Origin: Acrasis kona
Lineage: Eukaryota; Heterolobosea; Eutetramitea; Acrasida; Acrasidae
Length of the DNA: 45,483 bases
Assembly: GCA_026419775.2 (NCBI GenBank)
Contig: JAOPGA020001503.1
Location: 1-45,483, forward strand
Reading direction: 5' to 3'
The notes beneath the pieces were generated by a model. The model ran no database searches. It was not told where the DNA came from and was given only the letters and a program-made list of their open reading frames with translations. Numbering within the stretch: the stretch's first letter is position 1; every line of letters begins with the position of its first letter. A program made the translations under genes and the position numbers. This document shows positions 1-45,483 of the stretch, one piece after another.

Positions 1-431
1 CGCTCCATGTTAATGTCGAAGCAATTAGTGTACTTGCGGTAATCAATTGTGTGCTCGACGGGACCTGTGGACTGGACTGGAGTACGTACTGGCTCCACGT
101 GATCTGGGCTTTCTGGTATTAATTGGATGAATGTGCACTCAACTTTATCGATTACTCCCATGGTAAAGTGACCGGTTGTACTGTCATTGTGGTAACCAGG
201 GCACACAGAGATCCTTGGAAAAATCTCTTCGAAATTTTTATCATTGAAGCCAATGTACTCTATGGCGTGTTTTGTTGGGTGGTTGTTGTAGACTGCTGTT
301 CGTATGAACAAAGCAAAGCCCATAATGGTCAATGCAATGACAAATAGTAATCCCAATAGCACACGTACGATTAGTCCCTTGTCTGACTTTAATCTTCCAG
401 TGAAGTCGCTGATCTGATCGGGGATTCCCAT
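1..431 (-). CDS. N-terminal part of a membrane protein, cut by window edge
   Basis: Reading the minus strand from an ATG at 431 gives about 143 codons without a stop before the window ends, so only the N-terminus is visible. About 20 residues (IPDQISDFTGRLKSDKGL) precede one strong hydrophobic segment (VRVLLGLLFVIALTIMGFAL), followed by a polar stretch with cysteines that should lie outside the cytosol. Shortly after the membrane segment comes FPRISVCPGYH. This resembles the post-TM1 motif of DEG/ENaC-type channels (roughly FPAVTICN), but the match is short and the rest of the protein is missing. I see one transmembrane helix; the channel assignment is a weak inference. No intron is needed in the visible part. 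Confidence 0.5.
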   Translation of the reverse strand, partial: MGIPDQISDFTGRLKSDKGLIVRVLLGLLFVIALTIMGFALFIRTAVYNNHPTKHAIEYIGFNDKNFEEIFPRISVCPGYHNDSTTGHFTMGVIDKVECTFIQLIPESPDHVEPVRTPVQSTGPVEHTIDYRKYTNCFDINME

Positions 432-793
432 GTTTCGTTTTCACAATTTTAAGGAACGTGAGTGGTGGATTCAGTTGATAAACTATCCGCAATATCGCCG
501 AAAATGTAAGTGTCACAACCGGATGTTGTCCCCTCATTAAAAATTATTACATTTTTGATGGATAACACGTTACCGTCTTGACAGTATTAAGTCTTTAATA
601 TATTAAATATTAAAGACAACAAACGAAATTGAGATATTTCAATTCAATTTAACAAAAAACGGCTTGATCAAATTTGGGTATCGTCGTATCGTCATTAAAA
701 AACAAATTCATCTGGTGTAAGTGTGAAGGAGCTGTTGCGGAGACACTTTCAAGAAATTTCGAAAGAATGAAAAGCAATAAACAACTAATACTT

Positions 794-1652
794 TTATTTC
801 TTACTTTTGCCTTTTAAAAAATAGTCTTCGAGGTAATCTTCGTTTATCTCACTAGTGTCATAATAATCTGCTATATCCGGTAGCAGTAGCTCTTTTTCTC
901 TTTCTTTCATAAAATGGATTATTGGATCGTCACAAACTATTATTCCCAACTCCTCGTTCAAAAAAAGGTGGATCAAATTCGGACTCGCACCTCAGGCTAC
1001 AATGCTCATAAGGGATACTGTTGTTGATTATTGATTTTGATGTAGTTAAAACAATTTCTTTTCCTTGTGGGGATCTTGTAGTCTGAATGTTTTTGGTAGT
1101 GGTAATGGTCGCCAAGAGGAACAAGGCATTCTTTTGTATGTGCTTATTCAAAAAAAGAGAATCCTGCATTTGTTCCTTAGATGAAAACGATTCCGTTGTG
1201 GATAATACTTTCCCGGTATTGCCTGGTTCATCTACTGTGTAATGAATCAAAAAATCCGTCTCACCCCCTTCTGTTTCACGACGTACTGGAAAGATTTTCT
1301 TATTTTGAAGAGCGTAGTCATAATCTGTATAATGTGTATCTTTGACTGTCTTAGTAAAACTTTGTGACCAAACAACATTTCTAGACGCCAAAGTCGGTAG
1401 GTGCCCATGTTGGACAATTGTATCTCTTTTCGTAGGACTTTCTGAGCTCTTTGTTAGTGATACTTCTGTACCGAAATTGAAGATGACCTCGGAAAATGTT
1501 TGCGGTTTATTATTTAGACAACCTGATGGAGGGCATGCGACTGCAGTCGACATTTTTAAATTATTATGATCCGAAAACTTATTATTGGCCGGCTTGTGGT
1601 TTGTGCCACCCAAAAGATTAAGTCTACTTTTTTTAGAAGAAGGTGTTTTCAA
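794..1652 (-). CDS. Hypothetical protein split by a probable 1-nt frameshift
   Basis: A 240-codon frame starts at 1652 (MKTPSSKKSRLNLLGG). It is overtaken near 961-967 by a second frame that runs to a TAA at 794 (ending EDYLEDYFLKGKSKK). The switch lies in a run of seven A (T on the coding strand). Joining the frames gives one protein of about 285 residues with uniform character: polar, rich in Ser/Thr, with an acidic then basic C-terminus. Because the downstream frame stays open and protein-like, a base miscount in the homopolymer is more likely than a truncation, but a recent real mutation cannot be excluded. I recognise no domain, signal peptide or membrane segment. Confidence 0.5.
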
Positions 1653-1827
1653 TTATGCAATAATATTGGATGGTTGATGAAAAAACTATAATCGACACCG
1701 ATAATTATCAGTTTAAAAAGCAGACAATCAAAAAAATGGGATTAAGTTTTTCAAACGATCGTACAACACATAAAGAGGAAATGTCTATGTCATATGCACC
1801 AGATGGTTCAGACAGAGTGACGCTGAT

Positions 1828-2394
1828 ATGAAGGGCAGGGTCTACGTAGTTATCTATGGACTAGTAGATGCTGGTATTAATGAGCATGTACAAAATACAG
1901 CCGACAAAACAGGACATGCTGCCGTCATTATTGATGTTTTCGGACACTCTNACGATACTGCCATCAGAGGACTTCGTTCACACTTGATCTGGGATCCGAA
2001 AAATAAGTGTTGGCATTTTGATAATCTACTACTTTATTTAACTTGATAAGAGAGGTGGTATCCCAGGTAGAAAGGCCTACATTTATGAATGTGGGAAAAT
2101 TAGTGAAGAAATCCTAAAGGATGCTGCAAGTGTTTATGAAAATGATGAGAGACATTCCTACTTGAAGTATTTTAAATCTCTTGTAGAGTCATTTTGGGAG
2201 AGTTTCACCAATGCTGGGTCAAAGGGTGAAATTGAATGGACCATAACGTCAATTGCCACACTTTTGTTGATGGATTTTTGAATGAGGTCGATGTCAGCCG
2301 TCCTCAAAACTTGGTCCTAAGAGATGTCGACAGCAGAATATTGCTCCAAGCTTACCTAAGTTTGTACAATTTTGTGGGTTCTACAAAAAAATAA
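1828..2394 (+). pseudogene. Broken gene, possibly PPPDE/LRAT-like cysteine peptidase relative
   Basis: Three protein-like stretches follow each other in different frames: 1828-2046 (contains TGHAAVIIDV and one ambiguous base), 2051-2281 (RGGIPGRKAYIYECGKI, then a helical stretch) and about 2238-2394 (MDHNVNCHTFVDGFLNEV). No GT-AG intron joins them cleanly. The pair HAAVII and NCHTFVDGFL recalls the His and Cys blocks of papain-like PPPDE and LRAT-type proteins (for example NCNxFxxxFL). The spacing of about 130 residues would be tolerable for that fold, but the assignment is tentative. The frame changes and the N at 1951 suggest either a decaying gene or a poorly assembled stretch. Confidence 0.35.
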
Positions 2395-2863
2395 AGCAGA
2401 CATCCTTCTATTCACCAATGTTCATTGGTACTCCGATATTCGTTTAAGGTTTGTAGTGCATCCTAACGTTCACTTCCTTAGCTAAAGAGAGATTTTCCTG
2501 TTATTATTATAATATAAGGCTTTCGAAAGCTTTCGATAGGAGCCCTAGTCTTGGATCCGGCGATCATAAGGAGTTTAATGAGACGTTAGCCGGTATGCAG
2601 AAAAATTATCCACCCGAAATGGCATGGATGTCAAGACATGTATTTTAACCATTTGTAATGTTGCATTCATGTGGTTGAGTGTGGGATGAATTTCGCGGGA
2701 CAATACAATACTTTTGTGTTGCGTGTAACTGCAGTTTATTTGTTGCATAATCTGGAATAAAACATACTTTAAATAATGGACGCACCACAATTAGAAATAG
2801 CCTGTTATGTTGTCCGATGACAAATAAAGAAGGAACCAATTAGTAATTTTTTATTGTCCGTAA
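2395..2863. other. Spacer with no recognisable gene
   Basis: I find no convincing coding sequence, RNA gene or repeat. The short reading frames here on the minus strand have no protein-like composition. A small palindromic stretch (CGAAAGCTTTCG near 2524) is visible but unexplained. The region contains whatever promoter drives the cyclase gene that starts at 2864. Confidence 0.4.
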
Positions 2864-5800
2864 ATGTCTAATCAAATCATACCTCTGGTAGAACAGACAG
2901 AAGTTGAGAAGAATGCCACCGGACTGAGTTTACTTGTAAATGGCACCAAAGATGACGCTGTAAGCTTTGAGCAAAAACAATTCCCGCTGCTCGAATTCAA
3001 GGATAAAGACATAGAGTCAGAATTCTGTAGATCATATTATGGCCCTATACTGTACCATGTTAAATTCTATTTTCTACTAACCGTGTAGATGGAGACCTAA
3101 AGTGTGTCTAATATTAGCTGGTTCTCTTTGGATTGCATCCGTTGTGGTTGATTTAAACAGCCCGAAGAGTGGCCATACTTTAACCCAAATACTGTTGATA
3201 AACATAATACCTTCCGCATCCGCTTTTATCGCAAGCTTTCTATTGTTCTTCAAATTTGTGAGTTCGAAATTAAAACTTTCCCCTAACATGTTTAGGTACA
3301 GAATAGACCAATCATTTTTGAGGTTATAATAGTCACCACAACATCAATATTTGTCATTATAGAATGTTTTGCTTGGGGAATAACTGCAGCAGAATATTAC
3401 GATAAACAGGGGATACCGAACATAGCCATTTTGACGGTCGTACAATGGAACGCTTTTTGCTACATGCGTACCAGATTCTCTTATGTACCTGGAATCATTG
3501 GGATACTATGTTATCCCATCTTTGGAATTGCGGAATGTGCACATTTGTTTTTCGACTATAACTCAAACGGATTGGTAGCTTTTCAAAACATTTACTTGTT
3601 TAAAATTATGACTCATTGGATGGGCTTCATAATAGCTGCTGTCATTTCTTTTGTAGAGGCGACCACAAATCAATATTTTTACAGAAACGCTTTTGTGCAA
3701 CAAAAACTACTACAGAGTCAACAAGCCAGAACAGAAAAGGAACTCAAAAGGACGAGCTTGATTCTACAAAATATATTTCCAGAGGTGTTAGTGAGGGAAC
3801 TAATGAACAGTCCTAACACAAACCGTCCGTGTGTTAACGGTTCGAGAATTTTCCAACTGTATGAACAATGTTCAGTGTTACAATCCGACATTGTTGAGTT
3901 TACAAAATGGAGCAGTAGCTGCACTGCACAAACAGTCGTAATGATGCTAAATGCACATTTCTGTGCATTCGATGATATTTCTTCTCAGCTAGGAGTAGAG
4001 AAGGTCAAAACTATTGTAAGTGTCATGCTAGAGTATTATTCTGAAACATACAGGGAGATGCATATTTGTGTGTGACTGGCTTGAAAAACGAATCAGATCA
4101 CTCTGGGAAGCTTGTTGAAATGAGTTTGCAGATGTCACAAGCAGTAGTGCATATAAATAAATTATATGGATGGAACATTCAGTTACGAATAGGTATAGGT
4201 AGGGGAAGTGTGCTCGCTGCCGTAATCGGAACAAAGAAATTGACATTCGATTGGTATGTTCAGTTCTTACGCTCTTAAATAACAATGTAGCTATGGAGAA
4301 GCTGTAAAGTCCGCTAGAATCATGGAAGCGAGTTGTAAACCTGGGCGCATTAGTGTAGATAATTGTATTTACACCGCTACAAATTTTCATTTTGATTACA
4401 AAAAAAGAGTACAGTCAATCTTATACGTGGTAGATTAATAATTATAGACTGATTTACTTGGTTACAATCTTATTGATAAAAAAATCCCAGAAGAAATTGA
4501 TACCCCGACTTCACCTCTCCGTTCGACAGACACCCCTCTTCAAGAAAGCGATGAAATTAAACAAAGCATGTCCAATTTACTTGCCACACAGATACAAAAA
4601 GAAAGTAGCTAAAACAAACACACAAGACAAATGGACATTGAGGTTATTTATAACTGATAATATTTATGATAACTGGAGAATGTATAAATTTATTTATAAG
4701 GAACAGTACAATACCTTTAGAATTATTGCAGCATTGCTTGTGATTTGTCATTTATATATTATTTGTACTCTTAATTGGATGTACCCAGATAAATATAAAT
4801 CTGGCATCATGATTTCACAATATGTTATTGCTGGAATTAGTTTGTTGATTACAATTGCTTACATGTGCCCTATTGGCGAGTCTCATATCTTTGGAATTTT
4901 AGTAGTCGCCGCCTCCTATTGTATTTTGTCGATTTCCCAATATATATCTTTTCTGGACAATGATTTTGACAGCATTGATAGTGGTCAAATTATCATTTAT
5001 ACAATTATGTAAGCATTTTTTTACTGACAATCATTTATAACTGCTTTAGAATGTGTTTGTTTCCAGCTATTCATTATTTTGTAAAGGCAGTTATGATCCT
5101 GATCATGATGACTGTTGCTATTATTATGGATGTGGTTGTTTATGATTCTTGGGATGTAAATCAGACCATTTATGCGCTGCTTGGGATACTGTCTTTGCTT
5201 GGCACTGGGTATTTCAATTTTTACGCCTCGTTGGTACTGTACATGACAAATAAGAAGACAACAGCACAGATAAAAAAAGTCAACAAAGAACGAGAGTTCA
5301 ATAACCAAATGATATTGAGTACATTGCCTTCAAATGTGGTTTCTAGAATAAAATTAAATGATTCGATCTCTGACAACATTAGTTGTGGGACAGCTTGTTT
5401 TATACTGGTGGATGGACTAAGTGATCTTATGGTTCATAATACTCTCAAAGCTTTGGAGGTGCTGGATATTCTATTCTGTACCTACGACGAGAAGGTTGAT
5501 AAATATGGTTGTCAAAAGATTAAATCAATCGACAGTTCATACCTTGTGGTATGTGGTTTATCGTCTGAATCTAATCACTGCGTACGAATTTCGAACTTTA
5601 GTACAGATGTACTCAGTAGCTCTATTGAAATAATAAAAAAACTAAAAGCCAACAGTGAATCCTTTATTGGTATGAACGTCAAAATTGGGTTTTCTAGTGG
5701 TAATTTTGTTGCAGGTGTACTGGGGACTAGTAAAATTTTGTATGATGTGTTTGGGGATACCATCAACACTGCAAGTAGAATGTCTTCTACTTGTGGTCCT

Positions 5801-5944
5801 AACATGATTCAACTGTGTGAGGCTGCCTACAACCAACTCAAGAACGTAGAATGCATTTCGCTAGAGCCAAAAGGAATGATTAGTGTGAAAGGAAAGGGAT
5901 TACTCATGACATATACATTGGATACCCAGGATAAATCTTTATAA
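2864..5944 (+). CDS. Two-repeat (12-TM) transmembrane adenylyl cyclase
   Basis: Predicted to make cAMP from ATP at a membrane. Exons by frame and GT-AG sites: 2864-3051, 3089-3257, 3296-4015, 4054-4253, 4291-4408, 4448-about 4604, about 4627-5008, 5050-5944, giving about 942 residues. Order: polar N-terminus, six hydrophobic segments, cyclase domain C1, linker, six more hydrophobic segments, cyclase domain C2. C1 holds both metal-binding aspartates, D317 in SDIVEFT and D361 in KTIGDAY, 44 apart as in mammalian enzymes, but lacks the Asn/Arg pair. C2 lacks the metal aspartates but keeps K803, adenine-selecting D877, N884 and R888 (YDVFGDTIN, ASRM). This is the one-site pseudo-heterodimer layout. 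Domain calls are firm. The join at 4604/4627 needs an unusually short 22-nt intron, or reflects an indel. Confidence 0.85.
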
Positions 5945-6155
5945 AAGTCATGTCATATAAATTGATGAGGCCAAATAGCAATTTGATCATATGGAGGTGT
6001 CACTTGTAACGGAAAGGTCAGATCCAATAGCAGCCTTGACTCTACTATGGGTACTTGTGGATTAGTGAACACTGGTTTGAACTTGGGAGTCTACTAGATT
6101 TTGTCGTAATAAATTTTGATTAGCGTAACTCGAAGGTATTTATTGTGTAAGCTAC

Positions 6156-7655
6156 TTAACTCAACAGTGGATTAATTTTTAAATTCTTGTCTCTTATTAA
6201 ATACAAATTCATTGCATCTTCCAAACTGTACTGCTCATCATGTTTTAATCTAAATGGAGATGCCAAACTGAATGCACTGTAGGCATCGAACATTTGTTTG
6301 GAAATATCTTTAGACATGTTTCTTCTTTCTAACGCACAAACAGCAAACAATGCTTCCATACAAACAACTTTTTGTGCGATGGGAAGTAATTCTTCCAAAA
6401 TACATACAACATGTGGAAGTGGAGAATTATAATCTTCTACTCCTTCTGCTATACTACAACCACTTGCGAATCTATTAATAAACGTTGCAGAGTTAACTTT
6501 ATTCAATGCTTCTCTCACAAAAGCACACAACCAGTATGGAAGATTTCTTGTATAAATACCATCAAGTTGACTGACTTGACCAAGACCACCACACAAACCA
6601 GATGCTAATCCACTGAATTTTCTATCATACTGTTTACCTGCCCTACCTTCACTTGTTTGCACCACAGTACCAATGGCATGAATAACAGATTGAACTGCGT
6701 TAGTGACCCTCGTGGTATCGTAGTTACTTGTTGATACAAAAACATCTTGATCAATAACTGGATTCCCTTGGTGCGCATTAATATCATGTAATAAACATTG
6801 TTCTGCATGATCTAAAGCTTCTAACAAACAACCTAATATCTCTGTTACATTTCTCAAGCTTAAAAAGGCTTGGATGCCAATGGCTGTACCATCCTCAAGT
6901 AGAGCACTACCATGCATCAAATTTCTAAGAGACTCAGATACAGTCTTCTTGAAAGGATTTGCGGAGGAGTTTGAAACTGTTGTGCTGAACGGAGATGGGT
7001 TTGCACGGAGTCCCTCATAGGAGAAGGCTACAGACAAAGTGGCGTTTGCTAAAAAATCACGAGCGCTACGGATGGCATAAACAGCACGTGCGATTGATAC
7101 CGCATTTGAGCTCATAAGAGCGAGTGCCTCTCCTGCGTCAAGCTTAAAAGTATTTGATAAAAGATGCAATGCCATTTGAGATAATGGTATTAAATCAGCG
7201 GACCCAACAGAAGCATTTATTTCAATATTTTGATAAGGTACAATATCTTTGTTGATTTTGCTTAAAATTTCTTCGAACAATTCTAACCTTATGCTGGATT
7301 TTCCATGCGCAAATCCATTTAATAAAATTGTCCACGCAGCCCTTGTAATTTTCTTTATTTTTGAATCGTTCTGTACTTTACTACAAAGTGAAGTTGCGTG
7401 TTGTACGAGAACAATTTGATTAAATGCTTGTATTTGTTCTTTGGTTAGAATTTGGTCCTTGTCACTTCCGAACATTGTGGTTATCCCATAAATTATCTTG
7501 AGTTCCAATATCGCCTTTTGCACTGTGCCCCACGTGGTTATAATCTTTTGTTTGGATTGTTGGCTTATGGCAACCGACGCTTTGTTATCTCCCACGTTGA
7601 TGATTTGGTCTGTCGTTAGTGAGTTTCCATCCAAAACGATTGTCTCCATTCCCAA
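6156..7655 (-). CDS. Aromatic amino acid lyase-like protein (HAL/PAL family)
   Basis: Intronless, 499 residues, close to the usual length of bacterial-type histidine ammonia-lyases. These deaminate His, Phe or Tyr with a cofactor (MIO) made autocatalytically from an internal Ala-Ser-Gly. Family landmarks: YGITTMFG (Tyr56, the counterpart of the catalytic Tyr in YGxxTGFG), the helical AAWTILLNGFAHGKSSIRLEL block, and the MIO region near residues 147-161. That region reads ASVGSADLIPLSQMA instead of GSVGASGDLAPLSHMA, so the triad would be Gly-Ser-Ala and one residue is missing. Activity is therefore uncertain; it could be a divergent lyase or a non-catalytic homologue. The start is the first ATG of the frame, with a second Met two codons later. 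Confidence 0.8.
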   Translation of the reverse strand: MGMETIVLDGNSLTTDQIINVGDNKASVAISQQSKQKIITTWGTVQKAILELKIIYGITTMFGSDKDQILTKEQIQAFNQIVLVQHATSLCSKVQNDSKIKKITRAAWTILLNGFAHGKSSIRLELFEEILSKINKDIVPYQNIEINASVGSADLIPLSQMALHLLSNTFKLDAGEALALMSSNAVSIARAVYAIRSARDFLANATLSVAFSYEGLRANPSPFSTTVSNSSANPFKKTVSESLRNLMHGSALLEDGTAIGIQAFLSLRNVTEILGCLLEALDHAEQCLLHDINAHQGNPVIDQDVFVSTSNYDTTRVTNAVQSVIHAIGTVVQTSEGRAGKQYDRKFSGLASGLCGGLGQVSQLDGIYTRNLPYWLCAFVREALNKVNSATFINRFASGCSIAEGVEDYNSPLPHVVCILEELLPIAQKVVCMEALFAVCALERRNMSKDISKQMFDAYSAFSLASPFRLKHDEQYSLEDAMNLYLIRDKNLKINPLLS

Positions 7656-7866
7656 TCCTTTCAGATTCTAAAAGATCTTTTCGGCTGGCTTTACAATAAA
7701 TACTTCTGCAGTCGCGGTGGAGGGAAGTAAAGACGATAATAAAAGTTCAAGTCCGAACGGTTATCAAATGAAGGGTTTGAAATAAATATCTTACAGAAGT
7801 TGTTAATCTACATTTTTAAAAGATGTACATAAAGTATTTATTTGTGATATACATGGACGAAGAAGT

Positions 7867-8542
7867 TTATTGCAACAAGCAGGTCTTTTTCTTAGTCTTC
7901 TTCTCACCAGCAGTTGGCTTGGGTTTTAGGACGGCCTCAATGCACGCATTGAAAACTTCTTTAAGACCACGTTGAGTCTTAGCAGAGCATTCAACGTAGG
8001 ATACAGAACCAATTTCTTTTTGTAATTGCTTTCCTTGGTCAACGGTGATTGGCTCTAAATCTTTCTCTTGAAGTCTTTTTAACATTTCTGGGTCTTCCCT
8101 CATGTCCAACTTGGTACCGACTAGAACAATTGGTACATCAGGGCAATGGTGTCTGAGTTCGGGAACCCACTTAGTTTTGACGTTCTCCAAGGAGTTGGGG
8201 TTCACGACGGAGAAGCAAGCCAAAAAGACGTTAGTGTCTGGGTATGACAATGGTCTCAAACGATCATAATCCTATGTTGATGTTAGTATTTATAGGTTCA
8301 TCGTTAATTAATTACTTCTTGACCAGCAGTATCCCACAAACCCAATGAGATGGTTTGGTTCTCCCACATAACGTTTGCGTTGTAGTTATCAAAAACTGTT
8401 GGGACATAATCCTCTGGGAAAGTGTTTGAGGCGTAACTGATGAGCATACATGTCTTGATTGTCGTGAGTAAAAGAAATAACAACTACTTACTTTACCGAC
8501 TGCTCCGTCTCCGACAACCACGATCTTAATGGAAGTGTCCAT
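7867..8542 (-). CDS. Rac/Rho-family small GTPase
   Basis: Membrane-anchored GTP switch, expected to control actin and cell shape. Three exons (8492-8542, 8316-8453, 7867-8271) separated by 38- and 44-nt GT-AG introns give 197 residues, the normal Rho-family size. Visible motifs: P-loop GDGAVGK, switch I with PTVFDNY, switch [22 protein letters not shown]4 in the Rho form GTKLD, the Rho insert around [12 protein letters not shown]5 CSAKT, a lysine-rich tail (KKTKKKT) and a C-terminal CLLQ box for prenylation. The switch sequence and [11 protein letters not shown] favour Rac over RhoA or Cdc42. Nothing looks degenerate. Confidence 0.95.
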
Positions 8543-8820
8543 GCCTGCGATGTTTTGTTTGAAAAATGTGTGGGGTGGGGATAAAAAAGCCGTTGACAAG
8601 GCTTTAATGTCAACGTCACAAAACGAACCTGTCACGAATAAGCATTGAACAGTTACAAAATAAATGTTATGTGTTTGACTAAAATCGGACTTTTAAAGAG
8701 GTGTATTAATACCAAAAGATTTGAATTTGATACATTCACATTGAACCATATGACACAATTCATTATGAGCCCTCATATAATTCATTTGACGGTTCGAAGT
8801 AAGCTTGACAGTTTTGTAAT

Positions 8821-9762
8821 ATGATTAGACAATCAACAAAGTTGCCCAAGTGGTGGACATTGCAACTTTCATGTAAAAGACTTTACACAACTCCAAGTCC
8901 AGTAGTACTAAACTTCCACGAAGTGCATGAGACTGGTGAATCCGAAAACACCGTTTCACCAATCTCAGAAAAAGAACCAACACCAGTTGTTGTTCTTCAC
9001 GGTTTGTTTGGGAATTCTGTAACCTTTAGAAACATCTTACAAAAAAAGGACGGTATATTGCGTGGGGGAAGAAGAGCATTTGTGTTGGATGCCAGAAATC
9101 ACGGCAAATCTCCTCATAATTCCAGCATTACCTATGAGGATATGACACAAGATTTAATTTTGTTTTTAAAGAGCAGAAACATTAAAAAGAGTATTCTGCT
9201 AGGGCACAGCATGGGTGGGAAAACGATATTAAATACATTACTTCACCATGAGACCTTTGTAAAAGAATATATTGAAAAATCAATTGTTGTTGATATTGCT
9301 CCAATGTCTTACATGAACCATCCGCGTTGGGAGGTAAAGCAAATGTTGACCGCCATGGAGTCCATTCCATTGGAAAGAATTCAGAAGAGGAGAGATGCTG
9401 AAGATCACATTAAACACTTGATTCTTGACCCCAAAGTTCGCTTGTTCTTGTTAACGAATCTTGTAAGGCCAGAAGAAGGCGAAAACTGGACCTGGAAGTT
9501 TAACATTAAAGCCATTCGTAATCACATTAATGACGTTGGAGGCTTTCCTGAAATTATAACGAATAAAAAATGTGCACAAAAGGTTTTGTTTGTTCGTGGT
9601 GGAACAAGTTTCTATGTACAGGAGCCAGAAGCTTTGGATCTGATTGAAAAGCATTTTGAAGATTACAAAATTAAAATAGTTCCAAACGCATCACATTGGG
9701 TCCACACTGATAATACACCAGTGTTTGAGAGAGTCGTGAGGGATTTAATTGAAAACGAATAA
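8821..9762 (+). CDS. ABHD11-like alpha/beta hydrolase, probably mitochondrial
   Basis: Serine hydrolase of 313 residues without introns. The N-terminus (MIRQSTKLPKWWTLQLSCKR) is basic, amphipathic and free of acidic residues, as in mitochondrial presequences. Then come the oxyanion block VVVLHGLFGN, the DARNHGKSP block, the nucleophile elbow GHSMGG (catalytic Ser), VVDIAPMSY, and a C-terminal SHWVH carrying the catalytic His. This order and the DARNHG/VVDIAP signatures match the ABHD11/YbfF esterase group. In animals ABHD11 protects the 2-oxoglutarate dehydrogenase complex, but the substrate here is unknown. The start ATG is immediately followed by the presequence, supporting it as the true start. 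Confidence 0.85.
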   Translation: MIRQSTKLPKWWTLQLSCKRLYTTPSPVVLNFHEVHETGESENTVSPISEKEPTPVVVLHGLFGNSVTFRNILQKKDGILRGGRRAFVLDARNHGKSPHNSSITYEDMTQDLILFLKSRNIKKSILLGHSMGGKTILNTLLHHETFVKEYIEKSIVVDIAPMSYMNHPRWEVKQMLTAMESIPLERIQKRRDAEDHIKHLILDPKVRLFLLTNLVRPEEGENWTWKFNIKAIRNHINDVGGFPEIITNKKCAQKVLFVRGGTSFYVQEPEALDLIEKHFEDYKIKIVPNASHWVHTDNTPVFERVVRDLIENE

Positions 9763-9895
9763 AACTTATTTGTTAATGATTTTGTAATCTCTTCTTGATG
9801 GATATGAACTGAGCGGTGCAGATGTTAACTAAAAAATATTTATGTTTTATTGAAATTAGACAAATGTTATAAAAAGTTGTTTTTTGTACATATGA

Positions 9896-11965
9896 TCAGT
9901 ATTGCCTATACCCACCTTGTGGTGGATAGGGACCTTGTTGTGGAGGAGGATATCCACCTTGTTGTGGGTATGGGCCTTGTTGTGGTGGGGGATAACCGCC
10001 CTGTGGTGGATAGGGACCTTGTTGTGGAGGTGGATATCCACCTTGTTGTGGGTATGGACCTTGTTGTGGTGGGGGATAACCGCCTTGTTGAGGTGGGTAT
10101 TGTTGCTGTGGATATCCACCTTGTTGTGGTGGGTAGTTTTGTGATGGAGGTGGTTGTGGATAGCTTTGAGGGCGTGGAGCCTGTTGTGGTGAATAGGGAC
10201 CTTGTTGTGGCGAGGGTGGACTAGCAACACCATTGGCTTGCATCAGTGGTACGTCTTGTGGATATGGTTCAGGAGCAGTCTGCTGTTGTTTAGCTGCTTG
10301 TTTCTTTTTGAAGTAAGCAACAAGTGCAGCAACAGCACCAGTCAAAATTGCTATGATGGCACCAATTGTTACTACTGGAGCTACAACTCCTGGTACATTT
10401 AAGCCATCGCCAGATCCAGTACTATTTCTGTTGTTTGATGTAGTATATACTGAGAGCGTATTGATAGCAACGTAAGAAGTAATGACACTGCTGATTTGTC
10501 TGGATGAAGAAGCGGTTACCGCTCTAGTGCTTTGGGAGAAGACCAGATTCAATGTTTTCAAGTCAGTCAGTAGAGGAGTAGTAACTTGTGTTGAACATAT
10601 CAGTCCACTTGATGTTGATAGCGATGCAGAGACTGTCTTAATGCCAGCGGTCGTAGCATTTGCGTATAGCTGCAAATTGTATGTAGTACCAGTGGAAAAG
10701 GAACAAGACTGTTTGCTGAAAACTCTCGACGCTCCTGATGTGTAGACTACTCCGATGTTGAAACTGGTTGGGTTTACTTCAAGAGCACCTAGTATAGTTT
10801 GAGAAGCGGTGGTCATCCAAAACTCTATCACATTAAAAACACTTGATGTAGTAGTGGCGATTATGCTGAACGACATTGTAGCGATAGTTGAGATTCCTGA
10901 GCCTGATGACACCGGCGAAACAGAAGGTGCCAATACAAGGCTCTTTCTGTCATTTGATGTAGAGTTTATAGAGATGGTTGTATATAGTGGTGACGATGAA
11001 GTCGAAGGAAGAAAAGCGATGCATCCAGTTCCCAGTGAGAAGTCGCCTGCGGTACATGTGACTCTGCTTAAATCAACTACTGTTGCTGTTGGAGAAGATG
11101 GCGATGGTGAAGATGTCGAGTTGGATTTTTGAGCAGCAGTTGATGTTGGTGTTGGGGAGGGCGTAGGTGTATTAGTAAGGTTGGTAGTCGGAGCGTTTGT
11201 TTGATTAAATGCTGGTGTTGGTGTTGGTGTTGGTGTTGGGGAAGGTGTTGGTGTTGGTGTTGATGTTGGTGTTAGTGTTGGGGAAGGTGTTGGCGTTGGC
11301 GTTGATGTTGGTGTTAGTGTTGGGGAAGGTGTTGGCGTTGACGTTGATGTTGGGGAAGGTGTTGGTGTTGGCGTTAATGTTGGTGTTGGGGAAGGTGTTG
11401 GCGTTGGCGTTAATGTTGGTGTGGGCGTTGGAGTTGGCGTTGGAGTTGGAGTTGGAGTTGGCGTTGGAGTTGGCGTTGGAGTTCGTGTTGGCGTTGGTGT
11501 TGGTGTTGGGGAAGGTGTTGGTGTTGGTGTTGGCGTTGGCGTTGGCGTTGGCGTTAATGTTGGTGTGGGCGTTGGAGTTGGCGTTGGTGTTGGTGTTGGC
11601 GTTGGCGTTAATGTTGGAGTTGGAGTTGGTGTTGGCGTTGGTGTTGGCGTTGATGTTGGCGTTGATGTGGGCGTTGGCGTTAATGTTGGCGTTGGTGTTG
11701 GTGTTGGCGTTGGAGTTGATGTTGGAGTTGATGTTGGAGTTGATGTTGGAGTTGGTGTTGGAGTTGGCGTTGGTGTTGGCGTTGATGTTGGAGTTGGAGT
11801 TGGCGTTGGTGTGGGCGTTGGTGTGGGCGTTGGTGTTGGCGTTGAGGTAGGTGAGCTAGAACCTGTAGCTGTTGATGTTGGTGTTGGTGTTTGACATTCT
11901 GAGAAAGCTATCAACAATATCAAAAGTGACACGGTGACGAAAAGCTTAGACGCTCTGAATCTCAT
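9896..11965 (-). CDS. Thr-Pro-repeat type I surface protein with P/Q/G/Y-rich tail
   Basis: Single-exon protein of 689 residues. A signal peptide ([20 protein letters not shown] then FSEC) is followed by about 220 residues of nearly pure Thr-Pro dipeptides with some Ser, a stalk likely to be O-glycosylated. A Ser/Thr-rich globular stretch of about 230 residues with a few cysteines comes next, then one transmembrane helix ([22 protein letters not shown]). The cytosolic tail is rich in Pro, Gln, Gly and Tyr, with repeats of the type [12 protein letters not shown]. The layout suggests a mucin-like cell-surface protein. I do not recognise the globular part. The start codon directly precedes the signal peptide. 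Confidence 0.8.
9905..10110. repeat. Tandem repeats coding the P/Q/G/Y-rich tail
   Basis: Imperfect units of about 36-48 nt built around CCTTGTTGTGG and GGATATCCACC, which on the coding (minus) strand give repeats of PPPQQGPYP and QQGGY. They form the last third of the cytosolic tail of the Thr-Pro surface protein. Adjacent units differ by few substitutions, so copy number may vary between strains. Confidence 0.75.
11205..11850. repeat. Hexamer-based minisatellite encoding Thr-Pro stalk
   Basis: About 640 nt built from GTTGGT-type hexamers with variants (GTTGGC, GTTGGA, GATGTT, AATGTT, GGGGAA). It lies inside the surface-protein gene, where the opposite strand reads as Thr-Pro repeats. Higher-order units can be seen, for example GTTGGGGAAGGTGTTGG recurring several times between 11236 and 11520. 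All three plus-strand frames are also largely open because the repeat contains no stop codons; those frames are composition artefacts. Confidence 0.9.
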
Positions 11966-12357
11966 ACCTCCGTAACTGTTTGTTTACAAGTTATTATTAC
12001 AAAACTCAACATTGCTGGTTTAAATATTAGCCAACCACTCCGGCGGTGATAACACCCAATAATTTGGCTCAACATCAGATAAAAATAGTACAACTAAAAA
12101 AGATAATGTTGCGAATTGGACCAATAAGTAGAAAGGGAGTCATTCGAATACTTCTCATCTGAAGAGCTTTTTGATGCCATGAGCGATATTTTGAAATAAA
12201 ACAATTACTAAGCTCCTGTATAAGATGTCAGTTATACTACGGTAAATAGTATCATTTCGCGGAATACCAATATATCCCGACGGTATAACTTCCAACTGAG
12301 TCGGAAGGCCGAAATAATTTTCTAGTGTATTTTTTCATTTTGAACAACTTTTTGAAC
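11966..12357. other. Spacer upstream of the surface-protein gene
   Basis: No gene is evident. The segment next to 11966 should hold the 5' leader and promoter of the minus-strand surface-protein gene. I see no repeat or RNA structure. Confidence 0.4.
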
Positions 12358-13074
12358 TCACCCGGACAATCGGAAATCGTCATGATTATGCTTCAGATGT
12401 TTAACAAGTGAGTCAGTTACATTAAAGTACCCAACCAATATCCAGGGTGCAAATAATAGATTATAAATATCATTGAAACAACGTCTTCTATCTGTTTGCC
12501 AAATAATCTCTCTGAATGATGCATCCTTCATAAAGATACAAAATACTTTATTTTCGTTAATGGACAAGTACAGTCAGAGGAGTGGGTTGAATCACAAGGG
12601 TCCCGCTTATCAATCAGCAGCCCACTTATTATTTCAAATTTACCATTTTTGCCAGCTTTTCTTATAGCATAGTTATCGCGAGCACTTGGATCTACATCTA
12701 CTTCTCTTAATAGCCTTTCTACCTTTCCATCAACACGAAAATGTTTATATGAGCACAATCTTCTTATTGCATAATTACCTTAAGATGCTAGTTCGAATTG
12801 TGGATGAAACTTCAGGACTGATGCAACAAAACCAGGACATATGAATGGATTATCAATGCTTTTCCTAAATACATCATTAATATCAACGCGTTGATCGGCT
12901 AAAACGAGTTGCAGGCATTCGCTTTTATTACCATACTCGAATTGATTCATAATTGTGCATATACTGACGAGCTGTAGGATCAATACGTCCATCGCGTAAA
13001 ATCATTCTGACTATATCAGCATCTTTATAATCAATAGCAAATTCTAAAATGTTCTGATCACACTCATTTGGATT
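12358..13074 (-). pseudogene. Ankyrin-like repeat pseudogene
   Basis: Read on the minus strand, at least three repeat-like blocks appear in sequence but in shifting frames with stops. From 13074: NPNECDQNILEFAIDYKDAD then IVRMILRDGRIDPTAR. Next: LQLVLADQRVDINDVFRKSI. Then, after a TAA: VDVDPSARDNYAIRKAGKNG and KFEIISGLLIDKRDP. The pattern D-P-S-A-x-D-N-Y-A-I-R-x-A-x-x-N-G is the ankyrin-like repeat family common in amoebae, fungi and large DNA viruses. The first frame closes at a TAA after IRVW, the second at a TAA after FELAS, and no intron repairs the order. The downstream part (to 12358, ending DDFRLSG) is open but unrecognised and may be the old C-terminus. Confidence 0.6.
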
Positions 13075-13222
13075 AAATTAAACCACCAATCGTCTTTGTA
13101 TTTTTCTACCTTCTCAAAAGACTTGAAATGTTATTTTTCTATCGAGTTCAACCCAATTTTTTATCATGGTTCAGTTAACATTGATATTGTAAGAGATTTT
13201 TACAAAAAGGGTTGATTGAATC

Positions 13223-16200
13223 ATGATCTATCATCCACTATATTGGGTACTACTCGCACTTGTGTGCCTGCTGTCGTATGCGACAGGCACCGATAGTACA
13301 TTTAAGCTTGAGATGAAAGCTACCTGGGCTGATACATCAAAAATCGCGGAGGTCGCAGAGTTTTTATCACACAGAACAAACGAGTCTCTATATTGGGCTT
13401 TTATAGAACGTCTGGATGAAATAAAAGACGAAAATGGATTAGGAGTAGCAAAAACATTACTCGATGGTGTTACTTTCTCTCTTCTCGAAATGTCTTTGGA
13501 TACAAGGTAACTATCAATTGTTTCTCGTGTTGTTATACTTTAGATATTATTCACCAAGGGTTCAGTACCAGATTACAAAATCAACAAGGCAAGAAACAAG
13601 TGTGCAAGACGCGAGGGATGATGGAATTGTAGACGTGGATGTTTCTTATGGGACACCACAAAATGGAAGTTACACTCTCATAAATGCCGACTTTTCAGAC
13701 GCTGAAGATCGCGCACTGGTGTCAAGGGTTGTCAAACAAAAAAAGAATGCTGGCGAAACTGTTTTGGTTCGCTACATTAATAAAAGACAATTACCAGCAG
13801 GTAAGAAATAATGATGTTCACTACTCTTAAATTTTAAAGACCCTAACAAGTACATGCAACATGATTCCAAGCACCAGGCTCAGTTGTTGAATGTACACGG
13901 ATATGGTGTTGAGCTCCAATTAAAAAACATGGAGTACAAACAAACGGATTCAGAGTCTCAGTCAAGTTCTTTTGGAATTGACTTTGATGTTCTAAAAAAG
14001 AGATTACCTCATTTATCCACTGATCTTGATACGTTCAGAGATCACCTACAAAGAGAAGCACCCAAGCGTGGAAAAGCAAAAGAAATCAAAGTATGGGACA
14101 TGAAGAACTTTGGACTACAAGCCGCTCATTTAATCGTAAGTCACAATACATTTTATTATTTACCTTTCAGCTCAATGATAGATCAAACTCCCTTGATCAA
14201 TTAGAGTCGCTTTCTCAAAACTTTCCGGCTCACATTTCTTCCCTCATCAACATCAAAACCAGTGATGATTTCAAGTCAAAAATATCAAACTTTCAAAATG
14301 CTCACCAAGAGTTATTAGAAGCAAGGAATCCAAGTAACCCACAAGAAACCATCAGAAGGAATGCCATCTATGTGAACGGAATAGAAACCGATCTAACAAA
14401 GTTGAGTTTATTCAGCTTGTACGATCTAGTCGCCAAGGAAACACAATTCATCGAAAAGTTCTCCTCCTATGGCTTATCAGGTGATGTGGTCCAAAAACTA
14501 CTTTTCCTACCAAGTTCAAAATCAGACGAAGTAAGCACTCACTAGGTGTCCATTTTACTAATCCTTAACAGAGACCCAGATTCAGAATACCAAAAGAATA
14601 CCAACAACACATTGCATACCTTAACGACATTGAAAAGGACGATCGCTACCGTTACAATTTCCCAGAACAATTAATCACAATGACACAACCAAACTTTTTC
14701 AACCAAATGAGGTTCGTACGCAGAAACCTCTACACCATCATCATCATATTTGATCCGCTCAACCATGACCACATTAAAAAAATCCAAGAATTAAGCAACC
14801 CCATCGATCGCGGATACCCGATCAGAGTAGGATTACTTCCGAAACCAAACGACACCGAAGAAAGCATCGAATTAATTTCCCGCTTCGAACACTTGTATGC
14901 CATCAAAGGTACATTTGCAGCATTAAAATACCTTTATGAATTACCGCCCAATCCCGATCTACATACAATCAAAAACAATTACAATAACTATCGAGGATCA
15001 GATAAAGCCATCGACGTCGGAAATCCGGAGAAAATCAAAATGAAAAGATTACAAAAATTAATTAATTCAGAAATGGGATTCGAACATTTAGGCTTCTTCT
15101 TGTTAATGAACGGAGCTCTATTCGAAGGAGATGACGAAAGCGGAGATCAATTGTTCATGAATGCATTACGTTACGAATACGAAAGAGCGATCGAATTAAT
15201 TCGCAAGGAATTAATTTCCGATGGGGATCATGATTTGTTGGATGCCATCATTTCTCAAAATTCAAATTACGATCGTTACAACGAAAATATATTTGGACAA
15301 GGTCATTTCGTTCACATTACAAAAATACCCGATCATGTGAAATGGATCACATCATCGTCATCATCGCCCGATGAGATTTTCAAAAATACACATTTATTGT
15401 GTCATGGTGATTCCGATGAATTAATTTCATCCGCCAAGAAATTTGTGAATGAAATCGAATCGACTCGAATCGGATTACAACCATCCGGTTCTTCATTTTG
15501 CAAAAATCAATTTAGCGATGGAATCGGAATCATCGCCACTTCGGGTCGATCCATCGATCTATCCACCACATTAGAATTCTCGGCCAAAGATTGGCAATTG
15601 CTGACTCGATTCGAAAAATCGTCATCTTTTGATTTGATTTCGAATTACAAATTCGAACATGAAAATGCAATTGAGATTTCGAACGTCATTTTTTACGTCA
15701 ATAGCATCTTGTCGACACAAACTGCTAATGGCGATCGAATCGAATTGTCGAGATTGAATAATCCAATTACCACATTGACATTTAATGATGCAAATGTTCA
15801 ATTGCCAAAGATTACTGCTGTGATCGATCCCTTGTCGTTACAATGCCAACGTTATTCTACCATAATCAAATGGTTGGTCAACTATGGATTTCCGTTTATT
15901 TTACATTTGAATCCAGAATTAGAAACTTCAAATATGCCGTTGAAGAGTTATTACCGTTACGTCTTGTTACAAAATTCAGCTGATTTCGAAAACATTACAA
16001 CGAACAACGGAGAGATTTATACCCTTCGAATGGACGTACCTGAGACATGGTTGGTGGAACCAATTTATGCAAAACAAGATTTGGATAATTTGAATTTGCA
16101 TTCGGATTGTAAATCTAATGTTTGTTATGCGAGGTATCAGTTGGAGTATTTGGTGGCCACTGGTAGTTGTTACGACACAACGTTAAAGAGATCTCCGAGA

Positions 16201-17457
16201 GGTTTACAATTGAGTCTTGTTGATGAATTTGAAAATAAAGTTAAGGACATTACTATTGTAATGGCCAATTTGGGTTACTTCCAATTAAAAGCTCAACCTG
16301 GTTTATTTAATGTTGTCATTCCACAAGGAAGACACTCTGAAATTTATTCGTTGAGTGGTGTTTCGCAACAATCCTTTTATCAACAGTCCTTAGATAATAA
16401 AAAGAGTAGTAGAGCTGTTGTGCACGTGAACGACTTTGATGCGCCGTTTTTAAGAGTGGATGTTGTTAGAAATGAAGGGAAATATAACGAAGAGTTGTTG
16501 ACTGATAGTGATGTGTCTCAAGAACAAGCAGCGGGTGGTCTGTGGAATAGCGTATTTGGTGGCGGGTCAAAGAAAGTAGAGGAGGCGTCGGGATCTGCTA
16601 ATAAAACAATTCACATCTTCTCTTTGGCATCTGGACACATGTATGAAAGATTATTAAAAATTATGATTTTGAGTGTTATGAAGCATTTAAAGAGACCAAA
16701 CGTTAATATAAAGTTTTGGTTTTTGGGACAGTTCTTATCTCCTGGATTTAAAACAATGTTACCTCACTTGAGCTCTCACTTTGGGTTCCAATATGGATTA
16801 GTCAGTTATCAATGGCCTGATTGGTTGCACAAGCAAAAGGAGAAGCAGAGATTGATTTGGGCCTATAAGGTGTTGTTCCTTGATGTGTTGTTCCCTCTCA
16901 ATCAAGTCAATAAAATTATTTTTGTTGATGCTGATCAGATTTGCAGATCAGACATGAGCGAATTGTTCTTCGATCTGGACATGCAAGGAAAGTCATTGGC
17001 TTACACTCCATTCTGTGAGTCTCGCACAGAGATGGCAGGTTTCCAATTCTGGAAGCAAGGTTATTGGTCTCAACATTTGCGTGGTCTTCCTTATCACATT
17101 AGCGCTCTTTATGTGGTTGATGTTGCTAAATTTAGAAAAGAATATCACGGAGATCAGTTCAGAATGTATTATGACAACTTAGCAAGAGATCCAAACTCTT
17201 TGAGTAATTTAGATCAAGATCTACCCAATTACGCTCAGCATGTGGTTCCTATAAGATCCTTACCTCAAGAGTGGTTATGGTGTGAAACTTGGTGTTCCGA
17301 CGAGAGCAAGCCAAAAGCAAAGACTATTGATTTGTGTAATAATCCGCAAACAAAAGAACACAAGTTGGCTTCGGCAAGAAGGATTATCCCAGAGTGGACA
17401 AGTTATGATGAGGAAATCAAAGCATACGAAAAAACTCTTGGAAGTGTTGAAAATTAA
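13223..17457 (+). CDS. UGGT: UDP-glucose:glycoprotein glucosyltransferase (UGGT)
   Basis: ER folding sensor that re-glucosylates misfolded N-glycoproteins so that calnexin/calreticulin rebind them. Five exons (13223-13506, 13544-13800, 13840-14135, 14171-14530, 14572-17457) with 35-41 nt introns give 1360 residues, slightly below the usual 1500. The N-terminus is a signal peptide (MIYHPLYWVLLALVCLLSYA). The long middle carries the divergent thioredoxin-like repeats, including VRRNLYTIIIIFDPL. The C-terminal 270 residues are the GT24 catalytic domain: HIFSLASGHMYERLLKIM, KFWFLGQFLSP, VDADQICRSDM (the metal-binding DxD) and LDQDLPNYAQH. The protein ends KTLGSVEN, with no HDEL-type retrieval signal. 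Its stop codon lies 4 bp from that of the convergent AlkB-like gene. Confidence 0.95.
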
Positions 17458-17461
17458 ATTT

Positions 17462-18166
17462 TTATTGATACCAAAACACTATCGATTGTCTTTCTTGTTT
17501 ATTGATTTTGGATCCGTTCCATTCTTGCTCTTGTTGTTTGATTCCGTGTAGCCATTCGTATCGGATTTGATCCGACATGACAAGTAGAGAACCTGGCGTC
17601 AATAACACTTGAACCTGAGGGGGCATCTTCTCGACCTCCTCTTGCGAGACATTTGGAGGTGGGTCCACGCACAAATCCATAACAGCAGTTGATTGTAAAC
17701 TAATCATTGATATGGTGGGTCCGAGTGATTTTGCATCTACATGCATAGGACAACTGTAGGATGTGTCGTCATCGTATTGGTTTATCTGTATGGTGTTTGG
17801 GAAATGTTCATGGTATCCTTGCTCGAATGCTTTTCTGATAAAGGAGTACACGGTAGGCATATATTCTGGTACATTCTTTTCGAATGATTTTGAATGAAAA
17901 TTCAATATTCTTCTTTTGAAATTCGTTGCTCCTCTCACTGAATTGGAGAATATTCTAAACACATCTTTCGATTCTTGCACACACTTTTCTCTCTCTTGTT
18001 GGTCTATTATAAAATTTTGATCGAGAATCAATCCTTTTGGGAAGGGTATTTGTCCTGTATTGTTAAATTTTATATAATCTGAGTTTTGTACGACAGCTGT
18101 TGAATATATTCGTAGTTGATTTTTTAGACTGATGCAGCGCTTTGTTGTGAGAATTTTCTGTATCAT
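17462..18166 (-). CDS. AlkB-homologue-like 2OG-Fe(II) dioxygenase
   Basis: Intronless, 234 residues. The family uses Fe(II) and 2-oxoglutarate to oxidise methyl groups on nucleic acids or proteins. Visible landmarks: QINQYDDDTSYSCPMHVDAK (HxD iron ligands in HVD), ISLQSTAVMDL, the strand pair VLLTPGSLLVMSDQIRYEWL, WLHGI (distal iron His) and a C-terminal RQSIVFW whose Arg should bind 2-oxoglutarate. The start of the protein (MIQKILTTKRCISLKNQLRI) is basic and could be a mitochondrial presequence. The arrangement is closest to the ALKBH4/6/8 type, but the substrate cannot be read from sequence. It is transcribed toward the UGGT gene, so the 3' ends must overlap. Confidence 0.8.
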   Translation of the reverse strand: MIQKILTTKRCISLKNQLRIYSTAVVQNSDYIKFNNTGQIPFPKGLILDQNFIIDQQEREKCVQESKDVFRIFSNSVRGATNFKRRILNFHSKSFEKNVPEYMPTVYSFIRKAFEQGYHEHFPNTIQINQYDDDTSYSCPMHVDAKSLGPTISMISLQSTAVMDLCVDPPPNVSQEEVEKMPPQVQVLLTPGSLLVMSDQIRYEWLHGIKQQEQEWNGSKINKQERQSIVFWYQ

Positions 18167-18416
18167 GTTGTAAGAATATTTTGGTTGTCAAATTGAAGAT
18201 GGTGAGGATATTATCGATAACAGCGATGGCGATATTAATGATGAAATGAGTGGCGAAAGTGAAGAGCACGAGCATCGTGATTCGAAAGAGCAAATAATCA
18301 CTTGATCTAAAAGAAAATATATAAGCATCTTGCCTTAAGTCCTGTTGTGATGATGAGAATGTATGTATATTTTCGTAATAATATCTAATAAATATATATT
18401 AAATGTAAATACATAG

Positions 18417-18501
18417 GGGCGTGTAACTCAGTTGGTGGTTAATGACATAGAGTGCTTGCTTAGCATGCAAGAAGTCTCCGGTTCAATTCCGGACTCGTCC
18501 A
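18417..18501 (+). tRNA. tRNA-Ala(AGC) with 12-nt D-loop insertion
   Basis: 85 nt. Acceptor GGGCGTG pairs with CTCGTCC, including the alanine identity pair G3-U70 and discriminator A73 (one U-U mismatch). D stem ACTC/GAGT, anticodon arm CTTGC-TTAGCAT-GCAAG with anticodon AGC at 18462-18464, five-nt variable region, T arm TCCGG-TTCAATT-CCGGA. The D loop is 20 nt instead of about 8. Removing GGTTAATGACAT (18437-18448) leaves a canonical 73-nt tRNA with loop AGTTGGTA. A-box and B-box-like promoters (TAACTCAGTTGG, GGTTCAATTCC) are present, and a T run follows the gene as a pol III terminator. The insert is either an ectopic intron or a retained loop extension. Confidence 0.9.
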
Positions 18502-19233
18502 ATTTGTTTTTTATGTAAAAACTTTTGATTTCGAACATGACTCTATCTCCCAATGCTCCGACGGGATGTACAACCTATTGGGCTGTGGTATGATGCGTCC
18601 CTTCACTACCACGCGGCAACCTTCTTTGAAATCATCTTCTCAGATTTGTAACTTCTTAACAACTTCGGAAACTGTACATTTGGCATAATTTCTTTTGGTA
18701 GAATACTATTTTTGCAAGGAACAAGGTTTGGGTGGATGACGGTTTAGTAAGATGCGAAAACAACTGTTTAGTTACTTCATTCGCTACCTTCTCTTTATCT
18801 GTATGATACGATACGACGACTCTTTATACAGACGAAGAGTAGAACAATCACGCCGCAAGTCATCGTCGGATCCGTCATAAATCTAAGCCATTATCGCTTG
18901 GTGTGAAACAACAATATCCTTCTCTTTGGCCTACTGCGGTTTCGATAGAAACAATGTCGTTGTCACATCCTTTTGATTTCATTATTCCTTGAAACTCTGA
19001 CTTAATTTCGTATTTTCGTGTCCTTTACCGTGACGGTAAAAGGTCACTAAAGTATAATGTCACATCATATCTGTTTTGACCATGTACACATGCACGCACA
19101 ATTCTATACTGTAACACTGTATCTATGGGTAGTGTTGATTGGGCATGTCAGATGTTAGACATTTGAAAGGTTCAATTACAATAACAAAGCTTATGAAGAC
19201 AATAAGAACGATATGACAGTGAAAGTAACAAGT
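18502..19233. other. Gene-poor stretch with possible decayed coding traces
   Basis: No intact gene. On the minus strand, between about 18690 and 18540, a protein-like run is visible (CTVSEVVKKLQI, a stop, then EDDFKEGCRVVVKGRIIPQP). Further upstream near 18930-19000 there is another (GIMKSKGCDNDIVSIETAVG). Stops and frame changes separate them, and no family is recognisable. I read this as the remnant of an old gene or unannotatable spacer between the tRNA gene and the duplicated-exon gene. Confidence 0.3.
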
Positions 19234-20234
19234 TTATTTCTTCTTTTCAAGACGTTTCAGACTTTCACGTAGTCTCTCCATGTATTTTGCTTCCTTCTCC
19301 GGATTTGATTCCATGACAGGAAAATGTATTTTGGATAATACAATGTTGTTCGGATTGGGTACTTGTTTGACGTTGTTTGTGCCTAATTGATCAGATCTTT
19401 CAATACGTCCCTATCATGTCAATTAGAAAATACGACAAACGAATGTTACGGATTCAAAAAGTCTTCTTCATGGACCGTTCGGCGCGCAAGTTTCTCGAGA
19501 GCTGTTGCAGCCTCCAGCCTGCATGAAGCGGGAAGCCAGTGCTGGTCCAAGCAAGCGAGAATTAGGTCTCGCACCATGTTCTTTAAGATGGCTGTGAAGA
19601 TTAATGTTGTATTCTGAAAAAGATTCTTACCACTGCTGCCATTGAATATTCTGTCGCTCTCTACAAGCAACAATGTGAGTCCGCATCCGTAGGATACGAA
19701 CTGGGCCCAAGTCGCAGAGTAGTTCTGGACCACGAAGATTACGAAGACCAACAGGTCTGTACGTGCAAGCACCTCCTGAACTTGATGATCTCCGGCGTAC
19801 TTGATCAGATCTTTCAACACGTCCCTATCAAGTCAATTAGAAAATACGACAAACGAATGTTACGGATTCAAAAAGTCTTCTTCAAGGATCGTTCGGCGTG
19901 CAAGCCTCTCAAGAGCTGTTGCAGGACGAGGTCGCAGAGTAGTTCTGGACCACAAAAAGTCAACGACGGGCGTGAAATTCTTGAACGCCTCAACTTCATA
20001 CGCGGACAGTTGGCTGAGGATGGTGGATTGGTTGTTGGCTTCATGGAGCACGATGGAATTGTCGGTGGTGGACACGTCTTCTAACTCCGAGTAGGCGATG
20101 AATCTACCGCTGTTGGTAAAGCGTACGTCGTGCCATCCAAAAATCCAACCTCTGATCTTGAATACGGTGGCGGCTCCACGAAGAGAGGCATTGATCAGGT
20201 CTAGGGATACAGCATCGGAGGGCGATTTTTCCAT
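19234..20234 (-). CDS. Protein with internally duplicated exon, possibly armadillo-like
   Basis: Three exons on the minus strand (19864-20234, 19450-19824, 19234-19396) give 302 residues. Exons 1 and 2 end in near-identical sequence: ATALERLARRTILEEDFLNP and ATALEKLARRTVHEEDFLNP. Both are followed by almost the same 39-nt intron. For the first copy this splices into DVLKDLIKYAGDHQVQEVL. In the second, the equivalent acceptor (19411) would give a stop after DVLKDLIN, whereas an acceptor 14 nt further on (before 19396) opens a lysine-rich tail ending LRESLKRLEKKK. The short helical leucine-rich units recall armadillo/HEAT repeats, but I am not certain. A hydrophobic stretch (LVFVIFVVQNYSATWAQFV) lies in exon 2. 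The model rests on frame continuity only. Confidence 0.5.
19387..19953. repeat. Imperfect tandem duplication, 414-nt offset
   Basis: Segment 19387-19509 is repeated at 19801-19923 with few mismatches, covering an exon end, a whole 39-nt intron and the next exon start. A second, shorter match (GTCGCAGAGTAGTTCTGGAC plus 3 nt) occurs at 19711-19733 and 19931-19953, offset 220. The pattern fits a tandem duplication in which the right-hand copy later lost about 195 nt between the two matching blocks. Confidence 0.8.
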
Positions 20235-20518
20235 GATGGTATGTAGTTTATTTTATAAAAAAAATCTGTCAACAGAAATGTCAATTACAATTAACACACC
20301 CAATCAGTGAAGACACAAATGTCGTGAAGTAAAAAGTTGACATCAAAGCGTTCGAACGGAGGTGTATGAACTTTCAAAGTGTATCTATATTTGTTTAAAT
20401 TATTTTTGACTTTAACACAACAACTTCCGGCTTCACCGGTTTTTTTGGGTGGGTTTTTCAAAATCAAGGACTTGACTTTTAAGGACCAGTTGAATGACCA
20501 CATAATAAGGAAAACTTG

Positions 20519-20603
20519 TGGACGAGTCCGGAATTGAACCGGAGACTTCTTGCATGCTAAGCAAGCACTCTATGTCAATAACCACCAACTGAGTTACACG
20601 CCC
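20519..20603 (-). tRNA. Second tRNA-Ala(AGC) with 12-nt D-loop insertion
   Basis: Identical to the copy at 18417-18501 over all 73 canonical positions and inverted relative to it. The D-loop insertion (20572-20583, GGTTATTGACAT on the RNA strand) differs from the first copy at a single position, so the only change between the genes lies inside the insert. G3-U70, A73 and the AGC anticodon are kept. A short T run follows on the transcribed strand. Two independent copies argue against a sequencing artefact. Confidence 0.9.
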
Positions 20604-20777
20604 TATAAAGATTTAGAAAAGCAGTATAATATGTTCTAATTAGGTAGGTTTGTAGATGTATTATGTTCTATTTGATTTTAAATATTGAAGCATCATCTGA
20701 ACTTGCATTTTTTTTACGTGTTCCAATGCTTAGTCAATTAATTTTAGGAAAGAAGTATTTTATTCATAATCTTCATT

Positions 20778-20978
20778 TCATACAGAGATAAGTCCGTCCC
20801 ATCTGCTATCCAGTTTTCGTGCATCCCGTCTTAGTGTATTCCTGGACAAAGCTTTTCTTCCCAAAGTGTGTGACTGAGTATTTCTACCTAAAGTGCGTGA
20901 TAGTAGGTTTCTTGCATCTACTTCGTTCAATAACGATAGAGCTAATATAATTGTTACCAGAAAAGCAATTACTCTCAT
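20778..20978 (-). CDS. Small secreted peptide precursor-like protein
   Basis: 66 residues in one exon. The first 22 form a clean signal peptide (MRVIAFLVTIILALSLLNEV then DA). The mature part is strongly basic with a loose repeat, SRTLGR, SHTLGR, SRNTLRR, each ending in Gly-Arg or Arg-Arg. It has no cysteines or acidic clusters until the C-terminal DSRWDGLISV. The family is unknown. The repeats with basic ends resemble propeptides cut into small peptides, which is only an inference. The signal peptide makes it more credible than other short frames nearby. Confidence 0.5.
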   Translation of the reverse strand: MRVIAFLVTIILALSLLNEVDARNLLSRTLGRNTQSHTLGRKALSRNTLRRDARKLDSRWDGLISV

Positions 20979-21117
20979 ATTTTGTTGAAACTCGCAGATC
21001 TTGTTTTATCTTTTCAAAAAATTAATAATAGCGATTTTGCAAGCCTTTTTAGGTCCTGATGGCATACTTACAATATTCAAGTGAATTATTATACATAGAA
21101 TATTATAAAATGTATTT

Positions 21118-22045
21118 TTATTTTGATCTTAGTTGTTCACTTTGTTTGGCAAGTTGAATCCTACGTTGAGTCAATGTCCTCTCAAGTGCAGTCCTCCTAT
21201 TTTGTTGTTCCTTGACCTGACTAACAATGTTGTTGTGATCTAAAAGTAATTGTTGCTGTTCTGACTTTGACTTATCCAAGTGATTTGTTTTTTGTTTAAT
21301 TAATTCTTCCATCTGTTTGATTTGACCCTTAATGTCTTTGACCTCATCAATAAATTCAACATTCTCACTCTGAACTTGCTCTATGTGTTGGTTTATGTCT
21401 TGAATTTGGTGCCTAATGGAATTAGAACGGTCTTCGCACTCACTATTGGTCAGAGTAATTTGTTCAATCTCTTGTTGGGTCTTTAAAAGTTCTTGGCTAA
21501 TGCGTTGTCTTTTGGATTGTAACTCCTGATGGTCTAACCCGCAGGTACTTTGGTTCATCATGTAGTCGGTGACTTCTTTTTTGTAACTTTCACAGGAATT
21601 TCTTTCTTCTTCCATTAACTTTCTATTGTTGTGAAATGAGTGTGAGTGAGAGGATGTTACATTAAATTAGAATGGTATTCTTGTAACTTTTTTATTTTGG
21701 ATTGGTTCTCAACCTTTGACTTCTTAAGATCAATTAGCTCTATATAGATAGATTAGTATAATAAAGTCTTTCAAATTACTCTGATTTTGATGGTTGTTTT
21801 CTTGTCTTGCTTTGTCCACATTTACTTGCGCTTCAAGAATGTTGAATTCAATCTTGCGAATGTTCTCCAAGATGTTGTTCTTCTGTTCATTTTCTAATCG
21901 TTATAGTGATTTGATCATTAGCCGTACTATTCTTGATAAGTATCTCCAACTCCAGATTAGAGTGCTCTTCTTCTATCAGATTTTGCCTTTCTTGATCTTG
22001 TAGCTTTATTAACTCGTCCAACTGTGCTTGTATGACTTCTTCCAT
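21118..22045 (-). CDS. Long coiled-coil protein
   Basis: Four exons (21928-22045, 21780-21893, 21661-21739, 21118-21622) joined by 34-40 nt GT-AG introns yield about 270 residues. The whole protein is helical and rich in Gln, Glu, Lys, Asn and Leu with heptad periodicity, from MEEVIQAQLDELIKLQDQER through EQVQSENVEFIDEV to TLTQRRIQLAKQSEQL. No globular domain, signal or membrane segment is seen. Such proteins are often cytoskeletal, basal-body or axonemal, and a flagellar dynein gene lies close by, but that link is circumstantial. All exon joins preserve the coiled-coil register in frame, which supports the model. Confidence 0.65.
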
Positions 22046-22181
22046 TATGTTTTACAAAAATAGCGTTATTGTAGCCATATCAAACCAAGATTTAGTGTAA
22101 ATAAGGCGTAGGCACTTGTGACGTTAAATCTCAATACTGTCATGGAAATGCAAGTAGGTCAACCTCAAGAATTCTTTTAAA

Positions 22182-23084
22182 ATGGTGTTCAGGTTTTTTA
22201 TGATCAACCAACTGAAAAAGAACGTGCACATCATGACAGACAGAATAGCACAAACCCGTACGTACTATGAAATGAACCGTTCAGGATCCTTTGATATGAA
22301 AAAGTTTCAAGAAAACTTGACTACCCATTACATCGGCAGATCCTTTGTTTACCGAAAGTCTGTAGATAGCACGATGCAAATAGCCCAACGTGAGATTGAG
22401 GAAGGTGCAGTTACTGGCACGATAGTTTTAGCCGAACAACAGACAAATGGAAGAGGACGCAAAAACAGATCGTGGGTAAGTGAGAGCTCTGATAACTTGT
22501 ACTTTAGCATAGTAATCAGGGTTAATCATGAAAACCCATCCCATTTATTAAAATTAAATTTTGCAGCTCCAATTGCAATCATACAAGCATGTAAAGATCA
22601 AGGTCTCCAAAATGTTTTTATCAAATGGCCCAACGATGTTTATGTCAAACATCAAGATGAAAGCTTCTCAAAACTTTGTGGCACGATAATAGATAGTGTA
22701 CAAGTTGGAGATAGTCTGGCCGCCAATATTGGCATTGGTATAAATGTAAATCAGAATATGAAAACAATAAAAGATACGGTGGTTGGAAACACACCAATTT
22801 CAATAAAAGATTGTTTAGAAAGACAAATTAGTAGGGAGGTTGTACTGGCCAAGTTTTGTAATACTTTAGAGGGTCTCATGGGCACATCATTGAGCGAAAC
22901 CCTATTGTTATACAAATCATTTGATATGCTTATTAATAAAAATGTAATTGTTACTAATAAAGACTCACAAAGGCTTGGTAAGGCGGTAGGTTATTCGTCT
23001 GGTGGAAATTTAATTGTTAAATTTGATGATGGTGACGTAACGTCGGAGTTGTTGGCGGAAGAAGTGTCCATAAGACCTCACTAG
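22182..23084 (+). CDS. Biotin--protein ligase (BirA/holocarboxylase synthetase core)
   Basis: Activates biotin with ATP and attaches it to a lysine of carboxylases such as acetyl-CoA carboxylase. 300 residues, the size of a catalytic core without the bacterial DNA-binding domain. Motifs: SVDSTMQIAQ (substrate-binding strand), TIVLAEQQTNGRGRKNRSW (biotinoyl-AMP loop GRGRKNRSW), NLYFSIVIR, FIKWPNDVYV (KWPND), KLCGTIID, ANIGIGINVNQN, and the C-terminal SH3-like domain with LGKAVGYSSGGNLIVKFDDG. The first ATG gives about 65 residues before the core. Later in-frame Met codons (for example at MTDRIAQ) could also be used. No introns. Confidence 0.9.
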   Translation: MVFRFFMINQLKKNVHIMTDRIAQTRTYYEMNRSGSFDMKKFQENLTTHYIGRSFVYRKSVDSTMQIAQREIEEGAVTGTIVLAEQQTNGRGRKNRSWVSESSDNLYFSIVIRVNHENPSHLLKLNFAAPIAIIQACKDQGLQNVFIKWPNDVYVKHQDESFSKLCGTIIDSVQVGDSLAANIGIGINVNQNMKTIKDTVVGNTPISIKDCLERQISREVVLAKFCNTLEGLMGTSLSETLLLYKSFDMLINKNVIVTNKDSQRLGKAVGYSSGGNLIVKFDDGDVTSELLAEEVSIRPH

Positions 23085-23237
23085 CGTGATTTTTGTAACG
23101 ATACATGAAAGGTGTATTATCAATAAAGAATTTTTGTACTCTGCGTAGCAAATTGTCATAATTCTAATGGACACTCGAACAATGTTAGGAGAAATAAGAA
23201 CCGCCAACTGGAGTCAACTTTTATTTACAACAGTAAA

Positions 23238-25476
23238 ATGAAGTCAAGTCGTGGTTCCAAACTACAAATACCACCAAGAAAGAAAGTTATAAGAAGAAAT
23301 AAGACGCCAGCAGATGGAATCGCAGATAGTTTCCATGAAGATGCTAAAGCAGAAGGAAACGATTGGGACATTGTAAGAAGATTAACTCATAGATGATAAC
23401 ATTTCTGTAGCCCAAAAAGATTATTCCTGCTCCAGACAGATTAAATGACTTGACAGAGGAACAACTCGATACAACCATCGAAAGAATACTTGAATCAAAG
23501 AATCCAAACGCTCCTGAAAATATAGTTAGATTCAGTTATAATGAAATGACATACAAGCACGATCACACCGTCGAACAAACTTGCTTTCACTACAGTGACG
23601 ATGGGAGCTTAATTTTGAAAAATGGAGAAGAGGCAAGATTACAGAGAGAAGAGCAAGAGAAGAAGAAATTCGCTCTCAACTCTAGGATGCAAGAGGAACG
23701 AGATAGTCAAACAGAATCCTCGACCAGCACTGGTGTTGGAGACGGAGAAGTTGATCCAAAACAAGTTTATAATCAATTCAATTTTTCAGAAAGAGCAACA
23801 CAAACATTCAACAACCATACAAGAGATGTACTTGTGGTATCAGAACCTCCACCCTCAATGTCATTCTGCGCAACCGCCACGCAGTGGGAAATCTACGATA
23901 GCTATCAACAGTACTTCGAAGACCAAAAGAAATTAACAAAGAGCGGTAAGAAGAATACTGAAAACAGCAGTGGAGGCAGTAACACCAGCGATGGAACCAA
24001 CAAGGATGGCAAAGACAAAAAGGACCGTCAAAAGAGCGTTCAAGAAATTGTTCATGGCGAAGCAATGGCCAGAAGTGCACAATTGATGGAGAGAATGGTT
24101 AATCAAAACAGTCACGACGAAATATTACAAGACTTCAAATTCTGGGACGATCCATCCGATGACTTCAAAGACCCACTCAGCGGCAGCGTACTTCCGCTCT
24201 GGAGCTTCTCAACCGAAAAGGCTCACAAAAAACAAATCACAGCACTATGCTGGAATCCTCAGTATAGAGATTTGTTTGCAGTAGGTTACGGAAGCTACGA
24301 CTTTATGAAACAAAGCGGAGGAGTCATTTGCTGCTTCTCCCTGAAGAACTCTTCATTCCCAGAGTTCACATTCACTACGGAAACTGGAGTTATGAGCTTA
24401 GATTTTCATCCAAAACATTCCTCTCTGCTAGCTGTCGGTCTCTACGACGGCACCGTCATGATCTTTGACGTGAGACAAAAACAAAACAAGCCGCTTAAAT
24501 TTTGAGCACAGTCAAGACAGGAAAGCACAGCGATGTTGTCTGGCAAGTGTCTTGGATCAACGAAGCCATTACACAACAGCTAAGTTTCTTCTCCGTAAGT
24601 AGCGACGGAAGAGTATGTAATTGGACATTAAGCAAAAACGAATTACAATGTACCGATGTCATGACACTAAAAATTGAAACTCCCATCCTTCCTTCCCACT
24701 CATCCTCCCATTCACACGACTCCGATAACGACCATTCGTCAAACGCATTGACCAATGGAACGGGTGGTTCGAAGAATGACAGTGACTACTTGGTGGGTCT
24801 CGCCGGTGGTACTTGTTTTGATTTTAACAAAAAGAGCGACCACTTGTTTATTGTTGGTACAGAAGAAGGAAAGATTCATGCATGTAGCAAGGCTTACAAC
24901 TCTCAATACTTGCAAACATATGAGGGACACAACATGATGACTGTTTATGCTGTCAAATGGAACTTCTTCCATCCAAATGTATTCTTGTCGGCTGGTGCAG
25001 ATTGGACGGTTAAGTTGTGGGATCAAAACTACAAGACGCCGTTGATGACTTTTGAGTTGGGAAGTAGCGTCGGAGATGTTGCCTGGGCGCCTTATTCTAG
25101 TACTACGTTTGCTGCAGTGACCGATAATGGTAAGGTTCACGTGTTTGACTTGAGCATCAATAAGCACGATTCTTTGTGTCATCAATTTGTTGTAAAAAAG
25201 GCCAAGTTGACTCACCTTGCATTCAATCCTGTGGAGCCGATTATTATTGTTGGTGATGATAAGGGCGGTGTTCAAGCGTTGAAGTTGTCTCCAAATTTGA
25301 GAAGGTTGGTCAAGGTGGAGCCATCTGCCAATGGACATGGCCCTGGTGCTGGAAGTTCAAGTTCTTCTACATCGACGGCAGGTGCGCAAGGTAACAAACA
25401 ACCACCAAAATTGGATGCGCAAGCTCAGATTACAAAACTTGACAAGATTCTTGAGACTACATCAAAGTCGTTGTGA
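23238..25476 (+). CDS. DNAI1: Axonemal outer-arm dynein intermediate chain 1 (DNAI1/IC1)
   Basis: WD-repeat subunit that docks the outer dynein arm on axonemal microtubules. Exon 1 is 23238-23372, a 38-nt intron follows, then a long exon to 25476. Family blocks in order: LTEEQLDTTIERILESKNPN, NIVRFSYNE, QFNFSERATQTFNN, ATQWEIYDSY, AQLMERMVNQNSHDEILQDF, ALCWNPQYRDLFAVGYGSYD, GKHSDVVWQVSW, FFSVSSDGRV, FLSAGADWTVKLWD, VGDVAWAPYSSTTFAAVTD and IIIVGDDKGGVQALKLSPNL. Near 24496-24505 the frame is lost by one base in a T run (stop after NKPLKF) and resumes at STVKTGKHSD. The equivalent human region has no gap, so one missing T is the simplest explanation. The gene implies a motile flagellum. Confidence 0.92.
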
Positions 25477-25536
25477 ATAAAATCAATATTATTGTGAATT
25501 ATCTTTACAATTGATTATTTACTAATGTGAAGTACA

Positions 25537-25704
25537 TTATACTTGCTCTTGAGGCAGTGGATTATGTACCATTTGACTTTGATTTTGAGGTTGTGGTTGA
25601 TTATAAGGTTGTTGTTGAGGTTGAGACTGTACTGTTGTACCTTGTCATGATACAAAAATGGCTGTCTGACCTCGGTTCGTAGATTTATCTTGATTGCGTG
25701 TCAT
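25537..25704 (-). CDS. Tiny Q/P-rich protein, two exons
   Basis: An ATG at 25704 (MTRNQDKSTNRG) splices across about 30 nt (GTCAGACAG to GACAAG) in frame to a Gln/Pro-rich sequence (TTVQSQPQQQPYNQPQPQ then NQSQMVHNPLPQEQV) and a TAA at 25537. The product would be about 47 residues and disordered. The composition is clearly non-random, but the intron is shorter than the 34-44 nt typical here, and such a small gene could also be the end of something else. No function can be assigned. Confidence 0.35.
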
Positions 25705-25833
25705 GGTGTTTGTTGTTTTTAGTTACTTCTATTATAATACTCTCTCATTTATTCTCTGTTGGTGAGTTCTGTTCATTTAAAGAATGACGTGTGATTGATT
25801 TTGTAAGAATAAATCGATTCGAAAAGAATTTTA

Positions 25834-27353
25834 TTAACAAATAACACACAGGGATATACCACCGGAATCATATCTTGCACTCTTCTTTTTTTGTTGTGGA
25901 GCCTCTTCTTCAATCTCTGGACTCCTCTCCCTCTTCTTGTCTTGAACAACAGGGTCGTTGTGAGACACGACGGGCTGCTCTTTCATTACTATGTCCTGTT
26001 GTTGAACTGTATTGGATAGATACTCTGAGATGTTGAAAGAAGAATAGACTTCAGGAGTCCACATCGCATGTGGTTTAGGGAAAGTGAAAGGTGTCGGAGT
26101 ACCCATCGTAATGGGATCTACTGGCAACTCTTTAATATTATCCGGAACTTGTTGATGGAATACAATAGAGTTCTCTTTTGTGAACTTTGCATCAAATCTA
26201 TCGCATGCACTAACGAGACTGTCTCTTTGGACATTAATTAATGAATCCTCTGTCACTTTGTATTTATATAACGATTTAGATTTTTGAATGACAGAAGGTA
26301 CCGAAGATTTTGCAGATCTAACAAGTGAAACAGCAACACCATTTTCTTCATTTTTATTACAATAAACTGCAGAATACACCTTACAAAACACCTCCCACAC
26401 AGAACATTTAAAGTCAACAAAAGAAGAGTAAGGCGCGACAGTCGCGTCGGCATTCGAAATTAAAGATTGACATTGAAGATAACTTTCATATGCACCTCTA
26501 CTTATTTTGGCAACTAGTTCCTGCTTGTCTTCTTTTTCCATTGCGGCATAAAAGCCCATCTCTTGAACTTGCGATTTGATAATTTGTAACATCACTTTGG
26601 ACCTTTCAAACGCATTTAGCTCGAAAGGAAGTGCATTCATAGCGCTGCTATCCAACTCTTTTGATAGTTCTGTAGCCTGCACACACATTCCGTATGCCTA
26701 ATTTTTAGTTTTAGTAAAAGATTATTAATTAGAATTACACGAAGAAGAGTTTTAAATGCTTTTTTTCCGTTATCATTCATAACAGAGTATTGAGCTTGTT
26801 GTGATAATATATTAATGACAGAAAGTAAGACCATGACGACTTCATAAAGCGAATCGTTCACCTTTGCATTTGTTTTATTGTTCTTTTGAGAGGAACACCA
26901 CTCGAAAGACATACTGTTCCTTAATTTGGAGAATTTTGATGGACTTGGTGGATCTGGCTTCTGTGACGGCGTTGGCTTTATTAAAACCATTGAATCGCCC
27001 TGTTGCTCTGCGACTTGTATTTTTTCCTCTTGTTTTATTCCCTTTTGTTCAAATGCAAACACAAATCCCCACATCACCGATAAGTACTCGTTCATTCTTT
27101 TTAAAACATCCTCTTCGTCGCTTGGTTCTTACTACTTGAGTATTTTTAAAACTATCAGCTTACCTTTTGTTGATTGGGTGAAAAATTCCCTAAATCTTTG
27201 CAGCTCTTCTAAAACGTCGGTGTTATAACTTGCATTTGAATTGTTCTTGTTGTTGCTTTTGACTTGTGCCTTTAAATCTACGCTCTTAGCAATCAAACCA
27301 TGTGGAACTAGGAGTGGTGTTGGACACTTCATTTTTGATTGTATGCATTCCAA
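25834..27353 (-). CDS. BROX: BROX-like BRO1-domain protein with C-terminal CAAX box
   Basis: BRO1 domains bind ESCRT-III CHMP4. Three exons (27164-27353, 26739-27127, 25834-26697; introns 36 and 41 nt) give 480 residues, near human BROX (411). The N-terminal PHGLIAKSVDLKA and the helices around DVLKRMNEYLSVMWGFVFAF and YEVVMVLLSVINILSQQAQY follow the BROX pattern. The diagnostic end of the domain is SIVFHQQVPDNIKELPVDP, then PTPFTFPKPHAMWTPEVYSS (human BROX has PIPFEF and QWTPE). A lysine-rich region (DKKRERSPE, QQKKKSARY) leads to CVIC-stop, a plausible prenylation box. It probably acts at membranes undergoing ESCRT remodelling. The first two Met codons, at 27353 and 27332, are both possible starts. 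Confidence 0.8.
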
Positions 27354-27430
27354 CTGCTTACAATTTTACAGGTCAATTAGAACAACAAGGACATCAACAA
27401 ACAGTCAAGAATATTTAGTAAGTTTTACAT

Positions 27431-28439
27431 TTAATTGTACAGATCCCAGTTAGAAAGCAGAATAGATTCTCTCATCTTCTCGCTTCGTATCAAATTCGGA
27501 CAACAATGTGAGGCTGTAAGCACATCCCTTGGTGTAATGGAGTACTTGAATTCATCTACTTGTTCTGCATATTCCTCATCATCTTCCTGGTCATACGGGA
27601 CTCCTGTCGAATCAACATTCTTCATGTATGGAATGTCGTCAACGTAATGAACGTAACTATGAATGATTAGAACAATTCGCATCAAAAAAACATACCTGTG
27701 TACAACGTTCGGAATGTTCAAGCAAGATTGACTGGTCAAGAAACTTCCTGGCTGTGGTCCTTCGCTCTTACTTTTCATTACATGTTCATTTGTATTTTTA
27801 GCTTTATTCTTAATAATCTTTTCTATAATGTTCTTCAAATGTTGTTCAAGACCTCTTTGAGCCACAACGACACTGTCGCTTGATACAATTAATCCAACAT
27901 CAACTGCTATCTTGTTCATCCTGTTACTGATAATGTCCCTGTCGGGGAAGGAGTTGCCGGCTGACAATGTGTCCACGGATATAGGTTCCAAATTGACTGT
28001 GCTTTCGCTGGAGATTCTGTTTCTTTGTATTAAATTTCTCTTCGAATCTGACTTCTTGTAAACAATGTGGTGGACTGGCTTGACTACTTCTTTGACTGGA
28101 ATTACATGTGTGCTTCTAGCATTAAAAAACAAACATCTTAAAAAGTAGTTGTGGAGGGGACCTAAATTGAAGATAAAAAAGATGGTGGTAATTGTTTTAC
28201 ATACCAAAGTCTGGACCAAGTGAAACTTTTATTATGTGATCCCATTCTGTTTTTGTTAACTTTGCTTTCAAAAATAAAGTAAGGGAGCTCCAATACAATC
28301 TGCTTTTTTGTGGCGTTGCAAGCTTACGATCAATGGCTTGCTTAATTGTGTTTAAATTCACTCGTTCGTTTTCACGACGTTGTCTGCGCTCAATAATGTG
28401 ATCGTATTCATGGTCATAGAGCGAGCTGAATGTCTTCAT
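27431..28439 (-). CDS. SAGA coactivator subunit, TADA1/HFI1-like
   Basis: Three exons (28205-28439, 27696-28161, 27431-27656; introns 43 and 39 nt) give 308 residues. The N-terminal half fits the SAGA-Tad1 family: NLNTIKQAIDRKLATPQKSR (helix), YWSSLTLFLKAKLTKTEWDH, then LGPDFGPLHNYFLRCLFFNA spanning the first splice, equivalent to the LLG..LHN.FLLA motif of yeast Ada1 and human TADA1. Toward the C-terminus, SITPRDVLTASHCCPNLI is like the LTxRDLxxAL helix. HFI1/TADA1 contributes a histone fold to the SAGA core. The assignment rests on motif order and is fairly good; the long middle is disordered and unconserved. Confidence 0.7.
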
Positions 28440-28793
28440 CTGTTCTTTGAATTCGCGTGGTCAACTCTCAACAATAAATATTTGTAAACAAAAATGTTCC
28501 CGTTGTGGCCACTATACCTTGGTATTAAATTTAGGTGTCCTTCAGTCTGCCCAAATTCGCAACGGAGGATTGAATGTGAAAAAATAATTAATCACGTTGT
28601 CGTAAATTGCAATGAAGCAAGAAGAGTATTAAAGTCCTGATATGTTTTGAATTTTTTATTTGGCACATTAACTCCGTTGGGCTTGAAAGTACAACTTTAT
28701 CTAATTTACAATATAACGCCACCATTCATTATACTCTGCAAAGCTTTTGGTGCAGCTAACTTCGGCCAAGTTCCAAGAGATTAGCGCCCTCAT
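28440..28793. other. Spacer with one doubtful Cys/His-rich short frame
   Basis: The plus strand from 28494 encodes 48 residues (MFPLWPLYLGIKFRCPSVCP continuing to NHVVVNCNEARRVLKS). The C-x3-C ... H-x4-C spacing recalls the zinc-finger tail found after some reverse transcriptases, but it is too short to support a mobile-element call. Otherwise nothing is recognised. Confidence 0.2.
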
Positions 28794-29153
28794 TTATAAC
28801 ATCGATAGAAACAAGGGTAGATCGTTAATTTCCTCGTACATGTGCCAAATGAAATTCTTTATACCCCTCCTCTTTGAAATGTCTTTTTGCTCTTCCAAGT
28901 GTTTGACATAATTTTGTAAATGGTCCAAAGAATTCCACTCTACTATCATCATTATTTGTCGTGGCTCTATTCCTTTTCCTAATACCGGTACTTTATTTTG
29001 TGGCTTGTACCTTCCTGCGAGGAGCGTCCGTCCGCCATGTTGAATAACAGACTCTTTTGCGTAATCTATATATTTCTTGTACTCCTTAGCATCCTCAATA
29101 TCAAGCAAATTAAGTGCTAATATTTTGGTAGGCTCTATCACTGGCTTTGACAT
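28794..29153 (-). CDS. DUF1330-like dimeric alpha/beta-barrel protein
   Basis: 119 residues starting at MSKPVIEPTKIL. The in-frame upstream Met adds an unlikely Cys-rich leader that would overlap the neighbouring gene. The fold pattern is LDIEDAKEYKKYIDYAKESV, HGGRTLLAGRYK, MMIVEWNSLDHLQNYVKHLE, matching DUF1330 (a strand followed by an amphipathic helix, a Gly-rich turn, then a strand with an aromatic residue). These small proteins form ferredoxin-like dimers; no general activity is known. It is divergently transcribed from the gene at 29299, sharing a short upstream region. Confidence 0.65.
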   Translation of the reverse strand: MSKPVIEPTKILALNLLDIEDAKEYKKYIDYAKESVIQHGGRTLLAGRYKPQNKVPVLGKGIEPRQIMMIVEWNSLDHLQNYVKHLEEQKDISKRRGIKNFIWHMYEEINDLPLFLSML

Positions 29154-29298
29154 GTTCAGTTTCAAAAAGTTGTAAGGGACAATCAAAGCGCAACAGAATG
29201 AAGAACAACACAACCAACACACATACCGATGATTTATTTAAAAAAAGTAAAAACATGGATGAATTAATTTTAACCATAATACAGCAACAAACGCTATT

Positions 29299-30609
29299 TT
29301 GTTCTGCTTGGAGAAGAGAATTTGTTCCCAAGTTAGTTCGCTGTTCCGAAGCTTGTTAAAAGTAGTCAAATTATACATGAACGACGAATATCATAGGTTA
29401 TTACTGCTTAAATCATACAAATCACATGCTGGCTTTGATGAGTCGCTAACAAAAAGGGGCACCTCAGATAAACTGTTTGCGTTCATCTTGCTATTTTTCT
29501 TGCGCAAAATTCTTTCGCTAGATAAAATAATAAAAGAATGCAGCCAGGTAGAGGGCTTTTTTAATATAAATTTTCAACCACATACATCAGTAAACTTGTA
29601 CTCGCTTCCTGTTATCGATTCATCACAAAAAACATTAGAGCATGATTTTAAAGAGATGCAGTCGCTGTTCGGCATCAGGGAAATGTCGAAAACCAAAAAC
29701 TATACCTTCCATCAATCACAGTCTCAAAGTGATAAATGGCTACAAAAAACATTGTCTTATTCTTTTGATAAAATTGTGTTTGAGGGAACTTGTTATCATG
29801 AACGTCTTGTTAAATCTCTTGTTGTAAAGTACCTAGAGAAGTGTAATCAACTTTTCAAACTAGTTGATGACACCGCCCTTGAATCTAATGACATGCTAGA
29901 TCCGCATTCTATTCCTTTAAAAGCTGTATATCATTGTATGCCTGCACATGAGCTTTTACAATCCATGATTTTAACTAATGAAATCCAACCGAGGACTTTA
30001 TCTCTATCTAGTGACTTGAATAAACCTCTTGATAATTACACTGATATAACGAAGAACTATTTAGATGTCACGTTCAATTTTGATGGTGCTGAAATGGATA
30101 ACACTCCAACAGAGTCAGATAATATTAAAAACGAAATGCTCGACATACAAGAAAAGTTATTTGATTATGCACGTGAACATTATTCTATGATTTATTGTAA
30201 ATATATTTCCCCAATTAAAAATTCTAAATCTAAAGTGTTCAAAGATGTTATAGACTGTGTACTAAAGCCGGAAAGCATAGAGCAGAAGGTGTCAATAAAA
30301 ATTGATTCACTAGAGTTTGATGGGGATCAAGAACAAATCAAAAAACAATCAGTGGTCCTTGCGGTTAGAAAGTTATTGGAAGACAAATTAGAACAAGTTA
30401 ATAACATTGACCCTAAACCCGAGAGCTTTGAAGAGAACAAAGAAGATCCATTGTTAACCAACCGTAGGAAGTGTGAACAGGAGTTGGAGAAGAGACGAAG
30501 GACGGAAATGTTGAATAAAATTAAGGTACCAGATCAGGTCACAAGAGTTCCTATTCATTTGATTGGTGAATTTGTCAAAAGAATAGAAATAAATTGGATC
30601 AGTGATTAA
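29299..30609 (+). CDS. Hypothetical protein, unrecognised
   Basis: Up to 436 residues in one exon. The start is uncertain. The first in-frame ATG (29299) encodes MFCLEKRICSQVSS, but an overlapping frame upstream (MDELILTIIQQQTLFCSAWR, from about 29255) looks at least as protein-like and could be joined by a short intron or an indel near 29330-29350. The body is helical and charged, with few hydrophobic runs (FAFILLFFLRKILSLDKII near residue 60) and a strongly basic C-terminal helix (RRKCEQELEKRRRTEMLNK). No domain could be named. The stop codon overlaps that of the convergent F-box gene by four bases. Confidence 0.6.
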   Translation: MFCLEKRICSQVSSLFRSLLKVVKLYMNDEYHRLLLLKSYKSHAGFDESLTKRGTSDKLFAFILLFFLRKILSLDKIIKECSQVEGFFNINFQPHTSVNLYSLPVIDSSQKTLEHDFKEMQSLFGIREMSKTKNYTFHQSQSQSDKWLQKTLSYSFDKIVFEGTCYHERLVKSLVVKYLEKCNQLFKLVDDTALESNDMLDPHSIPLKAVYHCMPAHELLQSMILTNEIQPRTLSLSSDLNKPLDNYTDITKNYLDVTFNFDGAEMDNTPTESDNIKNEMLDIQEKLFDYAREHYSMIYCKYISPIKNSKSKVFKDVIDCVLKPESIEQKVSIKIDSLEFDGDQEQIKKQSVVLAVRKLLEDKLEQVNNIDPKPESFEENKEDPLLTNRRKCEQELEKRRRTEMLNKIKVPDQVTRVPIHLIGEFVKRIEINWISD

Positions 30610-31877
30610 TTTAATTGTGAAAATTTATTGGCATGTATTAGGTTGCTATCTACATATTGACGATACTCTACGGTTCCATCAGCTTTAAATAATTTGGATT
30701 CGCCCTGGATTAATCCATTAATACATCTAACTACCTCTCTACCTCCGTCAGCATAGAACACGATGGCTTTTCCTTGAACAACTCCATCGTCGTACTGCCT
30801 GTACACTTTAAAACCTGCATGGGAATACATTATGGCCCTTCCTTGTATTATTCCATCAACGTAATGACAAATCTCTCTATCACCGTTGGTGTGGAACAGT
30901 AAAGCTTTTCCTTGGACTACTCCATCGATGTATCTTCGTATCTCATTGGTACCGTCAGCATGATACATAATTGCTCTTCCCTGGACCGTATCGTCAACAT
31001 ATCTCATCACTAGCCTGCTTCCGTCAGGATAGTCAATCGTAGCCCTTCCTTGGATTGCTCCTCTAACAAATCTAGCTACCTCACGACTGCCGTCAGCAAA
31101 GTATCTAGTAGCTTCTCCTTGAGCTACTCCATCAATATATTGCCTTACTTCTCGATCTCCATCACTATAGTGTATGGTAACTTCCCCTTGTACTGATCCA
31201 CCTGCGTATTGTATGACTTGACTGTCACCACTAGTACACTGGATGGTGACCTCTCCGTTGTTACCTCTTGAAACTCTACAAGGATCAGGTGCCAAACTCT
31301 TGTCGAATTTGAAGATGGATCCATCATCGCCATACCATATAACTTGAATAGAGTTGTTGTGCAACCTGTAGTAGTACATCTGTTTAAAAGTTCCGAACCT
31401 TTCCTTAATAAGAGACTGCTCACCGTTCAAATCTAGTGATTCTACTAAATCTATGTACATTGACCGTTTTTCTCTTTTCTTCTCATCGCTCTTGTTGTAA
31501 TCTGTTAATGATATCTCTTTGTGTGATTTGTTCTTTTTAACTACAAGGTATTTGTTCTGCTTTCTAATCAGATCTACTCTTCTCATGTATCTTTGCAAAC
31601 AAGTACTCGGACTGGTAACATCAAATTCGTTCTGAAAAACTGAACTTTCTAGCTCCTTCCAAAACTCTTCATCCAAAGACCAATCCCTCCACTTCCAGCA
31701 GACAAGGCTTATACTTCGCACTGTATCCAAACAGTTTATGTAGGACAAGATTTTCAATAGAATGTCTGAGGTGGATTTAACTAAACATGTTGGTGCTGAG
31801 TTATTCATACAGTGTGTGCATAAAAGACGATCCTGACCGTATAAGTAAATAAATTGCTTTAAAAATAAACATTTCAC
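30606..31877 (-). CDS. F-box protein with MORN-like repeats
   Basis: 423 residues, one exon. Residues about 30-75 form an F-box (DILLKILSYINCLDTVRSIS, LVCWKWRDWSLDEEFWKEL), expected to bind Skp1 in an SCF ubiquitin ligase. After a basic linker, at least eight repeats of about 23 residues follow the pattern (Y)xDGxxQGxAxxxxxDGxxExxx, for example YIDGVAQGEATRYFADGSRE, FVRGAIQGRATIDYPDGSRL and YVDDTVQGRAIMYHADGTNE. These are MORN-type beta-hairpins (MORN_2-like). The repeats probably recruit substrates or membranes, which is inference. The internal Met at MNNSAPTCLV is an alternative start. Confidence 0.75.
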   Translation of the reverse strand: MKCLFLKQFIYLYGQDRLLCTHCMNNSAPTCLVKSTSDILLKILSYINCLDTVRSISLVCWKWRDWSLDEEFWKELESSVFQNEFDVTSPSTCLQRYMRRVDLIRKQNKYLVVKKNKSHKEISLTDYNKSDEKKREKRSMYIDLVESLDLNGEQSLIKERFGTFKQMYYYRLHNNSIQVIWYGDDGSIFKFDKSLAPDPCRVSRGNNGEVTIQCTSGDSQVIQYAGGSVQGEVTIHYSDGDREVRQYIDGVAQGEATRYFADGSREVARFVRGAIQGRATIDYPDGSRLVMRYVDDTVQGRAIMYHADGTNEIRRYIDGVVQGKALLFHTNGDREICHYVDGIIQGRAIMYSHAGFKVYRQYDDGVVQGKAIVFYADGGREVVRCINGLIQGESKLFKADGTVEYRQYVDSNLIHANKFSQLN

Positions 31878-32796
31878 TATTACAACGAACTCTATCCGAA
31901 TTTACTAGGATGAATCGAAAGGTTACCAAAAATAATCAATTTTGCGAACACTGTGTGGAGAATAATTGTTGTAGAAGTATACCTTTAAAAACACGCTTAT
32001 GAAGTACAACAGACTTTTGACCCAGATTCAGTTTAGACGTCTTACAAAAACTAGACTCCAAAAATAGACCTGGCAGTCCGATCTATGAATTCCAGCCAAC
32101 TTCCATTTCCAAAAGTTTCTTTTCATGGAATATTACAAACAACAATATCAGTAGGCAGCTGTTGAGGTAAGGTAGAAATACTTCTTAATGAGTTATTGTT
32201 AGTTACTCATTTGAAGATAAGGAAGCAACCTACTCAACTGTTCCAGCTTTTGTTGAATTTTTTGTAGCTTAATCTGAAGTCGAATTATTTGTGTGAAAGT
32301 TGACTTGATGCAAGTACAGATAATCAATCACACATCATTGAAAAAGTGGTTGCCTGACAATTAGACTCGAATCTACCTCCCGGTCTTTTATTAGACCTAG
32401 GTACAGGTTGCACTGCAAGATAATTTGATCTTACAATTGATTTCAATTTAACGTTCCCTCCATTTTCAAAAAAGAATTGCCCGAGGAGGCAACAGGCCAA
32501 AGTAAATTAAAGAATTTTTTGTTAAAATACCCTTAATAAAGATAGTTATTGCCATCAAGCCAAAGAGTTGTTGAAACCTTAACCTCGGAGAAAGCGAAGC
32601 TGACATTCAGATTCTCAAACGAGTTTATTATTACCGTTTATGTAGCTGAATTGCATCTTATTAAGGTTTTTTACAACGGAACTTACGAAACTCCATATAA
32701 CTCTGCCATATCAGTCATATTTAAATTAGCCATTGGTAGTGTTTAAATTTACAAAGTAAACCGAAAATTTTGTGAAACCTTTGGGAAATACTGCAC
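31878..32796. other. Long gene-poor stretch
   Basis: Only very short frames are visible, for example a 31-residue Cys-rich one from 31910 (FCEHCVENNCCRS), a 22-residue one just after (MKYNRLLTQIQFRRLTKTRL), and a 65-codon frame at 32549-32746 with no family resemblance. None has supporting features. This could hold a small unannotatable gene with several introns, or non-coding RNA, but I see no structure that proves it. Confidence 0.35.
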
Positions 32797-33330
32797 TTGA
32801 AGAGATTGTTCATACATCATATGTCGGTAATAGTTTCACAAATGCAGAACGCACAAAGCTTCAATACTCACACAAAGGCAACAGAGTCTTTTAAATATAA
32901 CGAAGAGTATGGGAGTAACTTCGAGGACGACGTGTTATCGGTTTCTACTTGCAGCGATGAGCTTAGTGCTGACGAAGAAGACGCTCTCTTGTGTACAAAA
33001 TGCGGAAGGTATCCAAAACTACAGGCCCTATCCATGAAACAGCTCCCCTGCCTCTGCCACGCTAAAAGCAAGTGCTCGAGTGTAAAGGAGCTAAGGGAGA
33101 AAAGCTGCAGCGCAAAGACACTAAAGGAAGTCGAGCGAGAAAGCAAAAAACGTATCTGCGAAAGAAACACAACAAAAAGGGATCCTTGCTACTTCCAGGT
33201 GCACTCTTTTATCAAGGTTGAGATGCCAGACATGGAAACTTCAACCACCGAACGCAGCCCCATTCACAGGAACTTCCCAGAGATGGACGATGGAAACTTC
33301 TTTAAATATGGATGCTTGAACACATTGTAG
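32797..33330 (+). CDS. Hypothetical Cys-containing protein
   Basis: 177 codons; the second Met (32821, MSVIVSQMQN) is an equally good start. The first third is acidic (FEDDVLSVSTCSDELSADEE). The middle has LLCTKCGRYPKLQAL and LPCLCHAKSKCSS, two CxxC/CxC pairs that could bind zinc. Then come basic helices (ELREKSCSAKTLKEVERESK) and a Pro/Met-containing tail. No known domain, signal peptide or membrane helix is seen. The composition is protein-like throughout, so I regard it as a probable gene of unknown function. Confidence 0.5.
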   Translation: MKRLFIHHMSVIVSQMQNAQSFNTHTKATESFKYNEEYGSNFEDDVLSVSTCSDELSADEEDALLCTKCGRYPKLQALSMKQLPCLCHAKSKCSSVKELREKSCSAKTLKEVERESKKRICERNTTKRDPCYFQVHSFIKVEMPDMETSTTERSPIHRNFPEMDDGNFFKYGCLNTL

Positions 33331-33631
33331 AAATAATACATAAAACAACAATTAACTTTGTTTTTACGAGCAAAGTGAACTACGCAACATTCTAACAATC
33401 AGTGATACCAGCATTCGCACCAGAGTGTGTTTGTTGTTGAGATCCATTGCTTTACGGAAAGCTTATCATTGTATAGACGTGCAGGATTGGATCCTGGCAC
33501 AGAATAAAAATTTCACACATGAAAAATTCTAGTGTTGACTCATCGTTCCAACCGATCTGTTGTTACCTTCCTTGAGTCGAAGTGCCAATGCACCAGATAC
33601 GGGTAGGAGGAATTGAAGTCTAGCAGACACA
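33331..33631. other. Spacer, nothing recognised
   Basis: No gene, RNA or repeat is visible between the Cys-containing hypothetical gene and the broken frame that starts at 33632. Confidence 0.4.
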
Positions 33632-33965
33632 ATGGGAAACAAGGGACGAAGAGGCAAAAACAACAGTTTATTGTAACATCACCACAAGTCTTTCGATACA
33701 TACAACGGACCTATATTCGCACCGAGTGTAATGATGAGTGTTGAACACTATTTTCGATCAATAGGAGATCACGAGAATTATGGATTTCACAACAGGTCAC
33801 AACAATTCTTCAGAGATGGAAAGAATTTTATACATTGCTACGTTCATTTGTACTTCCATTAACCTTGTGTTTAAAAGGATAAAGAAAACAATCTTTAATG
33901 ATGTTGAACCTCGCAAGTATTCCAATAACATGTTCGAGCAAGAAATGTTAAATTACCATATTTGA
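33632..33965 (+). pseudogene. Small broken or misassembled gene
   Basis: From an ATG at 33632 the frame reads MGNKGRRGKNNSLL, an in-frame TAA, then HHHKSFDTYNGPIFAPSVMM and SVEHYFRSIGDHENYGFHNR without interruption. A further frame change near 33850 (or a short intron of about 28 nt) leads to KKTIFNDVEPRKYSNNMFEQ and a stop at 33965. The sequence after the TAA is clearly protein-like. A premature stop plus a frame change suggests a recent pseudogene, although unusual short introns cannot be ruled out. The family is unknown. Confidence 0.35.
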
Positions 33966-34108
33966 GAAGACAGGCAGCTAATGATTTGGATGCAGAAGAT
34001 TAAGATGACAGCATTGGTCTGGTTAATTGAGAATATCCCTAGGAGGTGTGAGGGTATTATAAAGCATTCCAATAAAAAGAACTTGACTATTACAAATTAC
34101 TTTTTTTA

Positions 34109-34700
34109 TTAATTTTTTGAAACAATAACAAATTTTGAGCACCCCTCTGCGAGTTTATCAGTGGCTGAATTACTCTCGTCAAATACCTTCTCGATCTCTT
34201 CATTAGTTGTATATAAAAATTGTTCTTTCTCCTTTAAACATCGTGTACCGTGCGGAGTGAGACAATGATACGTTCTCAACTGGGTCAAATAATATTCAGC
34301 TGCCTTCTTCTCAGTAACAAGTTGGTCGTGCTTGGCTTGTAGTGTTTTGATTCTCTCGGCTAACTCAACCAACATAGTCAAGCCGCGATGATCTTCCTCA
34401 CCAATGACACCAGCCTTCAACCACTCTTCAAATCTTTGTGGATTATTTTTGACAATGGAATTCAAGTCTTCATGATTCTTGCTAGTAAAGGAATTCGGTT
34501 CAGTCTTTGTGATTTGTATGACATGCTGGTGACAAATCCCTCTTTGCTCTTGTCAGGGTTGTTGTTGATACGTTAACGGTCAATGATTTAATGACGTCAT
34601 TAATGTCTTTTTGTTTAAAAACTTGAGTGATGGACGTTCCACCTTGCACTTTTCCAAAACACTTGAAGTATCCAATACCGTTTTTGTGGAGGGATATGGA
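34109..34700 (-). pseudogene. Remnant of a larger gene with a coiled C-terminal part
   Basis: On the minus strand an N-terminal-like block (RSISLHKNGIGYFKCFGKVQ, then TSITQVFKQKDINDVIKSLT) recalls the opening beta-domain of DUF4139-type proteins (LYKDGxGYFxxxG...DDVLKSL). After about 100 nt with two frame changes (DKSKEGFVTSMSYKSQ in one frame, TEPNSFTSKNHEDLNS in another), a 118-codon helical frame follows to 34109 (FEEWLKAGVIGEEDHRGLTM). DUF4139-type proteins usually have several hundred residues in between, so this looks like a gene with its middle deleted. The 3' frame may still be expressed. Confidence 0.35.
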
Positions 34701-35053
34701 TCTTACTGGTAAACGTTAAGAAACTATTTCCCTTAGATAACAAACAAATCTATTGAGGAACTTTTCAACATCACGAAAGGATTGTCAAAGAAGAAACGAA
34801 CGCATAGCGGGTCCTGCACATAATTCAAACCAACCGCTTATGTAAATATTTTTTTGTTGTGTTCGGTATGCAGTTGTAATAATGGTAACTTCAAAATTAA
34901 CGTTGACCAGAACCAACTCGAACAAGAGGAATTTACAAAAACCAAATAGAAGCTTTGTCAAATTAATTGCTTTTGCCATGTCATGCTTTGTCACTGTTTC
35001 CGGGCGCGCTTTGATGCTTTAAATAGCCAACATCACATATTAAAAACCAAAGT
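34701..35053. other. Spacer upstream of the Rab-like gene
   Basis: A 64-codon minus-strand frame (from MAKAINLTKLLFGFCKFLLF, with a hydrophobic start) is present but ends in a stop after RSFLL and has no recognisable features. I treat the stretch as spacer and promoter for the gene at 35054. Confidence 0.3.
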
Positions 35054-35659
35054 ATGAGAAACGCTTGGGACTACGACTACCTGTGCAAAATTGTTGTTGT
35101 GGGAGACAGCGGGGCCGGAAAATCTTGCTTATTGCGAAGACATATAGATGAAGAATTCCAATCCGAAACATTATCAACAATTGCTATAGATTTCAAATTA
35201 AAAACACTAGTATTGGAAGAAAAGGTTATCAAAGTACAGTTTTGGGAAGGGCAAGAAAGGTTCCAGGTCATAGATACAGGCTACTACAGGCGTGCTAATG
35301 GTATTTTAGTTGTATACGACGTTACAAACGAGAAAAGTTTCCAAAATATACCCAGATGGCTGAAGCAGATACATGATTACTCCACAGATGATGTCAAGTT
35401 GATCTTAGTTGGAACAAAAATAGATGACATCCATAGACGAGTAGTGAGTCAAGAAGACGGCCAGCGGTTAGCAAAACAATACGAGATTCCATTCATTGAA
35501 ACAAGTGCTAAAAACAACATTAATGTAGATGAAGCGTTCAACAACATTATACACAGCGCAGCCAAGACTGAAAATATCAACAAGAAACCGCAAACACCAA
35601 TGCCAATTGCAAAAGAAAAGGATTCAACATGGTTCTCAAGCACTTGCTCTATCATGTAA
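35054..35659 (+). CDS. Atypical Rab-family GTPase
   Basis: 201 residues, one exon, normal Rab length. The P-loop GDSGAGKS and switch I (STIAIDFKLKTL, normally TIGVDFK) are intact. The G3 motif is altered: Rabs have WDTAGQERF, this has WEGQERF (residues 64-70), so two residues are gone and the Mg-coordinating Asp of DxxG is lost. G4 reads GTKIDD instead of GNKxD, and G5 is ETSAK. The C-terminus is STCSIM, a single-Cys CAAX-type box rather than the usual CC/CxC. It probably sits on a membrane, but hydrolysis or nucleotide exchange may be abnormal. The nearest canonical relatives are Rab1/Rab8-type. Confidence 0.85.
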   Translation: MRNAWDYDYLCKIVVVGDSGAGKSCLLRRHIDEEFQSETLSTIAIDFKLKTLVLEEKVIKVQFWEGQERFQVIDTGYYRRANGILVVYDVTNEKSFQNIPRWLKQIHDYSTDDVKLILVGTKIDDIHRRVVSQEDGQRLAKQYEIPFIETSAKNNINVDEAFNNIIHSAAKTENINKKPQTPMPIAKEKDSTWFSSTCSIM

Positions 35660-35767
35660 ATTAAAAAGTTGATTTCAGAGGCCTCTTTAAAATTGTAACA
35701 GTTGACGTGGAGAGAATTCTATTATTAAACTTTGCCTTCAACTTTCACGTTTTGTAGATTATAAAAT

Positions 35768-36474
35768 ATGGGACAGTCCAATACAAAGGTAAAGAGTAGC
35801 CAGATTCTAAAAGATACAGGGCTTTCTATTCCAGAAATAACAAACAAAACAAAATGTAGTAATTGTGCTGCTTTATCAAATTTAATATGATTAGTCTCCA
35901 AGAAAGAAATTAAGCAGTGGTATGGTGCTTTTAAACAGCAGTACCCAAGTGGGCAAATGAAGAGGGAACAGTTCGTAGAGACCCAGTCTAAATTAGTGAT
36001 GGGCAGAGGAAAGAAGTTTTTCGAATCTTTGTTCGATACTTTTGATAAGGACAAAAGTGGCTCTATCGACTTTGTAGAATTGTAAGTAACTAATTCGCTC
36101 ATAATCTCATTTTGACAAGTTTGATCGGAATGGGTGCAGGAGTGAACGGTTCCATTCAGGAGAGACTTCTTTGGACATTTAATGTGTATGATCTAGATGG
36201 CGATCACTTCATTCAACAAGAAGAGATGACACTTTTAATTAAAAGTCTTTTGGAGATCACACATGCCACACAGGGCAAATCTGGTGATGATGAAGCAAAC
36301 GAACAAATTCTGGATCAGCAAACAAATTCAATCGTTTCAAAAATCTACAAAGCATTAGACAAGAATCATGATAACGTTTTGTCTAAGGAAGAATTCGTCG
36401 ATGGATGCTCTAACAATGAGGCCATATTGAAAGCTCTGTCTATAACTACAGATTATTTAATTAAAAAGAATTAA
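35768..36474 (+). CDS. Frequenin/neuronal calcium sensor-like EF-hand protein
   Basis: Three exons (35768-35857, 35897-36081, 36120-36474; introns 39 and 38 nt) give 209 residues. It begins MGQSNTK, so Gly2 is a likely myristoylation site, as in frequenin (MGKSNSK). The order follows the NCS family: FSKKEIKQWYGAFKQQYPSG in the degenerate first EF-hand, then calcium loops in DTFDKDKSGSIDFVEF, NVYDLDGDHFIQQEEM and KALDKNHDNVLSKEEF. The acidic insert between EF3 and EF4 is longer than usual. It would act as a Ca-dependent membrane switch, for example on phosphatidylinositol 4-kinase or on cyclases. The splice joins are exact in phase. Confidence 0.85.
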
Positions 36475-36615
36475 TAAAATGCAATTTGTACACTTTATTG
36501 AGCAGTTAGTTGTCCGTCCGAACACTCGGGTCATTGTGAAGTCCCTTCTTGTCTGCTTCTAGTTTGAAAACAATCTTGTCAACCAAGTCAGAGCAAAGAG
36601 AAACCATCGGAAAGG

Positions 36616-39540
36616 ATGGGAAACCAACTTTATAAAGATTATTCGTTCGACGAAAACCCAGTAGCCAGTGGTGGCCCTTCGTTCTTATGGAAAGTGTACA
36701 GCGGACAGAACAAAAACACAAGAGAAGAGGTTTCGATTTTTATATGCCACATCAAGGATATAGAAGCTAGATTCGGCAAGAATAATGTACCCCAAGTACT
36801 TAATCATTTTCGGAGAGAGGCAGCTGTTCTGACAAAAATCAGACATCCTCTGGTGTTGAATCCAATTCAACCACTAATAGAGACCAGAACAGAACTGGCA
36901 ATGATCACAGAACCTGTTTTGGGGAGCGTGAGTAATCTGCTACTAAAAAGATACACTCACATCACAAACGTCACTCCAGCCATGGAGAAGTACGAGTTGC
37001 ACAATTTAGAGATGAAGTTTGGAATGTGTCAAGTCATGGAGGCTTTAGCTTTTTGTCATCAAAATACACACTTGGTTCACGGGAACGTAACCCCACATCA
37101 AATCTTTATTACACCGAAAGGTCAGTGGAAACTTAGCGGCTTCCATTTTTCCTTCCATTCGGACGCGGCACTAGATAGAGTCGGCAAAGGACCCTTAGCG
37201 ACCACATCCGCACAGGCATCGCCAAGCGTCATTCCACCAGAGTATAGCGAAATCGTTCACTTTGGAAATTCCATCTCCAAGAGCAACTTTTTACCTTCAT
37301 TAGACTATGCTGCTCCCGAATATGTACTAAACAAAGCTCCTTCATTTTGCTCGGACATTTTTAGTTTTGGATTGCTGTATTGTCAATTACTCAGAGCGAA
37401 TGGAAGGACGCACGGAAGACAAAGCGTACCTGATGATGGAGATGATGATTCATCCACCGCACCAGTAAACACCACAAACAACCCGAGCATGCCGCTACTT
37501 AACACTTATCAAAATGTAGAAAAGTACAATAGTGCCATCAGACGTTTACAAGACATGTTGGGATCGGACGACACCTTCAACAGGTTATCAGCCGAAGTTT
37601 TCAATTCCTTGATGGGCGTTTGTTCCCTGGAGCCATCGGACAGACCCACCGCTCACTTTATTTTATCGCACTGCGAATTACTGTTTGGAATGGAAGTCAA
37701 AGCGTTGCGTTACCTCAACAACATGGAAATGAGAGAACAAGTCAAGAAGGCTCAATTCTTACGATCCTTGTATCCGATGATCAAACCGACCTCATCATCG
37801 CCTTCCGAAAATGTTGGATTTCCCGATAGGATCCTTTTCCAAAGAGTTTTGCCTCCATTACTTGAAGAATGTAAAGATGTCAAGATGACTTTGTATGCAC
37901 TACCAAATGTTTTAGCCATTGGAGAGAGAATGAGCAACCCACAGTTTGGAAAATTAATTTTACCTACATTGTGCAAATATGTTTTAATGTATACGGATCA
38001 GCAAGCAAAAGTTCCTGCGATCGTCCTTCAAAACTTTGATTTACTTTGGTCCAAGTCAACAGTTACTGAACAAAAAAATTTTTTGATTCCATTCTTGGTT
38101 CGTTGCCTCCAGTCTAGTCAACAAGATGTTCAAATTGAAGCCATGAAAAGATCCGAAGAATGGTTGAATTCCGATAAATTGTCCATCTCCGAGTTTAAAA
38201 CGATTGTGTTGCCCGATCTTCAATCCATTTGCAAAAAGACAAATAATCCTGTTGTAAGAGTCAACGGAGTTGTCTGTTTGGGAAAAATCTTATCAAGGTT
38301 AGACCGACCAGTTATTGTGTCAGTCATTGTTCCTGTTTTGGAACACATCCTAAAAACAGATCAACCCAATGTCACATGTGGACTGCTCATGAGTTGTGTG
38401 GGAGTCTTCCTCAAGATCACGAAACAATTAGAAATGAACACAAACACCATTGATCTCATCAGCCAAAGGATCCTACCTGCCATTCTACCCATAGCATCAC
38501 AGAGATGTTTAGATCGCGATGCTTTTGGAAAATACATCAAGGCCGTAAAAAACATGTTGGACGTCGTTGAGAGGGAACGCATTAATGACTTTGAAACAGG
38601 TACAAACGAAGAAGCTTCCCCGTCCTCACAAACCACAAACACCACGTTGACTGAGAGTGAGATGGAATCAGAAATTTCTCCAGTCAGTCCCATGGCCAAC
38701 GAAGCAGTCAAGAAACCCATTGGAAACGTAGATCCCCTACAAAGAATTGTCATGGAAAAGAATCAAGATGAAGAGGTCATGCCCATGCAACGAAGAGTGG
38801 TCAACTTTAATTCAAGCATCCCATCCTCATCAACAATGGACGAAAATGTTAATGAAGAGAGACCATCCCCATCATCCTCATCACATCAACCACAACAATC
38901 AGGTGCTTTTGATTCGTTATTAGGAAGGTTCATGATTGATGACTCCTCATCATCTACATTCAATCAACCATCGTCGTCGTCATCACTTTTCAAATCAAAC
39001 AAATCAGAAAAATCAATCAACATTGACGATCTCATGATGGGTAATTCATTCGCAAACATTGATCATGACTCCACTCCAAAATCAACAACATCAACACCAT
39101 CATTCATCAATCCACCACAATCACAAATTGAATCAACGCATGAACCTTTACATCGTGACGTCAAAGAAGATTCCTTCGATAGAATGCTCAACAGAATCAA
39201 CACTCAAAATGAAGAAAAAAGTAATCAATTATTCACATCCAATTATCAAAATGAATCGAATAATGTGGTACCAGAAAGAGAACGAAGTCAATCTAGTATG
39301 GAAACGATCGAAAGCATGAAATCGCTCATGTCGGGTCAAGAATCAAATTCTGCATCAAGTGCTCAAGATTTTGATTCCATTCAAAATCGTTATTCTGATT
39401 CGGTGTATCGATATGGTGGCGACGACGATGGTGATGAGGACGAGGATGTGAAAGTAAAGGTGAATGCTAATAAGCCGTCGACTAGCGGCGATATGTTTGA
39501 TTCGTTGTTGATGCGTCATATTGATAGTGATGAAGATTGA
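36616..39540 (+). CDS. SCYL2: SCY1-like pseudokinase (SCYL2-like)
   Basis: 974 residues, one exon. The N-terminal 350 residues are a kinase fold: HFRREAAVLTKIRHPLVLNP (alpha-C region), HGNVTPHQIFITPKGQWKLS with HGN in place of HRD, SGF in place of DFG, and the APE-like block DYAAPEYVLNKAPSFCSDIF then SFGLLYCQLL. This marks an inactive kinase. HEAT-type helices follow (EEWLNSDKLSISEFKTIVLP, IVSVIVPVLEHILKTDQ). The last 300 residues are disordered and Ser-rich, with three copies of FDxLLxR-like motifs (AFDSLLGRF, SFDRMLNRI, MFDSLLMRH). SCYL2 works in clathrin-coated vesicle traffic between the trans-Golgi and endosomes. The N-terminal MGN may be myristoylated. Confidence 0.9.
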   Translation: MGNQLYKDYSFDENPVASGGPSFLWKVYSGQNKNTREEVSIFICHIKDIEARFGKNNVPQVLNHFRREAAVLTKIRHPLVLNPIQPLIETRTELAMITEPVLGSVSNLLLKRYTHITNVTPAMEKYELHNLEMKFGMCQVMEALAFCHQNTHLVHGNVTPHQIFITPKGQWKLSGFHFSFHSDAALDRVGKGPLATTSAQASPSVIPPEYSEIVHFGNSISKSNFLPSLDYAAPEYVLNKAPSFCSDIFSFGLLYCQLLRANGRTHGRQSVPDDGDDDSSTAPVNTTNNPSMPLLNTYQNVEKYNSAIRRLQDMLGSDDTFNRLSAEVFNSLMGVCSLEPSDRPTAHFILSHCELLFGMEVKALRYLNNMEMREQVKKAQFLRSLYPMIKPTSSSPSENVGFPDRILFQRVLPPLLEECKDVKMTLYALPNVLAIGERMSNPQFGKLILPTLCKYVLMYTDQQAKVPAIVLQNFDLLWSKSTVTEQKNFLIPFLVRCLQSSQQDVQIEAMKRSEEWLNSDKLSISEFKTIVLPDLQSICKKTNNPVVRVNGVVCLGKILSRLDRPVIVSVIVPVLEHILKTDQPNVTCGLLMSCVGVFLKITKQLEMNTNTIDLISQRILPAILPIASQRCLDRDAFGKYIKAVKNMLDVVERERINDFETGTNEEASPSSQTTNTTLTESEMESEISPVSPMANEAVKKPIGNVDPLQRIVMEKNQDEEVMPMQRRVVNFNSSIPSSSTMDENVNEERPSPSSSSHQPQQSGAFDSLLGRFMIDDSSSSTFNQPSSSSSLFKSNKSEKSINIDDLMMGNSFANIDHDSTPKSTTSTPSFINPPQSQIESTHEPLHRDVKEDSFDRMLNRINTQNEEKSNQLFTSNYQNESNNVVPERERSQSSMETIESMKSLMSGQESNSASSAQDFDSIQNRYSDSVYRYGGDDDGDEDEDVKVKVNANKPSTSGDMFDSLLMRHIDSDED

Positions 39541-39658
39541 TAATAAAAATAATTTTGTATTTTATTTTTTGTAAATTATTATTATGAATTACTTGTTATG
39601 GAGAATGTACTGTTCGGTAACCGAATTATTATAGCTAATTAACGAATTTTCATTGAAA

Positions 39659-40581
39659 ATGAAGGCATCATCATTGTTTGTGGCTGTTGTTTGTTGCGTG
39701 AGTCTTGTTTGTGCGCAACATGGACATCATGGAGCTGGAGCTCCTGCACATGACGATCATGCTCAAAATGGTGTTTTGAGAACCGTAGTGGATCCTGTAA
39801 CATTCATTTCTATTGGAGATGGCTATTCATCAAGGGTTTGTTGTCGTGATTGATTATAATAGTTACAGTTTATTAGGGATATTCGTTTGTTAAAGCATAC
39901 TTTCCAGATTTTGCATCCAAACATTATGATTTTGCAGCAGATGGCACCACGCTACAAAACCTTTTATACCAAGGACCACAAATAAAGAAGTTAATCAAAA
40001 AAGTGTCTACCCCAGAAACTACATTTGTGTGGCTTAGCGTTGGTATCCATGACTTTTTGAGTAATTTGATTCGATTTGCCATTGATGACGATGTACACGC
40101 CGACGATTTTATCAATCAAATCGTTCCAGAATATGAGAAGGGACTTAGAGCACTCATTAGAGATTTGTTGACCGCAAGAGACAACATGAGAATATTCAGC
40201 GTCGGATATGACTACTTGTTGTTATCAGAGTTGAGACCCATCCATTTGTTATCCATTCTTCAAGATGGAAAGAGAAGCCAAAATGACTTCAACAAATTCG
40301 TAGAGGCCATCAATGCCGTATTAGAAAGATTATCCAACGAACCAGAGTTCAAGAACAAGTTCAATTACGTAAACATTGTGGGAACATTGAAAGATGCAGA
40401 CAAGGCCATCAACACCGGAGACATGAAGTACTATTCCGATCACATTTATCCATCCGCCATCCGTGCCGCCCTGCTACACACCCCATCAACACCCATGGGC
40501 ATGAACCTGATCGTCAAGAAACTAGTGCAAGATTTCCTCCATCCAATCATACCCATCATCAACCCAAAAGGAACAAGATAA
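39659..40581 (+). CDS. Secreted SGNH-fold hydrolase-like protein, likely inactive
   Basis: Two exons (39659-39835, 39877-40581; 41-nt intron) give 293 residues with a signal peptide (MKASSLFVAVVCCVSLVCAQ) and a His/Gly-rich stretch. The block FISIGDGYSSRGYS corresponds to the lipase motif GDSYSSG, with Gly55 where the nucleophilic Ser should be. VWLSVGIHDFLSNL matches block III (GxND) without the Asn. YYSDHIYPSAIRA matches block V (DxxHPS) with Tyr in place of His. The fold assignment depends on these three blocks and is moderately secure; activity is unlikely. It may be a lectin-like or otherwise repurposed secreted protein. Confidence 0.6.
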
Positions 40582-40611
40582 AAATAACTTAAATACAATA
40601 CTTTTTATTAA

Positions 40612-41940
40612 CTAGTTCCAGAACAAGAATGTATAAACACCATCCAACTTTGATGGATTCGCACGGTTGTACACTCTGAACGCCTTCGTCACCAACTCCA
40701 CTACGCTTCCGTTCTTGTCGATGACGAGCGCTCTACCTTGATGTTCTGTTTTTAAATGATTTTGTCTCAACATTTCCGTTCCATTTTCCATGGTCTGCAT
40801 GATGATGATGCGTTTCTGTCTGTCCTCTTTGATGCTCTTCATCGACCAGTTCACGTGCAGAGGAATGAATAAATCGTAGTAACTCTTGATGGCGTCGGGA
40901 CTGGCATGTCCCAACTTTTGAATGATGCTGTCGGAAACGTATTGAATGCTTGGTACGTCCTGACTCACGATGACGCCCATCTTTTCGTGTTTGTTGGCAT
41001 CGGCGTTAACCGAAAAAGTACCTGGATCCATGTTGTCAATCTCGCTCAGCAGGAAGCCGTCGTCTTCTTCGTTCGCACTTCCTCCCAGGTTGAGTCCATA
41101 TTGTTCGTTCTCGTTCACTAGGTGAGGAGGACATGAAAGTTGATTGAGTTGATGTGGATTGTGCGGTATCGCTTGGTTGTAATTGGAGAAGCGATTGGGG
41201 ATTGTGCTAGGTTGGGTGGGACTCTGACTGTTGTGTGAAAAAATGTTGTCCGACAACATGTTCGGATTGGGACTATTATTTTTGCTATTGTTACTGTGGG
41301 TGGTGGGTGGTGGCAATTGTTGTTGAGACATTTGATAGGAATCAACGGAAGGACTGACACCTTCCTGAGGAATGTTATTTACAAAAGAATGTTGGTAGTT
41401 GGGAGAATATTCGTTTTTCTTTTGAGCCCTTCCTCTCTTTTTAATGGACTGAACATCTACGCAATCAAGCCCAAGCCTCTTGCACCTCTCGCATGGTCGC
41501 TGAAAACCGCACCTCGTATGTCTACGTTGGCACTCGTGACACGCTTTGCTGGCGCGCTTCCTTCCGTTGGGGTACATTTTTAATCGCTTCGAGTTGGGAT
41601 CTCGTATCATTTTTCCATTTTTTCCCATTATAAAGTCGGCTTCGTCGTCTTCATCTTCGTCATATTCGTCCTCATCATCATCATACTGTTCTTCGCTAAA
41701 ATTCATGGGGTATAAATATGGTTGCTGGTTTAGGTGTTGGTTCTTTTGTGCACCACCATCTGTATTAAATGACAACAGTTGGCGGTTTATATGGTTTTGC
41801 TGCTCTTCAAAAGAGGCACCAGATATGTTTGGCACCTGTTGTAGGTTATAAAAGTCCTCCTGCGTTCCGCCTAGAGAATAATGGTCCATGATATTATCAG
41901 AGTTATTGTTATCGAATCTATGGTTAACTCCGGTAGACAA
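40612..41940 (-). CDS. Zn2Cys6 transcription factor with C-terminal PAS-like domain
   Basis: 442 residues, one exon. After an acidic, low-complexity N-terminus comes a fungal-type binuclear cluster, KACHECQRRHTRCGFQRPCE continuing RCKRLGLDC, with the exact C-x2-C-x6-C-x5-C-x2-C-x6-C spacing. A basic linker (KKRGRAQKKNEY) and a long Asn/Gln/Pro/Ser region follow. The last about 125 residues (MGVIVSQDVPSIQYVSDSII then QKLGHASPDAIKSYYDLFIP) fit a PAS sensor as in fungal ERT1/AcuK-like regulators. It should bind DNA in the nucleus; its ligand and targets are unknown. Polyglutamate/aspartate runs at about 41640-41690 are coding. Confidence 0.85.
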   Translation of the reverse strand: MSTGVNHRFDNNNSDNIMDHYSLGGTQEDFYNLQQVPNISGASFEEQQNHINRQLLSFNTDGGAQKNQHLNQQPYLYPMNFSEEQYDDDEDEYDEDEDDEADFIMGKNGKMIRDPNSKRLKMYPNGRKRASKACHECQRRHTRCGFQRPCERCKRLGLDCVDVQSIKKRGRAQKKNEYSPNYQHSFVNNIPQEGVSPSVDSYQMSQQQLPPPTTHSNNSKNNSPNPNMLSDNIFSHNSQSPTQPSTIPNRFSNYNQAIPHNPHQLNQLSCPPHLVNENEQYGLNLGGSANEEDDGFLLSEIDNMDPGTFSVNADANKHEKMGVIVSQDVPSIQYVSDSIIQKLGHASPDAIKSYYDLFIPLHVNWSMKSIKEDRQKRIIIMQTMENGTEMLRQNHLKTEHQGRALVIDKNGSVVELVTKAFRVYNRANPSKLDGVYTFLFWN

Positions 41941-42095
41941 CTTGCCCCTTGAATTGCACTTTTAAAGAACTAGGTATCTCGTTTTGAAAGAGGCTCTGTG
42001 GCGTTACAAATAGAATATTATTAAAATACTCCCATAAATAGACAACTACGGTAAACTTGAGCGGTCACTATCGATAGCGCTTAGACAGACGATGG

Positions 42096-42800
42096 ATGTT
42101 TGTTAACTCCTTGGGTCAACAAATCAACAAAAAATCTTCCGACGGAGAAGCAGACGTAAATTGGGTGCATCATGATCAATTCCTTCCAGTTATACGTAAA
42201 CTACACAAAGATTCTCATGTGTACAAGATGAGAAATAAATATATCGATCGCGTAGAACCAAGAACTGTTCTACCAACTATTTCAAACAAACCACCATCGA
42301 AAAACGATGTAGATGAGGTTGATCAATACAAAAACAGTCTTAATCATTTGAGCAGGAGTTTTAGTGGCTCTAACATTATTCCTGACAACACACACAATGT
42401 TTCAACAAACTTGGAGAAGGAAAGTACCGAAATTAAAACCAGTGACTGTGGTGAGGATGTTACTATTGAGTGCGTAAACGAAAGGAGTTTATCTGTATCT
42501 AATGTCAGGCTGGAAAAGAAATCTGAAAGAAAACGTTCTGCTTCGACGGTACCCTTTGATACCATAAAACAGAAAACATTAAGGTCCAACAAAAGCTTTA
42601 CCGAAAAAGAAAAAAAAAAGGTTGAGAAACTCGAAAAAATTGAAAAGGTTGCGGTTCAAGAAGTTAACAATGAGCAGACGCAAAACTACATTGTAAATAA
42701 AATTGTCTTGTTGCCTGCAACAGAAAACATTTGTGGATGGGACACCGAGGCACCAGCATCACCGCTGTCATGGAAGGAATGCGATGAGGAGATGTCGTGA
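42096..42800 (+). CDS. Hypothetical charged, mostly disordered protein
   Basis: 234 residues starting MFVNSLGQQINKKS. The N-terminal 70 residues contain the most conserved-looking part, NWVHHDQFLPVIRKLHKDSH and KYIDRVEPRTVLP. A Ser/Asn-rich middle follows, then a lysine/glutamate helix (FTEKEKKKVEKLEKIEKV) and a C-terminal stretch with GWDTEAPASPLSWKECDEEM. No domain, signal or membrane segment is recognised. The gene could continue in another exon, since an open frame overlaps its 3' end (to 42924), but no join is compelling. Confidence 0.5.
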   Translation: MFVNSLGQQINKKSSDGEADVNWVHHDQFLPVIRKLHKDSHVYKMRNKYIDRVEPRTVLPTISNKPPSKNDVDEVDQYKNSLNHLSRSFSGSNIIPDNTHNVSTNLEKESTEIKTSDCGEDVTIECVNERSLSVSNVRLEKKSERKRSASTVPFDTIKQKTLRSNKSFTEKEKKKVEKLEKIEKVAVQEVNNEQTQNYIVNKIVLLPATENICGWDTEAPASPLSWKECDEEMS

Positions 42801-43874
<1,074 letters not shown>

Positions 43875-44188
43875 ATGCTTATTCTTACTTTTATTGTGTA
43901 AATTGAAACTTTTATTAAAACTAGTGCTTGACAGTCAAATCCTTTCTTTATTATTTTTCTTTTTTCCAGTAGATTTAAACCATGTCCCACGTATGCTCTC
44001 TAACAATAAAATGAATGTATGTTCTCTTTATTATTTTCCAGTAAATGCATGAACGTTGAAAATGCTAAATGCTTTTCTTTTAAAACCCATTCACGTATGA
44101 TTCGAGTCACTCGTGCTCGATCTAAAACGTACAAATAAAAAAACAATGCATTAAATTAACAAAAAAGTTTATTATAATTAGACAAGAA
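43875..44188. other. Convergent 3' spacer
   Basis: AT-rich sequence between the 3' ends of histone H3 and the START-BLUF gene. It contains several TTTATT/AATAAA-like words on both strands that could serve as polyadenylation signals. A perfect-looking repeat of TTATT with TTCCAGTA (near 43965 and 44033) is present. No gene is evident, and no histone-type stem-loop was noticed. Confidence 0.4.
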
Positions 44189-45349
44189 CTAGAATATGGT
44201 GGCGGTATCAGGATCAAATATTTGATCACCTTTAACAAATTGCTGCAGTATCGTTGAAAAGTCCGAGTAATAAGTATCCAAATCCACAGCCTTCATGTTC
44301 CAATTAGGGTACTGCCTATCCTCTTCGCACAAATTAAATTCTTCCGATACGCACTGAATGTTATTGTGTCTTTTATCCTTTAAAATCTTCTCGTACAAAT
44401 CATCAATGTCAGTCGTGTTTCCTTCCAACACCTGATACAGAACTTTCCCAGAGCATATCAGCGTACCTGTTATCCTCTTCTTAGCATTGTTCTCATTCGA
44501 CAACCTCTCAATTTCCCTAATGTCCTTCTCCGTAACATCTCCATTAAATCTTGATGTGTAGACGATGCGCTTGATGCAATTAGGTTTGATGGGTGCCACG
44601 TCAGTAGAATTTGGAGTAGAAAAGAAACCTGCAGAAATACGTTCGCGAAGACGCTCCGTATTAACGTCCAAGGTCTTGTAAATACATTGTTCATCTTCAA
44701 ATACATTTAAATCTTTGACAACTAGATTAAGGTTTTCATCCAACATTTTTGCACGGTTACTATACAAACGGTTCCAAAAGTTAGATACGGCGCCCCAACC
44801 ACGCTTTGTAACATTTGCACAATGAACAGTCATGTATGTGGTCATCTTTGTGTTAGGATCTTCTCTAATGAGCCAACCCTCGTAGACCATACCAGCTAAT
44901 GTTTGAGATTCTGCTTGCTTGAGAGACTTTGATTCACTGTTTAGTGATTTGCGGACAAAGTAATAAGTGTTTGTACTTGCATCAAACAATAAGGCATTGG
45001 ACACTACAAACTTGACGCTCTCTAGTGGCCATATCAAGGGATGCGTTTCTTTTGTAATGCTCATTGCATATGTATGTATTGATCCAGGATTTATAAAGTC
45101 GATGGGTTCAGATCCATATAGCGTATTTTCAAGGGTGCGCCGTCCGTTAATGTTGGATATTGCCTTCACGACAGTGTTGGCTGAACAATTTATTGTGCCT
45201 TCGCACTTGAACATTGGCATTGGGTTTAGTAAGTCGGACCTGTCGAGGAAAAAGAATTCATCAGATACCTCGACGCCCTCTGTTAACCTTTTAAAGGAGA
45301 TGTACCTGTTGCCTTGAACTACTTTGGCAAATTCATTGGAATTTTTCAT
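44189..45349 (-). CDS. START-BLUF fusion, putative lipid-binding blue-light receptor
   Basis: 386 residues, one exon. Residues about 48-250 look like a START lipid-transfer domain: KCEGTINCSANTVVKAISNI, THPLIWPLESVKFVVSNALL, MVYEGWLIRED and TYMTVHCANVTKRGWGAVSN. Residues 259-355 are a BLUF flavin domain: RIVYTSRFNGD, NNAKKRITGTLICSGKVLYQ, VLEGNTTDIDDLYEKILKDK, QYPNWNMKAVD. The functional residues Tyr264, Asn288 and Gln306 have the same spacing as Tyr21, Asn45 and Gln63 of AppA, and Trp350/Met352 fit the switch strand. It should therefore bind FAD and respond to blue light. Known heterolobosean BLUF proteins are linked to adenylyl cyclase; no cyclase domain is present here. An ambiguous base lies just before the start. 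Confidence 0.85.
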   Translation of the reverse strand: MKNSNEFAKVVQGNRYISFKRLTEGVEVSDEFFFLDRSDLLNPMPMFKCEGTINCSANTVVKAISNINGRRTLENTLYGSEPIDFINPGSIHTYAMSITKETHPLIWPLESVKFVVSNALLFDASTNTYYFVRKSLNSESKSLKQAESQTLAGMVYEGWLIREDPNTKMTTYMTVHCANVTKRGWGAVSNFWNRLYSNRAKMLDENLNLVVKDLNVFEDEQCIYKTLDVNTERLRERISAGFFSTPNSTDVAPIKPNCIKRIVYTSRFNGDVTEKDIREIERLSNENNAKKRITGTLICSGKVLYQVLEGNTTDIDDLYEKILKDKRHNNIQCVSEEFNLCEEDRQYPNWNMKAVDLDTYYSDFSTILQQFVKGDQIFDPDTATIF

Positions 45350-45368
45350 TACNCGTTTGTTGATTGAT

Positions 45369-45483
45369 TCATTTATTTATATTCTTTGGGCTCTTTCTAA
45401 ATTTTGATCCACGAGGTTTAGGGCGACTGTTGTAGATTGGCTTGAGATGTTGCTCGAGTAGCGAGATTTTTATCATTCATCTT
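45369..45483 (-). CDS. C-terminal exon of a gene cut by window edge (doubtful)
   Basis: Reading the minus strand toward lower coordinates gives MIKISLLEQHLKPIYNSR then PKPRGSKFRKSPKNINK and a TGA at 45369. The basic, non-random sequence looks like a protein C-terminus. An in-frame TGA precedes the Met, so it is either a 35-residue micro-gene or the last exon after an intron ending near 45480. It cannot be resolved without flanking sequence. Confidence 0.3.

Follow-up and report, generated by a model that had tools for sequence, protein, structure and literature searches.

A family of START-BLUF genes in Acrasis kona, four of seven with an N-terminal RGS domain

Modular flavin photoreceptors are an already known kind of protein, and the START-BLUF fusion of Acrasis kona described here is not a categorically new system. 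Among the closest described systems are the photoactivated adenylyl cyclases (PACs; e.g. bPAC and OaPAC), which carry the same type of BLUF domain and of which A. kona has one of its own on contig C88; further PACs are those of euglenids and Naegleria. Compared with the PACs, the family to which the present gene belongs has no cyclase, and its BLUF domain is C-terminal, lying behind a START domain and, in four genes, behind an RGS domain as well. Another system is that of the fungal RGS-LOV proteins, of which BcLOV4 is reportedly an example (said to be described by Glantz and colleagues in PNAS in 2018). The likeness lies in the fusion of RGS to a blue-light flavin sensor; that sensor is LOV and not BLUF, the lineage is unrelated, and the two were probably separate inventions. 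We know of no START domain in fungal RGS-LOV proteins, and Pfam scans of the present gene and its family returned no LOV domain. As for the middle domain, it has remote homologs in STARD10 and STARD4, proteins without BLUF. A. kona itself encodes RGS-START proteins with the same order (RGS, linker, START) as the START-BLUF clade, to which they are the sister group; unlike the START-BLUF family, they have no BLUF match at their loci.

According to the A. kona genome paper (PMC11589745), no lineage of the former Excavata other than that of Acrasis is known to be multicellular; it also reports that BLUF domains are mildly enriched and that two BLUF genes rise in aggregation. Blue-light induction of development is stated there as well, with reference to Reinhardt 1968 on Acrasis rosea, and is tied to BLUF genes in general terms only. 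The portions of its main text covered here mention regulators of heterotrimeric G proteins in general terms and contain neither 'RGS' nor 'START domain'. In PMC4469895, RGS appears among the abbreviations for natural photoreceptors in the legend of Figure 6. A START-BLUF protein had been predicted here as an undescribed combination, and it is indeed absent from the literature searched, which lacked most subscription journals; the same search returned no BLUF photoreceptor with a lipid-binding domain and, in the text accessible for these sources, no natural BLUF-RGS protein.

The START-BLUF gene of the window

The DNA analysed (the window, 45,483 nucleotides) is contig C783 of the assembly used. 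Its minus strand holds an uninterrupted frame of 386 amino acids at 44189-45349. As originally predicted, the frame is intact and contains a BLUF domain (PF04940; Pfam score 85.7 bits, cut-off 25, E 2.5e-24), the sole domain found by Pfam in this protein. The predicted BLUF residues Tyr264, Asn288 and Gln306 were found at their positions with spacings of 24 and 42; their equivalents in AppA are Y21, N45 and Q63. A PDB sequence search with the window protein returned 24 matches at E <= 1, of which 22 were BLUF proteins. The top nine, at E 5e-20 to 1.3e-18, were photoactivated adenylyl cyclases, with AppA well behind at 2.5e-9. We regard the two non-BLUF matches (E 0.39) as chance, as we do an NCBIfam match of the same protein that fell far under its cut-off (E 0.085). 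The features of the locus are as follows.

44189..45316, minus strand: genuine coding part in the window; frame residues 12-386 correspond to 76-450 of P0001, the full-length A. kona protein
44660..45274, minus strand: START-related domain, about residues 26-230 of the frame (hhalign support, no Pfam START match)
44291..44572, minus strand: BLUF domain, residues 260-353 (Pfam), with Tyr264, Asn288, Gln306, Trp350 and Met352
44189..44290, minus strand: C-terminal stretch 3' of BLUF with the end motif ...FDPDTATIF, a form common to the RGS-less members (alignments)
45317..45483, no strand: chimeric contig tail, not the true upstream of the gene (blastn), with a spurious ATG (45347-45349), residues 1-11 and an N at 45353
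43464..43874, plus strand: histone H3 gene, a convergent neighbour also present beside the C822 copy (Pfam Histone, E 7.3e-47); context only

The START and BLUF regions do lie in one frame, as predicted, and it is the 5' end (the ATG and residues 1-11) that was wrong. By blastn, window positions 41242-45316 correspond to C822:1-4083 at 98.8% identity, and positions 45315-45483 to C536:4209-4039 at 96.5%. On C536 the equivalent reading runs for 24 codons from the ATG before a stop, and the equivalent of the tail sits upstream of a frame that resembles, by eye, a HAD-type hydrolase. Thus, the last 167 bases of the window contig appear to be foreign and non-coding, and since the ATG at 45349 and residues 1-11 (MKNSNEFAKVV) fall inside this tail, they are spurious and most likely not part of the real protein. 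On C822 the frame extends upstream to give a 450-residue protein identical to the A. kona GenBank entry P0001 (450 aa, 100% identity over 97% of the window query), which is named 'photoactivated adenylate cyclase subunit beta'.

The two contigs are taken as alleles or unmerged ends of one locus, a rearranged second copy being less likely. In that alternative, the window would hold a truncated or rearranged pseudogene, i.e. a second copy of the C822 gene fused to foreign upstream DNA with no fault of assembly, and it would account for an identity of 98.8% and not 100% over 4.1 kb and for the indels in the flanking DNA. However, two silent changes are all that separates the coding part from that of C822, and the overlap starts exactly at base 1 of C822 and ends 167 bases before C783 itself does, the pattern expected of two alleles or of contig ends left unmerged. 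The assembly is moreover a 454/Illumina hybrid (PMC11589745), and we consider a pseudogene quite unlikely.

The assignment of the middle domain depended on profile comparisons. Pfam START (PF01852) gave no match to the window protein at E <= 1 or to full-length P0001 at E <= 5, and the single-sequence PDB search with the window protein (E <= 1) returned no START match either. In profile-profile alignment with hhalign, the START regions of C822, C440 and C60 matched nine RGS-START regions with a probability of 96.4% (E 1.2e-9, 191 columns) and seven other START regions of the genome with 95.4% (E 1.8e-8), these E-values being for one pair. Three column-shuffled control runs gave 0.1-0.3% and three BLUF-versus-START runs 0.1-0.6%. 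The START-like domain originally placed at residues 48-250 thus stands on the profile comparison and its shuffled controls, while the Pfam search for it came back empty. Two of the seven paralogues do pass the Pfam START cut-off of 22 (C896 with 30.5 bits and C619 with 23.4 bits), the other five falling below it. When a profile of the seven START regions was searched against the PDB, all three matches at E <= 1 were START proteins, weak ones, with STARD10 the best (E 0.013).

Together these comparisons support a START-related, divergent middle domain in the window gene. Its divergence is also visible in an NRDF-type motif, which reads NRDF in four of the seven START-BLUF genes, SVKF in the window gene, SRDV in C60 and NVDF in C440; the motif does not define the START family, because the pattern was seen in only five of nine RGS-START regions and two of seven other START regions. 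AlphaFold was run twice, each time on a shallow alignment of five rows, and both models were poor (mean pLDDT 43.5 and 33.9). In the first of them, a model of P0001, the order of strands and helices fits START by eye, but with the model this poor we take the START fold from homology.

The START-BLUF family and its RGS-START relatives

Across the genome assembly (37.35 Mb in 1021 contigs), Pfam placed BLUF above its cut-off at 10 places, with 11 match rows. At eight of these a START-like region, at least in part, lies upstream in the same frame. The place on C29 (L019), truncated where the contig ends, duplicates the C896 region at 99%, and the place on C88 (L020) is a BLUF-cyclase (67.4 bits for Pfam BLUF, 40.2 bits for Guanylate_cyc). 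This PAC-type gene has a predicted 45-base intron within its BLUF domain. With C783 merged with C822 and C29 with C896, the distinct genes are seven START-BLUF genes and one BLUF-cyclase, numbers that are lower bounds because the genome is estimated at 44.02 Mb (PMC11589745). The START-BLUF fusion in A. kona is real, a chance origin of the architecture being ruled out by the E-values and by the existence of the family. The window gene had been correctly singled out as START-like plus BLUF, and its heterolobosean origin correctly guessed; overlooked were the seven-paralogue family and the RGS domain that more than half of it carries.

The spliced START-BLUF models range from 450 to 645 amino acids. 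Three of the seven (C822, C896 and C619) are letter-identical to GenBank proteins, and those of C60, C440, C504 and C321 were spliced in this analysis and have no matching database protein. The C896 protein is AKO1_009658, with a precomputed Pfam annotation of START plus BLUF; that of C619, annotated as RGS plus BLUF, bears the name 'photoactivated adenylate cyclase subunit alpha'. The two 'photoactivated adenylate cyclase' names in GenBank are misleading, so the family is hidden from keyword searches. The BLUF Tyr, Asn and Gln are kept in six of the seven genes, and a Trp-x-Met in all seven. In C896, Phe stands for Tyr and Ser for Gln in a domain that still scores 69.1 bits; with these two residues replaced, this member is probably not light-responsive and offers a ready natural negative control for the light response.

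An RGS domain lies N-terminally above the Pfam cut-off of 23.9 in four of the seven genes, which are more striking than the window gene:

C619 (L006, L016): RGS-START-BLUF, RGS 53.8 bits
C321 (L017): RGS-START-BLUF, RGS 38.1 bits
C504 (L013): RGS-START-BLUF, RGS 32.5 bits
C896 (L018): RGS-START-BLUF, RGS 24.5 bits, barely above the cut-off

C619 further resembles known RGS structures, e.g. GAIP (E 3.6e-4). An Asn within an EVNI-type stretch, which in RGS4 has a role in G-alpha binding, is kept in all four. Pfam RGS found nothing in C822, C440, C60 or the window gene, and the last of these, lacking RGS, is related to the three-domain RGS-START-BLUF type but does not belong to it. The C-termini of P0001, P0002, P0003, C440 and C60 (the last loosely) share an end motif, F-x-[PVL]-[DE]-[TA]-x-x-[IVL]-[FM]. 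Three of the four RGS-bearing members have a tail with Trp-Ser at their end instead.

The genome holds 41 START matches and at least 150 RGS matches (150 of 202 RGS candidates were scored). For at least 17 of the 41, an RGS match precedes the START match by 112-500 bases on the same strand, a count based on the 27 of the 150 RGS rows that lie on contigs also bearing START matches. C896 is absent from these 17 pairs, though its spliced model has an RGS domain, and the number of distinct genes is lower than 17 because C527 and C167 are 98% copies of one region. A large RGS-START family without BLUF is seen at loci L030, L031, L032, L038, L040, L042, L047 and L049. Genes for G-alpha are present as well (74 match rows, three of them at E <= 6e-114).

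We built a tree of 23 START regions, hand-picked among those of the 41 matches that had open frames: seven START-BLUF, nine RGS-START and seven other START regions. C480 was placed with the RGS-START set on the end of an RGS domain and a linker seen by eye, having no listed RGS match. The seven START-BLUF genes form one clade (support 100/99), which groups with the RGS-START family (98/94), and the three RGS-less genes (the window gene/C822, C440 and C60) form one subclade (95/95). The position of C619 inside the START-BLUF clade has a support of 56/6. With the root placed by assumption on the other START rows, the simplest history is RGS-START first, followed by one gain of BLUF and one loss of RGS.

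The BLUF domain of the family looks PAC-like. That of C822 scores 68.2 bits against the C88 BLUF-cyclase and 57.4 against one bacterial BLUF, and that of C60 scores 60.1 and 64.3, respectively. A scan for bacterial BLUF yielded one locus, too few for a tree of BLUF origins. In the protein database, two short metagenomic relatives, P0002 (79%) and P0003 (46%), extend over BLUF and over some or most of START. Besides P0001, the database also returned P0004, a bacterial-type BLUF protein (E 4.3e-4), P0005, P0006 (BLUF with EAL, PF00563), P0007 and P0008 (START only). As only three of the seven A. kona genes, and not one of the four RGS-START query rows, came back from this database, the absence of the family elsewhere proves little.

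Readings of function

The reading we prefer, with a probability of roughly 55%, is that the window frame is the 3' part of a 450-residue START-BLUF gene, that its family arose from a PAC-type BLUF joined to RGS-START, and that the family would serve in light-regulated G-protein signalling. The gene, its domains, the family and the phylogeny are shown by the results above; the photochemistry, the lipid binding, the light control of RGS and the developmental role are what we infer. A PAC-type BLUF sensor would have been added C-terminally to a protein of the two-domain RGS-START type, which abounds in A. kona; four members would have kept the three-domain form, and the branch of the window gene, C440 and C60 would have lost RGS. 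FAD bound in the BLUF domain would absorb blue light and switch the hydrogen bonds between Tyr, Gln and flavin. This change could then pass through the START-BLUF linker and alter the binding of a lipid, a membrane or a neighbouring domain or protein by START. In the RGS-bearing members, the change in START would set when or where RGS accelerates GTP hydrolysis on G-alpha. The RGS-less members may bind membranes or lipids under the control of light, or may be partners of those with RGS, and the window branch may have a function of its own that differs from that of the RGS-bearing members. Biologically, the family would most likely take part when blue light induces the development of Acrasis. 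In the heterolobosean Naegleria fowleri, certain G-alpha subunits activate themselves and hydrolyse GTP faster under the action of RGS proteins (PMC9283941), so RGS may be a sensible point of light input in Acrasis too.

Other readings assign the family different work. The window protein could, independently of G proteins, be a light-gated lipid binder or transfer protein in which BLUF controls the release of a carried lipid. Lipids are the general ligands of START domains, and the window branch, with no RGS match, has nevertheless kept START and an intact BLUF. Its START is divergent, however, both in the Pfam search and in its SVKF, and it groups beside the RGS-START family, where START would more probably be regulatory or membrane-targeting; we find this reading rather unlikely. 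It is also unlikely that BLUF is mainly a dimerisation or docking module, with light sensing incidental or lost and the proteins acting as ordinary RGS-START or START regulators. C896, which retains a well-scoring BLUF domain after losing its Tyr and Gln, would fit such a module, but the other six genes have all three residues intact and every one has the Trp-x-Met. The 'alpha' and 'beta' in the GenBank names would make family members subunits of a photoactivated adenylyl cyclase, as would the PAC type of the BLUF and the nine BLUF-cyclases that head the PDB matches, and these BLUFs could in principle pair with the BLUF-cyclase on C88. Pfam finds a cyclase domain in none of the seven genes, though, and the names look like transfers from a BLUF match, leaving a subunit role hardly credible; a cyclase function of the proteins themselves, as named in GenBank, was rejected for want of a class III cyclase domain.

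If light does regulate G proteins through this family, as we prefer, a light sensor joined to START and RGS gives a concrete and testable route from light into the G-protein signalling of A. kona, one that is built from other parts than the parallel RGS-LOV proteins of fungi and would be a natural start for the optogenetic control of G-alpha. More tentatively, and with some doubt, RGS-START-BLUF might be a photoreceptor class of A. kona's own, a GAP for heterotrimeric G proteins that responds to lipid or membrane and is under direct blue-light control; with RGS-less START-BLUF partners such as the window gene, it would form the light switch for aggregative multicellularity.

Elsewhere in the window, several other features were noted. 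A 689-residue frame at 9896-11965 (minus strand) has long Thr-Pro repeats and, by eye, a transmembrane segment and a tail of Pro-Gln-Gly-Tyr repeats, and tandem repeats of 12 and 42 bases lie at 11213-11844. A Zn(2)-Cys(6) cluster domain, of a type best known in fungi, is found at 40612-41940 (minus strand), and an aromatic amino acid lyase at 6156-7655 (minus strand). Catalytic pieces of an adenylate/guanylate cyclase, perhaps exons of one gene, are located at 3431-4075 and 5051-5944 (plus strand).
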